64,000 bases of DNA. Origin: Acidobacteriota bacterium (GTDB lineage Bacteria > Acidobacteriota > Aminicenantia > Aminicenantales > Saccharicenantaceae). Position 1 is the stretch's first letter; each line of letters opens with the position of its first letter. Location: assembly GCA_028749115.1 (NCBI GenBank), contig JAQURD010000011.1:1-64000 (forward strand), given 5' to 3'. Under the pieces are notes generated by a model. It had not been told where the DNA came from. It did no database searches and saw only the letters and a program-made list of their open reading frames with translations. Position numbers and translations under genes: made by a program. Positions 1-64,000 of the stretch are shown piece by piece.

Positions 1-854
1 TGGTCATAGATCCTGCCCCGGCTGGAGGACTGGCTTCAATCACAGACCTGGTTGAGAATTATCCTGGCTTTCCGGAGGGAATCAAAGGTCACTTGCTCAT
101 GGCCTCTTTCCGGCAACAAGCTAAAAAATTTCAAGCAGAAATAATCGAAACCATGCCTGTCAATTCAGTTGAGCTTTCTGATCCAGAAAAAAGAGTGTTG
201 ACTGGTGGAGGCACGTTCAAAGGCAGAGCTCTGATTATTGCCGCCGGCACGAGGTATAAAGAGATCGGCATAAAAGGCGAAAATGAATACAAGGGCAGAG
301 GGGTATCATACTGTGCTACCTGTGATGCTCCTTTATTCAGAGGCAAGGATATTATTGTCATCGGCTGCGGCAGCTCAGGCATTCAAGAAAGCTTGCATCT
401 TCTGCAGTTTGTCAACTCTATTACCCTGGTTGAATTCTTGCCGCACATGACAGCCGAGCCTATTTTGCAGGAGAGAATAAAAAGGCAAAAAAATGTGAAC
501 TTCCTTTTTCAGCACCGACTATTAGAAATATATGGAGAACGGACTGTCAGGGGAGTTAAAGTTGAAGATGTCAAGACGGGCACAGTCAGAGATATCAAAG
601 CTGATGGAGTTTTTATCTTTGTTGGCTTAGCCCCAAATTCTGAGATGTTTAAAGAGATAGACAAAGATCGCTCCGGCTTTATCCTGACAGAGGAGAAAAC
701 TCTTCGAACTAACCTGGCTGGGATTTATGCTGCTGGCGATATCAGGGCTAAAACCTTGAGGCAAATCACTACTGCCGTCGGTGACGGAGCTCTGGCTGCT
801 TATTCTGTTAAGCAATATCTCGATCAACTCGAAGCAAAAAAAGAAGACAATTAA
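1..854 (+). CDS. Thioredoxin reductase-like flavoprotein (5' end missing)
   Basis: The reading frame is open from base 3, so the gene begins before the window. The first codons read the family segment GGL.....VENYPGFP, which precedes the first ATG-type codon, so no internal start is needed. The redox-active CATC (bases 312-323) sits in the usual SYCATCDAP context. A second nucleotide-binding motif follows (VIGCGSSG), and the C-terminus has GIYAAGDIR....RQ...AVGDGA, the FAD-binding end. Family role: NAD(P)H- and FAD-dependent reduction of thioredoxin or a similar small dithiol protein in the cytoplasm. The second Rossmann motif differs from the common GGGDSA of NADPH-specific TrxR, so ferredoxin-like or NADH use is possible; the sequence alone does not decide. 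It converges on the next gene, with only 6 bases between the two stops. Confidence 0.9.
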   Translation, partial: VIDPAPAGGLASITDLVENYPGFPEGIKGHLLMASFRQQAKKFQAEIIETMPVNSVELSDPEKRVLTGGGTFKGRALIIAAGTRYKEIGIKGENEYKGRGVSYCATCDAPLFRGKDIIVIGCGSSGIQESLHLLQFVNSITLVEFLPHMTAEPILQERIKRQKNVNFLFQHRLLEIYGERTVRGVKVEDVKTGTVRDIKADGVFIFVGLAPNSEMFKEIDKDRSGFILTEEKTLRTNLAGIYAAGDIRAKTLRQITTAVGDGALAAYSVKQYLDQLEAKKEDN

Positions 855-860
855 TTAAGA

Positions 861-1826
861 TTAGCTAATTTTATGCTGGCGATGGAGCCTGAAAGTCACG
901 TTTTTATAGCGGTCAATGGTGGCCAGCCCTCCGATTGGTACAGCCATCATGCCTCCCGGGACATTGTGTCCAAAGTTTGAAACTGACAGGATGGGCAGTG
1001 GGTTTTTCCTGGCCTTCCTTTTTTGAATGATATCGCTTAGATAATTTCTGACAAAGCGCAAATTTTCTTTCTGAATTGCCCGGTAATTTCCATTTTTACT
1101 GTAACTGGCTAGGGAACCAATAACCAGGCCTTTAATTTCCTTGAAAACCCTATGACGGCGGAGGGCGGCCAGCAGGCGATGCAGGTCTTCCACATCAATC
1201 TGAATATCTTCAAAAAACAGGATATATTTTTTCCAGTTAAAGGCTGGCGGCTCTTTTCTATTTAGAAAATTGACAAAGGTGGAGAGGTTGCCGCCCAGAG
1301 GTATGCCTGATAATCTTCTTTTCGGGGGATCAGTCAGCCAGGCCCTCCCATGATATTGAATTGGCCGGTCAAAAAACAAATCTTCTATTTTCTTCAAATT
1401 TCCGCGCCCCAGGTGGAGGGTTGGGAAGTAAACAGCTGGTATGCCGGAATTATAATAAATTTCATTTAAAAGAAAAGTGAAATCAGAAAAGCCTACTAAG
1501 AGCGGTCTCCTTTCTTTTAACATCCTGTAATCTTTTTTGTCAATTTTAAACAGAATGTCTTCAGCTCCCGTCCCGCCGGCAACCGAGATAATCAGATCTG
1601 ATTGCCTGATCGCTTCCTTAAAGCTTTCAGCCCGGTCATCAAGCGGAGCAGTCACATGATCTATCAATTCATCACTGGAAAAAAGATAGGGGCTGACGTC
1701 AATTTCAACCTGGCCCAGAATACCGGTCAGATACCGGATGGTCTGGCTGACCCGGCTTTTCTCAGATCTCGGCAAACAGGTCGAGGGAGCAATCAGACTG
1801 ACTCTTTTTATTTGAACCCCGGTCAT
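861..1826 (-). CDS. LD-carboxypeptidase (peptidase S66 family)
   Basis: A 321-residue protein with the S66 layout. It opens with a VSLIAPS strand. The nucleophile serine lies in the turn LVGFSDFTFLLN (family GYSD/GFSD). The conserved Glu is in LFFEDIQIDVEDLHRLL, and the catalytic His is near the end in VSNFGHNVPGG. Family members cleave the L,D bond of murein tetrapeptides during peptidoglycan recycling, or detoxify peptide antibiotics (MccF type). Those with LdcA-like lengths of 300-330 residues, as here, are usually recycling enzymes. No signal peptide is visible, so cytoplasmic action fits. The start at the ATG of MTGVQIKRV leaves only a short tail before the first conserved strand. Confidence 0.85.
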   Translation of the reverse strand: MTGVQIKRVSLIAPSTCLPRSEKSRVSQTIRYLTGILGQVEIDVSPYLFSSDELIDHVTAPLDDRAESFKEAIRQSDLIISVAGGTGAEDILFKIDKKDYRMLKERRPLLVGFSDFTFLLNEIYYNSGIPAVYFPTLHLGRGNLKKIEDLFFDRPIQYHGRAWLTDPPKRRLSGIPLGGNLSTFVNFLNRKEPPAFNWKKYILFFEDIQIDVEDLHRLLAALRRHRVFKEIKGLVIGSLASYSKNGNYRAIQKENLRFVRNYLSDIIQKRKARKNPLPILSVSNFGHNVPGGMMAVPIGGLATIDRYKNVTFRLHRQHKIS

Positions 1827-1961
1827 GTTGAAAAGTACCCGTCAAGAGATAAGATTGTTTAGTAAGACTAACAGAAAAAGCAGCCTTTGGCAAGACGGCT
1901 GGAGATTAACCGGGCGGGCAGCCAGGCCCCAAAAGCAGTTAACTGATAGAGAATAAAGAAC

Positions 1962-3386
1962 TTAAGAGGCCTGAAAAGACTTTAAAACATCTCCTGTTTG
2001 TGACTCTCTTATTCTTCTTAAGGCCCGAAGCTCTATCTGCCTGATTCTTTCCCGGGTAAGATGAAAATGCTGACCGATTTCTGAGAGAGTATATTCATGC
2101 CCGTCCTTTAATCCATAGCGCATGGTGATAATGTCTTTTTCTCTGTCCGAAAGGCTGTTCATGGCCCGGAGCAGGTTTTCTTTTAGACTGGCCTGGAGAC
2201 AAGACTCGAACGGGCTAACTGCCCGGCTGTCTTCGATAAAATCAGATAAAACCGAGTCAGCCAGGTCATTAACCGGTGTCTCTAAGGAAATTTCCTCCTG
2301 GGAGAGAGTGACCAGGTCAGGTATCTGGCTGGCCCTCAGTCCCATCTTAGAGGCCAGCTCCTTTTCCGTTGGCTCTTTTCCTTCTTTCTGAAGATGCTGT
2401 CGGGCCAGCTTTTTCATCCGGTAGATGGTTTCTACCAGGTGAACGGGCAGGCGGACAGTTCGGGCCTGATCGGCTATCGCCCTGGTGATGGCTTGTCTGA
2501 TCCACCAGGTGGCATAGGTAGAGAATTTATGTCCACGGTGATAGTCAAATTTCTCGGCAGCCCTGATCAAGCCAAGATTGCCTTCTTGAATCAGATCGAG
2601 AAGGCTTAAGCCATGATGCTGAAATTTTTTGACGATCGAAACCACCAGCCTTAGATTGGCAGCAATCAGCTCATCCATCGCCTCCCGCCTCAACTGTGCT
2701 GCCCTGGTGATTTGCTTTTCAATTCTTTCTAATTTTAGCTGTTCGGCCCTGGGGCTCGAACGGGCTTTATCTCTTAAGTGCTGAATTATTTTCTTTACCA
2801 GCTCATATTTTTTGTCCCAGCGGAGGTCAAGTTCTATGGCTTGCTGCCTGATTCTGACCCCAAGTCTGACCCGGGTGAGCCTGTTCTTCCTGTTAGCGGG
2901 TAGAGACATAAGTCTGAGAGCCAACCGCCGGATAGAGGTTAACCGGGCCAGTGCCTGTCTGGCTGTTTTTTTTATGTTTCCCGGGCTGTAATCATTTTCC
3001 GGCAGATTAAACCAGTGGCCCACCTGGTCCGGCCTGTTTTTTACTTCCCGGTAAAGAGATTCAAGCTCGGACAAAGCCAGGTCTGTCTGCAGAAGGGCTG
3101 TTACCATGGCCATCTCGCCTCTTTCTATCTGCCGGGCCAGTTTGAGCTCTTTTTTCTTAGACAGAAGAGAAATATGGCCCATATCCTGTAAATAAACCTT
3201 AATGAGGTCAGAGGGAAAAGCCAGGTTGTCCTCATTATCAACCTGGCTTACGGACTGGCGGGAAGAAGGTGAGAAGGAATTTAAAGAATCCTGGCCTTCT
3301 GCCCCGGCCAGCTCAGCCTCTAGACTGACTGGCCAATCCGCCAACCGGTAGAGTTTTGATTCTCTATTGATTTCAGGCTCAGCCAT
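1962..3386 (-). CDS. RNA polymerase sigma factor, RpoD/RpoS type
   Basis: This is a sigma-70 family factor of about 474 residues. Region 1.2 lies near residues 60-95 ([11 protein letters not shown]). A charged helical insert of about 130 residues follows, resembling the non-conserved region of primary sigma factors. Region 2 is near-canonical ([30 protein letters not shown]), and region 4.2 carries [20 protein letters not shown]. The insert and the near-RpoD region 2.4 suggest a group 1 or 2 factor; no region 1.1 is evident, so primary sigma is likely but not proven. I start it at [10 protein letters not shown] because AAGGAG lies just upstream; a frame extension to 3440 has no such site. A promoter-like pair and a cluster of GGTTA-type inverted repeats lie upstream. 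Confidence 0.85.
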
Positions 3387-3428
3387 TATTTTCTCCTTAT
3401 ATCCGATAAATCCGATAAGATTAATATA

Positions 3429-3456
3429 AATATAAGCCAATTAGGCAAAAAATCAA
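3429..3456 (-). promoter_or_regulatory. Putative promoter of the sigma factor gene
   Basis: On the minus strand TTGATT (3456-3451) and TATATT (3434-3429) are separated by 16 bases. The predicted start is about 36 bases before the chosen ATG and leaves room for the AAGGAG site. Two mismatches from consensus at most per box. Confidence 0.5.
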
Positions 3457-3516
3457 GTAGTTTTTTTAGATAAAGAATGAGTTGAGTGGCCGGGGGAAGG
3501 CTAAAACAGGCTGGAG

Positions 3517-3547
3517 GGTTAACCAGATGGGTTATAACCAGGTTACC
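3517..3547. promoter_or_regulatory. Cluster of GGTTA-type dyads upstream of the sigma gene
   Basis: Three related elements lie within 31 bases: GGTTAACC (3517-3524), GGTTATAACC (3530-3539) and GGTTACC (3541-3547). The first two are perfect inverted repeats. They sit 60-90 bases upstream of the predicted sigma promoter and just past the 3' end of the endonuclease V gene. An operator array is possible; no regulator is identified. Confidence 0.3.
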
Positions 3548-3577
3548 AGGCGATTAGCTGCCGGCTGTGGCCCCAGA

Positions 3578-4252
3578 CTAGAATGACCAGGCACCCTGGC
3601 TCAGTTTGACTGTTACCTGATGGGCCTGCCTTAAAGGCTCAGGCAGGCGGTAGCCCTGGAGACAGGCTTGAATGATTCTCAGGGTATCCTCAAGGTTAAT
3701 CAAATGGCCGGGTGAAACAAAGACCGGCTTAACTCCTGTCCGGCTTCGGAGGCAATAGCCGACAATTTCTCCTTTTAATTCCAGGGGGCTGAACCGGCCT
3801 TTTTCCCGGCCTGGCTCCTGGTAGCGGCCAACGAGGTGAGATTTAGCACAGCCGGCGGAAGGCAGACCAGAGATAATGCCGATAAAAGTGGCCAGACCCA
3901 TCTTTTTAGGATGAGCTATTCCCTGACCATCAAGGAGGATAAGATCAGGCCTCCCGGCTAATTTTGATAAACCGGCCATAATAGCTGGTCCTTCTCTGAA
4001 GGATAAATAGCCAGGGCGGTAGGGAAAAGTTATTGGCTGGCGAACTCTCTGAGTCTCGATGAGCCGTAGCTCTGGAAAAGTAAATAGGAGAACTGCAGCC
4101 AGAACTTCAGTCCCGGTAAAAGCGGCATCAGCCGCCGCCAGGAATTCTGGCTCTTTCTGGAGAGGTTGAAGCTTTAATCTACCGAGAAGTTCTTTCTGAA
4201 TCTGCCGGGCCTTATCAAAATCGGCGGGATAAAAAAATTTATTCCAGTTCAT
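3578..4252 (-). CDS. nfi: Endonuclease V (deoxyinosine 3' endonuclease)
   Basis: At 224 residues this is the standard length for Nfi. It has the family signatures in order: an Asp in the AAADAAFTG strand (first metal ligand), PYRPGYLSFREGPAI (wedge and conserved Glu), and LLLDGQGIAHPKKMGLATFIG (catalytic Asp and DNA-binding loop). The enzyme nicks DNA one base 3' of deoxyinosine and other deaminated bases, starting alternative excision repair. It is monocistronic, reading toward the sigma gene with 190 bases between them. A good promoter lies immediately upstream. Confidence 0.93.
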   Translation of the reverse strand: MNWNKFFYPADFDKARQIQKELLGRLKLQPLQKEPEFLAAADAAFTGTEVLAAVLLFTFPELRLIETQRVRQPITFPYRPGYLSFREGPAIMAGLSKLAGRPDLILLDGQGIAHPKKMGLATFIGIISGLPSAGCAKSHLVGRYQEPGREKGRFSPLELKGEIVGYCLRSRTGVKPVFVSPGHLINLEDTLRIIQACLQGYRLPEPLRQAHQVTVKLSQGAWSF

Positions 4253-4272
4253 CTTGTCTTCAAACTGTGGCT

Positions 4273-4301
4273 ATTATAAGCTTCTATCTTTAAGATGTTA
4301 A
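4273..4301 (-). promoter_or_regulatory. Putative nfi promoter with flanking dyad
   Basis: The minus strand reads TTAACA (4301-4296), 17 bases, TATAAT (4278-4273). The start would lie about 13 bases before the nfi ATG. The -35 side is embedded in an inverted repeat, AAGATG (4292-4297) and CATCTT (4316-4321). Confidence 0.5.
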
Positions 4302-4397
4302 TCAAAGATGGAGAACATCTTCAATCAGGTCAGTTTTGCCGGGTTCCAGGCGGCTTGATGTGCTTCAGGTAAAGGGGCAACCAGGCCGGGGAGGAAG

Positions 4398-5171
4398 ATG
4401 GTGATTGTTTCTTTTGATGTTGATGGCGTTCTGGTTGAGGTCAGTCAGACCTATCATCGTGCTTTAGCTGAAACGGTTGGCAAGTTAATAGACCGGCCAG
4501 TTTCAGAGAAAGAGATTCTTAACCTGAAAGCTGCTTTAAAGCTGAATAATGACTGGGATGCGACCGTGGCCGGTCTGGTTTTTTATCAAAGTGGTTTTGC
4601 TCTGAATGATTTTATCAGTCTGGCTTTGCCTGGTCCGCCTGATTATCGTAAGTTTTACCAGCTAGCCAGAGGGTTGAATGTTAACTTGCCTGATTATTCA
4701 GAGGTGAAGTTAATTTTTGAAAATATCTATCACTGTTATCAACCAGGTGAAAATTTGAGAATTAACGCTGACCTTCTGGCTGAAATAAGAAAAATAGCCA
4801 GAATTATGGCGGTTATCACTGGCCGGACAGGAGAAGATCTTAACCTGACTTTTAAGCAGCACGGGCTGCACCGGTATTTCGATTATTTTATTACAGAAGA
4901 TGATCTGCCTTCAGTTGATGGCCGCAAGCCGGCAGCCTATCCATTACGGCGGCTTTTGAACTTTACCGGTTATTCTCCCCCTGTCTGTCATGTTGGCGAT
5001 ACTGAAGCGGACCGGTTAATGGTTAAAAATTATGAAAGAGAAGAAAATAAGAATGTCATTTTTATCCTGTTTGAACATCAGTTTAACCAGCAGGTTGAGG
5101 CTGATTTCAGAGTTAATAAGGCTGAAGAGTTGCTGAGCGTTCTAAAACAGATAGCTAGAGCGGCAGGCTGA
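4398..5171 (+). CDS. HAD superfamily phosphatase (subfamily IA)
   Basis: A 257-residue HAD hydrolase. Motif I is FDVDGVLVEVS at the N-terminus (nucleophile and acid/base Asp), motif II is AVITGRT (Thr), and motif III/IV is the C-terminal Lys in DGRKPA plus HVGDTEADRLM. The segment LKLNNDWDAT in the cap matches the HAD-IA group that also includes proteins fused to, or neighbouring, histidine and sugar-phosphate genes, but the substrate cannot be read from sequence. The start ATG follows GAGGAAG. It stands alone between a divergent nfi and the small-RNA locus. Confidence 0.8.
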   Translation: MVIVSFDVDGVLVEVSQTYHRALAETVGKLIDRPVSEKEILNLKAALKLNNDWDATVAGLVFYQSGFALNDFISLALPGPPDYRKFYQLARGLNVNLPDYSEVKLIFENIYHCYQPGENLRINADLLAEIRKIARIMAVITGRTGEDLNLTFKQHGLHRYFDYFITEDDLPSVDGRKPAAYPLRRLLNFTGYSPPVCHVGDTEADRLMVKNYEREENKNVIFILFEHQFNQQVEADFRVNKAEELLSVLKQIARAAG

Positions 5172-5268
5172 CGGGCAGCGAAGAAGGTCTGAATTTTATC
5201 GCTGCAAGATTTTATGGAGAGGCTGAGAATCAATTTCATCTAAATTTTAAATGAGGTCATTTGAAATA

Positions 5269-5298
5269 TTGACAGCCTTGAAATTTATTGACTATAAT
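5269..5298 (+). promoter_or_regulatory. Consensus sigma-70 promoter of the small RNA
   Basis: Perfect TTGACA (5269-5274) and perfect TATAAT (5293-5298) lie 18 bases apart. No protein start follows; transcription would begin near 5305, exactly where the closing stem of the RNA begins. Confidence 0.85.
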
Positions 5299-5304
5299 CA
5301 AATT

Positions 5305-5381
5305 GCTGGCTGGAGAGGGATCCTCCTTAGCCCCGCTTCCTTTTCCTTTGAAACCTTGGCTCCTCACCAGCCAGCCTTTTT
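5305..5381 (+). ncRNA. Small structured RNA with pyrimidine-rich, anti-Shine-Dalgarno loop
   Basis: About 77 nt long. The 5' end GCTGGCTGG (5305-5313) pairs perfectly with CCAGCCAGC (5367-5375). The helix continues past one A/A mismatch with GAGG (5315-5318) and CCTC (5362-5365). The 3' arm runs into C and five T (5377-5381), a typical intrinsic terminator end, so the whole RNA ends in its own terminator stem. The loop is pyrimidine-rich and contains TCCTCCTT (5321-5328), complementary to a full Shine-Dalgarno sequence, then CCCCG and a TTCCTTTTCC tract. It lacks the conserved apical motif of SRP RNA and is too short for 6S or tmRNA. No known family is recognised; a trans-acting translational repressor is an inference. 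Confidence 0.75.
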
Positions 5382-5710
5382 ATAAGCCTGACATTTTGAA
5401 CAGGTTAGTTCTCCAGCCTGGTTGGTAAAAAATAAATCGTTTATTGAATAATGATAAGATGTCGTTGAGGTTAACCTGGAGATTAAGGGCCAGAATATCA
5501 ACTTTTCTCCTTCTTCTTCCTGATCCTGTTTTCATCGACTGGTTCAGGCAAGAGTTTTAAATATTACCGGCCTGGAAGAAACATGCCGCCTGGTAATTTC
5601 CAGATTAAGTTTCGGAGGCGGCAGCCTGATTTCAATAAGGATAACAGGGGTGACGGGCAGTTAATCAAAAATTTATAATTATAGCTGGTTAAACTGATTT
5701 AAGATCCGCC
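5382..5710. other. Intergenic stretch without recognised gene
   Basis: About 330 bases between the small RNA and the 3' end of the next leftward gene. The only structure noted is an inverted repeat, GCCGCCT near 5585 and AGGCGGC near 5617, without a T-run. No open frame of note and no promoter pair were seen. Confidence 0.5.
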
Positions 5711-6526
5711 TTAAGAACCGAAAAGGGAGTGGGGAATTAGATAAAGAACCAGGGTCAGAAGTGAAGCTCCCAGGACCCAGCTTCTTTTCGGTTCAGCTTT
5801 CCGGCCAGAAAGCAGGGCAACCAGCCAGCCGATCATGATGACCAGGGTTTTGGTGTCAGTCAGATCCCGGCCTAGCGGGAAGCCTGTCCAGAAATAGCCA
5901 AAGGCCATTTTTTGAATAACGGGCCCAAGAATAAATCCGCCAATGAAAATCGTCACTGCAGCCCATTTAGAATAAGTGCCTGTTTTTTCTGTCGGGCTAA
6001 GGGCAGCCAGACCAGCCCGCATCGAAAATAACATGCCAAGAAACATGACTAAAATGTGGGCCAGTAAAACCGGAGTCGAGACTTTCCCCTTAAACCTGAT
6101 GACGACTGGTTTTTCCCCGGTGAGTGAGATTTCCTGGCTGTCTTTAACTAGATGGACAAAATATTCAAGCTTGCCGGCCGCCGGCTGTTTGGGCAAAAAA
6201 CCGGTAAGCTGCTGGCCATCAGTTTTCATCAAGAGGATATTCCAGGGCTTATCTTCCTTCAGCCACCTGAACTGTAGATATCCCTGAACCTGGCCAGCCA
6301 GACTGGCCGGGAGGTTGACGGCGACCGGGCAATCATTCAGATTGTCAGCGCTTCTTGGTAATCTAAAACTAATTTTCTCACCAAGAAAGCTAACCTCACC
6401 CTTAACCGGATAAGACGGGCCGGTCATCCTCTGGTAGATAACCAGACCGATGGTTAGCATGACAGCCAGAAACCAGAAAAGGCCTGAGGTCTTAAGATGG
6501 CGATTGCTTTGGATCTTTTCTTCCAT
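5711..6526 (-). CDS. Membrane protein with an extracytoplasmic beta-rich domain, unknown function
   Basis: About 271 residues if started at MEEKIQSNRH, 7 bases after the stop of the upstream small membrane gene; an extension to 6580 would overlap that gene. One transmembrane helix near the N-terminus (LFWFLAVMLTIGLVIYQ) is followed by about 120 residues of hydrophilic, probably beta-sandwich sequence. Four hydrophobic helices follow (HILVMFLGMLFSM, AAVTIFIGGFILG, TLVIMIGWLVALLSG, LGASLLTLVLYLIP). I do not recognise the family. It probably forms a transcriptional unit with the DUF5668-like gene before it. Confidence 0.7.
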   Translation of the reverse strand: MEEKIQSNRHLKTSGLFWFLAVMLTIGLVIYQRMTGPSYPVKGEVSFLGEKISFRLPRSADNLNDCPVAVNLPASLAGQVQGYLQFRWLKEDKPWNILLMKTDGQQLTGFLPKQPAAGKLEYFVHLVKDSQEISLTGEKPVVIRFKGKVSTPVLLAHILVMFLGMLFSMRAGLAALSPTEKTGTYSKWAAVTIFIGGFILGPVIQKMAFGYFWTGFPLGRDLTDTKTLVIMIGWLVALLSGRKAEPKRSWVLGASLLTLVLYLIPHSLFGS

Positions 6527-6533
6527 GGGAAAA

Positions 6534-6893
6534 TTAAACTTTCTTTTTAAAAGCTGGCCTGAAAAGTATCCAGAGCCCAACCAGGATAAGCAGGGAAGGC
6601 CAGAGATAACGCTCGATTCTTTCCATCTTAATCAGGATCATAAAAACACCCAGCAGGATAAGAAACAGGGCAGAAGCTGATTTTCTGAATCCCCGGGAAA
6701 TATAGATTAAGAGGCCAATCAGGATGAAGATGGCAGGCCAGTAGTCAGCCAGCGTCTGGCCAAAATCAATAATATTAAGCTGTTCGAGCAGAAAAAGAAT
6801 CCCGATAATAATTAAAAACAGACCCCAGAAAACCTGCCTTTCCCGTACCCGGTTGGCAGTTTTTTCTCTTTTTTGATCTTGTTCCATAGCCAT
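6534..6893 (-). CDS. Small membrane protein, LiaF/DUF5668-like transmembrane region
   Basis: The protein has 119 residues. A charged start (MAMEQDQKREK) is followed by two pairs of closely packed hydrophobic helices, WGLFLIIIGILFLLEQLNI...YWPAIFILIGLLIYIS and a second similar repeat FLILLGVFMILIKM...LWPSLLILVGLWILF. The WP.....IGL pattern, repeated twice, is characteristic of the LiaI/LiaF-like transmembrane domain. Such domains occur in envelope-stress proteins, but no LiaF C-terminal domain is present. It lies immediately upstream of, and in the same direction as, the membrane protein ending at 5711. Confidence 0.7.
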   Translation of the reverse strand: MAMEQDQKREKTANRVRERQVFWGLFLIIIGILFLLEQLNIIDFGQTLADYWPAIFILIGLLIYISRGFRKSASALFLILLGVFMILIKMERIERYLWPSLLILVGLWILFRPAFKKKV

Positions 6894-6949
6894 TTAAGCT
6901 ATAGCATAAGCCAGGATTTTTTGCCACTAATTTTTTCAGCTTCACCAAT

Positions 6950-8152
6950 TCAATCGGCAGTCAATATCAGGAATGGTTTCTGATAGAAATTTTTATAAAG
7001 TGGCCGTAGCCGCTCCTGATCATAGTATTTGTCGAGATCTATCCGCTTTTTATAGCTGGAAACTATCTCCAGCGGAATGTGGTCGTATTCACCATTTCTC
7101 AAACAGACCATCCGGCCAGTCTTGTTCTCCATGACCAGATCCAGAGCCAGGTTACCGTAGGCCATGGGCACGATGGAGTCAATGGCATCCGGATCGCCGC
7201 AGCGAACGAGGTAACCCAATTTTTGATTGATGACGTTAATTCGGCGCCCGTTGTTATATTTGGGAGATAATTCTCTTAGCATGGAAGAAATCCTGTCGCC
7301 AATCCCGCCCAGTTTCTTATGGCCATACATATCGGTTTCTTCGCTTTCAAAAATCATGTCTTCTCCTTCAAAGGCTGCTCCTTCCGAGACGAGAACAACG
7401 GCATAGTGGCTGGGATTATCACGGCGGTCCTGGCTGAGCAATTCACACAGCCTGTCTACATTAAATTTAAATTCGGGAATAACACAACGATCAGCTGCTC
7501 CGGCCATGGTTGGCAGCAGAGCCGTATAACCGGCATAACGGCCAAAAACTTCAATGACCAGAAAACGTTCATGTGAGCCGGCTGTAGTGCGTAGGGCATG
7601 CGTCAGGCTGATGATTCTGGTCAGGCAGGTGGAATAACCGATGCAATAATCAGTCCCGGGAACGTCGTTATCCATAGTTTTAGGAATGGCCAGAACTTTG
7701 ACGCCCAGCTGCTGGAGGTGAAGGGCATAACTTAAAGTGTCGTCACCGCCAATGGGAATCAAATAATCTATCCCTAAATAATCAAGATTCTTAAGAACTT
7801 CTTCGGTCAGATCGTTGCTTTTCTGGTTATATTTATTTCGCAGATGAAGAGGCACATTGACATCAGGGATACTGCTTGGCCTGGTGCGGGAAGTATGGAG
7901 AAAAGTCCCGCCGCTCCGTCCGGTTCTGTCCACAATTTCTTCAGTCAGCTCCGTGTAGTATTCCTGGTTGTCGGCTTCTTTATCATGGGCCATTTCAATT
8001 AAGCCGGCCCAACCGCGGCGGATGCCAATCACCCTGTAACCCTCTTTTATAGCTCTGATCGTTATAGCTCTGATGGCTGGGTTTAAGCCCGGGACGTCCC
8101 CTCCGCCGGTCAGTATTCCAATTACGCCTTTTTTATTTTTTACGATGGGCAT
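6950..8152 (-). CDS. 6-phosphofructokinase, probably pyrophosphate-dependent
   Basis: A 400-residue phosphofructokinase. The N-terminal GILTGGGDVPGLNPAIRA loop binds the phosphoryl donor. The donor-specificity positions are Asp138 in IGGDDT (residues 135-139) and Lys158 in IPKTMDND. In E. coli ATP-PFK the equivalent residues are Gly104 and Gly124; Asp plus Lys is the established signature of pyrophosphate-dependent enzymes. PKTMDND carries the catalytic Asp. It would phosphorylate fructose 6-phosphate reversibly using pyrophosphate, saving ATP in glycolysis. Its partners gap, pgk and tpiA lie near 34-37 kb. The ATG follows AGAAGGAG. ATP use cannot be excluded without assay. Confidence 0.9.
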   Translation of the reverse strand: MPIVKNKKGVIGILTGGGDVPGLNPAIRAITIRAIKEGYRVIGIRRGWAGLIEMAHDKEADNQEYYTELTEEIVDRTGRSGGTFLHTSRTRPSSIPDVNVPLHLRNKYNQKSNDLTEEVLKNLDYLGIDYLIPIGGDDTLSYALHLQQLGVKVLAIPKTMDNDVPGTDYCIGYSTCLTRIISLTHALRTTAGSHERFLVIEVFGRYAGYTALLPTMAGAADRCVIPEFKFNVDRLCELLSQDRRDNPSHYAVVLVSEGAAFEGEDMIFESEETDMYGHKKLGGIGDRISSMLRELSPKYNNGRRINVINQKLGYLVRCGDPDAIDSIVPMAYGNLALDLVMENKTGRMVCLRNGEYDHIPLEIVSSYKKRIDLDKYYDQERLRPLYKNFYQKPFLILTAD

Positions 8153-8256
8153 CTTTTTGCTCCTTCTATCTTTTTAATTCAAGTTTTTGATTAATTATAT
8201 TAGCCCTTATTCTTTTAAACTCAAGCTTCAGCTTTTAGTCCTTTTGGCTTTTTTAA

Positions 8257-8285
8257 ATTATAGAATAATAAAATTACCCCAGCAA
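8257..8285 (-). promoter_or_regulatory. Putative promoter of the phosphofructokinase gene
   Basis: The minus strand reads TTGCTG (8285-8280), 17 bases, TATAAT (8262-8257), with a leader of about 98 bases. A second TATAAT-like box lies closer to the gene near 8195, with a TTGAGT 19 bases upstream. Confidence 0.45.
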
Positions 8286-8302
8286 CCCGGGTGGTTTAAA
8301 GC

Positions 8303-8316
8303 GGCTGCCGGCAGCC
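8303..8316 (-). terminator. GC-rich hairpin after the DMT transporter gene
   Basis: GGCTGCCGGCAGCC is a perfect self-complementary stem. On the minus strand it is followed by GCTTT only, so it is a weak candidate for an intrinsic terminator of the gene ending at 8333. Confidence 0.35.
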
Positions 8317-8332
8317 TGCTTCCTCTTGAATT

Positions 8333-9229
8333 CTAATAAATAGCCAGAAAAGCGCCCACAAAGGCAGTGATGACAGCTATGATTTTGGCCCTGGTAACTT
8401 TTTCCTTGAGGAAAAGTGCAGCCAGAACAAAGACAAATATTGTGCTAAGCTGGCTCAGGGCGGCGGTAATAGAGGCAAAAGCATATTTTATTCCGCCAAT
8501 CCAGAAAAGGAGCGATAAATAAGTCCCGAGGAAAGAGGCCGGAGCCAGGTTTTTCCAGCTGGCCAGCTTTAGAAGAGGAGTAAACATGTTCCGGCAGCGG
8601 GGGATGAAGGGCAAGATCATTAGGGGAAGAGTTCCACCAGCCAGTCTGATACCCGTCGCCCAGAGTACTGGCACATCGCTTAGGGCCGGCTTGATAATAA
8701 TGACGGCCACTGCTACCAGAGCCATGGCTGCATTTCCCATGATTATACCTAGTATAAGATGCCGACGGGAGACTGGCCCGTCCGAGCTGGCTGATTGATT
8801 TCTGGTAATGACGATAATGGCCAGAACGATGAGGCCTACCCCGACAAGCTGGTGCCAGTTAAGCCGCTCTCCTAAGAAAATAAAAGATAAAATAATGACA
8901 AAAGGAGTGTAAACACTATCAACTATGGCTGTCAGGCTGGCACCGATTAGCCTTAAGACCCAGAGGAAAAGAGTATCGGATAGAGCAATGCCCAAAAATC
9001 CGCTTAAGAGCAGCAGCCAGGTGGTTCTGGGAGGCACCTGGGGCCACAGACTGGCGCCAGTTATAAGACTGGTCAGAATGATCAGGACGAGAGCCAGAAG
9101 GTTCTTGCCCAGATTTAAGCCGATAGGATGGATAGTCAGGCTGCTCTTTCTGAACAAGATAACTGCCACCGCCCAGACGGTGGCAGAAGCCAAGGCTAAC
9201 CATTCGCCCGAATATTGAATTGTTTCCAT
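8333..9229 (-). CDS. EamA/DMT-superfamily transporter
   Basis: About 298 residues from METIQYSG, chosen because AAGAAG lies upstream; an in-frame extension to 9259 is possible. Ten hydrophobic helices form two EamA repeats, the first with LGIALSDTLFLWVLRLIGASLTAIV and the second with LGTYLSLLFWIGGIKYAFASITAAL. The end of each repeat has the family pattern of a Pro or Gly followed by an F..LGE/LKE turn (FIFLGERL, ALFLKEKV). Family members export or exchange small metabolites across the inner membrane; the substrate is unknown. Monocistronic. Confidence 0.85.
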   Translation of the reverse strand: METIQYSGEWLALASATVWAVAVILFRKSSLTIHPIGLNLGKNLLALVLIILTSLITGASLWPQVPPRTTWLLLLSGFLGIALSDTLFLWVLRLIGASLTAIVDSVYTPFVIILSFIFLGERLNWHQLVGVGLIVLAIIVITRNQSASSDGPVSRRHLILGIIMGNAAMALVAVAVIIIKPALSDVPVLWATGIRLAGGTLPLMILPFIPRCRNMFTPLLKLASWKNLAPASFLGTYLSLLFWIGGIKYAFASITAALSQLSTIFVFVLAALFLKEKVTRAKIIAVITAFVGAFLAIY

Positions 9230-9561
9230 TTTATTCTTCTTCTGAACCGGACAGGCCACTCAGGCTAAACAGGCCAGGTGAATAATGCTTTATAGCAGAT
9301 AAGCAGCCAGCCGTCAAACCGCTCCCCTGGCAAACCTCTGCCCTGACTGCATTGTGACCATAAACCCGCCCTGGCCCTTTGTTGCTGTTAAAAACTTTAA
9401 AAAATAAATTTTAAATTAACATTGAAGGCCTGAAATTTTGTCAGGCTGGATCAAAGCCACTCTGTTATTTATCTGATGCTACAACAGTAAGTTGTTTTCT
9501 TAATAAGATCTACTTTTGATCCCTGGTAGCCAACATGCGGATAAGTTTTCTATTTGAAAAA
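9230..9561. other. AT-rich intergenic stretch
   Basis: About 330 bases between two leftward genes. It contains an AT-rich block (9390-9422) and a weak inverted repeat GCCTGA...TCAGGC (9428-9446) that could act as a poor terminator or pause site. No coding frame was convincing. Confidence 0.5.
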
Positions 9562-10647
9562 TTAATCTTTTATGTATTTTCTTTTTTCTACCCTGATATA
9601 TGAGCCAAAATCTTTTATTACTGTCTTCCCATGAATTTCTACCCGACCTTTGCCTGTTACTGAACTTTTTATTTCTTTCCTTGGCGGCCATAATTTTATT
9701 TTTTTAGTTCTTTTTTCATCCCAGCCTTTCTTGCTGTTAGATTTTAGCTCAAATCTGGTTCCTCCGTCTTCGTCCTCCATAAGGATAAGTCCTCCTTCTT
9801 CATCTAAAGTAAGATACAAATATTCCAGGCTGTCATACCAGGGATCCTGATTGTGCCCTCGTCTGAAGGCTTTCCTGTCAAATAGGATTTCTCCTGTTTT
9901 CCAATCAATTATGGCTGCACCCACCATAAACTTTCCTTTTTCAACATCTTCAAATCCGTAGCCCACGACTATGAGTTCTTTATTCAAAGCCCTGGCGTCA
10001 CGGATGTTGCCTCCGATATTCTGAATCTGCCAGATGGTCTTTCTGGGTTCAGAGTAACTTTTAAGAAAAAGACTTGCTCCCATACCAACCAGATAAAAAC
10101 CTTCACCAATCAGCTCAAAAGAATCAGGAATAATCGGGCCTTTAGGGCTGCTAAATGGACCGAACCTGAACTTCTCCTGGCCGGTTTCGCCATCCATGAT
10201 AGAAATGGATCCGGTTTGAAGATGGTCACGATCTGGAACCAGGGCAAAATCGTGGCCCAGCAGAGCTGGCTGTGGCCATCTCCCCTGGGTCTCTACTCTA
10301 TATATTTCCTTCTGGTTAAGATCCACCAGCCTGACTACAGAGACTCCTGACTCGTCCTGGTCAGCCAGGAGTATATTTTCACCGATAAAACCATTAAACC
10401 AGTAGTTATCGGGAATAATGAAATCGGCAATAATATTATGCCGATTATCAAAAATCATTAACCGGCGAGCTGTATTGCCTTTTACCAGTTGTTCTTCGGA
10501 AATGTCCTGAATAAGGTATAAAGCCCGCGGATAATATTGTTTAAACTTCCAACCTGGTGGCAGCTTCTGTTCAAACACTAATTCCTGGCCTGAAGCCAGA
10601 AGCAGGCTTAATGACATGATTAAAACAAATATTTTTATTCTTTTCAT
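9562..10647 (-). CDS. Secreted protein, probably beta-propeller-like, unknown function
   Basis: About 361 residues from MKRIKIFVLIM, which has AAGGAGA just upstream. The N-terminus is a Sec signal peptide (KRIKIFVLIMSLSLLLASGQE) with no lipobox Cys. The rest is rich in short beta-strand-like segments with Asp/Gly turns (LIFDRKAFRRG, ISIMDGETGQEKFRFG, IIDWKTGEILFD), as in PQQ- or WD-like repeat folds. No catalytic motif is visible. It lies 17 bases after the M23 peptidase gene, so the two are probably co-transcribed from the promoter near 11511-11540. Confidence 0.7.
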   Translation of the reverse strand: MKRIKIFVLIMSLSLLLASGQELVFEQKLPPGWKFKQYYPRALYLIQDISEEQLVKGNTARRLMIFDNRHNIIADFIIPDNYWFNGFIGENILLADQDESGVSVVRLVDLNQKEIYRVETQGRWPQPALLGHDFALVPDRDHLQTGSISIMDGETGQEKFRFGPFSSPKGPIIPDSFELIGEGFYLVGMGASLFLKSYSEPRKTIWQIQNIGGNIRDARALNKELIVVGYGFEDVEKGKFMVGAAIIDWKTGEILFDRKAFRRGHNQDPWYDSLEYLYLTLDEEGGLILMEDEDGGTRFELKSNSKKGWDEKRTKKIKLWPPRKEIKSSVTGKGRVEIHGKTVIKDFGSYIRVEKRKYIKD

Positions 10648-10664
10648 TGGTGTCTCCTTATGAA

Positions 10665-11480
10665 TTAGCAATTTCCAATTTTTTCATCTGGACAGGTCTT
10701 GGTACCGTTAAGCAGATATTCCAAGTGTAAATGAGGCCCTGTTGAATTCCCGGAGCTATCACCTAAGCCAATTGGTGTGGTCCCCGCTATTACCTTATCC
10801 CCAACTTTAAGGCCTACTCCTGATGGGTCAGTGCCTGTTCCTTTAAGATGTGCATATAACCAGATATTACCATCACTGTCTTTAATCCTGACATAATATC
10901 CATAGCCGGTAAGCATATATCCTGCTTCTCCTGTCTCTGGATCTTCTACCTTTACTGTTTGTTTGGTGACCGATATGACCGTCCCACTGGCTGCCGGATA
11001 GATTTTCGCTCCATCAATTCCTGGACCGGTGATGTCCCAGGCACCATGAGTATAAGTAGTTCCGTCCGCTTTTTGCCTTATTTCATTGCAATCTGAACTG
11101 ATATATAAACCTTCTTTTCGCATTATACCAGTTTTGTAACAATCAATAATTCCATCATTGTTGTTATCGTAAGGATTAGGGGTTGACGGTCCTACTGTGC
11201 CACCAGATCCTCCCCAGCCAGATGATGGATCATCAGGATCTATCGGTTGCCCATTGCTGGAGCCACCTCCCTGGTCAGAAAAAATTATATAGTCTATGAC
11301 ATAGTAGCAATCATCATGGTCATAAACATGATAATCTCTTCCATCAAAGGTAGTAATTATATACCCGCTGCATGCCCAATGGCCCGAAACACTCATATTA
11401 GAATGAAGGAAACGCGGTAATAAGAAAAAAGATAATAATCCAATGCTCAAAAGCACTAGGCATGTTTTCATTACTCTCAT
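10665..11480 (-). CDS. Secreted M23-family metallopeptidase
   Basis: A 271-residue protein with an N-terminal signal peptide (LVLLSIGLLSFFLLP). A Gly/Ser/Pro-rich linker follows, then an Asp/Asn loop, DNNNDGIID, resembling a dockerin or EF-hand calcium site. The C-terminal M23 domain has the zinc motif HGAWD (HxxxD), a beta-hairpin YGYYVRIKDSDGNIWLYAHL, and the HLH motif in GPHLHLEY. These are all the conserved zinc and catalytic positions, so activity is expected. The family cleaves peptide crossbridges of peptidoglycan or glycine-rich peptides. Either of two nearby ATGs could be the start (11480 or 11471). Confidence 0.88.
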   Translation of the reverse strand: MRVMKTCLVLLSIGLLSFFLLPRFLHSNMSVSGHWACSGYIITTFDGRDYHVYDHDDCYYVIDYIIFSDQGGGSSNGQPIDPDDPSSGWGGSGGTVGPSTPNPYDNNNDGIIDCYKTGIMRKEGLYISSDCNEIRQKADGTTYTHGAWDITGPGIDGAKIYPAASGTVISVTKQTVKVEDPETGEAGYMLTGYGYYVRIKDSDGNIWLYAHLKGTGTDPSGVGLKVGDKVIAGTTPIGLGDSSGNSTGPHLHLEYLLNGTKTCPDEKIGNC

Positions 11481-11510
11481 TCCTGCCCCCTTAGTTGAAA
11501 ATTTGTAATC

Positions 11511-11540
11511 ATTCTAAAAAAAAAAATTTGCATGTGTCAA
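11511..11540 (-). promoter_or_regulatory. Promoter of the M23 peptidase gene with poly-T spacer
   Basis: The minus strand reads TTGACA (11540-11535), an 18-base spacer, TAGAAT (11516-11511). The spacer includes an uninterrupted run of T that reaches into the -10 box (11 T in total), so strand slippage would change spacing. Confidence 0.65.
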
Positions 11541-11583
11541 GAATGTGTCTGACCTAACACAGTAATTTAAAGACATTTTTAAT

Positions 11584-11613
11584 TTGAATTATTCCGGGTA
11601 ATTGAAGTATGCT
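11584..11613 (+). promoter_or_regulatory. Putative promoter of the C1 peptidase gene
   Basis: TTGAAT (11584-11589) and TATGCT (11608-11613) are 18 bases apart, about 25 bases before the TTGGAGGA ribosome binding site of the next gene. Confidence 0.45.
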
Positions 11614-11644
11614 ATGAACAAATAATATTTTTTTGGAGGATTAG

Positions 11645-12904
11645 ATGAATAAAAAATTATATCGCCTCGTCTTTTCCTTTCTAATCGTTTTTTCTCTTCT
11701 GTGGTTATCAGCCTGCCAGCCGCAAAAACAGGAAGCCCCACCAGTTCAAAAAACAGTTTTACAGATTGGCCAGCAGGAAGTCCAGACTCTGGATGAAGCT
11801 ATTTACAAAACAAGGGAATTTAATGGCCGGAAAAGGGAATATCTGTCCATTGATTTTTCCACTGTCAGCCATCCAGCCGCCATCACCGATTTTCAGCAGA
11901 TCTTTCATCTCCCACCCGTCAGACAATACCGGACAGGAACCTGCTGGTGTTTTGCTACTACTTCCTTTCTAGAATCTGAGCTGAAAAGGCTTGGACAGGG
12001 AGAAATTAAGCTGTCTGAAATGTACACCGTTTACTGGCAGTATGTAGAAAAAGCCCGCCGTTTTATCCGGGAAAAAGGGAACTCTTTCCTGGGAGAAGGC
12101 TCAGAGTCAAATGCCGTCACCACCATGATGAAGCAGTATGGAGCAGTTCCGGCCAGTGCTTATACCGGACTTTTGCCAGGACAGACTGAGCATGATCATG
12201 GTAAGCTTTTTCAAGAAATCGAGAATTATCTCGATTTCTGCAAGAAAAATGAATACTGGGATGAGGAAAAAGCAGTTAATTATGTCAAGCTGATTTTAAA
12301 TAAGTATCTGGGCGAGCCGCCAGCTACCGTTGAAATCAATGGTCAGGAAATGACTCCGAAAGAGTACCTTGGTCAGGTTCTGCAACTCCCGCTTGATGAT
12401 TATGTTTGCCTCATGTCATTTAAGTATGTTCCTTTTTACACTAAGGGTGAATACAAGGCTCCTGATAACTGGTGGCACAGTCAGGATTATTATAATGTTC
12501 CCCTTGATGAATTTTATCAGGCCATAGTCAATTCACTTGAAAAAGGTTATTCGGTGGTTTTTGGGGGAGATGTCTCTGAGCCAGGGATTAGCGGTGACCA
12601 GGGCCTGGCCATTGTCCCGACGTTTGATCTCCTGCCTGCACTGGTCAATCAGGACAGCCGTGAATTCAGATTTTACAATCAGACCTCCACTGACGACCAT
12701 GCTATTCATGCTGTTGGCCTGGCCAGACAGGGTGACCACACCTGGTTTTTAATTAAGGATTCCGGAGCAGGTGCTCACCGTGGACCTTATAAAGGCTATG
12801 AGTTTTTCCGGGATGATTTTGTCCGGTTAAAAATGTTGACTTTTATGGTTCATAAAGACGCCGTAATAGACTTGCTGGCTAAATTTGAGGCCAGGACTAA
12901 ATAG
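11645..12904 (+). CDS. C1B-like (bleomycin hydrolase/PepC type) peptidase lipoprotein
   Basis: The protein has 419 residues. It starts with a lipoprotein signal ending in LSAC (Cys24), so it is predicted to be anchored in a membrane. The papain-fold nucleophile is Cys100 in RTGTCWCFATTSF, and the catalytic His is probably His352 in DDHAIHAVGLA. The third catalytic position, usually Asn in the VENSWG or KNSWG motif, is Asp372 here (LIKDSGAG). Length and arrangement match the aminopeptidase C/bleomycin hydrolase group, although that group is normally cytoplasmic. It would act on peptides outside the cytoplasm. Its clear ribosome binding site is GGAGGA, and an intrinsic terminator follows. Confidence 0.85.
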   Translation: MNKKLYRLVFSFLIVFSLLWLSACQPQKQEAPPVQKTVLQIGQQEVQTLDEAIYKTREFNGRKREYLSIDFSTVSHPAAITDFQQIFHLPPVRQYRTGTCWCFATTSFLESELKRLGQGEIKLSEMYTVYWQYVEKARRFIREKGNSFLGEGSESNAVTTMMKQYGAVPASAYTGLLPGQTEHDHGKLFQEIENYLDFCKKNEYWDEEKAVNYVKLILNKYLGEPPATVEINGQEMTPKEYLGQVLQLPLDDYVCLMSFKYVPFYTKGEYKAPDNWWHSQDYYNVPLDEFYQAIVNSLEKGYSVVFGGDVSEPGISGDQGLAIVPTFDLLPALVNQDSREFRFYNQTSTDDHAIHAVGLARQGDHTWFLIKDSGAGAHRGPYKGYEFFRDDFVRLKMLTFMVHKDAVIDLLAKFEARTK

Positions 12905-12953
12905 GCTAAGTAAGATTTTAGTTCCAGGCCAGGTCGATTAGTAGAGTTTACCG

Positions 12954-12987
12954 GGGGCTGGCTCAGGCAGTAGTCAGCCCCTTTTTT
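12954..12987 (+). terminator. Intrinsic terminator after the C1 peptidase gene
   Basis: GGGGCTG (12954-12960) pairs with CAGCCCC (12975-12981), followed by six T (12982-12987). Confidence 0.85.
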
Positions 12988-13006
12988 CGCCTGGCAAAAA
13001 ACATAA

Positions 13007-13035
13007 GGCCAGCCAGTTCTTAAGGCAGGCTGGCC
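13007..13035 (+). repeat. Inverted repeat before rlmN
   Basis: GGCCAGCC (13007-13014) and GGCTGGCC (13028-13035) form an 8-bp stem with a 13-base loop, in the 5' leader of rlmN. No T-run. Its role is unknown. Confidence 0.4.
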
Positions 13036-13074
13036 GCGCAGCCGGGCAAATTGAATTTAAGCAGGATTGATAAC

Positions 13075-14103
13075 ATGACCCGCCAGGAAATCTTAACTTC
13101 TCTCAGTCAGTCAGAGCTCAAAGCTTATCTGGCTAAAATTGGTCAGCCAGCTTACCGCGCCGGACAGATATTTAAATGGATTTATCATTCAGGGAAAAGC
13201 CAGTTGCCCGAATTCACTGATCTACCGCTGGGGTTAAGGCAGAGGCTTCAGAAAGAATTTATAATTAATCCATTAAAATTAAAGGAAACGGCCAGCTCAA
13301 AAGATGGGAGTATTAAATATCTTTTTGAGCTGCCAGACGGTAATTTTATTGAGACCGTCATGATTCCGGCTGCTGGCCGGAAGACTTTTTGCCTTTCCAC
13401 CCAGGTTGGCTGTAAGTTCCACTGTGCTTTTTGTGCCAGCGGGCTCCATGGTTTTAAGCGGAATCTGGAAGCAGGGGAAATTGTCTCCGAAGTTCTGAAT
13501 CTAAAATTCGTTTATGGCCATCAGCCAACCAACCTCGTCCTGATGGGCATGGGTGAGCCTCTGGATAATCTGGACAATGTCCTCAAAGCTATAAGAATTT
13601 TAAACGACCAGTATGGACTGGCTATTGGTGCCAGGCGGATGACCGTTTCGACAGTGGGTCTTATACCTGCTTTAAGAAAGCTGATGAATTTTGATCTGCA
13701 AATCAATCTGTCACTGTCCATTCACAGCGCCCTTGAAGAAAAAAGAAGCCAGTTAATGCCTGTTAATAAGAAATATCCTTTAGAAGAGCTGATCAAAGCA
13801 GGCCAGGACTATCTAAAAGCTGGTGGCCGGCAGCTTACTCTGGAGTATATTGTCATTGGTGGCTTTAATGATTTGCTTTATGACGCCGAAGCACTGACTG
13901 CTATTTCGCGCCGGCTCAAGGCCAAGGTAAATCTCATTGCCTACAGTCCGGTCACGGGCTTTAAATGGCAGCCACCAGCCAGGGAAGAGGTTGAGCGGTT
14001 TCAAAAATGGCTGGAAGAGAGAAAAGTGCGAGTGACGGTTAGACAGTCCAGGGGACTAGATATCGCGGCTGCCTGCGGCCAGTTGGCCGGCAAATTTCAG
14101 TGA
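13075..14103 (+). CDS. rlmN: 23S rRNA A2503 (and tRNA A37) C2-methyltransferase
   Basis: A radical-SAM methyltransferase of about 342 residues. The SAM/iron-sulfur loop is CKFHCAFC (CxxxCxxC). The methyl-carrying Cys pair is present: one in RGLDIAAACGQL near the C-terminus and the other in the CLSTQVGC segment before the cluster. It methylates C2 of A2503 in the peptidyl-transferase centre of 23S rRNA and of A37 in some tRNAs. I choose the ATG at 13075, with AGGA eight bases upstream; a TTG at 13051 has no such site. It converges on the rRNA uracil methyltransferase gene with 3 bases between the stops. Confidence 0.93.
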   Translation: MTRQEILTSLSQSELKAYLAKIGQPAYRAGQIFKWIYHSGKSQLPEFTDLPLGLRQRLQKEFIINPLKLKETASSKDGSIKYLFELPDGNFIETVMIPAAGRKTFCLSTQVGCKFHCAFCASGLHGFKRNLEAGEIVSEVLNLKFVYGHQPTNLVLMGMGEPLDNLDNVLKAIRILNDQYGLAIGARRMTVSTVGLIPALRKLMNFDLQINLSLSIHSALEEKRSQLMPVNKKYPLEELIKAGQDYLKAGGRQLTLEYIVIGGFNDLLYDAEALTAISRRLKAKVNLIAYSPVTGFKWQPPAREEVERFQKWLEERKVRVTVRQSRGLDIAAACGQLAGKFQ

Positions 14104-14106
14104 GCT

Positions 14107-15453
14107 TTAATTTGCCCGTTCAAGGCGGGTTAGAACTTCCAGATGCGGAGTTCTCGGGAAAAAATCAAAGCCTCTAATTTCTACTGGCTGAAATTCCGGC
14201 AGAAATCTATTCAAATCACGGCCTAGAGTGGCTGGATCACACGAAAGATAGAAGATTGATCTTACGGGCAGCCTTTTTAAGGTAGCTATTAATTCCGGAT
14301 CCAGACCCTTGCGGGGTGGATCAACCAGGGCCACATCCGGTTTGAAGCTGGCTATTTCTTTGAGCCTGTCTTCTACCCGGCCAGCTGCCAGTCTGATTTT
14401 CTTCAGATGATTCAACTTAAGGTTCTCTTGAAAATAAAAAATATTTTCCCGCTCTGATTCAACGGCCAGGACTTCAGAAACATAATCAGAAAGAAGAAGG
14501 CCGAAAGTACCAACGCCGGCATAAAGATCAAGCAGCCGGGCTGGCTTCAAATCTTTGAGCCAGCTTTGAAGCCTGACGACAACTTTAATCAGCATAGGCA
14601 GATTAACCTGGAAAAAACATTGTGGACCATAGTGCAAAACAATCTGTCCAATCTTTTCTTCAAGCTGGCTCCGGCCATAGAAGGGAACCGGGCTGGCCGC
14701 CAGACGACCAGTAATAATTCCTGTCGCTCCTGCTAAGCGCGAATTAAGAGCCAGCTCTGGCAGCCATTGCCGGGCAGCTTCATTCAGGGACTTTTTTCCC
14801 CGACTATAGAAGGTAACGAGGAGTTCCCCCTGTGTAAAACTCTCCCGGATCTCAACCTGGTCAATTGAGCGAATAGGTGAGTTCTGAATCAGATAGCTTA
14901 ACGTGAAGAGAAGAGAGTTAGCCTGGTCACTCACCAGAGCGCAGCTTTCAACCGGGAGGAGGACAGTCTGAGAACCAGGCTGATGATAGGCAAAGAACGG
15001 GTTCTCCCTGTCCCAGGAAATATTCAATTTGATTTTATTTCTATAGCCATAGATTTTGGGTGAAAACTCGAAGCCGGGCAGGCTGTCTCTGGCCGGTGGA
15101 AACGGAATTTTGAAGCCGCTGAGGATTTCTTCTAGCTGCTGCGATTTTATCTGAGTTTCGAGAGAATAAATCATAGTCTGATAGGGTGAACACGACCGGT
15201 AGTGAGAACACCGAGGCTTTATTCTGGCGGGTGAGGGCTCGATTATCTCCAGAGTCGTGGCTTCCATAAAATTCTTTCTTGAGGAGAGAATTTTGACTCT
15301 GACCAGCTCGCCGGGCAGACCTTCATCGGTAAAAACAACCTGCCCCTCATGGAAGCCGAGTGACCGGCCGGGGTAAACCAGTTTTTCTATTTTTATTTCC
15401 ACTGGTCTTAATTTTATCCCAGGTAAGAGTTCAAAGCTAATGGTCAGGTTCAA
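14107..15453 (-). CDS. 23S rRNA uracil-C5 methyltransferase, RlmD/RumA family
   Basis: A 448-residue TrmA-type enzyme. An N-terminal TRAM domain (about residues 15-75) precedes the cluster region. The methyltransferase core has DLYAGVGTFGLLLSD (SAM loop), VDPPRKGLD and the nucleophile Cys in YLSCDPATLGRD. RumA holds a [4Fe-4S] cluster with four Cys (CX5CX2C plus one distant). Here Cys82, Cys88 and Cys171 are present, but the third ligand position is Tyr91 (CSHYRSCSPY). So the cluster may be altered, 3-ligand or absent. The exact target (U1939, U747 or another) cannot be told from this. Confidence 0.88.
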   Translation of the reverse strand: MNLTISFELLPGIKLRPVEIKIEKLVYPGRSLGFHEGQVVFTDEGLPGELVRVKILSSRKNFMEATTLEIIEPSPARIKPRCSHYRSCSPYQTMIYSLETQIKSQQLEEILSGFKIPFPPARDSLPGFEFSPKIYGYRNKIKLNISWDRENPFFAYHQPGSQTVLLPVESCALVSDQANSLLFTLSYLIQNSPIRSIDQVEIRESFTQGELLVTFYSRGKKSLNEAARQWLPELALNSRLAGATGIITGRLAASPVPFYGRSQLEEKIGQIVLHYGPQCFFQVNLPMLIKVVVRLQSWLKDLKPARLLDLYAGVGTFGLLLSDYVSEVLAVESERENIFYFQENLKLNHLKKIRLAAGRVEDRLKEIASFKPDVALVDPPRKGLDPELIATLKRLPVRSIFYLSCDPATLGRDLNRFLPEFQPVEIRGFDFFPRTPHLEVLTRLERAN

Positions 15454-15583
15454 GGAAGCAGAGTCTTTTGCTTTTTGTTTAGATGGATGACGGGCAGGGA
15501 ATCAATGCCAAGCAGACGTGGGCAGCCCGGCTCAACTCGCCCGGCATTAATCAGGCCTTAACAGGCGGCCTCCGGGCTGTCTC

Positions 15584-15781
15584 CTACCTGGCCAGCTTGT
15601 TCAAGCAGCGGGCAGGCAGGGTGAGAATGGCTTTTAATAGATCAAAAACTGCTTTAACAGTGATGCCCAGCAGACGAAAAGGCAGCGACAGTAGCCAGAC
15701 TATTGGATATAGAATTAGGGCAGCCAGAGCCAGTGGCCAGCATAAGACAAATAAAATCATCCACACTAAAAATTTTACCAT
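15584..15781 (-). CDS. Small hydrophobic membrane protein
   Basis: A 65-residue frame: VKFLVWMILFVLCWPLALAA and ILYPIVWLLSLPFRLLG form one long or two short membrane segments, followed by an amphipathic, positively charged tail (LLKAILTLPARCLNKLAR). AAGG lies upstream at a usable distance. The opposite strand also has an open frame here, but its translation is Arg/Ser/Gly-rich and looks like a shadow. Function unknown. Confidence 0.6.
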   Translation of the reverse strand: MVKFLVWMILFVLCWPLALAALILYPIVWLLSLPFRLLGITVKAVFDLLKAILTLPARCLNKLAR

Positions 15782-16042
15782 TTCTTAGCCTTTATTTATC
15801 TTCATTTTAAGCTTAAACGAAAAACATAATGAAAAAGTTCATCAGCTTTTAAATCTTTCTTCTTTTTCTGCATTATTTACAAATAATTGATGGCTGCTAG
15901 CCTGCTTTTTTCTCCTTCTCCAGCATAAAGCCTGAGCCACTAACCGATTTAAGAAAATCATCTCATACTCTGCTTTTCTTCTCAATGATAATTGAAAAAT
16001 TGAAAACCTGGAGGCTTGTTCAATTTTATGAGTAATCCAGAA

Positions 16043-19036
16043 TTACTGCCCGCAAAAACTGGTAAAAGGACAATAAGAGCAACTGTCGTCAGCCTTGAAT
16101 TTGGCCGAAAAAGGCTGGCGGCCATCAACCACCTCGAGAAGCAGTTGATCGATTACCTGTTTTGTCAGCCGGAAATTTTCCTGTCGCTCTGATTTCTCTT
16201 CATCTGATTCTGATAGCGGGAAAATCTTGTCCTCTTTGCCTTTGTGCTTCTTTCCGTTTTTGGCTTTAAGCGGCGCATATTCAATCTTTTCGTTGAGACG
16301 GTTTCTGCCAAGAATAATGACCGCCGAGTAAATATCTTCGGGTAGCAAATTGTATTCGCCTGAAGCCAGAAGCTGATAAAAAGGCAACTGCAAACTTTTA
16401 ATAGCCTGCGGCCAGGTGCTTCGATCCCCAATCTCCAGCTTCTCCAAGTTAATTAACTGGTTCCTTTCGCTGGCTGAAGTTTTATAATCAAGAAGGCACA
16501 TATTCTCACCACGCTTTTCTGTCCGGTCTATCTTTCCCTTCAGATGAAAGGTGCTTTGACCAAGCTCATAATCGAATTTAAGATCTTTTTCCAGATCCAG
16601 CAAAGTTAGACTCAAGTGGCCAGAGGCCAGTGCCGTGACCACTTTTTGCTGGTATTCGTTGAGAAATTCGGTTAAATGCTGCTCTATTTGTTTTCTCATT
16701 AAAAAGAAGCTGCCGGTCAGAGGCGAAGGATAACGCCGCTGATTAAATTCGTTGTCAATTAATGTTTTTAACCTGGTGGCAGCTGGTTTAGCCGGCAGTT
16801 TCTTCTGGCGGTAAGGCCAGAAATACTGTCTTAAAATGGCATGAACCAGCGTTCCGATTTCATCTCTTTCCAGCGATTCAGCCAGTTCTTCTTTTTCACT
16901 CAGGCCGAGAACATGAGCATAGAAAAACCCGACAGGACACTTAAGATAAGTATTCAAGCTGGAAGCACTGAAGGTCATATTTTCAAGATGGTGAAGGATT
17001 TTTTCTGTCTTGGGGATGTCAGGTGGCATCTGGGTCTGGAGAGCAATGCGGTAGCTGACTTTCTTAATATATTTATTTTCATCTGTTTCTTTTTCTTGCT
17101 TTTGCTTTCTCCAGATAGCTTTTTCCACATAGCGGCTTTTCTGTTTTTCATCATTTTCGACAAAGAAATAATGAACTTTTTTGGCTCCGGCTACTAATAG
17201 GCTGAGATGATATTCAATTCTTTTTTCCAGACTTTCATGATAACGGAGGCCAAGAGCCTTTCTTAAGGGCGCAGGAAGAAGTGAATCAACTTTACTCGTC
17301 CCGGGCAGGACATCATCATTCATATCCAGAAGATAAACTTCATCAAATTGGAGACAGCGTGTTTCCCAGAAACCAAGGACCTGCCAGCCGCGAAGTGGTG
17401 TACCAGGAAAGCGAACCCGGGCCTCAGAAAATAAACGCCGGAAAAGCTGAAAATAACCAGAGCGATGGCTAAATTTCTGTTTGGTAAGAAGCTGGCTCTG
17501 GAGGATTTCCAGCTGCCGGTAAAAAGCACGTGCATAAGGCTCAAATAAAACATGGAGAGGAGCGGTGCTTTCTTCTGAAATAAAGTCGAGAAGATGAATT
17601 AACTTGACGCCAAAATCATTGATGTTTTCGAGACTCAGGAAGGGAATAATTGTCTGCTGATGTATCAAACGAAGATGCTGGATAAATTGAGAGTTACTGG
17701 GAAGCCTGGGATTTTCGCCGGTGTATTTCTCCAGATTGTCCTTGAGGTCAGGATCATCAGTCATTTCCTGCAGCGACCAGAAAAGCCGGCCTTTTTTCTG
17801 ATTGAAATTATTTTCCATCAGGTGAAAAAGTATCCTGGTATATTCCGCTGTCCCGGGCTGTGACGGGAAATAGATGTTTTTGGTGTAAGGATGTAGCACA
17901 AAATTAAGATAATCGGGGACATACAGCCTGAACTTTTCCTCTGGCGGCAGAGCCGGAGCTCCATCTGAACCATCCTCTTCGGCCGTCTCCAGCAGCTTAA
18001 AAAGGGAATCAAAGAAATTATAAAGTGGGGTTCTCGTCAGGGGATAGCCGACAGAAATGTTATAGCCAGTCTCAGGCAACCGGGCCAGCGTCTGCTCGAC
18101 AACTGGAATTAAAGTTTCAACCGCTGGCAGAACAATGACCCGCTTTTCGCTGAGCTCTAAGGGCCGGGCAATCTTATCATGGAGAAGGCTATTTAGATGG
18201 AAAAGCTGACCGTGGCTATCCGGGCTCTGACAGAATTCAAGCTCAGGCTCAATATTTCCTTCCGGTCCATTAATTTCTTCTAGATCTGACCGGTCAGCCC
18301 TAATTCTTTTAAGCATTTCTTCAAAACCAGTTCCTTTGAGGATAAATAGCCAGGTTTTTTCTGCCTCCAGCACTTTATTGAGCAGTTCAAATTCGGCTGC
18401 AGTCAGAAGGTAAAAACCAGCCAGAATGACCTCGTCAAAGGAGCTAAACCAGTCAGGTTCAATTTTTTCCAGAACCTTTTCGAGCCGGCTGGCCCGGGTG
18501 GAGAAGCAGCGACGCTCCATCTCCGGGTAAAAATTTTCATAAAAATAGGACATTTTCTGCAGCCTGGCTCTGGTTTTTTCCTGTATTTTTTCACCAGCCA
18601 GCTCATCTATGGCCAGAAACTTATCCGGGGTTATTTGCCCCATTTTGAGTTCTTCGAGATCCTGAAAAATCTTATTCCCAATGGCGAAAAATTCATCAAA
18701 AGTCAATCTGGCCTGCTTCTGCCCGGAAAAAGAGTGTCCTGGTCTGGCCTGATTTAAATGATATAACAGACTGACTGCCTCCACCGTTTCCAGCAGAGGT
18801 TCGTCCCTTTGGAGAAAGTGGCTGTAGAGAAAATCAATAAACTCATCCAGAGAATAAATAGAGGGCGGCAGGAAACTATGGCCGATCCTCTCGCCGAGAG
18901 CTTTCCTCAAATAGTGACCTGGCCTTTGTTCCGGGAAGACGACGATGGTGCGGCTGAAGCCAGTTGAGGATGTTGATAAATGCCTGGCTAATAAATCAAC
19001 GAGATTAATGCTAGCCGCAACAACAGTTACTTTCAA
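16043..19036 (-). CDS. AddB-like nuclease/inactivated-helicase subunit
   Basis: A 997-residue protein that pairs with the upstream helicase gene; the stop of that gene overlaps this start by four bases (ATGA), implying translational coupling. The C-terminal PD-(D/E)XK nuclease core is visible: GKIDRTE followed by LLDYKTSAS. It is flanked by four Cys in the AddB pattern (one in YLKCPVGFFY, three in CSYCPFTSFC at the very C-terminus) that would hold a 4Fe-4S cluster. No intact Walker A motif was seen at the N-terminus, as in AddB. The likely role is resection of double-strand breaks for recombination. Confidence 0.85.
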   Translation of the reverse strand: MKVTVVAASINLVDLLARHLSTSSTGFSRTIVVFPEQRPGHYLRKALGERIGHSFLPPSIYSLDEFIDFLYSHFLQRDEPLLETVEAVSLLYHLNQARPGHSFSGQKQARLTFDEFFAIGNKIFQDLEELKMGQITPDKFLAIDELAGEKIQEKTRARLQKMSYFYENFYPEMERRCFSTRASRLEKVLEKIEPDWFSSFDEVILAGFYLLTAAEFELLNKVLEAEKTWLFILKGTGFEEMLKRIRADRSDLEEINGPEGNIEPELEFCQSPDSHGQLFHLNSLLHDKIARPLELSEKRVIVLPAVETLIPVVEQTLARLPETGYNISVGYPLTRTPLYNFFDSLFKLLETAEEDGSDGAPALPPEEKFRLYVPDYLNFVLHPYTKNIYFPSQPGTAEYTRILFHLMENNFNQKKGRLFWSLQEMTDDPDLKDNLEKYTGENPRLPSNSQFIQHLRLIHQQTIIPFLSLENINDFGVKLIHLLDFISEESTAPLHVLFEPYARAFYRQLEILQSQLLTKQKFSHRSGYFQLFRRLFSEARVRFPGTPLRGWQVLGFWETRCLQFDEVYLLDMNDDVLPGTSKVDSLLPAPLRKALGLRYHESLEKRIEYHLSLLVAGAKKVHYFFVENDEKQKSRYVEKAIWRKQKQEKETDENKYIKKVSYRIALQTQMPPDIPKTEKILHHLENMTFSASSLNTYLKCPVGFFYAHVLGLSEKEELAESLERDEIGTLVHAILRQYFWPYRQKKLPAKPAATRLKTLIDNEFNQRRYPSPLTGSFFLMRKQIEQHLTEFLNEYQQKVVTALASGHLSLTLLDLEKDLKFDYELGQSTFHLKGKIDRTEKRGENMCLLDYKTSASERNQLINLEKLEIGDRSTWPQAIKSLQLPFYQLLASGEYNLLPEDIYSAVIILGRNRLNEKIEYAPLKAKNGKKHKGKEDKIFPLSESDEEKSERQENFRLTKQVIDQLLLEVVDGRQPFSAKFKADDSCSYCPFTSFCGQ

Positions 19037-22000
19037 AGAATTTCCTCCAGCTCACCCGAATCAATATAAAGAAGCCAGCCTCTGACTTTTCTTCCTGGAT
19101 ATATTTCTTCAAGAATGGCCTTATAGTTTTTTACCTGCTCGGCGTGACCTTTTCTAATAGCCTCGTCAGGGAACTGCCCTGTTTTGAAATCAACAATGGA
19201 GATGATCTCAGGCTCGATAAGCAGGCGGTCACTCCGGTAAAGCTCACCACGTCTATTCACCATCTCGGCTTCTGTTCTTACTTCCCGCCCTGGTTTCTGT
19301 CTAAAAAATTCAGCCACCTCAGGTCTCATCAAAAACTGGAGAAGACACCTTGTGGCCTCTTCTTTTTCTTCCGGCTGATATTTTCTGAATTCCTGGTCAG
19401 AGATGATTTTCTCCAATTGTTTTTCGAGCTCATCTTCCAGAAAATCAATTTTCTCGAGGATGGCATGAATTAACTCCCCGCGCCTTTCCTGGCGATAATG
19501 AGGAAGATTTTTAACGAGGCTGAATCTATCCTGAGCTCCATGGACAAAGTTGAGAGGTGGATTAGATATTTCTGTCAGACCAGGCCGGCCACCGGCCATT
19601 TCTCCAGCTTTTTTGGCGGGCTTCTCCTTAGCCGATTGATATTTCTCATCAAGTGAAAAACCTAATGATTCTAGAAAGTTAAAAGGGAAAGCTGAGTTCC
19701 GGCCACGCTGCCCTAAAATATAAAGCTCTTCTCTGGCTCTGGTCAGGGCGACATAAAACGTATTCAAACGATTGACCAGTTCTTTCTGCGCGGCTTCTTC
19801 GTATATTTCTTTTAATTCTTCATCGTTGAGAATGATGTCTTTAGAAAGCTTAAGAACTGTTACCCTGGCCGGTCCCTGGCCGGTCTTTTCTTCTTTAAGG
19901 AAAAAAGGAATAGGCAAGTCTTTTTCTGAGTAGAGAAGCAAAATAACCACGGGGGACTCAAGTCCCTTGGCTTTATGAATAGTCATAATCCTGACAGCTT
20001 TGATACTATCCGGTACATCAACTGTCCAGACTGAATTGTCTTGTGTTTCTTCCCCGGAAAACCGGATAAAATCCCTGAGATTACTTCCGCCCTCGCCCTC
20101 AAATTTTTTTATAACCTCCAGAAGTTTAATCAAAGCAGATTGCTCATCGCCGGTGAGGTCGGGATCAAAGACAGAAAAAGTGCGGTAAATCTCGCAGACC
20201 AGATCATAAAGTGGCAGATAACCAACTGTTCTATAAAGAGACTCAAAATATGACTCCCAGAGGTCCTGATATTTTTGCCTGAAATAAGTGTATAGAGGAT
20301 AATCTTTTTTGCTGCTGCTGAGCCTGGTTTCCAGGATGAATTCTGCCAGTTTTTCTCTTTCTTCTTCAAGACGGCCATCGGTCCTGAGCTTATTTTGAAA
20401 AAGCTCGCCGAGAAGAAAAGTGGAGAAACTCAGATTATCAAGTGGAAAATCAAGAAACTGGAGAAAGGCCAGAACTTCTTTGATGATCGGCCGCTGTCTG
20501 ATATCAAGAGAAGAAAAGGTAATAAAGGGGATTTGTTTCTCATTTAACCAGGAGGCAGCCTCGACTACATTCTTGTTCTTATAGGTTAAAATTGTTATGT
20601 CTGAATACCCATAACCATGGTCATGAAGATCGGCCACCAGTTCTTGGACTCTTTTTTTCAGGGCTGAATCTTCCGCCTCGGCCTCTTCTTCTGTTTCCGG
20701 CCCGGGCTGGAGGTCTTCCCCGTTGCCTTCAGCTTTCTCGTTCTTATTATTTGATTTTTTTGGAGGCTGGAAAAATTCCATTTCTACATAGCCAGGGAAA
20801 ATCTCTTCTTTGCCTTCTGTTCTTTCATCTACTCCTTTGCAGACAAAATTATTCAGGCCACTGCTGGCCGCCGCTTTTGCCCAGGCCTGTATTTTTTCAG
20901 CTGTCTCTTTCTTATTATTTTCGTCAGGCCTCAAATCCTTAACTCCGTTGGGGAAAATCCTGGAGACAAAATCGAGGATGGCTTTCCTGCTTCGGCGATT
21001 GGCAGCAAGCGGTTCGACATGAACATCAACTGAATTGAATTTTTCCTTACTTTTTTCCAAGTTGACCATAATCTGGTAATCTGCTTCCCGGAAGCCATAA
21101 ATAGCCTGCTTGGTGTCGCCGACAATGAATAAACTTCCTCCCTGGGAAAGGGCATTGTCAATGAGCGGGATCAGATTCTTCCATTGAATAGGGGAGGTAT
21201 CCTGAAACTCGTCAATCAGAAAATGGTAAATCTGACTGCCAAGGCAGAGATAGATATCAGGCACAACACCGGTGTTGAGATAATCGGCCAGGTGGCGGTT
21301 GATATCGTCGAGAAAAACCAGGCCCTGGTCTTTTTTTATAAAATCAAGGTTGTCGAGAAGCCGGTGATAAACCTGAAGATGAGGCTGAAAATAAGAAGAG
21401 GCATAGAGCTTCTTATACTGGCTTAATTTTGCTTTAAAATTCTCCCAGACCGGCTTGAAAAATTGTTCATAAACAACACACTCCTCCGGAAGTTTTGGCT
21501 GCTTCACAGGTTCTTTCAGAGGGATTTTTAACCAATCATAAATTTTATCCGAAGTGTCAGAATCAAGTTTTTTAACAACTTTTAGCCGACTGTCCGTTTT
21601 AAGATTGGAAGTTTTTATTAGCTTCTGCAATTTTAACAGGCACTCACTCCACTCCTTCTCAACTGCCTTGAGCTCCAGATCAACCTCTTTCAGATCCTTT
21701 ATTTCAGGCTGACGGTAAAGAGCCTCAAGTTTTCGATAGAACTGAGCAAAGGTCTGGAGAATTTCATCACCTGGATTCCAGAGGAAGGCTTTATCGCTGC
21801 CTTTCATTTCTCCGAGGCTATTTGTAATCTTGAGCAGGAACTTTCCATCTTCTGATTCAGCTGTAATGTTTCTTAAATAGCGGTAGAAGGCGTAGTTGAT
21901 AACCGGAGAAGTATTAAGGGTAATCTCAAAGTCAGGGCTGAATCCCATCTCTATGGCCGAAGCCTTAAAAACATCAGTCATAAAGCTGTCAATGGTTGTG

Positions 22001-22362
22001 ACCTGAAAATCGCTATAATGGTCAAAAAGATGCTCCAGCTTTTCTTCTGCCCGTCCAGAAAAAGCTTCTGCCGGCAGGCTGACCAGCTCTTTTATCTGCT
22101 TCAGCCGCCCGGCATCCTGACCAAAATAAGTGGCCTTCAGCCAGCCAATTATCCTGTCTTTCATCTCATTAGCCGCATTATGAGTAAAGGTGATGGCCAG
22201 AATCTGGTTGAGCTGGTTATTCCTGATTTTATCTGAGAGCAAAAACTGAGCAAACCTTAAGGTCAAAGCATGAGTCTTGCCGGTACCGGCTGAAGCTTTA
22301 AGTAAGATAAACTCTGGCCTGGAAACGTCAGTATCTTTTGGTGAAATAGGATCCCCGGACAT
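19033..22362 (-). CDS. AddA/RecB-like UvrD-family helicase-nuclease
   Basis: About 1109 residues. The helicase motifs are in order: Walker A LKASAGTGKTHALTLR near the N-terminus, Walker B FLIDEFQDTSPIQW, IVGDTKQAIYGFR (motif III), IMTIHKAKGLESPVVIL (motif V) and NTFYVALTRAREELYIL (motif VI). A C-terminal nuclease domain has the catalytic IVDFKTGQFPDE. It would unwind and degrade DNA ends with its AddB-like partner immediately downstream. A Glu-rich low-complexity segment (EDLQPGPETEEEAEAEDSAL) interrupts the helicase core near residue 540. The start is uncertain: ATG at 22362 or an in-frame TTG nine bases upstream; neither has a good ribosome site. Confidence 0.88.
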   Translation of the reverse strand: MSGDPISPKDTDVSRPEFILLKASAGTGKTHALTLRFAQFLLSDKIRNNQLNQILAITFTHNAANEMKDRIIGWLKATYFGQDAGRLKQIKELVSLPAEAFSGRAEEKLEHLFDHYSDFQVTTIDSFMTDVFKASAIEMGFSPDFEITLNTSPVINYAFYRYLRNITAESEDGKFLLKITNSLGEMKGSDKAFLWNPGDEILQTFAQFYRKLEALYRQPEIKDLKEVDLELKAVEKEWSECLLKLQKLIKTSNLKTDSRLKVVKKLDSDTSDKIYDWLKIPLKEPVKQPKLPEECVVYEQFFKPVWENFKAKLSQYKKLYASSYFQPHLQVYHRLLDNLDFIKKDQGLVFLDDINRHLADYLNTGVVPDIYLCLGSQIYHFLIDEFQDTSPIQWKNLIPLIDNALSQGGSLFIVGDTKQAIYGFREADYQIMVNLEKSKEKFNSVDVHVEPLAANRRSRKAILDFVSRIFPNGVKDLRPDENNKKETAEKIQAWAKAAASSGLNNFVCKGVDERTEGKEEIFPGYVEMEFFQPPKKSNNKNEKAEGNGEDLQPGPETEEEAEAEDSALKKRVQELVADLHDHGYGYSDITILTYKNKNVVEAASWLNEKQIPFITFSSLDIRQRPIIKEVLAFLQFLDFPLDNLSFSTFLLGELFQNKLRTDGRLEEEREKLAEFILETRLSSSKKDYPLYTYFRQKYQDLWESYFESLYRTVGYLPLYDLVCEIYRTFSVFDPDLTGDEQSALIKLLEVIKKFEGEGGSNLRDFIRFSGEETQDNSVWTVDVPDSIKAVRIMTIHKAKGLESPVVILLLYSEKDLPIPFFLKEEKTGQGPARVTVLKLSKDIILNDEELKEIYEEAAQKELVNRLNTFYVALTRAREELYILGQRGRNSAFPFNFLESLGFSLDEKYQSAKEKPAKKAGEMAGGRPGLTEISNPPLNFVHGAQDRFSLVKNLPHYRQERRGELIHAILEKIDFLEDELEKQLEKIISDQEFRKYQPEEKEEATRCLLQFLMRPEVAEFFRQKPGREVRTEAEMVNRRGELYRSDRLLIEPEIISIVDFKTGQFPDEAIRKGHAEQVKNYKAILEEIYPGRKVRGWLLYIDSGELEEIL

Positions 22363-22423
22363 CAGGTTCAAATACTAACAAAATTGAAAGAATTAATAAA
22401 GCTTTTTAAGGCAGACCCGAAGC

Positions 22424-23071
22424 TCAAAATACCTGGCTGGCCAGTTTAATATTGGCCAGGGCTGAAATAAAGGTAAAAAGAGCAAAGCCAATTAAAAAGA
22501 GCCCCAGGATAATAAGCAATTTTCTAAAGGTATTCTCCTGGAATTTGGTTTGATGATGAGAAACCAGCCTGACCAAAAAGAAGTACCAGAGGAGAGCACC
22601 CAGGCCGCAGGACAGAGCGAAGAAGATAGCTGGCCAGAATCCGTTCTTAAGCAGGCCGTGAGCGGTCACAGCTCCAGCTACGCCAATCCAGAAAGCGTAG
22701 AGGGAAGGATTGGAAACATACAGCAAAACCACTCCGACCAAAGGCCGGGCACTCTTGGCGATTGGCCCATTTTTTTCGGTATTGAGCTTAAAATTCCTGG
22801 CGTCATGAAATAATTTCAAGCCAAGAAACAGCAGAATGGTTCCGGCGGCCAGTTTAAGCCAGAAACTGTAATCTGAAAGATTTAGAGAGATATGGAAGAA
22901 CCCGATAAGGGAAACTAAACAGAAAGTTAGATCAAGCAGAGCAGTGGACAGTCCGGCTATCATGCCATGGAAAAAATCTCTTTTCAGCGTCTGCGAAATA
23001 ATGTAAATATTGACCGGGCCAACCGGCACAGCAGCTAAAAACCCGATCAAAAATCCTACCAGGACAAACAT
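22424..23071 (-). CDS. LysE-family translocator
   Basis: A 215-residue integral membrane protein with six predicted helices. The N-terminus LIGFLAAVPVGPVNIYIISQTL is the family signature (PVGPVN). The remainder has two more conserved blocks (WLKLAAGTILLFLGLKLFHDA and LLYVSNPSLYAFWIGVAGA, corresponding to the NP.....F motif). The family exports amino acids or small amines. Substrate unknown. Orientation is the same as the helicase-nuclease pair, with 60 bases between. Confidence 0.85.
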   Translation of the reverse strand: MFVLVGFLIGFLAAVPVGPVNIYIISQTLKRDFFHGMIAGLSTALLDLTFCLVSLIGFFHISLNLSDYSFWLKLAAGTILLFLGLKLFHDARNFKLNTEKNGPIAKSARPLVGVVLLYVSNPSLYAFWIGVAGAVTAHGLLKNGFWPAIFFALSCGLGALLWYFFLVRLVSHHQTKFQENTFRKLLIILGLFLIGFALFTFISALANIKLASQVF

Positions 23072-23221
23072 TAAGGTTTCCAGAGTAAAAATTTAAATTA
23101 TAAAAATACCTTAAAATATAAACTTTAGCAAGATTAAATCCCGTCCTTTGGCTAATTAAGGATTGATATGGCGAAAATAGAAATAATTGAGGCCCTGGCC
23201 AGGTTGCTTTTATGTCAATAA

Positions 23222-23455
23222 TTACATCTTAGGAATCTCGGTTGAATCATCTTCCAGATCACTTTCTATTCCGAGGAGTTTGGCCATTCCGTCATAGATC
23301 ATCTTTAGTGATTTTTTTTGCTCCTGAAGCTGAGCCAGGTTCTGTCTTACCCGCTGCAGCTCTTTTTCTACCTCAGCATCAATAACCGCCAGTTGTGCGC
23401 GCACATCTTCCAGAGTCTTCTTATAAAGCTCTTCTTGGTCCTTTGAGATGCCCAT
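23222..23455 (-). CDS. Small coiled-coil protein, unknown function
   Basis: The protein has 77 residues. Residues 5-55 form an uninterrupted heptad-like coiled coil (VIDAEVEKELQRVRQNLAQL), and the rest is an acidic tail (GIESDLEDDSTEIP). It has no signal peptide or membrane segment. An AAGGAG-like ribosome site precedes the ATG. It follows the receiver-TonB gene in the same direction after 28 bases, so the two may be co-transcribed and functionally linked. The family is not recognised. Confidence 0.65.
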   Translation of the reverse strand: MGISKDQEELYKKTLEDVRAQLAVIDAEVEKELQRVRQNLAQLQEQKKSLKMIYDGMAKLLGIESDLEDDSTEIPKM

Positions 23456-23483
23456 CCTTTTTGACTCCTTACCTCTTCCAGGT

Positions 23484-25268
23484 TTATTTATTCAAGCCAA
23501 AACCAATAGTAATTGGTTTCCAGACCTTAACTTTAACACCATCTTTTTCTGCAGGCAAGAACTTCCATTTCTTAATGGCATTAACTGCTTCCTTTTCAAT
23601 GCCCACCGACCCTCTGATTCCTCTGATGACGATTGCTTCCAGGACATCGCCATTTTCTGAAATTAGGGCGTTAACGATAATGTTTCCTTTGATCCCTGCC
23701 CGACGGTCAATATTTGGATAAATAGGATCAACCTGCTTTATTACCTTCGGTTCAACATCAACAGATGAAAGCGGTACAACATCTCCTGTTTTAGCTTTCT
23801 GATTGCCCAAATCAACAGGCTGTTCTTCTGGTTTTGACGGGACGGTGCCTGCCGGTGCTGCTTCCTGACTGCCGGCTTTTTTCTCTTCAGGCTGGCCACT
23901 GGTGGCGAGAGCGGGTTGGGCTGGAGCTGGAATTGCCTGTCCGCTACCGACATTTACATCTATTTTTGGGCTTTCTTGAGGAATAAAGGGTGCAGCCGCC
24001 ACTGCTGCCGGCTGAGTTTTAGCTGCCGTTCTGGGCACCTGGCTTCCCGGGGAGCCAGCTGGTTTTTCTGCACTCGCCTGTTGACTGCGGTAATCATCCA
24101 TTTGCTTCTCAATTTCCTTATTGGTACCTTCTTCTTTATTCAGATTTTCTGCAGCCGGAAGTTCTTTAGTCTTATCGGCTTCTGCTGTTGGTATGGCAGC
24201 AGTCTGGGTGACAGGTTGAGCGGTAAACTCCGGAGTTTTCTTCTTGCCGACCGTCAGAACAACAACCAGCCCTATAGCTACCAGAACAACAGCTGCTAAA
24301 CCAATATATTTGCCCGAAGATTTTTTGTGGGTTTTCTCTTTATCACTCTCGATATAGGTCTTAAACGGATTAACTGAAGAAGAAACAGGTACGGAGGTTT
24401 CATCCGGACTGGCCATTACCCGTGATGGAGCTCTAGCGGGCTCCGGCTTGTGTGTACTTCTTAGCTCATGACTCGCCATTTCATCAAAAGAAGTTGTTTT
24501 TGTTTCACCTGAAAATGGTTTCTTGCTGGCTGCCGCACCGCCTGGCGTCTGACTTATAGCTGGCTCAGGCTTTCTGACTTCGCCTGAAGCCGGGTGTCTG
24601 ATGGGTTCGGTGCTTTTGGCTGGTGCCGCGACCGGGGCCTGGCGGAGAGGTGCTTGAGGCGTTTTTGCTGCGGGAGTTGAAATCAGGTCTTTAAAGCTCG
24701 ATTTTAACATCTGGTCTATTTCATCATCTCCCTTGGCAGGTTGAGGTTTTCTAACTTCTTCCCTTTTTAGCTGCTTTTCGGCTGGTTTCACCGTTTCTTT
24801 AGACTGGTCAAGGGGATAAGCAGAGGCCAGGGCTTCTTTCAATAATTGGTCAACACTTTCTTCCCCGGTATCTACCTGCCTCTTTTTGACTTCTGGCTTG
24901 CCGATAAGTTCATAAACTTTAGCCAGGAGATCATCAAGATTCAAAGGCTTTTCAAAAAAGGCTGAAGCTCCCAGGTTTTTTAAAGCTTCAGTTTTATAGA
25001 CGGTGTCTTTATAGATGCCGGTAACTATAATGACCGGTGCCTTCTTCGTTGGGTGCGAGGTGATGCGAGTACAGAGTTCAAACCCATGAAATTTGGGCAG
25101 CATAGCCTCCATGATGACCAGATCAGGCTGAAAGTCACTGAATTTTTCAAAGCCTGCCAGACCATCATTGGCAATCTGAATGTCATAACCTTCCTGGATA
25201 AGGGTCCGGCTCAGAAATTTAAGAAATTCATTGTCAAAGTCTATAAGCAAAATCTTCTTTTTTGCCAT
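23484..25268 (-). CDS. Receiver domain fused to a TonB C-terminal domain (modified phospho-acceptor)
   Basis: The protein has 594 residues. Residues 1-122 form a CheY-like receiver: acidic pair at 10 and 12, Thr83 and Lys107 (in FFEKPL) are in place. The phospho-acceptor position, normally Asp in DLVLLDxxMP, is Glu54 in DLVIMEAMLPKFHGFE. A long low-complexity linker has two similar short helices (SVDQLLKEAL at 138-147, EIDQMLKSSF at 184-193). One membrane helix (321-340) comes next, then a Pro/Ala-rich segment and a TonB C-terminal domain (about 505-594). The topology implies a cytoplasmic receiver and periplasmic TonB. It could couple an intracellular signal to outer-membrane transport. No sensor kinase lies in the window. 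Confidence 0.88.
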   Translation of the reverse strand: MAKKKILLIDFDNEFLKFLSRTLIQEGYDIQIANDGLAGFEKFSDFQPDLVIMEAMLPKFHGFELCTRITSHPTKKAPVIIVTGIYKDTVYKTEALKNLGASAFFEKPLNLDDLLAKVYELIGKPEVKKRQVDTGEESVDQLLKEALASAYPLDQSKETVKPAEKQLKREEVRKPQPAKGDDEIDQMLKSSFKDLISTPAAKTPQAPLRQAPVAAPAKSTEPIRHPASGEVRKPEPAISQTPGGAAASKKPFSGETKTTSFDEMASHELRSTHKPEPARAPSRVMASPDETSVPVSSSVNPFKTYIESDKEKTHKKSSGKYIGLAAVVLVAIGLVVVLTVGKKKTPEFTAQPVTQTAAIPTAEADKTKELPAAENLNKEEGTNKEIEKQMDDYRSQQASAEKPAGSPGSQVPRTAAKTQPAAVAAAPFIPQESPKIDVNVGSGQAIPAPAQPALATSGQPEEKKAGSQEAAPAGTVPSKPEEQPVDLGNQKAKTGDVVPLSSVDVEPKVIKQVDPIYPNIDRRAGIKGNIIVNALISENGDVLEAIVIRGIRGSVGIEKEAVNAIKKWKFLPAEKDGVKVKVWKPITIGFGLNK

Positions 25269-25330
25269 GGTTCTAGCCTCTCCCTAAAATTTACCCCATC
25301 CTGGGGTCTTACCCATGCAATTTATGTATC

Positions 25331-25438
25331 TCACTTAGCTTCCTCATCTTCAATCACCCTTAGAGGTGATTTTCCGGATGAAATTCCACCCATAGAGAAA
25401 GCTATATTTCGCTCCATATTTATTATTGTAGTATTATA
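25331..25438 (-). promoter_or_regulatory. Leader of the receiver-TonB gene with -10 box, 28-codon frame and hairpins
   Basis: The minus strand has TATAAT (25438-25433). A 28-codon frame starting ATG at 25417 follows and ends TGA at 25333-25331; it has no Shine-Dalgarno site. Within it lies a 7-bp inverted repeat (AATCACC/GGTGATT, near 25356-25375). Nearer the receiver-TonB start are two more short hairpins (GGGTAAGACCC and CCCCAGGATGGGG). A leader peptide or attenuation is possible but unproven. Confidence 0.3.
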
Positions 25439-25501
25439 CATAAAAAAACACAATTTTGCTATGTCATCTGCCTCCGCCGTGAATCCATAAGTTTATTATA
25501 T

Positions 25502-27238
25502 TTATTCATCTCTGATCTTAAAGAGTATCTGAAGAATCTCCAGTTCGTCAGGCTCAAACCAGATGACCTGGCATTGATAGCATTTATAGACAGGGAAAAT
25601 ATAATAATAATTAAAAGGCTTAACTACAAGTTGCAGACCGCAAATAGGGCAAGGCAGTGGTTTCTTTTTTGGAAAGACGGAGGCTCTTTTCCCTGGATCA
25701 AGAAGAGCTTCTTTATAGAGGCCTGCCTTCTCTTTGAGTCTCTCTGAAAAATCATATTCCTGCCTGGCGAGGATTTTTTCAATGTCCTCTATTCTGACCA
25801 CCCGGCCGGCACACGCCGGGCAGATTCTAATCTGGACCCCTTCATAGAAAGACTCCTGGAGCTGGGTCTGGCAAACCGGGCAGCAATTGGCTAAGGCCGG
25901 GTCAACTGGCTGATTTTTTCCCTGCCGATAAAGTGCAAATCTGATTTGGGGAAATTCCAGTGCTCTACCCTCAATATTTTCTTTGAGATTTCTAACCCTG
26001 ATGGCTGGGCTGAAAGCTGGCTGGGAAACCAGGGCACCCAGGGTAAAGGGCCCGGCCCATTGCCCTCCCACCTGTTTTATTTCCCAGACCTCAGCTTTAC
26101 GGAGTTCATTCTCGGCCTGTTCCTTTAGATTTAGAATGGCTTTTTCCCTTTCCAGACTGTCTCCTTCAGAAGAAGCTTTAATAACCTGGCGGCTTTCTTC
26201 CCGTAGTTTTTCTTGATGTCTGACCTCATTTTTTATTTCCTCCACTGACTGGTGAGTCATCCCTGCCAGCAAGCCCAGCCTTTTTTCCACTGGCGGATGG
26301 GTATTGAATAACTGGCCCCAGGTGCTTTCAGTAATTTCTTTCGAGTTGGGAGGAACCAGAAAGAGGGGTGTCAGGATTGAGGTATCTCCAAGGTAAGAGT
26401 TGGCTATCCAGGCCTTATAGATAATTCTGGCTAAAGCGGCTGGATCACGTCCCAATTCAACGGCGGTGGCATCAGCCAGCAGCTCCCGGTTCTGTGAAAT
26501 CAACATGGTAAAAAACTTAATCAAAAGAAAGGAGATGAAGCTGGCCACATAAGCTAAAGGGGCAGAAGTCCCTCTCTGCCTGGAGCGGGAGAGTTGATAG
26601 CCCTGTTGGTAATCTGTTTCTTTTTCCAGCGAATCTATTAAGTTTTCATAAAAGGCTGTTAAGGAGCAAATCAGAGTGAAAAGAAAAGTGTCACCTTTGG
26701 TAATATGAGCAACTTCATGAGCGGCGACGGCCTGAAGTTCATCACGACTGGCTTCAGCCAGCAACCCTTCAGTCACGGCTATGGCTGGGGTGTTGTCCCG
26801 GTCGAAGAGAGACAGCGAGTTGACATTGACCGAGGGGATAATATAAGTTTTAAGGCGGAGAAGCCCGGAAGAGATCTTCATCTCATCAGCCACATTAATA
26901 AAACTCAGATGATAACGGTCATCAGGATCTGGCGGGTAGGCCCGGAGGTTACTCAGGATATAGCTGGCCCCGGTCTTTTTTGCCTGGAGAAAGTTAATGA
27001 CGGTGACCGCTGCCGCTATTAAAATGATTCCGGCTGCGTATAGATAAAAATGCGGAGAGGAAAAGGGATTCGAACCAGGCAGAAAAACCTGTACTCCGAG
27101 CAGAATAACTGCCAGGAGCAAGCCAAAAGCAACTAAATAAAAGATAAAAAGCAGAATAAAAAGCAAGGCAGAAATACGTTTCTGCTTCTTTTGAAGCTGC
27201 CAGTAAAAAGCTGGCAGATTTGGTTGATTTTTAGCCAT
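25502..27238 (-). CDS. M48-family membrane metalloprotease with C-terminal zinc ribbons
   Basis: A 578-residue protein. The N-terminus carries two membrane helices (FILLFIFYLVAFGLLLAVIL, FYLYAAGIILIAAAVTVI). The peptidase core has HEVAH in VAAHEVAHITKGD, plus the downstream NRELLADATAVELGR supplying the third zinc ligand. This is HtpX/Ste24-like. Beyond the peptidase and a helical segment are two TFIIB-type zinc ribbons: CCPVCQTQL...ICPACAGRVVRI, and PCPICGLQL...YKCYQCQVIWFEPDE. This C-terminal extension is unusual for HtpX. The presumed role is membrane or periplasmic protein quality control, with the ribbons facing the cytoplasm. It lies upstream of the receiver-TonB gene in the same orientation. 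Confidence 0.85.
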   Translation of the reverse strand: MAKNQPNLPAFYWQLQKKQKRISALLFILLFIFYLVAFGLLLAVILLGVQVFLPGSNPFSSPHFYLYAAGIILIAAAVTVINFLQAKKTGASYILSNLRAYPPDPDDRYHLSFINVADEMKISSGLLRLKTYIIPSVNVNSLSLFDRDNTPAIAVTEGLLAEASRDELQAVAAHEVAHITKGDTFLFTLICSLTAFYENLIDSLEKETDYQQGYQLSRSRQRGTSAPLAYVASFISFLLIKFFTMLISQNRELLADATAVELGRDPAALARIIYKAWIANSYLGDTSILTPLFLVPPNSKEITESTWGQLFNTHPPVEKRLGLLAGMTHQSVEEIKNEVRHQEKLREESRQVIKASSEGDSLEREKAILNLKEQAENELRKAEVWEIKQVGGQWAGPFTLGALVSQPAFSPAIRVRNLKENIEGRALEFPQIRFALYRQGKNQPVDPALANCCPVCQTQLQESFYEGVQIRICPACAGRVVRIEDIEKILARQEYDFSERLKEKAGLYKEALLDPGKRASVFPKKKPLPCPICGLQLVVKPFNYYYIFPVYKCYQCQVIWFEPDELEILQILFKIRDE

Positions 27239-27419
27239 AAAAAACCTATTTGAAATTTTACAACTTAACTCTCAGAAAAAAAAGATAAAATTTTTGGGCT
27301 GGCTGAAATAAGGATTTTTGACTGGCACTTTAGTTATGACCATCGAGAAATAATGTTTTACTTTTTCCCCTTCTTCTGGCATGATAGAAAACTCATTCCG
27401 GGGAAAGGAGGAGACCGGC

Positions 27420-28406
27420 ATGTTGACTGAAAGGCTAAAGTTTTTTGGTTCGAGATTGTCCCTGGCCAGTCTGTTGAGCTTGCCTGTTCTGGCTCTGGCT
27501 CAGGAGAGAACCGGGAGTGGCGGGGGACAGGGCCGTCAGGCTGCGCCCACTTTTCTTCAGTTTTTAATGAGACCCAAGTTCCTGACCATGCTCATCATCG
27601 CCGGACTGGTTCTAATTTTGCTCCTTTCCAGAAAAATGAATAACCGGTTGAAAGTGCTGATTTTGCTGGTTTCGACTTTCCTCTATGGAGTTTCTGCTAA
27701 CTTAGGGATTAAGTTCTTTTCTGGTTTCTCGATGCATCCCTCCCCGGTCTGCACCGTGACCAAGTCCGTCCTGTATGGCTTTGGCCGGCCGATGATGGTC
27801 TTTCTGGCGGTTATTTTATTTCTGACTTTAATCGGGCCCAAGCTTTTTTGCGGCTGGGTCTGCCCGGTCGGGGCCATTCAGGAACTGATCTCCATGCTGG
27901 CCGATAAATTGAAAATAAAAAGACACAAGCTCAATTTCCGGCTGACCCAGACGGTCAGAATCCTGATTTTTCTGGCCTTTATTTTTCTGAGCTGGACGGC
28001 CGTTTTCCACACCGTTTCTAACGGCCGGGTGGTGCCGCTGTCGCTTTATGATTATATCAATGCTTTCCATGGCTATGAATGGAGCTGGGCAGCTGCTTTG
28101 ATTGATAATCTCATCAACTTTTTGCCGCTTATTTTAACTATTATCTTTGCCTTTTTTACCTACCGGCCTTTCTGTTACTTAATCTGTCCGGTTGGCCTGA
28201 TGACTAACCTGGTTGAACAGATTGCTCTTTTCCGGGTGATTAAAAAGAAAGATGACTGCACCGACTGTCAGGCCTGTGTGATTAAAGCTCCCTGCCCGGC
28301 GGTAGCCGAGATTGTTAAGGACTCAGTTCTGAGACCTGATTGCTTTTCCTGCACCAGATGCACTGGCAGTTGCAGCCGGGGGTTGCTGCGCTTCGGCCTC
28401 AAATAA
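27420..28406 (+). CDS. NapH/NosR-like membrane polyferredoxin
   Basis: About 328 residues from MLTERLKFFGS, whose AAAGGAGG ribosome site lies immediately upstream; an upstream ATG at 27381 has none. Five or more hydrophobic helices are interspersed with two cysteine clusters in transmembrane regions, CGWVCPVGAIQE and CYLICPVGLMTN. The C-terminal ferredoxin-like motif CTDCQACVIKAPCP is followed by CFSCTRCTGSC. This arrangement is typical of NapH/CcoG-type electron-transfer membrane proteins that feed a quinol or ferredoxin partner. No partner oxidoreductase is nearby, so the pathway is unknown. It opens a rightward unit divergent from the M48 gene. Confidence 0.8.
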   Translation: MLTERLKFFGSRLSLASLLSLPVLALAQERTGSGGGQGRQAAPTFLQFLMRPKFLTMLIIAGLVLILLLSRKMNNRLKVLILLVSTFLYGVSANLGIKFFSGFSMHPSPVCTVTKSVLYGFGRPMMVFLAVILFLTLIGPKLFCGWVCPVGAIQELISMLADKLKIKRHKLNFRLTQTVRILIFLAFIFLSWTAVFHTVSNGRVVPLSLYDYINAFHGYEWSWAAALIDNLINFLPLILTIIFAFFTYRPFCYLICPVGLMTNLVEQIALFRVIKKKDDCTDCQACVIKAPCPAVAEIVKDSVLRPDCFSCTRCTGSCSRGLLRFGLK

Positions 28407-28523
28407 AATCAAACAATATAATTTTCAATCAAGAATTTTCCCGGAGATAATCAGGATAAGTCCCTCATTCTCAACTTGAGGCAAGCCGCTATAGGCCAGT
28501 CTGGAGATGCCAACCACCGCTCT
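28407..28523. other. Intergenic stretch between a rightward gene and the sigma remnant
   Basis: About 117 bases with no coding signal seen. An AT-rich patch with TATAAT near 28419 has no matching -35 box. Confidence 0.4.
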
Positions 28524-28634
28524 TTAAAAACTCAGATGGAGAAGAGACTGCCGGTAAGGCCAGACCAGCTCTTCAAAAGCAGAGCCATCTCCGGCTAGGG
28601 CTTTGTCCAGCAGCTCCTTTTCTCTTTCATCCAT
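28524..28634 (-). pseudogene. Remnant of an ECF-type sigma factor gene
   Basis: The minus strand reads 36 codons from ATG (28634-28632) to TAA (28526-28524). The translation has the N-terminal helix of ECF sigma factors (LDKALAGDGSAFEELV, then a YR..LL segment). The frame ends where region 2 should continue, and none of the three frames downstream gives a recognisable region 2.2 or region 4 helix. It is therefore a truncated remnant rather than a working gene. No clear ribosome site remains. Confidence 0.6.
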
Positions 28635-28924
28635 CTAATCATCTATACCACTCAATAAGGGGAAATGTTAAGGAGAACAGTATTTTTTGAAATAGCTGAA
28701 ATAATGTTTTATTCAGGTCAGGTAGCTTATGTTTTTTGAGGCGGATCAAGAAGCACCTGGATCATTACTGCTTTTGCCTTCAACAAAGCTGGTCATGACC
28801 CTTTGAGTGTAAATAAAGATTTTTAGAGAAAAACTTTATTACAAAAAACAGTCAATTAGCCTCATAATAAACTCATTTCAAAAGATGAGCTATCCTTTTT
28901 TAACTAATATTTGCGTGGTTTGTT
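28635..28924. other. Noncoding stretch beyond the sigma remnant
   Basis: About 290 bases with no coding potential recognised. A ribosome-site-like AAGGAG occurs near 28668, but the frame after it is only about 24 codons. Confidence 0.4.
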
Positions 28925-30715
28925 TCAAGACCTAAAAGCATAATGTTTTTCTTTGAAGACTCTGAAACAGGCATCGACCACGTCTGGATCGTAAAGCTTG
29001 CCTTTATTCTCTCTTAATTCTTCTAAAGCCTTTTCAATCCCCAGCGGCGGCCTGTATGGACGGTGAGAAGCCATGGCCTCAACCACATCAGCTACTGCCA
29101 GGATTCTGGCCTCAGGCAGGATGTTCTTACCTGAAAGTCCCTGAGGATAGCCTGAACCATTCCATCTTTCGTGATGCTGATAAATAATCTTAGCCACCGG
29201 CCAGGGGAATTCTATATCCTTGAGAATATCATAAGCTACCCGTGGATGGGACTTAATAAATTTATATTCTATTTCACTTAATTTACTGGGTTTGTTGAGA
29301 ATGTCAGCCGGAACATGTATTTTGCCCAGATCATGGATTATGGCGGCTGACCGGATAGCTTCAACAGAATCTTTGGGCAGTCCCATTTCTGTGGCTATTG
29401 TCCGGGCTAAATCAGCCACTCGCCGCTGATGCCCGGAAGTAAACGGATCTCTGGCTTCAACCGTCAAAGCAATAACATTGATCGTACTATTAAGGGATCT
29501 TCTCAGGTTTCTCATCATCTCATGATTCAGTTCTTCTGCTTTTTTGCGCTCGGTAATGTCCAGAAGCTGGGCTACCGTCCTCATTTTACCGGCAGCATTT
29601 TTAATTACTTCTGAGCTAATCTCTACCCTTCGTTTGACTCCGTCTTTTCTGACTATATTAAATTCATAGCGCGGTGGAACTTTTTCCCCCCTCTGTCTTC
29701 GCCGATAATGGTCAGCCACCAGCGGGCGGCTTTCTTCATCCAGAAAGTCCCGGAAGTCATGGCCCAGAATCTCATCAACATGATAATCTAAATTCTGAAT
29801 CAGCTCGCCATTGCAGTAAACGATCTTAAAATTCTCATCAATTAAAAGAATGCCATCATGAGAGTGCTCGACGATGGCGCGGAACAGTTCTTCACTCTCC
29901 TGGATGGCGACTTCTGTTTTTTTGCGATCGGTTATATCCCATTGATAAGATCTCGTGCCAACAATCGTTTTACCTTCTTTTATTGGTGCACTGTCTACCT
30001 CAAGATAAACAACAGAGCCATCCTTCTTGATGCCTTTATACTCATATCTCGACGGTACCTTCTTACCCCGGATGCGTCCCAGGTGGTAAGAGGTAACTCT
30101 GTTTAGATCATCGGGATGAATTACAGAAAAGATAGATAAGCCCTTCATCTCTTTGACAGTATAGCCGAAAATTTCAGCATACCTTTTGTTAATATATTTG
30201 AACTTTCCTTCTTTATCATCCATCAGGATGGCAATGCCGGCTTTTTCTACCAGGTCCTTATAGCGCTCCTCGGAGGCTTTCAGCTCAGCCTCCATCTTCT
30301 TATAATCTGTTATGTCAACCATAGTGCTGTAAACGCCAACTGGCTTCCCGTGAGCGTCACGTTTGATTCTGTCATTAATAACCACATAGACTTTTGAACC
30401 ATCTTTTCTGACATAGATTCTGTTGCTGGCTTTGGCCACTTGCTGGCCGGATAACTTTTGCTTAAATCTTTTTTTAGCTTCTGCTCTTTGCTCAGGCAGG
30501 ATAAAATCAAAAATTGGTTTACCTACCATCTCCTCTTTTTTATAACCCAGCAATCTGGCTTCTGTCTGATTAACTCTGATGATAATACCTTTAGTATCCA
30601 AAACATGGCAGGCAAATGGAGCATTTTCCCATAATTTCTGGAAAGAGTTTCCGCTGGTTAAAAAACTTTGCCCGCCTATTCGACTGATATTTTGTCGCCT
30701 TTTAGTTGGTTTCAT
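28925..30715 (-). CDS. PAS-PAS-PAS-HD-GYP cytoplasmic signalling protein
   Basis: A 596-residue soluble protein without a membrane segment. Three consecutive PAS domains (about residues 20-140, 140-265, 265-390) each end in the DIT(D/E) segment typical of PAS-PAC. The HD-GYP domain (about 405-590) has the metal motif IIHDLGKIHVP and HHERWNGSGYPQGL. It would hydrolyse cyclic-di-GMP in response to bound ligand or redox/cofactor changes in the PAS domains. Residues seen fit an active enzyme. No GGDEF synthase is in the window. Monocistronic. Confidence 0.9.
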   Translation of the reverse strand: MKPTKRRQNISRIGGQSFLTSGNSFQKLWENAPFACHVLDTKGIIIRVNQTEARLLGYKKEEMVGKPIFDFILPEQRAEAKKRFKQKLSGQQVAKASNRIYVRKDGSKVYVVINDRIKRDAHGKPVGVYSTMVDITDYKKMEAELKASEERYKDLVEKAGIAILMDDKEGKFKYINKRYAEIFGYTVKEMKGLSIFSVIHPDDLNRVTSYHLGRIRGKKVPSRYEYKGIKKDGSVVYLEVDSAPIKEGKTIVGTRSYQWDITDRKKTEVAIQESEELFRAIVEHSHDGILLIDENFKIVYCNGELIQNLDYHVDEILGHDFRDFLDEESRPLVADHYRRRQRGEKVPPRYEFNIVRKDGVKRRVEISSEVIKNAAGKMRTVAQLLDITERKKAEELNHEMMRNLRRSLNSTINVIALTVEARDPFTSGHQRRVADLARTIATEMGLPKDSVEAIRSAAIIHDLGKIHVPADILNKPSKLSEIEYKFIKSHPRVAYDILKDIEFPWPVAKIIYQHHERWNGSGYPQGLSGKNILPEARILAVADVVEAMASHRPYRPPLGIEKALEELRENKGKLYDPDVVDACFRVFKEKHYAFRS

Positions 30716-31003
30716 TCAGGAAGTTCTTTCTTTAACTAACTCCCTTGTTATTAAAAGGCCATGTTGCTTAACTTATTCTATCAGAAATTGAAATAAAAAG
30801 AAATAAAATAATTAAAAAATTTCCTGATCAGGTTTTTAAGATCGAACCATCCCTTAAGTTGCCAGTTTTACCTGGAGCTTCTTCAGACCTGCCTCCTGCT
30901 TAGGATTGATAGGATTACCTGGGCCTTTGTTTCTACTGTCTTTAATTAGCTCTTCTCTGAGAGACCTTTTTCTTCATGTCAGGAATAAAATCCGGCTGCC
31001 TGA
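30716..31003. other. Intergenic stretch between the HD-GYP gene and tRNA-Arg
   Basis: About 290 bases. It includes an AT-rich block upstream of the leftward HD-GYP gene (30780-30830). A weak dyad TCTC...GAGA followed by CTTTTT near 30955-30975 could be a minor terminator. No open frame of note. Confidence 0.4.
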
Positions 31004-31032
31004 TTGCAGTTAGCTGGTAAGTAAGCTAATAT
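31004..31032 (+). promoter_or_regulatory. Putative promoter of tRNA-Arg
   Basis: TTGCAG (31004-31009), 17 bases, TAATAT (31027-31032). This leaves about ten bases to the mature 5' end. Confidence 0.45.
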
Positions 31033-31041
31033 AAAATGACT

Positions 31042-31115
31042 GCGCCCGTAGCTCAGCTGGATAGAGCGAAGGACTTCGAATCCTGAGGCCGGGAGTTCGA
31101 ATCTCCCCGGGCGCG
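31042..31115 (+). tRNA. tRNA-Arg (anticodon TCG)
   Basis: The cloverleaf is complete. The acceptor GCGCCCG pairs with CGGGCGC. The D stem is GCTC/GAGC. The anticodon loop CTTCGAA gives anticodon TCG for Arg codons CGN. The T arm is GGGAG-TTCGAAT-CTCCC. The anticodon stem has one weak end pair (A/G). The discriminator is G and no CCA is encoded. Confidence 0.92.
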
Positions 31116-31147
31116 TATTCCAGACCTGGGGTAAAAGGGCCAATTAT

Positions 31148-31176
31148 TTGACAAGGGGAGGGTGCGGCATTAAATT
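31148..31176 (+). promoter_or_regulatory. Putative promoter of the RsbRD-N-like gene
   Basis: TTGACA (31148-31153), 17 bases, TAAATT (31171-31176). It lies only 16 bases before the ATG, so the leader would be very short though it still includes part of GAGGAGG. Confidence 0.4.
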
Positions 31177-31192
31177 TAAAGAGGAGGGGAAA

Positions 31193-31660
31193 ATGGATGA
31201 GTTAACAACCAGGGAAAGTCAACTGAGTCCTTTTTCCCGGAAACTCGTGGAATTAATAGAAAGAGATGCCCGTGAACTAACGTTGGCCTATCTGCGTGAA
31301 GTGAAGAAAAATCCAAATATGGCTACCTATCAATCATTTCCTGAAAAGGAGGTTTATGACCGGACCTATGCGGTCTATAGCCAACTGGGGCGCTGGATTT
31401 CCTGCAAGCTGGATTCAAAAGAAATGAAAGATCACTGGCTGGCCCTCGGGGAGAAGAGGCGGGAAGAGGGCTTTGCCCTGCCTGAAATTTTTCTTTCTCT
31501 CTGCCTTGAACGGCAGCAGGTCTGGCAGAAGATTCAGTCTGAAGGTCTTTTTGATAATGCCCTTGATCTTTATCAGGCTCTTGAGCTCTACAACCGGCTG
31601 GTCACCTTTTTTGACCGGGCTCTTTATTACGCTATCATAGGCTATTATCACGAGTTTTAG
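31193..31660 (+). CDS. RsbRD N-terminal-domain-like protein
   Basis: About 155 residues from MDELTTRESQL (GAGGAGGG lies seven bases upstream). It is all-alpha with an aromatic and Leu-rich four-helix pattern: KLVELIERDARELTLAYLRE, VYSQLGRWISCKL, LALGEKRREEGFALPEIFLS, FFDRALYYAIIGYYHE. The LG..R.EEG.ALPE motif and terminal FF..ALYYA resemble the RsbRD N-terminal domain, a globin-like sensory fold of stressosome proteins. No STAS domain is attached, so a stand-alone sensor or regulator is possible. The function is inferred only from fold-like patterns. Confidence 0.6.
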   Translation: MDELTTRESQLSPFSRKLVELIERDARELTLAYLREVKKNPNMATYQSFPEKEVYDRTYAVYSQLGRWISCKLDSKEMKDHWLALGEKRREEGFALPEIFLSLCLERQQVWQKIQSEGLFDNALDLYQALELYNRLVTFFDRALYYAIIGYYHEF

Positions 31661-31708
31661 GCAACCAGGTGAACCGGCGTGGGCTGACCTTTCCAGCTTC
31701 AGGTCGAA

Positions 31709-32884
31709 ATGATTATCAATCCTGTTGAGTTACAAAATAAGATTAGAATTAAAGAGAAAAGCCGGAAGGCTGGGGCTTATTTTCATTATCCTTTCTGCCC
31801 CCAGAAATGTCCCTACTGCCATTTTTATAGTTTTTCAGGGGGAAAAGAGGAGCAGGACGCCTGGTTAGCAACCATTCAGGAAGAAATCAGTTTATTAGCT
31901 GGTGAATTAGCCGGGCTAATAGAAATTGATACAGTCTATTTTGGCGGCGGGACTCCTTCCAGCCTGGCACCGGAAGAAATAGAATTGTTACTTTTAAGCC
32001 TCAAGAAAAATTTCAGCTCTGATGTCAAGGAAGTAACTCTAGAATTTAATCCGGAAAACCCTCTGGAGAAACTTCAAGATTTTAAGCAGGCTGGCATCAA
32101 CCGCCTGAGCCTGGGAGCCCAATCTTTTTCTGACAAGATTCTGGAGAGCCTCGGCCGTCTTCATTCCGCCGGTGATATTTTTGAGTCGGTGAGCCAGGCC
32201 AGAAGAGCCGGACTGACTAATATTAATCTGGACCTGATGATTGGACTACCGGGGGAAGAGGTATCAATCTTTAGAGCCAATCTTCAGGGGATTAAAGCTG
32301 TCCAGCCGGAGCATCTGGCTGTTTATATGCTGGAAGAAATAGAAGAAGTTCCATTTAAAAAAAACTGGGAGAAAAATCCTGTGCCAGAGGATGATCTGGC
32401 TACCACTTATCAGAAGTATCAAGATAGCCTGTGGGAGATGAATTATCAGCAATACGAAATTTCTAATTATGCCCGGCCAGGTTATTTCTGCCAGCACAAC
32501 CTGAAATACTGGGAATACAAACCGGTTGTCGGCTTTGGACCGTCGGCTGCTTCTCATCTTGGTTTTGTCCGCTGGCAAAATGTTCCGGACCTTAAGCTCT
32601 GGTCAGAAGCTATCACGAACGGTCAGATGCATCTGGCCGAGTATCTCATCTTAAGCCCGGAGGCAGCCTTAAAGGAAAAGTTAATGTCCGGATTGCGCCT
32701 GGCGGCGGGGATTAACTGGGAGTTAATAAGACAAGAATTTCCAAAATTAGATTTCCGTCCATATGAAGCAAGGATCCATGAACTTACAGCCCGGGGCTCC
32801 CTGGAAAAGGCCGGCCCAAACATCAGGATAAAGGCCAGCCAGTTTTTGATTGCTAATTCTATCCTGAGCGAACTTCTATTCTGA
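31709..32884 (+). CDS. hemW: Radical SAM heme chaperone HemW (CPO-like)
   Basis: A 391-residue radical SAM protein. The N-terminal GAYFHYPFCPQKCPYCHFYSF has the CxxxCxxC cluster motif with no HemN-like fourth Cys two residues on. It has the conserved YFGGGTPS, LSLGAQSF, NLDLMIGLPG and QYEISNYARPG blocks of HemW. HemW inserts heme into respiratory proteins; it is not a coproporphyrinogen oxidase. No other heme gene is in the window. The ATG is preceded by AGGTCGA, a weak site. Confidence 0.88.
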   Translation: MIINPVELQNKIRIKEKSRKAGAYFHYPFCPQKCPYCHFYSFSGGKEEQDAWLATIQEEISLLAGELAGLIEIDTVYFGGGTPSSLAPEEIELLLLSLKKNFSSDVKEVTLEFNPENPLEKLQDFKQAGINRLSLGAQSFSDKILESLGRLHSAGDIFESVSQARRAGLTNINLDLMIGLPGEEVSIFRANLQGIKAVQPEHLAVYMLEEIEEVPFKKNWEKNPVPEDDLATTYQKYQDSLWEMNYQQYEISNYARPGYFCQHNLKYWEYKPVVGFGPSAASHLGFVRWQNVPDLKLWSEAITNGQMHLAEYLILSPEAALKEKLMSGLRLAAGINWELIRQEFPKLDFRPYEARIHELTARGSLEKAGPNIRIKASQFLIANSILSELLF

Positions 32885-32960
32885 TTATTCTGAGCGTGGC
32901 CTCTTCTTGTCTTTAATCCTGCTGGCCGCTAAAATATAAAAAAATTGAGGTGAATTGAAA

Positions 32961-33401
32961 ATGGAAGGAAAAAAGATTAAAGTCAGTTGCTTGAATTGCG
33001 GCCAGACGAATTATTATCCTGAAGAAAGCGGAGAGAAAAAAGTCGTCTGTGGTAAGTGCCGCAGCCCTCTGCCCGGGCCGGGTAAGGATCTGGAGGTAAA
33101 TCCGGCTCAGGTCCTCAATCTGATTTCCCGCTCGAGCCTGCCTGTTCTGGTTGATTTTTTCTCACCTTCCTGCCGTCCCTGCCAGATGATGGCGCCAATG
33201 CTTGGCAGGCTGGCTAAACGGCGAGCCGGTGAAATTATGGTCATTAAAGTTGATATTGATAAATATCCTGATCTGGCCTCCCAGTTTGGTATTCAGGCGG
33301 TTCCCACGCTGATTGTTTTTCATCGCCAGACCGAAAGGGGACGGACTTCCGGTGTCCTGCCTGAAACGGATCTGGCTCTCTGGGTAGCCAAATTAGCCTG
33401 A
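32961..33401 (+). CDS. Thioredoxin with N-terminal zinc ribbon (Trx2/TrxC type)
   Basis: About 146 residues from ATG 32961 (GAGGTG lies upstream). The N-terminus has two CxxC pairs, CLNCGQ and CGKCRS, that would bind zinc as in TrxC. The thioredoxin fold follows with active site CRPC (FFSPSCRPCQMM) rather than the usual CGPC, and cis-Pro in QAVPTLIVF. It reduces disulphides of cytoplasmic targets; the Arg at the second position is expected to shift redox potential. Transcribed alone. Confidence 0.88.
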   Translation: MEGKKIKVSCLNCGQTNYYPEESGEKKVVCGKCRSPLPGPGKDLEVNPAQVLNLISRSSLPVLVDFFSPSCRPCQMMAPMLGRLAKRRAGEIMVIKVDIDKYPDLASQFGIQAVPTLIVFHRQTERGRTSGVLPETDLALWVAKLA

Positions 33402-33446
33402 CCTGGTTATTATCTTTTTACGTAAAGTTTGTATTGATGGGAAGAA

Positions 33447-33534
33447 TGCCGAAGAGGGGACTCGAACCCCTACTCCCATTTTTGCGGGAACTAGCCCCTC
33501 AAGCTAGCGTGTCTGCCAATTCCACCACTTCGGC
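33447..33534 (-). tRNA. tRNA-Leu (anticodon GAG)
   Basis: On the minus strand the acceptor GCCGAAG pairs with CTTCGGC, the D arm is GGTGG..AATTGGCAGAC, and the anticodon stem CTAGC/GCTAG holds anticodon GAG in loop TTGAGGG. A long variable arm with a paired stem (class II tRNA) is followed by the T arm GGGG-TTCGAGT-CCCC. The discriminator is A and no CCA is encoded. It lies 15 bases beyond the secG stop and probably ends the gap-pgk-tpiA-secG transcript. Confidence 0.93.
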
Positions 33535-33548
33535 ATGGGTTGCTGCGG

Positions 33549-33935
33549 TTATTTTTTTGTCTGATCCGGCTGTGTCTGCTCTGTCTGGTTAGCAGTCTGA
33601 TTTGTCGTCTCAGGAGCTTGCTGGCTGGCCGGTGCTTTTTCTTCAGGTTTCTTCTGGGTTTCCGTCGCGGCTGGTTGAGATGGAATGCTCTTGGCTACTG
33701 ACGAGGTTTTACCCGATAAAATCCATAAGCCTATCGAAGTCAGCATAAATAAGATAGCACAGACAGTGGTAATTTTGCTCAGAATGGTCTGGGTGCTCCT
33801 GGGGCCAAAAGCAGTCTGACTGCCGGCTCCCCCAAAGGCGCCAGCCAGATCAGCCGCCTTGCCCGATTGAAGTAAGACAGCCAGAATCAGCACAATACAA
33901 ATAATAACGTGAATGATAATCAGTAATGTTGTCAC
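33549..33935 (-). CDS. secG: SecG, preprotein translocase subunit
   Basis: The protein has 128 residues. The N-terminal helix [22 protein letters not shown], the conserved loop [12 protein letters not shown], and the second helix [20 protein letters not shown] match SecG. The tail is a Pro/Gln/Thr-rich disordered segment. It associates with SecYE for protein export. The start is GTG, two bases after the tpiA stop, with AAGAAGG just upstream; this coupling suggests shared expression with glycolysis genes. Confidence 0.9.
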
Positions 33936-33937
33936 CT

Positions 33938-34717
33938 CTAACCTTCTTTTGAACGGCTGGCTTCCCTGACTATCTCCAGAAAGGACTCAGCCTTAAGGGA
34001 AGCCCCGCCCACTAAAAATCCATCTACATCTTTTTCTTTTATCAAGGAAAAGGCATTGGCCGGTTTAACCGACCCGCCGTAAAGGATTATAGCACAGGCT
34101 GACACATTTTTTCCATACCTGCTGGCAATTAACTGCCGGATGTAATTGTGAACTTCTTCTGCCTGTTCGGGGGTAGCATTCTGTCCTGTTCCAATCGCCC
34201 AGATCGGCTCATAAGCCAGAATGACCATCCGGAATTCTTCCTCAGGCAAGTTGAACAGGCCATTTTCTAACTGGCTTTTTATTTTGTTGAGTGTCTGTCC
34301 ATTTTTCCTGTCTTCAAGATTTTCTCCGATACAGACGATCGGCCTGAGTTCATGCTGCCGGGCAGCCTGAACTTTTTTCCGCACCATCTCATCTGTTTCG
34401 CCAAAAAATTGCCTTCTCTCTGAATGGCCGACAAGGACAAAATCACAGCCGGCTTCTCTTAACTGGATGGCAGAAATTTCACCGGTAAAGGCGCCTTCTT
34501 CTTCCCAGAAAAGATCCTGTCCACCGACCAGAATCCCACTTTTGCTGACTGTTTTCTTTACTTCCTGAATAGCCGTGAATGGCGGTATCAGAATAATCGT
34601 CGCCAGGCTTGGTGCCGGGGCCTGCTTCACCACCTCGGCTGCTAAATTTCTGGCCTCACTTATCGTTTTGTACATTTTCCAGTTGCCAGCTACCACTGGT
34701 CTGACCAAATCTTTCAT
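33938..34717 (-). CDS. tpiA: Triosephosphate isomerase
   Basis: A 259-residue TIM barrel. The catalytic Lys is in AGNWKMYK, the His in VLVGHSERR, and the catalytic Glu in [12 protein letters not shown], followed by the phosphate-binding loop LYGGSVKP and GGASL. It interconverts dihydroxyacetone phosphate and glyceraldehyde 3-phosphate. It is the third gene of gap-pgk-tpiA-secG, 17 bases after pgk. Confidence 0.96.
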
Positions 34718-34734
34718 TGACTTGACTCCATTTA

Positions 34735-35913
34735 TTATTTTAGGGCCTCAATACCCGGCAATGTTCCATAAGCGATGAATTCAAGCGAAGCTCCGCCGCC
34801 GGTTGAAATATGGCTGATGCGGTCAGCAACACCGGCTTGATGAATAGCAGCAATTGAATCACCGCCACCAACCACAGAAAAGGCAGATGAACTGGCTACG
34901 GCTCTAGCAATTTCCACTGTCCCTGACGAAAAGGCTTTGACTTCGAAAACGCCAAGCGGACCGTTCCAGAAAATAGTCCTTGCTGATTTTATATATTTTT
35001 CGTATTCAGCTATGGTCTTAGGCCCAATATCAACAGCCATGAGATTATCAGGTAACGGGTAAGAATCAGCTACCATCTCTATTTCCTGGCTGTCAAGTGA
35101 GGAGGTCAGGACATGGTCCAGAGGCAGAATGATTTTTACACCGTTATCTTCAGCCTTTTTCATAATGCTATCTGCTATCTTCAGCTTATCTTCTTCTACT
35201 AATGATTGGCCGACTCCCTTGCCCTGAGCTTTAAGGAAGGTATAAGCCATAGCCCCACCAATGAGCAGAACATCAGCTTTATTGACCAGGCTTTCCAGAA
35301 CAGGAATCTTATCTTCGATTTTCGCTCCGCCCAGAATAGCCACATAAGGTTTTTCAGGGTGATGAGTTATCCGGCTGAGATGCTCAACTTCTTTCTTCAG
35401 CAGGAAGCCGGCCGCCTTTTCCGGGATATAAGCAGTGATTCCAACGACCGAAGCATGAGCCCGGTGGCAGGAGCCAAAAGCATCATTGACAAAGACCTGG
35501 CAACCAGCGGCCAGCTTTTTAGAAAAATCAGCCTCGTTGTCTGTTTCCTGATTGTAGAATCTGACATTTTCCAGAAGGAGCAATTCTCCTTCCTTTAGAC
35601 TGGTTTTCAGCCGGTCAACCTCCGGGCCGATGACATCGGGAGCCATGATGACAGTTGTTCCTGGCAGCATTTCCCGCAGGCGCTCAGCTACTGGTTTCAG
35701 GCTCATTTTTGGGTTGAACTGGCCTTTTGGCCTGCCCAGATGGGAAGCTACAACCAGGCGGGCGCCATTTTCCAGTAAATATTTGATAGTCGGCAGAGAA
35801 GCCTTAATTCTGGTCTCGTCTCTGATCTTCAGGTTTTCATCCAGTGGAACGTTGAAGTCCACACGGAGAAAAACAAGCTGTCCCTTGACTTTTATCTCTT
35901 CGGTAAATTTCAT
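34735..35913 (-). CDS. pgk: Phosphoglycerate kinase
   Basis: The protein has 392 residues. N-terminal RVDFNVPLD and the basic substrate site SHLGRPKGQ, NDAFGSCHRAHASV, and C-terminal nucleotide site ILGGAKIEDK with GGGDSIAA are all present. It transfers phosphate from 1,3-bisphosphoglycerate to ADP. The ATG is preceded by GGAGGAAATA. It lies 18 bases after gap in the same operon. Confidence 0.96.
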   Translation of the reverse strand: MKFTEEIKVKGQLVFLRVDFNVPLDENLKIRDETRIKASLPTIKYLLENGARLVVASHLGRPKGQFNPKMSLKPVAERLREMLPGTTVIMAPDVIGPEVDRLKTSLKEGELLLLENVRFYNQETDNEADFSKKLAAGCQVFVNDAFGSCHRAHASVVGITAYIPEKAAGFLLKKEVEHLSRITHHPEKPYVAILGGAKIEDKIPVLESLVNKADVLLIGGAMAYTFLKAQGKGVGQSLVEEDKLKIADSIMKKAEDNGVKIILPLDHVLTSSLDSQEIEMVADSYPLPDNLMAVDIGPKTIAEYEKYIKSARTIFWNGPLGVFEVKAFSSGTVEIARAVASSSAFSVVGGGDSIAAIHQAGVADRISHISTGGGASLEFIAYGTLPGIEALK

Positions 35914-35931
35914 TATTTCCTCCGGTTTCAG

Positions 35932-37016
<1,085 letters not shown>

Positions 37017-37098
37017 GGTTTGAGCGGATTTTAAATTATCAACTTATCTGCCCGGTGATTTTATGATAAAATTTTTCTCCGGGAAAAAGAGGTTGGCC

Positions 37099-38679
37099 AT
37101 GAAAGTTCTGACTGCCAGACAAATGAGAGAGATTGACCGCCAGGCCATTGATGGCCTGGGCTTGCCCGGTCTGGTGTTGATGGAAAATGCCGGGCGGGAA
37201 GTAGCTAATCTTGTCAGAAATGGATTGGGGATTGAATCAGGCTGTCCGGTTTTGATTATTGCCGGGAAAGGTAATAACGGGGGAGATGGCTTCGTGGCAG
37301 CCCGGCATCTTTTTAATAACGGCATTAATTGCCGGGTGCTTCTTCTTGGACGGGAAGAAGAGGTCAAAGGCGATGCCCTGGTCAATCTCACCCTGGCCAG
37401 AAAAATTGGCATAGAAATTATAGCTGTCCCGACACTGGCTTTGTGGGCCAGGTACCGCCATCTTTTAAAGGAAGCTCCGGTCATTATAGACGCCATCTTT
37501 GGCACTGGACTCTCCACTCCACTTGCTGACCTGTTTGCCCGGGTGGTTGAAGATGTCAATAATTCCGGGGCGCTGGTCGTGGCCATTGATATTCCGTCGG
37601 GGCTGTCCGCTGATACTTTTGAACTTATTGGCCCGGCAGTTAAAGCTGATTTTACTGTGACTATGGCTGCTCCCAAGATTGCCCACATTTTTCCGCCAGC
37701 GGAAGATTATGCTGGTGAACTATATGTAGCTGATATCGGTTTCCCGCCATCTCTTTTTGAGAGACCGGATTTTTCTATTGAACTGGCTGAAATTGATTCT
37801 CTCCGGCCATATTTTCAACCGAGAGAGAAAAACACTCATAAGGGCAATTACGGGCATTTACTGCTTCTGGCCGGTTCTTATGGAAAAACTGGGGCAGCCG
37901 CTATGGCTGGAAAAGCTGCACTGAAGATGGGAGCTGGACTGGTCACTGTGGCCACAGCCGATAGCTGCCTGCCCATTATCGCCAGAATGATGCCTGAATT
38001 GATGACTGAGCCGTTGCCAGAAACCAGTTCCCGGACAGTCTCTGACCGGGCATTAAGCCGGCTACTGGAGCTTCTTTCCGGGAAAGATGCTTTGCTTCTT
38101 GGCCCTGGCCTTTCTACTCATCCCGAGACAACTTCCCTGGTTCTAAATTTATTAGACCGGGTTAAAAAAACCAGGATGCCAGTCATAATTGATGCTGATG
38201 GTCTCAACATTATTTCTTCCAGGCGTAAAATTTTGTCCTTGCTCCCTGAAAAAACAGTTCTGACTCCTCATCCAGGTGAATTTTCCAGGTTGTCTGGAAT
38301 TTCCACTGAAGAAGCTCTCCGTCGCCGGCTGGAAGTTATCCCCGAATTTGCCCGAAAATACAGAGTCCATGTGGTCTTTAAGGGTTATAAATCCCTGACG
38401 GTTTCGCCTGCAGGGAAAGTAATAGTTAATCCTACAGGCAATCCTGGTATGGCTTCCGGCGGGAGCGGTGATGTCCTCTCCGGCTTTATTGCCGGCGAGG
38501 CACTGCAAACCAGGGATCTTACCCAGGCGGTAGTCAATGCCGTCTTTATTCATGGTCTGGCCGGTGATTTAGCAGCCGGGGAAATAGGTGAGAGATGTCT
38601 TCTGGCCACAGATTTAATCCGCTATTTGCCCAGGGCCGTTTCCTTTGTCGCCCGCAGTGGGAAAGATGATGAAAGTTGA
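37099..38679 (+). CDS. nnr: Bifunctional NAD(P)H-hydrate epimerase/dehydratase
   Basis: About 526 residues from MKVLTARQMREIDRQ (AAGAGG upstream). The N-terminal epimerase half has LMENAGREVA and IAGKGNNGGDGFVAARHL; the C-terminal ribokinase-like dehydratase half has GPGLSTHPET, TPHPGEFSRLSG, VFKGYKSLT and NPGMASGGSGDVLSG. Together they repair NAD(P)H hydrates: the epimerase converts R to S forms and the dehydratase restores NAD(P)H using ADP or ATP. The stop overlaps the tsaE start by 11 bases. Confidence 0.93.
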   Translation: MKVLTARQMREIDRQAIDGLGLPGLVLMENAGREVANLVRNGLGIESGCPVLIIAGKGNNGGDGFVAARHLFNNGINCRVLLLGREEEVKGDALVNLTLARKIGIEIIAVPTLALWARYRHLLKEAPVIIDAIFGTGLSTPLADLFARVVEDVNNSGALVVAIDIPSGLSADTFELIGPAVKADFTVTMAAPKIAHIFPPAEDYAGELYVADIGFPPSLFERPDFSIELAEIDSLRPYFQPREKNTHKGNYGHLLLLAGSYGKTGAAAMAGKAALKMGAGLVTVATADSCLPIIARMMPELMTEPLPETSSRTVSDRALSRLLELLSGKDALLLGPGLSTHPETTSLVLNLLDRVKKTRMPVIIDADGLNIISSRRKILSLLPEKTVLTPHPGEFSRLSGISTEEALRRRLEVIPEFARKYRVHVVFKGYKSLTVSPAGKVIVNPTGNPGMASGGSGDVLSGFIAGEALQTRDLTQAVVNAVFIHGLAGDLAAGEIGERCLLATDLIRYLPRAVSFVARSGKDDES

Positions 38680-39154
38680 ATCTCCTGATTTAACATTTAT
38701 TACTGCTTCGCCAGAAGAGACTTTTGAACTGGCTAAAAAACTTGGGAAAGCTCTGGAGGGAAATGAGGTCATCTTATTGATTGGCGAGCTGGGCGCTGGG
38801 AAAACTCTTTTTGTGCGCGGGCTGGCTGCCGGATTGGGTGTCAGTGATGAAACTTATGTTTGCAGCCCTTCCTTTACTCTAATTAATATTTATGAGGGGC
38901 GCGTGCCTCTTTATCATCTGGACCTTTACCGGCTAGAAAAGGCGGAAGAAATGACTGAACTTGGCCTTGAAGATTTATTGGGTAACGGCGTACTGGCCAT
39001 TGAATGGGCAGAAAAATTACCCTTTGAAATTAAAGGAGTTAAGCTGATTAAAATAATCATAGAAGTACCTGGCAAAAACCGGCGTAAGATAAAAGTTTCA
39101 GGCTCGAGGGTCCAGCTTGATTTTGTGTCAGAAAAAAAGGATAGTAAAAATTAA
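38669..39154 (+). CDS. tsaE: TsaE, tRNA threonylcarbamoyladenosine biosynthesis ATPase
   Basis: About 161 residues from MKVESPDLTF; a GGGA lies six bases upstream of the ATG. Walker A is GELGAGKTLFVRGLAAGLG, followed by SPSFTLINIY and YHLDLYRL.KAEE and the terminal ALAIEWAEKL-like motif (VLAIEWAEKLP). It acts with TsaB/TsaC/TsaD in making t6A37 of tRNA. It overlaps the nnr stop, suggesting coupling. Confidence 0.92.
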   Translation: MKVESPDLTFITASPEETFELAKKLGKALEGNEVILLIGELGAGKTLFVRGLAAGLGVSDETYVCSPSFTLINIYEGRVPLYHLDLYRLEKAEEMTELGLEDLLGNGVLAIEWAEKLPFEIKGVKLIKIIIEVPGKNRRKIKVSGSRVQLDFVSEKKDSKN

Positions 39155-39272
39155 GCCGGCAAAGGTAAGCTGAAGGTAACTTAAAAAGCTTTACTTAAGC
39201 TTAAATAGTTGGATGAGGAGGATCAGGAGGAAATCGTTCGATAAAAAATCTTTGAGCGAAAGGACAGGCTAA

Positions 39273-39800
39273 ATGATAGACCTCAAATCAATGATTGTTG
39301 ATGTGCCCGACTTTCCTAAGGAAGGAGTAATTTTTAAGGATCTGACACCGGTCATTCAGGACCGGCAGGCCTTCAATCAGGCCATTGATGAACTGGCAGC
39401 TATCGCCAGGAAATATTCGCCTGACAGGATTGCTGCCATAGAATCGCGAGGCTTTATTTTTGGAGCCGCTCTGGCCCGGGAGCTCAGGCTTGGTTTCAGC
39501 CTGATCAGGAAAAAAGGCAAACTACCCAGGCAGACGATTACTATTCTGGCTCCCAATGAGTATGCGGTCGAATATTTTGAGGCTCACCTTGATAGCATCA
39601 AGCCAGATGAAAAGGTCATTATTGTCGATGATCTGATTGCTACTGGCTCTTCCGGCATCAGTGCCATTAAGCTGGTTCAGCAGTTAGGGGGAAAAGTGGT
39701 GGCTTTTGAAGCGCTGGTGGAATTGACTTCACTGGAGGGAGTTAGCCGGATGCAGGAAACTCATCCGGCAGTGCCTGTTCTCAGCTTGATTAAATTTTAA
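39273..39800 (+). CDS. apt: Adenine phosphoribosyltransferase
   Basis: The protein has 175 residues. N-terminal DVPDFPKEGVIFKDLTPVI, and PRPP-binding motif VIIVDDLIATGSSGISA, are diagnostic. It salvages adenine with PRPP to AMP. It precedes the NCS2 permease gene in the same direction, which would bring in purine bases. The ATG is preceded by AAAGGAC. Confidence 0.94.
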   Translation: MIDLKSMIVDVPDFPKEGVIFKDLTPVIQDRQAFNQAIDELAAIARKYSPDRIAAIESRGFIFGAALARELRLGFSLIRKKGKLPRQTITILAPNEYAVEYFEAHLDSIKPDEKVIIVDDLIATGSSGISAIKLVQQLGGKVVAFEALVELTSLEGVSRMQETHPAVPVLSLIKF

Positions 39801-39902
39801 AGGTTGTCCGATAAAATAAAATAGAAACTAACAGGCTAAGATTCAATTGTGAGGTCAGTAGAACTGGCTGAAAGTTTCTAGTGGTGAAAGGAGACAGGGA
39901 GA

Positions 39903-41228
39903 ATGAAATCCTGGTTTGAAAGGACTTTTCACCTGCTGGAAAACCAGACCGACTTCAAAACAGAATTCCTGGGTGGCCTGACCACCTTCATGACCATGTC
40001 TTATATTATTTTTGTCCAGCCGGCTATCCTGGGGGAGACCGGTATGAATACAGGAGCAGTCATGGTGGCCACCTGTTTAGCCAGTGCTTTGGCTACCCTG
40101 CTGACCGGGCTGCTATCTAATTACCCCATTGCTCAGGCGCCGGCTATGGGTCATAACGTTTTTTTTGCCGTCACCGTCTGTGGCTTAATGGGTTATTCCT
40201 GGCAGGTGGCTCTTGGAGCGAATTTTATATCCGGTTGTATCTTTACCTTCCTGGCCTTGATAGGCGTTGCCGGTAAGCTCGTCGATATTGTCCCGGAGTC
40301 TTTGAAACAGGCTATTGCTGCGGGCATTGGCCTGCTGATTGCTCTGGTTGGGCTTGAATATGCTGGTATCATTGTGGCTACTCCCGGAGTGTTCATTGGG
40401 CTCGGCCATCTGGGCAGCCGGCCGGTTATTGTCGCTCTTTTCGGACTGGTAATTATAGCTATCCTCATGACGAGGCGGATTCCAGGCGCGTTACTCTGGG
40501 GCATTCTGTCTTCTGCCCTTTTCGGGCTGGCCCTGGGCGTCGTTAAATTCCATGGCGTGTTTTCTGCCCCGCCTTCTCTTTCCCCGACGCTTTTAAAATT
40601 GGATATAAGCAGCGCTTTGAAGGGTGGTCTGATACCGATTATTTTTGTCTTTTTCTTTCTTGATGTTTTTGATACTGTCGGGACACTGGTTGGTGTCTGC
40701 AGCCCGGCTGGTTTCTTCAAAAATAAAAAGCTTCCCCGCGCCAACCAGTCTATGCTGGCTGATGCCATAGGCACAGTTACCGGAACCTTACTCGGAACTT
40801 CTACGGTCGGCAGCTATGTGGAAAGCTCAACTGGTATTGCCCAGGGAGCCCGAACCGGCCTGGCTAATGTTTTTACTTCTCTTTTCTTTTTAGCGGCTTT
40901 ATTCTTCAGTCCGCTGGCCGAAATGATCGGCGGCAGCTATGTAGATAATGGCCAGGTCCTGCGTCCGGTGATTGCCCCGGCACTTATCATTGTCGGTTTT
41001 ATGATGATGAAGGCCGTCACCAGAATAGACTGGCAAGATGTAACCGAAGCTATACCGGCCTTTTTGGCCCTGGTCGTTACACCTCTGTCGGTCAGCATTA
41101 CTGATGGCCTGGCCTTCGGGTTTATAAGTTATTCCCTGCTAAAAGTTTTTAAAGGAGAGGGAAGAAAGGTTCACTGGCTCGTATATATTATTTCTTTATT
41201 GCTTCTGGTGCGTTATTTTTTAGATTAA
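39903..41228 (+). CDS. NCS2-family purine permease
   Basis: A 441-residue membrane protein with 12-14 helices. It matches the AzgA/guanine-hypoxanthine subfamily: the N-terminal FERTFHL...TEFLGGLTTFMTMSYIIFVQPAIL, PAMGHNVFFA, and the C-terminal blocks FDTVGTLVGVCSPAG and TGTLLGTSTVGSYVESSTGI. It is a proton-coupled purine base importer in family members. AAAGGAGA precedes the ATG. The intergenic stretch to apt (about 100 bases) shows no purine-riboswitch consensus. Confidence 0.92.
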   Translation: MKSWFERTFHLLENQTDFKTEFLGGLTTFMTMSYIIFVQPAILGETGMNTGAVMVATCLASALATLLTGLLSNYPIAQAPAMGHNVFFAVTVCGLMGYSWQVALGANFISGCIFTFLALIGVAGKLVDIVPESLKQAIAAGIGLLIALVGLEYAGIIVATPGVFIGLGHLGSRPVIVALFGLVIIAILMTRRIPGALLWGILSSALFGLALGVVKFHGVFSAPPSLSPTLLKLDISSALKGGLIPIIFVFFFLDVFDTVGTLVGVCSPAGFFKNKKLPRANQSMLADAIGTVTGTLLGTSTVGSYVESSTGIAQGARTGLANVFTSLFFLAALFFSPLAEMIGGSYVDNGQVLRPVIAPALIIVGFMMMKAVTRIDWQDVTEAIPAFLALVVTPLSVSITDGLAFGFISYSLLKVFKGEGRKVHWLVYIISLLLLVRYFLD

Positions 41229-41387
41229 TGTAAACCTGGTGGTAAAAGACGGCTGTCTCCATTCCGTTTGGGAGACGGGCTGAAGGCTTTGTTGCCGGCT
41301 ATTGATGGTTGCCTTATTTATTGCGTCTATAACAGGTTGAAAAAATAACCTGGCTGATTATCATAGAATTTAATGAAGGCATCTAAA
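41229..41387. other. Intergenic stretch with an inverted repeat
   Basis: GTCTCC and GGAGAC near 41254-41275 form a six-base stem with a loop of about ten bases, not followed by a convincing T-run. It could be a weak terminator of the permease gene. Confidence 0.35.
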
Positions 41388-43160
41388 ATGAAGCTAAAAG
41401 ACAGGTGGAAAAACTTAATTCCTATTATATTAGTAGTATTTATGGCTGGTTGTCTGAGTACCGTTAAACCGGCCAGGGAAGCTGGCTGGTCAGCCGGTCA
41501 GCAAAAATGGGTAGAAAAGACGATCAGAAAGATGAGCCTGGAGGAAAAAATCGGCCAGCTAGTGGTGGCCCGATATCACGGGGAATTTTATAACCGCCAG
41601 GATGAAGACTTTAAGCAACTGGAAAGCCTGGTGCGTGATTACCATCTGGGCGGATTGATTCTGGCCGGAGGGGAGGCACTGGAGACAGCTTACATCACTA
41701 ACCATTTTCAGCAGCTGGCTAAAGTCCCTCTCCTTATTGCTTCCGATCTGGAGAGAGGAACTGGTAATCAGGTGACCGGGGCCACGCTCTTTCCGCCGCT
41801 TATGGCCCTGGGAGCAGCCGGTTCAGAAAAACTGGCTTATGAGATGGGCCGTATTACTGCTATTGAGGGCCGGGCCCTGGGCATCCATATGACTTATGCG
41901 CCGGTCGTTGATGTTAATATCAACCCGGACAACCCGATCATAAATACCAGATCAGCCGGTGAAGATCCGGAGCTGGTCGCCCGTCTGACTGCCGCTTTTA
42001 TTCGCGGCTGCCAGTCAAATGGTATGATGGCCACAGCCAAGCATTTCCCGGGTCACGGCGATACTGATCAGGATTCCCATAGCCTTCTGCCGGTCATCAG
42101 GGCTGACCTGGAGAGGCTGGAAAAAGTTGAGCTTTATCCGTTTCAAAAGGCTATAGACCAGAGGGTTGAAGCCATAATGACTGCTCATCTTTATGTCCCG
42201 GCTCTTGAACCAGAACCAAATATTCCAGCCACCTTATCGCCGCGCCTTCTGACTGATTTACTCAGAAATAAAATGGGTTTTAAAGGTCTGATCGTTACCG
42301 ATGCTCTTGAGATGGCCGGCATTAGTCGTTATTTTACTCCAGAAGAGGCTGCTTTCCGGGCGCTAAAATCGGGGGTTGACCTTCTTCTTCTGCCGCCGGA
42401 GCCAGTCAAAGTCATCAATTATCTGAAACAAGCTGTTGAACAGGGCGATTTGCCTCTGGCTAAGGTGGAAGAATCTGTGCGCCGGGTACTGGCTGCCAAG
42501 GCCAGGCTGGGCCTCAACCGGAGCTCTTTAGTTTCCCTTGACCGGTTGCCTCTGGTTCTGGGCCAGCCAGAATTTAAGAAGGCAGCCCTGGAGACTTTTG
42601 AGTCAGCCCTGACTCTGATCAGAAATGAAAATAATCTTCTGCCGCTCCGGCCTGGTAAAAAAATAGTTATTCTCTCTTTAAGCAGTGATCCGGGAGATTT
42701 TTATGCCGGGAGAAAATTGGCGGTAGCCCTGACCAGCAGGTTTCCCTCAGCTCAAACTTTTTATGCCGATGGTGATACTGGCCGGGAAAAATTAGAAGAG
42801 GCTTTAACTGCCTGCCGTCAGGCTGAGGTAATTATAGCCGCTCTTTTTTCCAGCCTGCGGGCTGGTAAGGGAAGTGTCGATCTTGAACCGGCTCAGATTG
42901 AGCTTCTTCAGAAAGTTAAAGAAGCTGGGCGGCCAGTTGTAGTTCTTTCTTTTGGCAGCCCTTATTTTATCCGTCATTTACCTCAAGTTGATAGCTACCT
43001 CTGTCTTTACCGCAGTACCCCGGAAACCCAGGAACTGGCAGCCAGGGCTATCTGCGGAGAGATCAGAATTTCCGGCAGGTTGCCTGTTTCCATTCCTGGC
43101 CTTTACCCTTATGGGTATGGACTTACTCTGGAAAAAATAAATGAATGGGAGGAAAAATGA
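41388..43160 (+). CDS. NagZ-type family 3 glycoside hydrolase, lipoprotein
   Basis: About 590 residues from MKLKDRWKN (AAGG eight bases upstream; an earlier in-frame ATG at 41373 also exists). The lipobox is MAGC at the end of the N-terminal helix, so it is a predicted lipoprotein. The GH3 N domain has KHFPGHGDTDQDSH, the NagZ signature, and the nucleophile region IVTDALEMAGI. A GH3 C-terminal domain follows. In Bacillus the homologous lipoprotein releases N-acetylglucosamine from muropeptides. The stop overlaps the start of the aldo/keto reductase gene (ATGA), indicating coupling. Confidence 0.88.
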   Translation: MKLKDRWKNLIPIILVVFMAGCLSTVKPAREAGWSAGQQKWVEKTIRKMSLEEKIGQLVVARYHGEFYNRQDEDFKQLESLVRDYHLGGLILAGGEALETAYITNHFQQLAKVPLLIASDLERGTGNQVTGATLFPPLMALGAAGSEKLAYEMGRITAIEGRALGIHMTYAPVVDVNINPDNPIINTRSAGEDPELVARLTAAFIRGCQSNGMMATAKHFPGHGDTDQDSHSLLPVIRADLERLEKVELYPFQKAIDQRVEAIMTAHLYVPALEPEPNIPATLSPRLLTDLLRNKMGFKGLIVTDALEMAGISRYFTPEEAAFRALKSGVDLLLLPPEPVKVINYLKQAVEQGDLPLAKVEESVRRVLAAKARLGLNRSSLVSLDRLPLVLGQPEFKKAALETFESALTLIRNENNLLPLRPGKKIVILSLSSDPGDFYAGRKLAVALTSRFPSAQTFYADGDTGREKLEEALTACRQAEVIIAALFSSLRAGKGSVDLEPAQIELLQKVKEAGRPVVVLSFGSPYFIRHLPQVDSYLCLYRSTPETQELAARAICGEIRISGRLPVSIPGLYPYGYGLTLEKINEWEEK

Positions 43161-44152
43161 AATATAAAAATTTCGGCCAAACGGGGCTGAAAATTTCAGA
43201 ACTCTGTTTCGGAACGATGTCTTTCGGGGCGGAAGCTGATGAGAAAGCTTCTGCTGAAATGTTTAATCTCTGCCGGGATAAAGGTATTAATATTTTTGAT
43301 TGCGCTGATCTTTATGCCCGCGGCCAGGCAGAAGAAATACTTGGCCGGCTGATTAAAGATTGCCGGGAAGAAGTCATCGTCACCAGCAAAGTTTATTTTC
43401 CAACTGGACCGGATATCAACGCCATGGGAGCCAATCGCCGTCATATTATGTATGCCGTTGAAGGCAGTCTCCGGCGTTTACAGACTGATCGCCTGGATAT
43501 CTATTTTATTCACCGTTTTGATGATATTACTCCGCTCGAAGAAACGCTCAGAGCTCTCGATGATCTTGTGCATCAGGGAAAAATTGTCTATTTAGGCTTG
43601 AGCAATATGGCTGCCTGGCAGATAGAGAAGGCTATCGGGGTTTCCACTCTCTACGGTCTGGCACCGGTGGCCTGCCTTCAGCCGATGTATAATCTGGTCA
43701 AGCGTCAGGCGGAAGTGGAAATTCTACCTATGGCCGAAGTAGAAAAACTTGGAGTCCTGACTTACAGCCCGCTGGCTGGCGGGTTACTTTCCGGTAAGTA
43801 TGGGAAAAATAAACGCCCTCCTTCTGGCCGGCTGCTTGAAAATAAGATTTATCAGACAAGATATCAGGATGAGCTGGCTTTCGAGATAGCGGAAAAATTT
43901 ACAAAATTAGCCAGAGAACGTGGGTATAATCCGGTAAGCCTGGCCGTGGCCTGGGTGGGCGGTCATCCGGCTGTTACGGCCCCAATTGTTGGTGCCAGGA
44001 ATGTCGGTCAGCTAAAAGATATCCTGGCGGCAGCCGAAATAGAAATGACGCCGGAGCTTCACCAGGAAATCTCCAGTCTATCTCCAGAGCCGGCTCCAGC
44101 TACTGACCGCAGTGAAGAAAAAACTGATATTCATTTTCCAATTAGAAAGTAA
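43157..44152 (+). CDS. Aldo/keto reductase
   Basis: About 331 residues starting at ATG 43157 within the ATGA overlap with the preceding gene; GGGAGGA lies just upstream. The catalytic residues are in place: Asp and Tyr in FDCADLYARG, Lys in IVTSKVYF, and His in LDIYFIHRFDD. NADPH-binding residues are near the C-terminus (PIVGARNVGQLKD). It belongs to the AKR family of potassium-channel beta/YajO type; the substrate is unknown. Coupling to a muropeptide hydrolase suggests a carbohydrate-derived substrate, as inference only. Confidence 0.9.
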   Translation: MKYKNFGQTGLKISELCFGTMSFGAEADEKASAEMFNLCRDKGINIFDCADLYARGQAEEILGRLIKDCREEVIVTSKVYFPTGPDINAMGANRRHIMYAVEGSLRRLQTDRLDIYFIHRFDDITPLEETLRALDDLVHQGKIVYLGLSNMAAWQIEKAIGVSTLYGLAPVACLQPMYNLVKRQAEVEILPMAEVEKLGVLTYSPLAGGLLSGKYGKNKRPPSGRLLENKIYQTRYQDELAFEIAEKFTKLARERGYNPVSLAVAWVGGHPAVTAPIVGARNVGQLKDILAAAEIEMTPELHQEISSLSPEPAPATDRSEEKTDIHFPIRK

Positions 44153-44318
44153 AAGTTATCTTCCGTCCACTGCGGCTTTTACTCCCCGGGATTATGTTGG
44201 CTGGAACCTGGATGTGCCTGGTGCCTCAGAAGATAAAAATGTAAAAAATCAGATAAACTATAACTTCCTGCTGAGTATTCTGAGTATGGGAAAGGCCTTA
44301 GAAAAAGTTAAAAAGAGC

Positions 44319-44395
44319 TGGGGTGAGTGAGGGGAATCGAACCCCCAACCACTGGATCCACAGTCCAGTGCTCTAACCGTTGAGCTACACTCACC
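44319..44395 (-). tRNA. tRNA-His (anticodon GTG)
   Basis: On the minus strand the extra G(-1) is present before GTGAGTG, which pairs with CACTCAC; discriminator C faces G(-1), the identity element for histidyl-tRNA synthetase. The anticodon stem CTGGA/TCCAG holds loop CTGTGGA with GTG. The T arm GGGGG-TTCGATT-CCCCT is intact. The last three bases read CCA (44321-44319), so CCA appears encoded. T-rich sequence follows. Confidence 0.93.
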
Positions 44396-44410
44396 ACCGG
44401 AAGGATTAGA

Positions 44411-44439
44411 ATTTTCTCATCAAACGAGAGAGTTGTCAA
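44411..44439 (-). promoter_or_regulatory. Promoter of tRNA-His
   Basis: The minus strand reads TTGACA (44439-44434), 17 bases, GAAAAT (44416-44411). The predicted start is about nine bases before the tRNA 5' end. Confidence 0.6.
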
Positions 44440-44491
44440 TAAGTCAGAGCTGAGCCCTAAAGCCCAGGGCTTTGATTGCCAGGTTAACTTT

Positions 44492-45466
44492 TTATTCTTT
44501 TTGTTCTTCAATCAGGTCAAGGACTTCTTCTGAATCACGCCATTTTTCTCTTACTCTGACGCTTAACTCGAGGAAGACCCGGCTCTCCAGAATATCTTCT
44601 ATTTCTTTTCGAGCCTGGGTGCCGATGGTCTTGATCATCGAGCCGTGGCGCCCGATGATGATGCCTTTATGACTTTCCTTTTCGACCAGGATATCGGCTT
44701 TTATCCTGGTCAAAGGCTGGTTCCCTGATGAACTAGAGCCGGGACTTTCTTCTCCCTTCGGAGAACTATCCGACGCCCGAGGCCGCTCAATCGAGCGGAT
44801 AACCACAGCGGTGGTATAGGGCAATTCTTCTTCCACCAGATTCAAGATTTTCTCTCTGATTATTTCTGACAGCAGGAATCTTTCTGATTGGTCGGTTATT
44901 TCTTCATCCGAGTATATTTTTCCGGCCTGGGGCAAATAAGCATAGATTAAGTTTTCCAGAAGGTCGAGATTATCTCCCTTGAGAGCTGAGATGGGAATGA
45001 TTTCACGAAAAGGGAAAAGATCTTTGTATTTATCAATGACCGGCAATAATTTATCCTTTTTAACCAGGTCAATCTTGTTGATTAAGAGAAAAACCGGTGT
45101 CCTGACCTTTTTCAAGATATCGAGGACATATCTATCGCCCTGGCCGAATTTTTTATTGGCTTCGATCAGGAGCAGAATGAGATCAGCTGTTTCCAGCGAG
45201 GAATAAACATAATTCATCATCCTTCTGTTCATCAGATGCAAGGGTTTATGGATGCCAGGATTATCAATAAAAATAATCTGTCCCCGGCTGGTGGTTTTGA
45301 TACCGAGCAGGCTGATTCTTGTCGTCTGAGGCTTGTTTGAGACGATAGCAATTTTCTGTCCCAGGAGAGCGTTAAGCAAAGTTGATTTACCGCTATTGGG
45401 CCGCCCGACCAGAGCTACATAACCTGTGCGAAACTGTTCTTCTTTCTCTTTTTTTCTGGCTGGCAT
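44492..45466 (-). CDS. era: GTPase Era
   Basis: The protein has 324 residues. G1 is VGRPNSGKSTLLNALLG, G3 is DNPG (FIDNPGIH), and G4 is NKID, followed by the KH domain with IIGRHGSMIKTIGTQAR. It binds the 3' end of 16S rRNA and helps assemble the 30S subunit. It is the last gene of the phoH-7TM-HD-ybeY-corC-era operon. A Ser/Pro/Gly-rich insert (ASDSSPKGEESPGSSSSGNQ) lies between the GTPase and the KH domain, and is not part of typical Era. Confidence 0.95.
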   Translation of the reverse strand: MPARKKEKEEQFRTGYVALVGRPNSGKSTLLNALLGQKIAIVSNKPQTTRISLLGIKTTSRGQIIFIDNPGIHKPLHLMNRRMMNYVYSSLETADLILLLIEANKKFGQGDRYVLDILKKVRTPVFLLINKIDLVKKDKLLPVIDKYKDLFPFREIIPISALKGDNLDLLENLIYAYLPQAGKIYSDEEITDQSERFLLSEIIREKILNLVEEELPYTTAVVIRSIERPRASDSSPKGEESPGSSSSGNQPLTRIKADILVEKESHKGIIIGRHGSMIKTIGTQARKEIEDILESRVFLELSVRVREKWRDSEEVLDLIEEQKE

Positions 45467-45472
45467 ACTCTT

Positions 45473-46735
45473 CTATTCCTCTTGATCAGTTCCAGTTTGA
45501 GGTTCGGCGGCACTTCTGGTCAGCCGGACTTTTTTGATACTCTTCTCATCTACCTCTAGAACCTCAAAGGTCAGTCCAGCCATTTTCACTTTTTCACCCT
45601 TGCCAGGCAGCCGGCCAAGATATTGGTTGAGTAATCCATTGACCGTTAGATAATCAGCTTCGGCCAGGTCAATTTTCAACATCTCTTCCAGATCTTCAAT
45701 TTCAGTTTCTCCGCTCACCAGGTAAGTGTCTGGCTTTTCAACTATGATCTGCGGTTCTTCCAGATCATATTCATCCTGAATATCACCGACTATTTCTTCC
45801 AGGAGGTCTTCCATAGTGACCAGGCCGGCTACTCCTCCATATTCATCAACCACCACGGCCATTTTTTGCCTGACCTTTTTGAATTCTTTCAGGAGTTCTT
45901 TGACCAGCATGGTTTCGGGCACAAACAGGACTGGCCTGACCAGAAAATCAATCTTCCGGCTGGCCTCCTTCTCATCAGTAAATTCAAGCAGATCTTTGGC
46001 CATGACCATGCCTTCCATATTATCAAGGCGGTCTCTATAGACGGGAATTCTGGAATATTTTTCGCGGCTGATTAACTCTTTTAGCTCTCCAATGGTTGCC
46101 TCCCGTTCAGTGGCGATTATTTTCGTTCTGGGCGTCATAATTTCCCGCACAGTCCGGTCTCCGAATTCAACGACTCCCCGCAGGAGTTCATTCTGATCTC
46201 TTTCGATAATGCCTTCTTCGGTGGCTTCATCAATGAAAGTATTTATCTCCTGATCAGAGGCTTCGTGGTTCTTTTCATCTGCCTGCCTTTTTTCCTCTTT
46301 TTTTAATAAAAAGCGGGGCAAGATCAAAGCAGGTGACAGGAGCCAGATCAAAGCACGTAAGGCTGGCAAAAAAATGAGCAGCCCCCGTTCTCCCAGGAGA
46401 AAAAGAACCAGCCGGGGTAAATAATCAAAAAGAATCAGATATATTAAAATCAGCACCAGAAAAAGCCATAAGGGCCACAGATTGAATTTTGGCCAGAGAA
46501 GAAAGGCATAGACTAAAAAGGCCAGAAAGAAAAACATCCGGGCATAGTCAACGGCTATCTTCAGTTCATCATAGTGATCAAGAACTTTTTGCTTGACCTG
46601 GCTTTGTCGTTTCCCCAGAAGACGGGAGAAACCAATCCGGGAATAGTAGGAAAAAACCGTATAAAATAGCGACATAAGAAAGCAGAAAAAGGCACTGATT
46701 AGCAGGCCAGCTACTTCCAGAGAAGATTCTGTCAT
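45473..46735 (-). CDS. CorC/HlyC-type CBS-domain membrane protein
   Basis: The protein has 420 residues. The N-terminal DUF21-like part has four hydrophobic helices (LLISAFFCFLMSLFYTVF, FFFLAFLVYAFLLWP, WLFLVLILIYLILFDYL, LIFLPALRALIWLLSPAL). Two CBS domains follow (REIMTPRTKIIA..., VAVVDEYGGVAGLVTMEDLLE), and a C-terminal CorC_HlyC domain closes it. Likely a magnesium or cobalt efflux regulator, though the substrate is unproven. The start overlaps the ybeY stop by four bases (ATGA). Confidence 0.88.
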   Translation of the reverse strand: MTESSLEVAGLLISAFFCFLMSLFYTVFSYYSRIGFSRLLGKRQSQVKQKVLDHYDELKIAVDYARMFFFLAFLVYAFLLWPKFNLWPLWLFLVLILIYLILFDYLPRLVLFLLGERGLLIFLPALRALIWLLSPALILPRFLLKKEEKRQADEKNHEASDQEINTFIDEATEEGIIERDQNELLRGVVEFGDRTVREIMTPRTKIIATEREATIGELKELISREKYSRIPVYRDRLDNMEGMVMAKDLLEFTDEKEASRKIDFLVRPVLFVPETMLVKELLKEFKKVRQKMAVVVDEYGGVAGLVTMEDLLEEIVGDIQDEYDLEEPQIIVEKPDTYLVSGETEIEDLEEMLKIDLAEADYLTVNGLLNQYLGRLPGKGEKVKMAGLTFEVLEVDEKSIKKVRLTRSAAEPQTGTDQEE

Positions 46736-47181
46736 CTGGCTTCCTGCCCGCTGATTGCTTCCGATTTATAATTGTTTAGCAGAAGAAGCCTGACTTTTTC
46801 TTCCTCTTCTTCCAGGCCGGCCGAATGTTCAAAGCCGAGTAAATGGAGAAAACCATGGATGGCTAGAATCTCCAGCTCACGGCTTAGCGAGTGGTTGTGA
46901 CTTTTGGCCTGCCGCCTGGCCACCTGAGGACAGATGATAATATCACCTAAATAATATTTGCCGTCCGGCCACTTTTCTTTCATGGTAAAACTCAGGACGT
47001 CAGTCGGCTTATCCTGATGGCGGTATTTTCGATTAAGGTTCTGCATAGCCCGTGTACCGACAAAGCTGACCACGACTTCTGCCTGCGGCATTTTATATCT
47101 CCGGCTTAACTTGTCCAGCAGGATTTTAATTTTTCTCCTGGGGACCGGATTTTTCCTCAGGTTGCTTATTATTGTGACCAT
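46732..47181 (-). CDS. ybeY: YbeY endoribonuclease
   Basis: The protein has 149 residues. The zinc motif HGFLHLLGFEHS (HxxxHxxxxxH) is intact, as is the N-terminal TDVLSFTM region. YbeY matures the 3' end of 16S rRNA and takes part in ribosome quality control. The start at MVTIISN overlaps the 3' end of the upstream 7TM-HD gene by 56 bases; the N-terminal residues in the overlap (NPVPRRKIK) fit the family, so the overlap is likely genuine. Confidence 0.93.
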   Translation of the reverse strand: MVTIISNLRKNPVPRRKIKILLDKLSRRYKMPQAEVVVSFVGTRAMQNLNRKYRHQDKPTDVLSFTMKEKWPDGKYYLGDIIICPQVARRQAKSHNHSLSRELEILAIHGFLHLLGFEHSAGLEEEEEKVRLLLLNNYKSEAISGQEAR

Positions 47182-49531
47182 TGTCCTTTTTTACTTCTTC
47201 CTTCTTATCGGTTTTATCTGTCTTCTCAGTTTTATCAGTTTTCTTTTCAAAATCAAAGCCCGGGTAGGTTGGCCGCGGATGATAAATAGCATAAAGGGTA
47301 GTCAGGTAAGAATTGGCAATAACCCGCAGTTCCTTGAGGGAGAAACCGCATTCATCAAGCTGACCGTCCTGAAGCTGGGTATTAAAAATCTCAGTAATGA
47401 CCCGTTTTAGGTTTTCTCTGGTCGGAGATTTAAGACTTCTGGCGGCTGCTTCCACTGAATCGGCCAGCATGATTAAGCCGGCTTCTTTACTTCTGGGCAG
47501 CGGCCCTGGATAGCGGAAATCTTCAACCTCAATTTTATGAAGTTCAGGGTCATATCTTTCTTTGGCTTTGTGATAAAAATAGCGGACAATTGATGTGCCG
47601 TGGTGCTGAGAAATTATATCAATAATTCTTCTGGGCAGCCTGACCTTTCTGGCCATTTCCACTCCTTCCCGCACATGATTGACAATGACCAAAGTGCTGA
47701 GCGAGGGAGTCAACTCGCGGTGAATATCATAACCGGGGATTTGATTCTCACTGAAATATTCTGGCCGTTTGAGTTTTCCCAGATCATGATAGAGGCCAGC
47801 TGCTCTGACCAGAACAGAATCAGCTTTGATCACCTCAGCCGCTTTTTCAGCCAGGGTGGCGACAATTAGCGAATGATGATAGGTTCCTGGTGCCTCCAGG
47901 GCTAATCGCCGGAAAACTGGCAGGTCGGAATTGCTGAGTTCATACAGTTTGGAGGGCGTCAGAAAACCAAAAATGCTTTCGAAAACTGGCATTAAGACAT
48001 AAGCGATAGCTGCACTGAGCAATCCGCCTATCAGGCTGCTCACCAGTTCAGTGCTTAAGATTGACAGGTTCTCAAAACTCTGTTTTATCAAATGGAAAAT
48101 TAAAACCAGGATGACCTGGAAAGGAGCTACAACCATCAGCCCGGTTTTTAAGACAGTGCTCCGGCTCTGCGGGAAAAAGTATTTCAGGCCATAAATTACT
48201 GAGACTCCACCCAGCAGGATGTAGATAATTAAGAAGTAATCTCCATTGAGGAGATAACCAGTTAGCAGGCTATTGATGACACAATAGACCACGGCTGTCT
48301 CAGCTGAAGTGGCCAGAGTGATAAGAAAAGCTCCAAACTGCAGGGGAAAAGCAAAAATTAGAGCTTCTTTCTCCAACATGAGAGGAGTGGCTGAATGGCT
48401 TAAAGCTTCGGCCAGAAAAAGGCTGGCTTTGGTGACCAGAAAACTCAGGAAAAGAGTTAGCCCCATCATGGTCAGAATGGATAACTTGTTTTCTGCTTTT
48501 GAAACCGGTTCAATAACCAGCCAGATAAAATAGAAAAGGATGAAGTATAAAATGGCCAGGCCGGAGAAATTGAATAACCAGTGTGGCTGATGGCTGATCT
48601 TCTGATTAATCAGTATAATTTGCCTAAGATGTTCAGAAGTTACTTCATCGCCTTTTCTGATGATGACCTTGCCTTTCTTAATGGTGTAAAAAACTGACTC
48701 AACTGAATTTCTGATTTTGAGTTTTCTGGCTTCGGTTTCAGCCTGGTCATAACTGATGGTTGGAGAGAGCAGAACTGGCAGCCATGATTTTAGAATTGAT
48801 TTTGTTCGCGGCGGCAATTCCAGGGCTTCAACTTCAGACAGGAGATTCTGCCTGGCCTCTTTCATGTCAATAACTTCTCCCGCCTTAAGCAGTTTTTCTT
48901 CCTTGCCTCTGATGATTAGAAGTCCTTTTTCAAATTCACCGTGGTTCATTAGCTCCCGCGATAAAACTATCTCCTTGTTCAGGCTTGAAGCCATAATTTG
49001 AGAGGAAAGATTTTCCAGCTCGACCGGAAACTTTAACTTAAGTAACTGGTCAAGAGTCTGGTCGTCAAGATCAATAGTCAAATTTTCAGAAAGTTGCCTT
49101 TGTAGTTCTTTGATGGTTGAGGCTGTCGGTCTGGCCGCTGCTGCCCGGCCAAGAGCAAACATCTGTTTTATTTTTTCCTGGACACTCGAAATAATTCTCT
49201 CGTTATGGAAATATACGGGCGGAACGGTACTTTCTGCCTGGCTCCTTCTTTTTTCAGTTGCCTGAATATCCTCTACAGTAATTTCAACCGGAGAAGTGAT
49301 ATCTTTAGTGGCAATTTCACCGACCTTGATCTGAGGCAAAGGTCTGGCCGGGAAAAAAGAAATGACAAAGGAGAGCAGAAGTGAAAAAATAGTTATATAA
49401 AAAAAGGGACTAGAAACGACTTTTTTAATCCAGGAAAGGTTTTCTTTCGAATCCGGCGGCGCCTTTTTCCGGAAAGGTATAATTTCATCGTTTTTAAATA
49501 AGCGCAACTGGCGGAAATGAATGATTTTCAT
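47126..49531 (-). CDS. 7TM-HD phosphodiesterase (PgpH type)
   Basis: The protein has 801 residues. An extracytoplasmic segment after the first helix (about residues 55-320, with TVPPVYFHNE and GKVIIRKGDEVTSE) is followed by six or seven membrane helices. Then comes an HDIG-type domain with YHDLGKLKRPEYFSENQ, PGTYHHS and QHHGTSIVRYFY. PgpH degrades cyclic-di-AMP in Firmicutes; that assignment here is by homology. A long charged C-terminal tail (KTDKTEKTDKTDKK) is low complexity. It lies 12 bases downstream of phoH. Confidence 0.9.
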   Translation of the reverse strand: MKIIHFRQLRLFKNDEIIPFRKKAPPDSKENLSWIKKVVSSPFFYITIFSLLLSFVISFFPARPLPQIKVGEIATKDITSPVEITVEDIQATEKRRSQAESTVPPVYFHNERIISSVQEKIKQMFALGRAAAARPTASTIKELQRQLSENLTIDLDDQTLDQLLKLKFPVELENLSSQIMASSLNKEIVLSRELMNHGEFEKGLLIIRGKEEKLLKAGEVIDMKEARQNLLSEVEALELPPRTKSILKSWLPVLLSPTISYDQAETEARKLKIRNSVESVFYTIKKGKVIIRKGDEVTSEHLRQIILINQKISHQPHWLFNFSGLAILYFILFYFIWLVIEPVSKAENKLSILTMMGLTLFLSFLVTKASLFLAEALSHSATPLMLEKEALIFAFPLQFGAFLITLATSAETAVVYCVINSLLTGYLLNGDYFLIIYILLGGVSVIYGLKYFFPQSRSTVLKTGLMVVAPFQVILVLIFHLIKQSFENLSILSTELVSSLIGGLLSAAIAYVLMPVFESIFGFLTPSKLYELSNSDLPVFRRLALEAPGTYHHSLIVATLAEKAAEVIKADSVLVRAAGLYHDLGKLKRPEYFSENQIPGYDIHRELTPSLSTLVIVNHVREGVEMARKVRLPRRIIDIISQHHGTSIVRYFYHKAKERYDPELHKIEVEDFRYPGPLPRSKEAGLIMLADSVEAAARSLKSPTRENLKRVITEIFNTQLQDGQLDECGFSLKELRVIANSYLTTLYAIYHPRPTYPGFDFEKKTDKTEKTDKTDKKEEVKKDNGHNNKQPEEKSGPQEKN

Positions 49532-49543
49532 CTGATTTTATGG

Positions 49544-50488
49544 TTAAAGCGATTGAGCTTCTGACCTGGCATAGGCCTTGATAATTCTGGCTACCAGAGA
49601 GTGACGGACCACATCTTTTTCAGTAAAGTAAATGAAAGCAATCTCTTTGATTGGAGACAGGACTTTAATAGCCTGGAGAACACCAGATTTCCTGGGTTGA
49701 GGAAGATCGATCTGAGTGATATCGGCTGTAACCACCAGCTTGGAATCAAAACCCAGCCTGGTGAGAATCATTTTCATCTGTTCCCGGCTGGTATTCTGGG
49801 CTTCGTCCAGAATGATAAAAGCATTATTTAAAGTCCGGCCTCTCATATAGGCTAATGGGGCAATTTCAATTATTCCCTTTTCGAGCAGACGACTGGCCTG
49901 CTCAGAGGTAGTCAAATCAAATAAGGCATCATATAATGGCCTCAGGTAGGGATTGACTTTTTGAAACATATCGCCCGGTAAAAAGCCCAATTTTTCTCCT
50001 GCTTCCACCGCTGGCCTGGTCAGGATAATGCGGTTAACCTGTTTAGTCTGCAAATAAGACAGGGCGAGAGCCATGGCCAGGTAAGTTTTGCCTGTCCCGG
50101 CCGGGCCGATACCGAAAACCAGATCATATTCTTTTATGGCTTCCATGTACTCTTTCTGGTTAAGACTTTTAGGAGCAACGGATTTCCGCTGAAGATAAAG
50201 CAGATCAGCCGGCTCATAATCTTCCAGTTGACCGTGGTTTCCTTCCATCAGATCAAGAGCTATCTGGAAATCTTCTTCTTTCAATTTGTAGCCTTTTTCT
50301 TCCAGCTCCTGAAGCTTATCAAAAAAGCTCCTGGCCAGCTGAACTTTTTCTGCCTGGCCTTCAATGGTAAGCTTATCACCCCGGAGAGACAGGCTGATAC
50401 CTAAGCGGTTTTCCAGACGTTTAAGGCTTTTATCAAGGCTGCTGGAGTAAGAAATTCCCTGGACAAAATGGCGGGTAGCTTTTTCCAT
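49544..50488 (-). CDS. phoH: PhoH family ATPase
   Basis: The protein has 314 residues. An N-terminal KH-like nucleic-acid-binding segment (about 1-70) is followed by a helicase-like ATPase: Walker A GPAGTGKTYLAMALA, Walker B FIILDEAQNTSREQMKM, and TRLGFDSKLVVTADITQIDLP. It is proposed to be an RNA helicase or RNase regulator tied to ribosome or phosphate stress; its role with YbeY is inferred from conserved neighbourhood. First gene of the operon. Confidence 0.93.
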   Translation of the reverse strand: MEKATRHFVQGISYSSSLDKSLKRLENRLGISLSLRGDKLTIEGQAEKVQLARSFFDKLQELEEKGYKLKEEDFQIALDLMEGNHGQLEDYEPADLLYLQRKSVAPKSLNQKEYMEAIKEYDLVFGIGPAGTGKTYLAMALALSYLQTKQVNRIILTRPAVEAGEKLGFLPGDMFQKVNPYLRPLYDALFDLTTSEQASRLLEKGIIEIAPLAYMRGRTLNNAFIILDEAQNTSREQMKMILTRLGFDSKLVVTADITQIDLPQPRKSGVLQAIKVLSPIKEIAFIYFTEKDVVRHSLVARIIKAYARSEAQSL

Positions 50489-50553
50489 CTTAAAAGGTTA
50501 ATTACCTCTTTCCTGCATTATCTTATTTGAGAAATATCATCGAATCTAAAAAA

Positions 50554-50582
50554 ATTAAATCACGCCTCTCAGGTTTTGTCAA
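50554..50582 (-). promoter_or_regulatory. Promoter of the phoH operon
   Basis: The minus strand reads TTGACA (50582-50577), 17 bases, TTTAAT (50559-50554), giving a leader of about 60 bases. Confidence 0.55.
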
Positions 50583-50675
50583 GGAAGCCTCAGCCCTTCG
50601 GCCAGAAGTGTGGTGCTCGGGCTAAGAAAATATAGTGGTAACTCTTTTAAAGACAATGAGTTAGGCAAAAAGTTA

Positions 50676-50851
50676 GCCTGCCAGCATAACCGGGAGGAAT
50701 TTTTATCGTCAATTTATTTGATTTGCAGGCGCCCGGGGTAAGGGGTGTTGAGGCTAAAAATAGAAGGCATCAGTCCCGGTAGGGCGGAGGAGAAAGACAG
50801 ACCAGGAGGGGTGGTCGCGGCCTGGTGCTTATCTGGCACCTGAACGCCTGC
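50676..50851 (+). ncRNA. Structured leader candidate before the sulfate-activation genes
   Basis: GCAGGCG (50725-50731) pairs with CGCCTGC (50845-50851), closing a domain of about 127 nt. Inside it are GCCC/GGGC (50731-50734 with 50082-range partner 50782-50785), GGG/CCC (50735-50737 with 50775-50777), GACC/GGTC (50800-50803, 50813-50816) and GGTGC/GCACC (50824-50828, 50836-50840). GCCTGC at 50676-50681 can pair with the same GCAGGC, giving two exclusive structures. No known riboswitch motif was recognised. Confidence is limited because pairings were found by eye, without covariation. Confidence 0.4.
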
Positions 50852-50964
50852 AAGACAGGTTCTATTTATTAATTTCTGAAGCCTTCGGTCTTAATCCAGC
50901 TTGAAACCTGAAAGCAGTTGAAAAAAAGTTCAGTCTGTTATATAAAACTTGCTCAGGAGGAACA

Positions 50965-51180
50965 ATGGAAAAAGAATTTACTTCAGTTTCCATTCCGACT
51001 TCTATCTATAAAAAAATTGAAGAAAAAATAAAGGGGACAGAAATAAGCTCGGTTTCAAGCTATGTGACAAAAATTTTAAGGGAAAACCTGACAAAAGAAG
51101 AGGAAAACAAAGAGGTCTTTACGCCTGAAGAAGAGGAAAAAATTAAAGAAAGGCTAAAAGCTCTCGGCTATATCGACTGA
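50965..51180 (+). CDS. Ribbon-helix-helix (CopG-like) protein
   Basis: The protein has 71 residues. The N-terminal strand TSVSIPTSIY and helices KKIEEKIKG and VSSYVTKILRENL match the ribbon-helix-helix DNA-binding fold. A charged segment and the C-terminal LKALGYID tail follow. It starts the unit that includes sat, with CTCAGGAGG upstream. It may regulate that unit. Its C-terminal LKALGY tail resembles tails seen in alkaline-phosphatase-superfamily enzymes, which may be a chance similarity. Confidence 0.6.
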   Translation: MEKEFTSVSIPTSIYKKIEEKIKGTEISSVSSYVTKILRENLTKEEENKEVFTPEEEEKIKERLKALGYID

Positions 51181-51224
51181 GAAGCGGCTTTCAGCCAGCC
51201 AACCCGCTAGTTAAGGAGAAAATC

Positions 51225-52373
51225 ATGGTTAGTCCACACGGAGGTAAGCTAACCAATTGCCTCCTGGAGGAAAGAGAAAGACAAAAAGTTCTGAATGATA
51301 TTGACCGCCTGCCTTCTCTGACCATTGATGCTGATCTTTTATCCGATGTCGAAAATATTGCTACCGGTGTCTATTCGCCGCTTAAAGGCTTTTTGACCCG
51401 TTCTGATTTTGAGAGTGTTCTAAAACAAATGAGACTCGGCAATGATTTAGCCTGGACTATTCCCATTGTTCTTGATGTTGACCGTGAAACAGCTAGCCGG
51501 CTAAAAATTGGAGGGAGGGTAGCCCTGGTGAGAGAAGATGGCCAGCCGGCAGCGGTGCTCAATCTTGAGGACAAATATTCTTATGATAAAGAAGAATTTG
51601 CCTCCAGGATTTATGGCACAACTGATCTGAAACATCCGGGAGTGGCCAGATTGTCGGAGATGAAAGAAATTTTACTTGGTGGCAGGCTGGAAGTGATAAA
51701 TCTCTCTCCAGCCCCTTTTGATCGCTATTACCTGTCACCACGCGAAACGAGGATTCTTTTCCGGGAAAAAGGCTGGAAAACAGTGGTCGGTTTTCAAACG
51801 CGAAATACACCCCACCTGGGCCATGAATATGTTCAAAAGACTGCTTTGACCTTTACTGATGGTCTCTTTATTAACCCGGTCATCGGTCGCAAGAAAAAGG
51901 GTGATTTTAAAGATGAGGTCATTCTGGCTGCCTACGAAGAGCTTATCAAGCACTATTACCTTAAAGACCGGGCGGTCATGGCCATCTTAAAGATGGAAAT
52001 GCGTTATGCCGGGCCGCGGGAGGCCATTCATCACGCTATTATCAGAAAGAACTTTGGCTGCACTCATATTATCATCGGACGGGATCATGCCGGCGTCGGG
52101 AATTATTATCCGCCCTATGCTGCCCAGGAAATCTTTGACGAGTTCTCTGACCTGGGCATTGTCCCGCTTTTCTTCAAGTCTTTCTTTTTCTGCCGGAAAT
52201 GTCAGTCGGTGGAAAATGAAAAAACCTGTCCTCACGACCAGTCCGAGCATGTAGAATTCTCCGGAACCAGAATCAGAGAAATGCTGGTTAAAGGAGAAGT
52301 GCCACCGCCAGAGTTAATGCGGCCGGAAGTGGCCAGGGTGATCTTGTCCTTTAAGCAGCCTTTTAATGATTGA
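51225..52373 (+). CDS. sat: Sulfate adenylyltransferase (ATP sulfurylase, Sat type)
   Basis: The protein has 382 residues. Active-site motif GFQTRNTPHLGHEY (QTRNP..H..H family), and RDHAGVGNYYPPYAAQ for AMP binding, are present. The C-terminus has a Cys pair region (CRKCQS...CPHD) that binds zinc in some members. It makes adenosine 5'-phosphosulfate from sulfate and ATP. AGGAGAAAATC precedes the ATG. Downstream lie a phosphatase-superfamily gene and cysC in the same direction. Confidence 0.93.
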   Translation: MVSPHGGKLTNCLLEERERQKVLNDIDRLPSLTIDADLLSDVENIATGVYSPLKGFLTRSDFESVLKQMRLGNDLAWTIPIVLDVDRETASRLKIGGRVALVREDGQPAAVLNLEDKYSYDKEEFASRIYGTTDLKHPGVARLSEMKEILLGGRLEVINLSPAPFDRYYLSPRETRILFREKGWKTVVGFQTRNTPHLGHEYVQKTALTFTDGLFINPVIGRKKKGDFKDEVILAAYEELIKHYYLKDRAVMAILKMEMRYAGPREAIHHAIIRKNFGCTHIIIGRDHAGVGNYYPPYAAQEIFDEFSDLGIVPLFFKSFFFCRKCQSVENEKTCPHDQSEHVEFSGTRIREMLVKGEVPPPELMRPEVARVILSFKQPFND

Positions 52374-52413
52374 TTGAGGATTAAAACCGGTTAGATAATG
52401 AAAGGTAGCTGAA

Positions 52414-53787
52414 TTGAAAGACAAAAGGCTTCTGATTATTGGTCTCGATTGTGCTCCGCCTTCTTTGATCTTTGACCGGGCAGAAAAGTTGCCTCATCTC
52501 CGGCAACTTATGGCCAATGGGATTTATGGATCGCTGCGCAGTTGTGACCCGCCAATTACGATCCCGGCCTGGATGGTCATGGCCACCGGTCGCGATCCAG
52601 GCGAACTCGGTCTGTATGGCTTCCGGCATAGAAAGGGTTATGAGTATAACAGGATGTGGATTGCCAACTCAACGGCGGTCAAAGAGAAGACTGTCTGGGA
52701 TTATCTGGGGGAGCAGGGGAAAAAGAGTATTCTGGTTGGAGTTCCACCCAGTTATCCCCCCAGGCCAGTCAAGGGCGAGCTCATATCTTGCTTTATAACG
52801 CCTTCCAATGAAAAATCATATACCTATCCGGAAGAGCTCAGAAAAGAAATAGAAGAGCGTTTTGGACTTTTCCTTTTTGATGTCGTTTTCAGGACAGAAG
52901 ATCGCTCTGAAGTCCTGAAAGAAATTTACCGCATGACTGAAAATCATTTTCAGGTGGTTGATTATCTTCTTGCCCGCCAGGATTGGTCTCTGTTCTGGCT
53001 GGTGGAGATCGGGGTGGATCGTATGCACCATGCTTTCTGGAAGTTTATGGATAAAAACCATCACCTCTACCAGCCCGGTAATCCTTTTGAGTCAGCTATC
53101 TATGATTATTATCAATTTCTTGACGAAAAAATCGGACAGCTCTTGAAGAAAATAGACGAGAGCACTGCCGTCCTGGTCGTTTCGGATCATGGGGCGAAGG
53201 GAATGAAAGGTGCTTTCTGTGTCAATGACTGGCTGATTGAGCAGGGAGATCTCGAAATTTCGGAGCCGCCAGCTCGTGGTCAGAGCATCGATCACCTTAA
53301 AATTGACTGGAAGCGGACAAGGGCCTGGGGCTGGGGTGGTTACTATGCCCGCATTTTCTTAAATGTCGAAGGGCGGGAACCTCAGGGCATCATCCAGCCC
53401 GATGATTATGAAACAGCGCGCGATGAACTGGCTGCACGTCTGAAAGCTATCCGTGGGCCAAAAGGGGAAGAATGGCAGACGGTCGTCATCAAACCTCAGG
53501 AGCATTACCCGGTGGTCAATGGCGATTATCCTGACCTCATGGTTTATTTTGATGATTTATACTGGCGTTCGGCCGGCACCCTTGGCTATGGAACGCTCTA
53601 TCTGGAAGAAAATGATACCGGGCCGGATGACGCTGTTCATGATTACAATGGAATCTATATTCTTTATGATCCAGATTCTCCAGGCGGGATAAAGAAAGAA
53701 GCCAATATTATTGATATTGCCCCGACTGTTCTTCAGCTTCTGGAGGGACCGGTTGTACCTGATTTAAAAGGGAAAGTTATAAGCTGA
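52414..53787 (+). CDS. Alkaline-phosphatase-superfamily phosphodiesterase/phosphatase
   Basis: The protein has 457 residues. The start is TTG, with AAAGG a suitable distance upstream. Metal-binding and nucleophile segments: LLIIGLDCAPPSLIF at the N-terminus (first Asp), PPITIPAWMVMATGRDPGELGLYGF (Thr nucleophile region), and VVSDHGAKGM (Asp-His ligands). This is the nucleotide pyrophosphatase/phosphodiesterase class. Sitting between sat and cysC, it could act on adenylated or sulfated products or on pyrophosphate, but this is only inferred. No signal peptide is seen, so it is probably cytoplasmic. Confidence 0.85.
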   Translation: MKDKRLLIIGLDCAPPSLIFDRAEKLPHLRQLMANGIYGSLRSCDPPITIPAWMVMATGRDPGELGLYGFRHRKGYEYNRMWIANSTAVKEKTVWDYLGEQGKKSILVGVPPSYPPRPVKGELISCFITPSNEKSYTYPEELRKEIEERFGLFLFDVVFRTEDRSEVLKEIYRMTENHFQVVDYLLARQDWSLFWLVEIGVDRMHHAFWKFMDKNHHLYQPGNPFESAIYDYYQFLDEKIGQLLKKIDESTAVLVVSDHGAKGMKGAFCVNDWLIEQGDLEISEPPARGQSIDHLKIDWKRTRAWGWGGYYARIFLNVEGREPQGIIQPDDYETARDELAARLKAIRGPKGEEWQTVVIKPQEHYPVVNGDYPDLMVYFDDLYWRSAGTLGYGTLYLEENDTGPDDAVHDYNGIYILYDPDSPGGIKKEANIIDIAPTVLQLLEGPVVPDLKGKVIS

Positions 53788-54032
53788 TTTTTATTTCCTG
53801 AACAAGAGCCGGCGATAAGTTTAATCGGCCGGGCTTCAGTGATGGAGAACATCTTATCAAATGGTTTTAGATGGAACAGACAGAGAAGAAAGATATAGGC
53901 TGGAAGTCTGAACAGGGAAACTCAATTCCAAAAATTAAGGAAGCGGAGCAGAATACAATGTTCTGGCCGCCAGGAAATGAGAAAGAAAAATCAAAATTGA
54001 TTTAGGATAAAAGACAAAAAAGGAGTAGTTGA
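53788..54032. other. Intergenic stretch between the phosphatase gene and cysC
   Basis: About 245 bases. A 44-codon frame (53871-54005, polar, no ribosome site) is unconvincing. The 15-base element GATGGAGAACATCTT (53841-53855) also occurs at 4307-4321 upstream of nfi. Confidence 0.4.
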
Positions 54033-54578
54033 ATGTGTCAGGAACAAAAGGGTTTTACCCTGTGGTTTACCGGCCTGCCCTGCTCGGGCAAGACGGCCAT
54101 AGCTGACTGCCTGGCCCAGGTTCTCAAAGAGAAGGGTTTAAAAGTTGAGCGTCTGGACGGGGATGTGGTTCGCCAGAGCCTCTGCCGGGATCTTGGCTTT
54201 TCGCGCCACGATCGAGATGAAAATATCCGGCGGGTGACTTTTGTGGCCAAGCTGCTCACCAGAAATGGTGTGGCTGTTCTGACATCTTTTATTTCACCTT
54301 ACCGGGAGATAAGAGATGAAGCCAGGCGCGAAATAGGTGACTTCATTGAGGTCTATGTGAAATGTCCGCTGGAAGTCTGCATGGCCAGAGATGTCAAGGG
54401 GCTGTATCAGAAAGCCATAAGGGGAGAAATTAAAGAGTTTACCGGTATCTCTGATCCCTATGAAGAGCCACTCCAGCCGGAACTGGTTTTAGAAACAGAC
54501 CGGGAAACCATTGAAGAAAGTGTCAGTAAGGTCCTCAATTATCTCCGCCAGGCAGGCTATCTCGAAGAACATATCTAA
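54033..54578 (+). CDS. cysC: Adenylylsulfate kinase
   Basis: The protein has 181 residues. P-loop GLPCSGKTAIADCL, the DGD motif (LDGDVVRQSLCRDLGFS), and FISPYREIRDEAR are diagnostic of APS kinase. It converts APS to PAPS with ATP. AAAAAGGAG precedes the ATG. With sat upstream, PAPS supply is complete; no PAPS reductase or sulfotransferase lies in the window. Confidence 0.94.
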   Translation: MCQEQKGFTLWFTGLPCSGKTAIADCLAQVLKEKGLKVERLDGDVVRQSLCRDLGFSRHDRDENIRRVTFVAKLLTRNGVAVLTSFISPYREIRDEARREIGDFIEVYVKCPLEVCMARDVKGLYQKAIRGEIKEFTGISDPYEEPLQPELVLETDRETIEESVSKVLNYLRQAGYLEEHI

Positions 54579-54595
54579 CCCTGGGAATAAAAAAA

Positions 54596-55543
54596 ATGGC
54601 AGAGTATAAAAAATATCTGGTGACAGGTGGTGCTGGCTTTATTGGTTCACACCTGGTAGAGGAACTGGTCAGACGTCAGTATCAGGTCAGAGTCCTGGAT
54701 GATTTTTCAAGCGGTAAAGAAGAAAATCTGGCTTCTTTTAGCTCAAAAATAGAAATAATCAGGGGTGATATCAGGGACAGGGAAACCTGCCGGCGAGCAG
54801 CCGCCGGTATGGAGGTAATTCTCCATGAAGCGGCGCTGGCCTCGGTCCCCAGATCAATCTCCGAGCCTTTTCTGGCTCATGAAATAAATTTAACCGGGAC
54901 GCTAAATTTACTCCAGGCCGCAGTCGAAGCCGGGACCAAAAGCTTTGTTTTCGCTTCTTCCTCGGCTGTCTATGGTGATGATCAGGTCTTTCCCAAGCAA
55001 GAGGGAAGCGAAGGTAAGCCTCTCTCTCCCTATGCTGCCCAGAAGCTGGGCTCTGAAAAATACTGTCAGGTTATGAGTCTGCTAGACGATTTCAATGCTG
55101 TTTCTCTGCGTTATTTTAACGTCTTTGGCCCCCGCCAGGACCCTAATTCTCAATATGCGGCTGTCATTCCCATTTTTATCAAGCGCCTCCTGGCCGGACA
55201 GCCACCGGTTATATATGGTGATGGCGAACAAACCCGCGACTTTATCTACATTGGCAATGTGGTCAAAGCCAACCTGCTGGCAGCTCAGGCCGAGCGTTTC
55301 CGGGGAGAGGTTTTTAACATCGGTTCTGCGGAGAGAATTACCATCAATGATCTATCCAGAGAAATTGCCAGCTGCCTGGGGCAACCGGTCAAACCAGAAT
55401 ATGCTCCACCCCGCCCGGGCGATATCAGGGATTCCTGTGCAAGCCTGGAAAAGGTCAGAAAGCTTATCGGCTTTGAACCTGAAATTGATTTCAGACAGGG
55501 CTTGAGACTGACCGTTGACTGGTATAAAAAGCGAATCGGGTAA
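54596..55543 (+). CDS. NAD-dependent sugar-nucleotide epimerase/dehydratase
   Basis: The protein has 315 residues. Rossmann loop TGGAGFIGSHLVEELV and catalytic YAAQK (YxxxK in SPYAAQKLGSE), with Ser in FASSSAVYG, mark an extended short-chain dehydrogenase, of UDP-glucose 4-epimerase/WbpP type. It probably acts on a nucleotide sugar for surface polysaccharide. It lies 18 bases after cysC, so PAPS and sugar nucleotide may feed sulfated glycan production; inference. Confidence 0.88.
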   Translation: MAEYKKYLVTGGAGFIGSHLVEELVRRQYQVRVLDDFSSGKEENLASFSSKIEIIRGDIRDRETCRRAAAGMEVILHEAALASVPRSISEPFLAHEINLTGTLNLLQAAVEAGTKSFVFASSSAVYGDDQVFPKQEGSEGKPLSPYAAQKLGSEKYCQVMSLLDDFNAVSLRYFNVFGPRQDPNSQYAAVIPIFIKRLLAGQPPVIYGDGEQTRDFIYIGNVVKANLLAAQAERFRGEVFNIGSAERITINDLSREIASCLGQPVKPEYAPPRPGDIRDSCASLEKVRKLIGFEPEIDFRQGLRLTVDWYKKRIG

Positions 55544-55566
55544 TACTGATTAAAAGGTTATTAGTT

Positions 55567-56553
55567 TCAGCAAATTCTGGGAAGAAGCTCTGAAGTCAGA
55601 GGCTCGAGCAGCCGCAAGCCACCAGTCAGAGTTTCGAGCAAAGCTTCTCCCGGCCGGCCAATCTTATTCTGAACCTCACCGATAATAGCGGCATTTTTCC
55701 CTTCCGGCCGGGACCTGAGTTTTTTTAGAATTTCATCTGCTTTTCGGGCAGGAACAACCATCAGCGCCCGGCCTTCACAGGCCAGATAAAGAGGATCAAT
55801 GCCCAGAATTTCAACCGCTCCCTGCAGCCTGGTAGAGTAGGGAATTTTTTCTTCTTCTACCAGCAGTGGAAATGAAATGGTCTGGGCCAGTTCGGCTAGA
55901 ACAGTAGCCAGCCCACCCCGGGTAATATCCCTCATCCACAATACACCGTCTGGCCAGAGAGGAAGCAGAAAAAGAAGAGGAGCACAATCACTTTTAACCC
56001 GGGCTTTCAATGGAAATTTATTTCTGCTCAGGAGAATGGCCAATCCATGCTCTCCAATCTGGCCGGTCACCAGAAGCTTATCACCTGGTCTTATTTTATC
56101 TGGCCGCGGTCTGCCCAGCAGGCGGCCGACTCCGGCCGTGTTGATATAAATTTTGCCTCCCTGTCCCTGGGGAACAACCTTGGTATCACCAGTTACAATT
56201 TCGACTGAGGTGGCCCTGGCCGTTCTTTTTATGGATTCCAGTATTCTTTCCAGCTCTTCGAGCTCAAGACCCTCCTCTATAATGAGAGCGAGAGATAGAT
56301 AGGACGGTCTGGCTCCTGAGACTACCAGATCGTTAACAGTGCCGTTAACACAGAGTGTCCCGATATCTCCTCCGGGGAAAAAGAGTGGATCAACCGTATA
56401 AGAATCAGTGGTCAGGGCAATTCCCCACGGAAGGTGAGCAGCATCATGAAGTTCGCCTAAAAGGGGATTCTTAAACCGTGGCACAATTCTGCTGGCAATA
56501 AAATCCCTCATCAACCGACCGCCGCTGCCCATTTCAAGACTGATTTTTGCCAT
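55567..56553 (-). CDS. hypE: Hydrogenase maturation protein HypE
   Basis: The protein has 328 residues. N-terminal GSGGRLMRDFI, the ATP site segment TGDTKVVPQG, and the obligatory C-terminal PRIC (Cys is the carbamoyl and cyanide carrier) are present. It dehydrates the carbamoyl group from HypF to cyanide for the NiFe centre. The start overlaps the hypD stop by 20 bases. HypF, HypA and HypB are not in the window. Confidence 0.95.
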   Translation of the reverse strand: MAKISLEMGSGGRLMRDFIASRIVPRFKNPLLGELHDAAHLPWGIALTTDSYTVDPLFFPGGDIGTLCVNGTVNDLVVSGARPSYLSLALIIEEGLELEELERILESIKRTARATSVEIVTGDTKVVPQGQGGKIYINTAGVGRLLGRPRPDKIRPGDKLLVTGQIGEHGLAILLSRNKFPLKARVKSDCAPLLFLLPLWPDGVLWMRDITRGGLATVLAELAQTISFPLLVEEEKIPYSTRLQGAVEILGIDPLYLACEGRALMVVPARKADEILKKLRSRPEGKNAAIIGEVQNKIGRPGEALLETLTGGLRLLEPLTSELLPRIC

Positions 56554-57691
56554 GGCTTTCTGCTCCAGAAAACTTGCATTCTATAAGACAGGCTCCTTCA
56601 TAAGAAACCATACAGGGCCCCTGGGGGCTATCCGGCCGGCACTGCCGGCCAAATAAAGGACAGTCAGTCGGGCTGATCAGCCCCTTGAGGACATCTCCAC
56701 AGCGGCAGGCTGTTTTTGGTGCTCTGGAATCTGGCTCCAGCTTGAGTGAAAATCTCCTGACCGCATCGAAATCAGAATATTCGGGTCTTAATTTAAGCCC
56801 GCTATCCGGGATGATTCCCAGTCCTCGCCAGTCAGCGGCTGTCCTGATGAGATATTTTTCCATAATAGCCTGAGCCTTAACATTACCTTCCGGTTTGACC
56901 ACTCTCCGGTATTCGTTGGCTACCCGGGCCCGTCCACTTTTTATCTGCTTGACCACGGCCAGAATACCGAGAAGAATGTCGGCTGGTTCAAAACCGGCGA
57001 TCGCCCCTGGCAGATGATATTTTTCTGCGACAAAAGCATAGGGCTTTTCACCAATGATAGCACTGACATGTCCGGGATATATAAAACCGTTTATGGCCAG
57101 CAGCTTTCCAGATTCAATGATGGCTTTCAGGGCAGGCGGAATGAGCCAGAAGGCCGTCAAAAGTGAATAATTTTGGAGCTTGTCCTCAACTGCTTTTTTA
57201 ACCGTAAAAGTTATACCAGGAATAGTGGTTTCGAAGCCAGCCCCAAAAAAAATCACCTGCTTTTCTGGCTGATTATGGGCTTCCGCCACGGCTTCCTCGG
57301 GAGAATAAACTATTTTCAGTCGGGAGCCAGGCGCTGGAACGACTGTCTGCAGAGAGCCTTTTCTGGTTGGTACTCTGGTCATATCTCCGAAGGTACAGAC
57401 CAGAATATCGTCTCGTGCTACCAGCAGGTCAATTATTGCCTCATGAAAGTAATCCGGAGTAATACAGACCGGACAGCCGGGCCCTGAAATCATGTCAATC
57501 CCTACCTGGCGCAAGCGGGGATTTAAGCCGGAGCGATGAAGCGTCATCGTATGGGTGCCGCAGACTTCCATCAGCTTTAGAGGTGTGGGAAGACTACTGG
57601 TTTCAAACTCAATGGCCTGCAACAGACGATCGGCAGTCTCTTTAGTCCTCCAGTTAGAAAAAGGCAGGCGAGTTGGAGTTGACGGGGACAT
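56534..57691 (-). CDS. hypD: Hydrogenase maturation protein HypD
   Basis: About 385 residues from MSPSTPTRLPF; a longer frame to 57778 would overlap hypC and lacks support. Conserved Cys motifs MEVCGTHTMT, SGPGCPVCITP and the C-terminal CRCGDVLKG...CPLFGRQC...GPCMVSYEGAC for iron-sulfur and Fe(CN)2CO transfer are all present. It accepts the Fe(CN)2CO unit with HypC. AGGA precedes the ATG by nine bases. Confidence 0.94.
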   Translation of the reverse strand: MSPSTPTRLPFSNWRTKETADRLLQAIEFETSSLPTPLKLMEVCGTHTMTLHRSGLNPRLRQVGIDMISGPGCPVCITPDYFHEAIIDLLVARDDILVCTFGDMTRVPTRKGSLQTVVPAPGSRLKIVYSPEEAVAEAHNQPEKQVIFFGAGFETTIPGITFTVKKAVEDKLQNYSLLTAFWLIPPALKAIIESGKLLAINGFIYPGHVSAIIGEKPYAFVAEKYHLPGAIAGFEPADILLGILAVVKQIKSGRARVANEYRRVVKPEGNVKAQAIMEKYLIRTAADWRGLGIIPDSGLKLRPEYSDFDAVRRFSLKLEPDSRAPKTACRCGDVLKGLISPTDCPLFGRQCRPDSPQGPCMVSYEGACLIECKFSGAESHGKNQS

Positions 57692-57701
57692 GGCTACCGT
57701 C

Positions 57702-57923
57702 CTAAGATTGTTTTTCCAGTTCTTGAAAAAGTTTGAGTGTACGGTGGGCTTCTTTTTGATCAAGCCTGGAGATAGCAAAGCCAGCGTGGACTATGACCCA
57801 ATCGCCAACTTTAATATCCGGTAAAAGCGAAAAATTGGCCAGGACCTGGCTACCTAAATAATCAACCTGGCCTGTCCCATTGTCATTCAGGCTGACGACC
57901 TTCCCGGGAATAGCCAAACACAT
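57702..57923 (-). CDS. hypC: Hydrogenase maturation chaperone HypC
   Basis: The protein has 73 residues. Starts MCLAIPGKVVSL, with the essential N-terminal Cys at position 2, and has the OB-like strands of HypC/HupF (VDYLGSQVLANFSLLPD, WVIVHAGFAIS). First gene of the leftward hypC-hypD-hypE set, divergent from uppS across about 60 bases. Confidence 0.94.
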   Translation of the reverse strand: MCLAIPGKVVSLNDNGTGQVDYLGSQVLANFSLLPDIKVGDWVIVHAGFAISRLDQKEAHRTLKLFQELEKQS

Positions 57924-57985
57924 TTCATCCTCTTTTTGAAAATACTACCATAGACCTGTCAGCCTGTCTATAAAGGCGGCTCTTT

Positions 57986-58014
57986 TTGACAAATTTCCTC
58001 TGGCTACTTATAAT
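57986..58014 (+). promoter_or_regulatory. Consensus promoter abutting uppS
   Basis: Perfect TTGACA (57986-57991), 17 bases, perfect TATAAT (58009-58014). The ATG of uppS (58022) is only seven bases downstream of the -10 box, so transcription is expected to begin at or next to the start codon. Confidence 0.8.
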
Positions 58015-58021
58015 GTTTGGC

Positions 58022-58798
58022 ATGCTTGATACTCTTCAGGGCTATATTGAGCCAGGGAGTCAGGAGGAAGATCTGGTTCAACAGATAGATTTCTCCAGCC
58101 TGCCTGTCCATATTGCTATCATTATGGATGGTAATGGCCGCTGGGCTCAGAGGCGGAATTTACCCCGGTCAGAGGGCCACCGTGCAGCTACAGAATCAGT
58201 TCAGGAGACGGTCGAAACCTCGGCCCGTCTGGGAATAGAATATCTTACCCTTTATGCTTTTTCCTGGGAGAACTGGAAGAGGCCGCCGGATGAGGTCAAA
58301 ACCCTGTGGGATTTGCTGGCAGAGAACCTTCATCGTGGGGAAAAGGCTTTGATCGATAATGATTTAAAATTGCATGTCATAGGCGAGAAAAAGGGTATTC
58401 CTTTTTTTGTCCGTCAAGAACTTAAGCGCCTGGAAAAAATAACCAGGAATAATCGCCGGCTGGATCTAATCTTGGCCTTAAACTATGGCGGCCGTCAGGA
58501 AATACTTAGAGCCTGCAAGCAGGTGCTGACAAGAAATATCCGGCCAGGCAAGCTGGATGAAAAAACCTTTTCGTGTTATCTGGACACAGCCAATTTACCC
58601 GATCCTGATCTGTTAATCCGGACAAGCGGCGAGCTAAGACTATCGAATTTTCTTCTCTGGCAATGTGCCTATACAGAATTCTGGATTACTCCTGTCCTCT
58701 GGCCTGATTTCAGGAAAAAAGACTTGCTTCAGGCTATAGTTGATTACCAGAAAAGAGAAAGAAGATTCGGAGGCGTCAGCCAGAAAGAAGATCAATAG
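58022..58798 (+). CDS. uppS: Isoprenyl (undecaprenyl diphosphate) synthase
   Basis: About 258 residues from ATG 58022. Active-site IAIIMDGNGRWAQ, the basic site RSEGHRAA, and TLYAFSWENWKRP, LNYGGRQEI and PDLLIRTSGELRLSNFLLWQ are diagnostic of cis-prenyltransferase. It makes the C55 carrier for peptidoglycan and surface glycans. The start is decided by the promoter: no ribosome site precedes it and the leader is absent or nearly so. An alternative is a CTG at 58073 after an internal AGGAGGA; less likely. First gene of uppS-cdsA-dxr-rseP-ispG. Confidence 0.9.
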   Translation: MLDTLQGYIEPGSQEEDLVQQIDFSSLPVHIAIIMDGNGRWAQRRNLPRSEGHRAATESVQETVETSARLGIEYLTLYAFSWENWKRPPDEVKTLWDLLAENLHRGEKALIDNDLKLHVIGEKKGIPFFVRQELKRLEKITRNNRRLDLILALNYGGRQEILRACKQVLTRNIRPGKLDEKTFSCYLDTANLPDPDLLIRTSGELRLSNFLLWQCAYTEFWITPVLWPDFRKKDLLQAIVDYQKRERRFGGVSQKEDQ

Positions 58799-58800
58799 AG

Positions 58801-59610
58801 ATGAGTTTAGCCCAAAGAACAAAATCAGCTTTAATCTTAATTGTTATCTTTTTTTTAATTATTCAGTTTACTCCTGCCTGGATTTTTTTCCTCATCGTTC
58901 AGGCAGTTATTATTGGTGGCCTGCTGGAATTTTACAACCTGAGCAACCGGCGTAAATTTTTTCCAAAAAAATTACTTGGCTGTCTCTTTGCTTTAATTAT
59001 TGGAGCAACTTTTTACTTCGACTGGTTTCCTTTTTTACTGGGTTTTACACTCATTACCATTATTGCCTTTGTCTATTTTGTGGTCGATACTAATAGTCTG
59101 GAGAAACTGGCTATTTTCCCCGGTTCATTTAGTGTCACTGTCTCCGGGGTAATCTATGTCGGCCTGACCATAAACTTTTTTTACTGGATTAGAAGGGACT
59201 TCGGTGTTCTCTGGCTTTACCTGTTGTTTACAGTGATTTTTCTTGGAGACACAGGAGCTTTTTTGGTTGGCAAGCGCTTTGGCCGGCACAAAATGACTCC
59301 GATTGCCAGCCCCAATAAAACCTGGGAAGGGGCTGTTGGCGGTATTATCTGGGCAGTGGCCGGCGGCTGGCTAGCCAGAACCGTCCTTTTGCCCCGGTTT
59401 CCATTGCTGGAAATTATGGCTTTAAGCTGTATTGTCCATGCCGGTGCTCAGGTGGCTGATCCTCTTGAATCGCTTTTTAAAAGAGCAGTCGGAGTTAAAG
59501 ATTCGTCACATCTAATCCCCGGGCATGGCGGAATTCTTGACCGGATTGATAGCTTTACCCTGGCCTGTCCTCTTTTTTACTATTTAATGAAACTATTGAT
59601 CGTCGAATAA
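58801..59610 (+). CDS. cdsA: Phosphatidate cytidylyltransferase
   Basis: The protein has 269 residues. Multiple membrane helices and the signature near the C-terminus, KDSSHLIPGHGGILDRIDS, are diagnostic. It makes CDP-diacylglycerol for phospholipids. It starts two bases after the uppS stop. Confidence 0.93.
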   Translation: MSLAQRTKSALILIVIFFLIIQFTPAWIFFLIVQAVIIGGLLEFYNLSNRRKFFPKKLLGCLFALIIGATFYFDWFPFLLGFTLITIIAFVYFVVDTNSLEKLAIFPGSFSVTVSGVIYVGLTINFFYWIRRDFGVLWLYLLFTVIFLGDTGAFLVGKRFGRHKMTPIASPNKTWEGAVGGIIWAVAGGWLARTVLLPRFPLLEIMALSCIVHAGAQVADPLESLFKRAVGVKDSSHLIPGHGGILDRIDSFTLACPLFYYLMKLLIVE

Positions 59611-59635
59611 AAAATGACCTGAATTTTAGCTAAAG

Positions 59636-60823
59636 ATGAAAAAAACCAGAAAGAAAATTATTATCCTGGGCAGTACCGGTTCTATCGGTGAAAGCACACT
59701 TGATGTTATCCGCCTTTACCAGGACAAATTTGAAGTGGCCGGACTGGCTGCGGGTAAAAATATAAATCTTCTGGCCCAGCAGATTAAAGAATTTAAACCG
59801 CAGGCGGCGGCTGTCAAGGCGGCTGGTGATTCAATCCGCCTGCTAAAAAAGGTTTCGGCGGCCGGCACAAAAATTTTAGCCGGTGAAGAAGGGGAGGCCG
59901 AAATGGTCACCAGTCTCAAGGCTGATCTGGTCGTTTCGGCCATTACCGGTATTGCCGGACTCAAGCCAACCCTGGCTGCCCTAGAGGCGGGCAAGAATGT
60001 TGCCCTGGCTAATAAGGAATCAATGGTAGTGGCTGGCCAGTTTTTAAAGAAAGCTGCTTCCCGGACAGGAGCCAGGATTATCCCTGTTGACAGTGAACAT
60101 TCAGCTATTTTCCAGTGCCTGCAGCAGGCAAGGAAAAAGTTTCTAAAGAGGATTTATCTGACTGCTTCCGGCGGTCCCTTTTTCCGCTTGCCTTTAAGTG
60201 ACCTGGCTGACAGAAGTGTCGAGGAAGCTTTAAAGCACCCTCGCTGGGCCATGGGGAAAAAAGTGACGATAGATTCAGCTACTCTGATGAATAAGGGACT
60301 GGAGCTGATAGAAGCTAAATGGCTATTTGATTTACAGCCAGAGCAGCTTCAGGTCTTGATCCATCCTCAAAGCATTGTCCATGCCCTGGTGGAGTTTCAG
60401 GATGGTTCTGTTCTGGCTCAGTTAAGCCAGGCTGATATGAGAATTCCAATTCAATATGCTTTAAGCTATCCTGAACGCCTGGAGTCCTGCCTGCCCCCTC
60501 TGAACCTGGCTGAAATTAACAAGCTGGAATTCTACCAGGTAGATGAGGAAGAAAGATATCCGCTTTTCTTCCTGGCCAGGAAAGCCTTGCTGGCTGGCCA
60601 GAGCTACCCGGTTATGCTGAATGCGGCTAATGAACTGGCGGTGTCGGCTTTCCTTGAAGGCAAGATTAAGTTCGGAGAGATTAATCAGATAGTTGAGTAT
60701 TGCTACCGCCAGCACCAGCCGTCTGAACTTAATTCTCTTGAAGATATTTTCGCCATTGATCAGAAGACAAGAATTATGGCTAAACAATATCTAAATCAGT
60801 TGGTTAATATGAAGGGAAAGTAG
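59636..60823 (+). CDS. dxr: 1-deoxy-D-xylulose-5-phosphate reductoisomerase
   Basis: The protein has 395 residues. NADPH loop ILGSTGSIGESTLDVI, substrate and metal site PVDSEHSAIFQ, MNKGLELIEA and LIHPQSIVHALVEF are present. It commits to the MEP isoprenoid route and precedes ispG, two genes of the same pathway. Confidence 0.96.
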   Translation: MKKTRKKIIILGSTGSIGESTLDVIRLYQDKFEVAGLAAGKNINLLAQQIKEFKPQAAAVKAAGDSIRLLKKVSAAGTKILAGEEGEAEMVTSLKADLVVSAITGIAGLKPTLAALEAGKNVALANKESMVVAGQFLKKAASRTGARIIPVDSEHSAIFQCLQQARKKFLKRIYLTASGGPFFRLPLSDLADRSVEEALKHPRWAMGKKVTIDSATLMNKGLELIEAKWLFDLQPEQLQVLIHPQSIVHALVEFQDGSVLAQLSQADMRIPIQYALSYPERLESCLPPLNLAEINKLEFYQVDEEERYPLFFLARKALLAGQSYPVMLNAANELAVSAFLEGKIKFGEINQIVEYCYRQHQPSELNSLEDIFAIDQKTRIMAKQYLNQLVNMKGK

Positions 60824-60825
60824 AG

Positions 60826-62196
60826 ATGACCATTGTCGGGACAATAGTTGCCTTTATCATTGTTTTTGGGGTACTGGTTTTTATCCATGAATTCGGACAT
60901 TTTTTTACAGCCAAACTGGTCGGCGTTAGAGTTGAGGTTTTTTCTCTTGGTTTTGGCCAGCGCCTGTTTGGCTTTAAAAAGGGAGGAACTGATTACCGGC
61001 TTTGCCTCATTCCACTTGGTGGTTATGTAAAACTTCTGGGGGAAGGCATGTTTGATAAAGGCCGGGAGCTGGCCCCGGATGATTTTATGGCCAAGAACAG
61101 GTTCCAGCGGTTTTTGATCCTGGTCATGGGCTCGGTGATGAATATTATTCTGGCCATTGTGCTGGTGGCCATTATCAACCTGGCTGGTGTGACGGTGCCA
61201 GAATATCAGGAACAACCGCCGGTCATTGGCTATATTGATCCTGGCTCGCCAGCGGAAAAAGCGGGCTTAATGCTGGATGATGAAATTCTTAAAATAAACG
61301 GGCGGCCGGTAAGAACCTGGAATGATGCTGAAATAACTATTGGCTCCAAACCTGACCGGGTGTTAAATCTAGAAATTAAAAGAAAAGGTGAGATTCTGAC
61401 TATCCCCATTAAAACGGATAAAATTACCAAATATGAGATGGGTTATGCCGGCTTCCGGGCCAAGATTCTGGCTCAGATTGCCATGGTGAGCCCGGGTTCT
61501 CCGGCTGAAAAAGCCGGGCTTAAAGCAGGAGACATTATTCTGGCCATCAACGACCAGCCAGTCTTTTTATATAATTTTGTGGAGAAAATAGAGAAGAGTC
61601 CGGACATGCCTGTCAAGCTAACGGTTGACCGGCAGGGACAGACCATTGATCTGGTGGTCACTCCGAGAAAAGAAGGTGATGTAGGTAAGATAGGCATCAT
61701 GCAGGGGGCAAAATCCATTACCCGGAAATATTCATTTTTCCCGGCCATTGCCCGCAGTGTTGAGGAGAATGCCAAAAACACCTTTCTGGTTATGAATTTT
61801 CTTAAAGATTTGTTTACCGGCCAGGCTTCCGCCAAACAGCTCGGCGGTCCCCTGGAAATCGCCAAATTTTCTTATGCCGCCATGAAGATGGGGCTGCTGC
61901 AAATGCTGGCCTGGATTGCTATCATCAGTTTGCAGCTCGGGATTTTGAACCTGCTGCCTATTCCGGTTTTTGATGGCGGTCAGATTTTTGTCTTAATGAT
62001 TGAAGCCATTAGGAGAAGAGATCTCAGTCAGAAGATGAGGGAAATCTGGCTGCAAATCGGCTTCTTGCTTGTTATTTTTATTATGGGCTTCGTGATTTTA
62101 AATGATCTAATGAAAACTATGCCGGCTGGCTGGAAAAGCCTGGGCGGCTTTTTTAAGAAATTAGCTGGCAGTCTGAATCATGTTTTTAATCCTTAG
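60826..62196 (+). CDS. rseP: Site-2 protease RseP
   Basis: The protein has 456 residues. First membrane helix has HEFGHFFTAK (HExxH). Two PDZ domains (about residues 125-200 and 215-285) are followed by the NLLPIPVFDGGQI motif with the third zinc-site residues in the last helices. It cleaves transmembrane anti-sigma or signal peptides. A GGGAAAG-type site precedes the ATG, two bases after dxr. Confidence 0.94.
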   Translation: MTIVGTIVAFIIVFGVLVFIHEFGHFFTAKLVGVRVEVFSLGFGQRLFGFKKGGTDYRLCLIPLGGYVKLLGEGMFDKGRELAPDDFMAKNRFQRFLILVMGSVMNIILAIVLVAIINLAGVTVPEYQEQPPVIGYIDPGSPAEKAGLMLDDEILKINGRPVRTWNDAEITIGSKPDRVLNLEIKRKGEILTIPIKTDKITKYEMGYAGFRAKILAQIAMVSPGSPAEKAGLKAGDIILAINDQPVFLYNFVEKIEKSPDMPVKLTVDRQGQTIDLVVTPRKEGDVGKIGIMQGAKSITRKYSFFPAIARSVEENAKNTFLVMNFLKDLFTGQASAKQLGGPLEIAKFSYAAMKMGLLQMLAWIAIISLQLGILNLLPIPVFDGGQIFVLMIEAIRRRDLSQKMREIWLQIGFLLVIFIMGFVILNDLMKTMPAGWKSLGGFFKKLAGSLNHVFNP

Positions 62197-62210
62197 GATA
62201 AATTCAAAAA

Positions 62211-63317
62211 ATGAGCGAATCTCTTTTTCCCCGGCGGCAGACGAGAGTGATCAAAATTGGACAGGTAGAGATCGGCGGTGGATCCCCCATCGTTGTCCAG
62301 TCGATGACCAAGACCAGAACAGCCCTGGTCGAGCCGACTGTCAGGCAGATCAGAAGACTGGAAAGAGCTGGCTGCCAGCTTGTCCGGCTGGCTGTGCCGG
62401 AGATGGCTGATGCTCTGGCTATCATGGAAATAAAGAAAAAAATAAAACTTCCCCTCATTGCTGATATTCATTTCGACCCGCGCCTGGCCATGGCTTCAAT
62501 AGAAGCCGGGGCAGACGGGCTGAGAATTAATCCAGGAACTTTTGGTTCAAAGAGCAAGCTAAAAGAAGTCGTGGAACTGTCCAAAGAGAGAAAAATCCCG
62601 ATCAGAATTGGCGTTAATTCAGGTTCACTCGAAAAGGACTTAAAAGCTAAATATGGAGGAGTTACGGCTGAGGCCATGGTGGAAAGCGCTCTAAGGGAAA
62701 TAAAGCTGCTGGAAGATCTGGACTTTTATGAGATCAAGATTTCCCTTAAAGCTTCTGATATTCAAAGAACGCTTGAAGCTTACCGCTTGCTGGCCGGCCG
62801 GGTTGATTATCCTTTTCACGCTGGAATAACTGAAGCCGGGACTTTATTTAAGGGGAGTCTGAAATCTGCTGCCGGCTTAAGCCTGCTGATCAGAGAAGGA
62901 TTGGCCGATACGATCAGAGTCTCACTCACTGCTCCACCAGAAAAAGAAATAGAAGTAGCTAATTTAATACTCCAGGATCTGGGCTTAAAAAAGGCAGGTA
63001 TTAATTTTATTTCCTGTCCGGGTTGTGGCCGGAGTCAGGTTGATATCCAGCGGCTGGCAGCTCAGATAGAGAAAAGAATTTCAACTCTAAAAGCACATCT
63101 GAGCGTGGCTGTCATGGGTTGCCCGGTCAATGGCCCGGGTGAAGCTAAAGAGGCTGATCTGGGAGTAGCTGGCGGGCAGGGGACAGGTGTAATTTTTAAA
63201 AAAGGAAAAGTTGTGAGGAAAGTGCCAGTCGATAAGATTGTAGAAGAACTGGTCAAAGAAATATTCATCCTGGCCAGTGAAGAAGAAAAAAAGAATAAAA
63301 AAAGAAGAGACAAATAA
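62211..63317 (+). CDS. ispG: 4-hydroxy-3-methylbut-2-enyl diphosphate synthase (flavodoxin/ferredoxin)
   Basis: The protein has 368 residues. Cluster-binding CPGCGRSQ and GCPVNGPGEAKEADLGVAGG, with the third cysteine in the latter, are typical of IspG. It reduces ME-cPP in the MEP pathway. AGGAT lies upstream of the ATG. Follows rseP by 14 bases; larE starts eight bases later. Confidence 0.95.
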   Translation: MSESLFPRRQTRVIKIGQVEIGGGSPIVVQSMTKTRTALVEPTVRQIRRLERAGCQLVRLAVPEMADALAIMEIKKKIKLPLIADIHFDPRLAMASIEAGADGLRINPGTFGSKSKLKEVVELSKERKIPIRIGVNSGSLEKDLKAKYGGVTAEAMVESALREIKLLEDLDFYEIKISLKASDIQRTLEAYRLLAGRVDYPFHAGITEAGTLFKGSLKSAAGLSLLIREGLADTIRVSLTAPPEKEIEVANLILQDLGLKKAGINFISCPGCGRSQVDIQRLAAQIEKRISTLKAHLSVAVMGCPVNGPGEAKEADLGVAGGQGTGVIFKKGKVVRKVPVDKIVEELVKEIFILASEEEKKNKKRRDK

Positions 63318-63325
63318 AGAAAATC

Positions 63326-64000
63326 ATGGTGGCAGCGGGCAGAACTAAATCACCAGGAGAGAAAACAGATAAAAGACAGCGAGTAGTCTCCGGCAGAAAG
63401 ACGCGCGGGCAGCTGGAAGCCGGCTTAGCCCGAAAGTATGAGAGATTAAAAGAAGAACTCAAGTTAGCCGGCAGTGCCCTGGTAGCTTTTTCAGGCGGGG
63501 TGGATAGCAGCCTCCTTCTCCGGGTGGCGGCTGATGTCCTGGAAGACAGGGTGCTGGCCGTAATCATTGATGCTCCGGTTTTCAGCCGCGAAGAAATTCT
63601 GGCCGCACAACATCTGGCCAGCAATCTTAAAGTCCCTTTTATGACGGTTAAAGTTGATAATCTGAAGGTGCCTGAGGTGGTTAAAAATACCGAGCAGCGT
63701 TGTTATCATTGCAAATTATTTCTTTTTTCCAGGCTTAAGAAAATAGCCAGGCAAAAAGGCTTAATAGAAATAATTGAAGGTTCTAACTTTGATGATGCCA
63801 AAGATTATCGTCCCGGGAAAAAGGCAGTGGAAGAACTCAATATCCGTTCACCTCTGGAAGAAGCTGGCTTTAGCAAGGATGATGTCAGAAATCTGGCTAA
63901 ATACCTGGGCCTGCCCAACTGGCCTAAGCCGCCTGCAGCCTGTTTAGCTTCAAGAATTCCTTATGGCCAGTCACTTGACCGGAATCTTCTGGGCAAAATA
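63326..64000 (+). CDS. larE: LarE-like sulfur transferase (3' end outside window)
   Basis: An open frame from ATG 63326 to the window end (225 codons so far), continuing past it. The PP-loop is SGGVDSSLLLRVAADVLED. Then follow CYHCK and the block AACLASRIPYG that carries the sacrificial Cys. LarE converts the nicotinic-acid-derived pincer precursor to dithiocarboxylate for lactate racemase and related nickel-pincer enzymes. Only eight bases separate it from ispG, so it probably belongs to the same transcript. LarB and LarC are not seen. Confidence 0.85.
   Translation, partial: MVAAGRTKSPGEKTDKRQRVVSGRKTRGQLEAGLARKYERLKEELKLAGSALVAFSGGVDSSLLLRVAADVLEDRVLAVIIDAPVFSREEILAAQHLASNLKVPFMTVKVDNLKVPEVVKNTEQRCYHCKLFLFSRLKKIARQKGLIEIIEGSNFDDAKDYRPGKKAVEELNIRSPLEEAGFSKDDVRNLAKYLGLPNWPKPPAACLASRIPYGQSLDRNLLGKI

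Follow-up and report, generated by a model that had tools for sequence, protein, structure and literature searches.

A conserved small-RNA gene candidate of Candidatus Aminicenantes and its family of mostly pseudoknotted, C/U-rich siblings

Introduction

The locus at 5269-5381 of the 64-kb stretch of DNA analysed here (the window) combines a perfect promoter-like sequence with an inverted repeat that encloses a pyrimidine-rich loop, and raises the question of whether it is a stand-alone small-RNA gene and, if so, what its RNA might do. A first-pass annotation of the window had read it as a small RNA with an anti-Shine-Dalgarno loop that would repress, in trans, genes with strong Shine-Dalgarno sequences. 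In the open-licence PubMed Central literature, no paper was found on small RNAs of Aminicenantes.

Results

Layout of the element in the window

Direct reading reproduced every coordinate of the first-pass annotation, and the promoter (TTGACA-N18-TATAAT), the stem, the inner GAGG/CCTC helix, the loop word and the T-run described there are all present (Table 1). Perfect TTGACA-N15-20-TATAAT sequences occur twice in the 64-kb window, compared to 0.02 expected (100 shuffles). The second one is located at 57986-58014; a listed 270-aa ORF begins inside it and resembles undecaprenyl diphosphate synthase (UppS), as judged by eye. The putative transcript of the first, called type A below, would probably extend from about 5304/5305 to 5381 (a length of about 71-77 nt).

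Table 1 Features of the type A element and its promoter-like boxes in the window.
Feature	Position	Strand	Basis or remark
-35 hexamer TTGACA	5269-5274	+	read directly
-10 hexamer TATAAT	5293-5298	+	spacer from -35 of 18 nt; 6 nt before the RNA stem
Conserved RNA core, type A small RNA	5305-5375	+	covariance model R1 and DNA search
9-bp stem GCTGGCTGG / CCAGCCAGC	5305-5313 with 5367-5375	+	read directly
Family stem P2, 5' arm GCTGGCTG	5305-5312	+	alignment; covariation of P2 in siblings
Family stem P2, 3' arm CAGCCAGC	5368-5375	+	alignment; covariation of P2 in siblings
Inner stem arm GAGG, type A-specific	5315-5318	+	paired in 27/27 rows
Inner stem arm CCTC, type A-specific	5362-5365	+	partner of GAGG
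C/U-rich loop, candidate seed region	5319-5361	+	highly conserved across the order except for a length-variable stretch
Loop word TCCTCCTT	5321-5328	+	read directly
AGCCCCGCTTCCTTTTC block	5329-5345	+	strictest-kept part of the loop; intact in 26/27 type A rows
T-run TTTTT	5377-5381	+	possible terminator tail in this species

The ninth stem pair (G5313-C5367) is G-C in the window and G.A in several other genera; the gap between GAGG/CCTC and P2 consists of one mismatch in the window and of a tandem G.A in other genera. The inner stem itself is invariant in all 27 type A rows aligned, and covariation therefore speaks neither for nor against it. The loop word TCCTCCTT has the same sense as the anti-Shine-Dalgarno tail of the 16S rRNA. 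Folding of 5300-5385 gave z = -2.33 on the forward strand (3/200 shuffles as good) and z = -3.92 on the reverse strand (0/200 shuffles as good); since the reverse strand folds better, folding energy alone cannot assign the strand, and it constitutes weak evidence.

Conservation and spread of type A

A DNA search with a 161-base query in 60 genomes matched 44 of them, that is, 43 of the 59 genomes other than the window's own (the matches in G007 and G011 are partial, as their contigs end there). In the alignment, conservation covers the promoter and a core of 64-73 nt, and does not extend to the flanks. The first 14 nt of the core, GCTGGCTGGAGAGG, are identical in the 27 type A rows of alignment A1, which were collected with that very word; the sole exception to the AGCCCCGCTTCCTTTTC block among these rows is L018 (C to T at 5331). 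P2 shows no two-sided change within type A, and two of its pairs are disrupted in L034. In sequence, the stem is as well conserved as the loop, a point that the first-pass annotation had missed.

The covariance search of stem and loop in relatives, proposed in that annotation as a check, was productive: R1, a model built on the type A core (101.8 bits in the window's own genome), finds type A in 61/94 genomes of the window's order, a count that includes a diverged copy in G043 and the partial contig-end copy in G007, and leaves out G063 and G090, whose R1 matches are siblings on inspection. R1 matches were obtained in 64/142 genomes of the class and in 21/396 genomes sampled over the phylum; of the 48 genomes of the class that lie outside the order, G135 alone was matched, weakly and probably by chance. 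The diverged copy of G043 (L080, 44 bits) carries a C-to-U change in the 5' arm, leading to a U.G pair, and an altered AGCCCCGCTTCCTTTTC block. As a rule, a genome has one near-identical type A copy; G086 has two. Of 15 named records that contain the exact type A pattern, 13 belong to Candidatus Aminicenantes; this pattern allowed gaps of 2-9, and the window, with a gap of 10, places its own genus outside the reach of the pattern. The exact-pattern matches in Azospirillum and Acidobacteriia (L108, L109) fail the model and were rejected. The type A pattern is also present in a contig from a viral collection (L253, 126,743 bases; 2254-2321, - strand), a locus which had been chosen by the pattern itself and which reaches only 20.1 bits with R1; it may be a distant member or a chance match.

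A wider family with a pseudoknot

The weak R1 matches in G063, G064, G085 and G090 are different RNAs with the same closing stem. The pattern GCTGGCTG-N35-65-CAGCCAGC is present in 85/94 genomes of the order, compared to 2/94 for a reversed-pattern control, some of the single matches being due to chance (e.g. G019, L143). These siblings, grouped as types B and C, share stem P2 (GCNGGCUG/CAGCCNGC), which closes a C/U-rich, G-poor stretch. Nearly all the type B sequences have an arm just upstream that is complementary to the bases following GCTGGCTG, and its best register is the same in 47/52 (one of the 52, L143, being a chance match). The resulting helix P1 is a 5' hairpin whose 10-nt loop holds the first P2 arm, making types B and C an H-type pseudoknot: loop 1 measures two nt, the helices have no junction between them, and loop 3 is long and C/U-rich. 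The window element belongs, as one branch, to a family with several copies per genome and a pseudoknot in most members; this had escaped the first-pass annotation.

In the 51 pattern-found sequences of alignment A4, P2 was unable to vary, as the pattern demanded it; P1 shows two-sided changes at 7/10 pairs. Its ninth pair is UG in 21 rows, CG in 17, UA in 13 and never CA; the presence of U.G, C-G and U-A without C.A indicates the + strand. A sibling covariance model with P1 only (R2) matched 92/94 genomes of the order at E ≤ 0.01 (weakly in G070 and G071), 1 to 15 times each, and recovered the P2 variants GCCGGCUG/CAGCCGGC, GCGGGCUG/CAGCCCGC and GCAGGCUG/CAGCCUGC.

Covariation was assessed in 94 sequences: the 51 pattern-found ones and 43 fetched model matches above 30 bits (40 fetched regions were hand-picked toward weaker matches and are non-random). 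An own-genome match of 18.2 bits (L208), an opposite-strand match of 12.2 bits (L219) and a duplicate copy of one locus (L249) were left out. The third pair of P2 takes all four Watson-Crick forms (UA 62, CG 25, GC 6, AU 1), and P1 shows two-sided changes at 9/10 pairs; as the 94 rows share ancestry, these counts do not correspond to independent events. Standard pairs account for 92.3% of the cells (81.3% after shuffling, at most 49.9% when slid), and the covariation score was 0.394 (0.185 shuffled, at most 0.184 slid). The other seven pairs of P2 are nearly fixed, with three failing cells (two in L232, one in L245). That these sequences form an RNA family is close to certain.

A local GCUG is able to pair with the CAGC of P2 in 31/94 rows, forming a hairpin that excludes the pseudoknot. 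Such rows make up 28 of the 31 whose third P2 base is C or G, and 3 of the 62 in which it is U; this distribution may point to an RNA designed to switch between two states, or it may have been inherited from a single ancestor.

R2 (E up to 0.001) matched 90/142 genomes of the class, one of them outside the order (G100), and 28/396 genomes of the phylum sample, of which only G100 and the doubtful G481 lie outside the order. The two matches in G100, which belongs to another family of the class, look real (L230, L231); the match in G481 (L232), in which two P2 pairs fail, looks like chance and was rejected. Beyond the phylum, the search used the type A DNA pattern only. In the genomes covered by these searches, the pseudoknot family is so far one of a single order of Aminicenantes plus two copies in G100.

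Type A compared to its siblings and the members in the own genome

Type A has P2 in common with the siblings, as well as a C/U-rich interior and the arrangement of the promoter; it has no upstream P1 arm, and carries the GAGG/CCTC helix inside P2 instead. R2 recognises the window element weakly (17.6 bits, E 0.006 over the window). Common descent of type A with types B and C is likely, mainly on account of P2. The window's own genome (G000) has two members: the type A of the window, and a type C (G000:C32:281481-281561; L207:1001-1081, + strand; 40.2 bits) with helices P1 GGCUUUCC/GGGAAAGCC and P2 GCGGGCUG/CAGCCCGC; its loop recurs almost unchanged in several other genera. R2 detected no type B in this genome (E up to 1; genome 91% complete), and a third match, at 18.2 bits, looks like chance.

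Promoter-like boxes, transcript ends and neighbouring genes

TTGAC is present within 50 nt upstream in 39/40 regions with enough flank (own genome and relatives). A perfect TATAAT lies within 30 nt upstream in 45/53 type A loci compared to 2/140 background windows; with at least five of its six letters it is found within the same distance in 52/53 type A, 63/77 type B and 30/31 type C loci compared to 13/140 background windows (the loci of related genomes in these counts are not independent). The box mostly ends 5-7 nt before the RNA start, and 10-13 nt before it in many type A loci. We infer that these elements are transcribed. The T-run that the first-pass annotation had placed after the stem is present in the window, but at least four T within 12 nt past the stem occur in just 21/53 type A loci (21/77 in type B, 4/31 in type C).

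The gene downstream of type A is on the opposite strand in 34/47 loci where it is seen, many of them from one genus with the same neighbour; a leader role does not fit this orientation. Type B loci other than B1 and B2 have an opposite downstream gene in 22/35 cases. Type B1 is followed by a same-strand gene of one family in 17/26 loci, two members of which resemble MFS transporters by eye, and this branch may have a cis role. Individual examples are L144, L134 and others, where B1 lies upstream of an MFS transporter-like gene; in L134 it also lies downstream of a glutamine synthetase-like gene (proteins read by eye). The largest neighbour clusters differ between types. Mechanically called ORFs of at least 100 aa overlap the element in 10/49 type A loci.

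Conservation and the orientation of the neighbours support the earlier proposal that a small RNA with its own gene is encoded here, its stem and its C/U-rich loop both being conserved; the window locus is very probably a real gene.

Known RNAs and coding potential

At the Rfam gathering score the window contains three tRNAs, none of them at the element; below the threshold, two matches were found at the element, both on the other strand (E 0.95 and 7.4). Ten type B/C loci gave four matches up to E 1, none overlapping the elements. No Rfam 15 family matches the window element, in line with its earlier separation from SRP, 6S and tmRNA, and the family is absent from the Rfam 15 models tested.

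A small protein encoded by the 44-aa or 46-aa ORFs that run across the element was considered and rejected: type A cores (68 to 77 with 4 nt of flank) differ in length by amounts not divisible by three, and the 44-aa ORF opens with an ATG at 5251, ahead of the -35 box. Against this rejection, one frame is stop-free in 27/27 type A rows; at least one of the other two frames is interrupted in 25/27. Coding is unlikely.

Loop words, candidate targets and an Hfq-like protein

Loop words were counted in distinct sequences (20 of type A, 70 of type B, 29 of type C) from loci pre-filtered at no less than 55% pyrimidine; type A sequences with an altered 3' arm, such as L007, fall outside these counts. 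CCCC is found in 19/20, 65/70 and 24/29 sequences of types A, B and C respectively, and TCCC in 1/20, 64/70 and 29/29, the window loop being devoid of it. CCTCC is present in 42/70 type B and 1/29 type C sequences, and in 24/27 type A rows of the alignment (L007, L035 and L036 lack it). The anti-Shine-Dalgarno word noted in the window is thus there, without being constant even in type A; absent from 3/27 type A rows, 28/70 type B and 28/29 type C sequences, it indicates that not every member targets the core Shine-Dalgarno. G makes up 5-13% of the interior. The sibling loops differ in sequence, and several of them are kept across genera.

The target prediction at ribosome-binding regions suggested in the first-pass annotation gave no enrichment in the window: duplexes of the type A loop with 48 translation starts, script-guessed and a small sample, had a mean of -15.3 compared to -14.4 in 480 control windows (p = 0.09), and shuffled loops equalled the real loop at these starts in 102/200 cases. 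With this outcome, and with CCTCC not universal, the annotated role as a repressor of genes with strong Shine-Dalgarno sequences is reduced to a plausible reading. The best single start (4398, -29 kcal/mol) belongs to the gene just upstream, HAD-like by inspection; among its relatives, 8/14 starts reached -20.9 or better and 6 did not. This gene is not claimed as a target, the best internal control windows reaching -19.7 to -28.7.

An Hfq-like domain was detected in 84/94 genomes of the order, above the curated cut-off in 61 of them; the match in the window's own genome is below it (24.7 compared to 27 bits; G000:C39:192055-192210, - strand). The domain is divergent and often lies in an open frame of 100-180 aa, a size that exceeds the typical length of Hfq.

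Discussion

Proposed function and alternatives

On balance, we regard these elements as probably being stand-alone trans-acting small RNAs, in which a near-constant scaffold would carry C/U-rich seeds for purine-rich ribosome-binding sites. The window locus would be a stand-alone gene, the type A member of a Candidatus Aminicenantes small-RNA family; its fold would protect the RNA and offer it to a partner common to the family, perhaps the divergent Hfq-like protein, and the C/U-rich stretch would pair in trans with purine-rich translation-initiation regions, lowering their translation, each sibling carrying its own seed. The C-rich and anti-Shine-Dalgarno words of known small RNAs, together with the Hfq-like domain, make trans pairing the leading model. 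The near-fixity of the type A loop exceeds the need of a short seed, and would also fit protein binding.

More tentatively, the family might be a modular platform, that is, one protein-recognised pseudoknot scaffold with interchangeable C/U-rich seeds in up to about 15 siblings per genome; P1 would be free to drift, and P2 would be fixed almost to the letter save for its covarying third pair. In type C, pairing of the 3' arm of P2 with GCUG may flip the RNA between a closed pseudoknot and an open-seed state.

The same near-fixity of the type A loop, the presence of several siblings per genome that have one fold in common and repeat C-rich words, and the lack of measurable preference for translation starts would all suit an RNA that titrates a protein, its C/U stretch sequestering an Hfq-like, cold-shock or S1-type protein in the manner of CsrB or RsmX/Y/Z. 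We consider this unlikely, as loop sequences differ between siblings and several of them are kept across genera, which a protein binding pyrimidines in general would not require; binding of the CsrA type in particular looks unlikely, the GGA words of type A being confined, by inspection, to the stem and the positions next to it.

Many riboswitches fold as H-type pseudoknots. A cis-acting leader or riboswitch, whose pseudoknot would sense a ligand and control the downstream gene, could draw on this fold, on the same-strand gene family that follows type B1 and on the GCUG-CAGC alternative pairing as a possible switch; the downstream genes on the opposite strand in most type A loci and in type B beyond B1/B2, and the variation of the largest neighbour clusters by type, make it improbable for the family. 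That the locus is only a terminator of the upstream gene, or a repeat or mobile DNA element without RNA function, is very unlikely: it has in its favour the inverted repeat, which in this species is succeeded by a T-run, and the several related copies per genome, but the loop measures about 43 nt, 32/53 type A loci have no run of at least four T, promoter-like boxes adjoin the 5' end, type A is as a rule a single near-identical copy per genome, and both helices covary in types B and C. A functional RNA from the opposite strand, purine-rich, better folding (z = -3.92 compared to -2.33) and potentially able to pair with the 16S tail, can be practically dismissed, given that the promoter-like boxes lie on the C-rich side and that the wobble pattern of P1 fits the + strand.

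Comparison with known small RNAs

The trans-acting model has parallels in three groups of small RNAs. The alpha-r14/NfeR1 ('cuckoo') RNAs of alpha-proteobacteria are trans-acting small RNAs with unpaired anti-Shine-Dalgarno words of the CCUCC type, which in NfeR1 bind target mRNAs; they are described as having three hairpins, with an identical CCUCCUCCC in each and highly sequence-divergent stems (PMC10746234). Compared with them, the present family is similar in having CCUCC-type words in unpaired regions, and different in having one nearly constant stem, different loops, and a pseudoknot in types B and C. The window element contains CCUCC once, and CCUCCUCCC is absent from it. The alpha-r14 RNAs silence mRNAs by pairing at the ribosome-binding site; the duplex energies at the 48 starts of the window were no better than those of the controls. 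In comparison with the alpha-r14 RNAs, in which the seed is constant and the stems vary (PMC10746234), the design is inverted, the loops being the part that differs and the stem the part that is conserved.

LhrC1-5 of Listeria, RsaE and FsrA bind the Shine-Dalgarno regions of target mRNAs through a C-rich word (UCCC), and the LhrC copies, of 111-114 nt, are almost identical to one another (PMC4132741). Several siblings per genome (R2, 1 to 15 each in 92/94 genomes) make the present family comparable to LhrC; unlike the LhrC copies, the siblings here each have a loop of their own, and what they have in common is the stem of the pseudoknot. The UCCC word is common in the distinct sequences of types B and C (64/70 and 29/29), but is found in 1/20 of type A.

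RydC of enterobacteria is described as a pseudoknot small RNA that exposes a 5' seed and whose pseudoknot is tied to Hfq and stability (PMC4337610). In the present family, a pseudoknot fold is indicated by covariation in types B and C; the type A of the window is without the upstream P1 arm. The -10 boxes mostly end 5-7 nt before P1 or P2, which would place the predicted start of the RNA within P1 or, for type A, beside P2; unlike the 5' seed of RydC, the candidate seed would be the long loop.

In this uncultured lineage, the nearly invariant stem provides a direct means of finding a protein that binds the RNA; the family constitutes a natural set for the study of how one scaffold gains new targets. 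Siblings can sit side by side on one strand, mostly about 140-270 nt apart (L213, L214, L215 and L236 in family f1; L141 and L156 in family f6), with promoter-like sequence before several of them. In L226 (1081-1221, - strand), a sibling RNA is adjoined by a sequence that resembles the leader of ribosomal protein L20 below the threshold, with 30.4 bits for a cut-off of 58.7.
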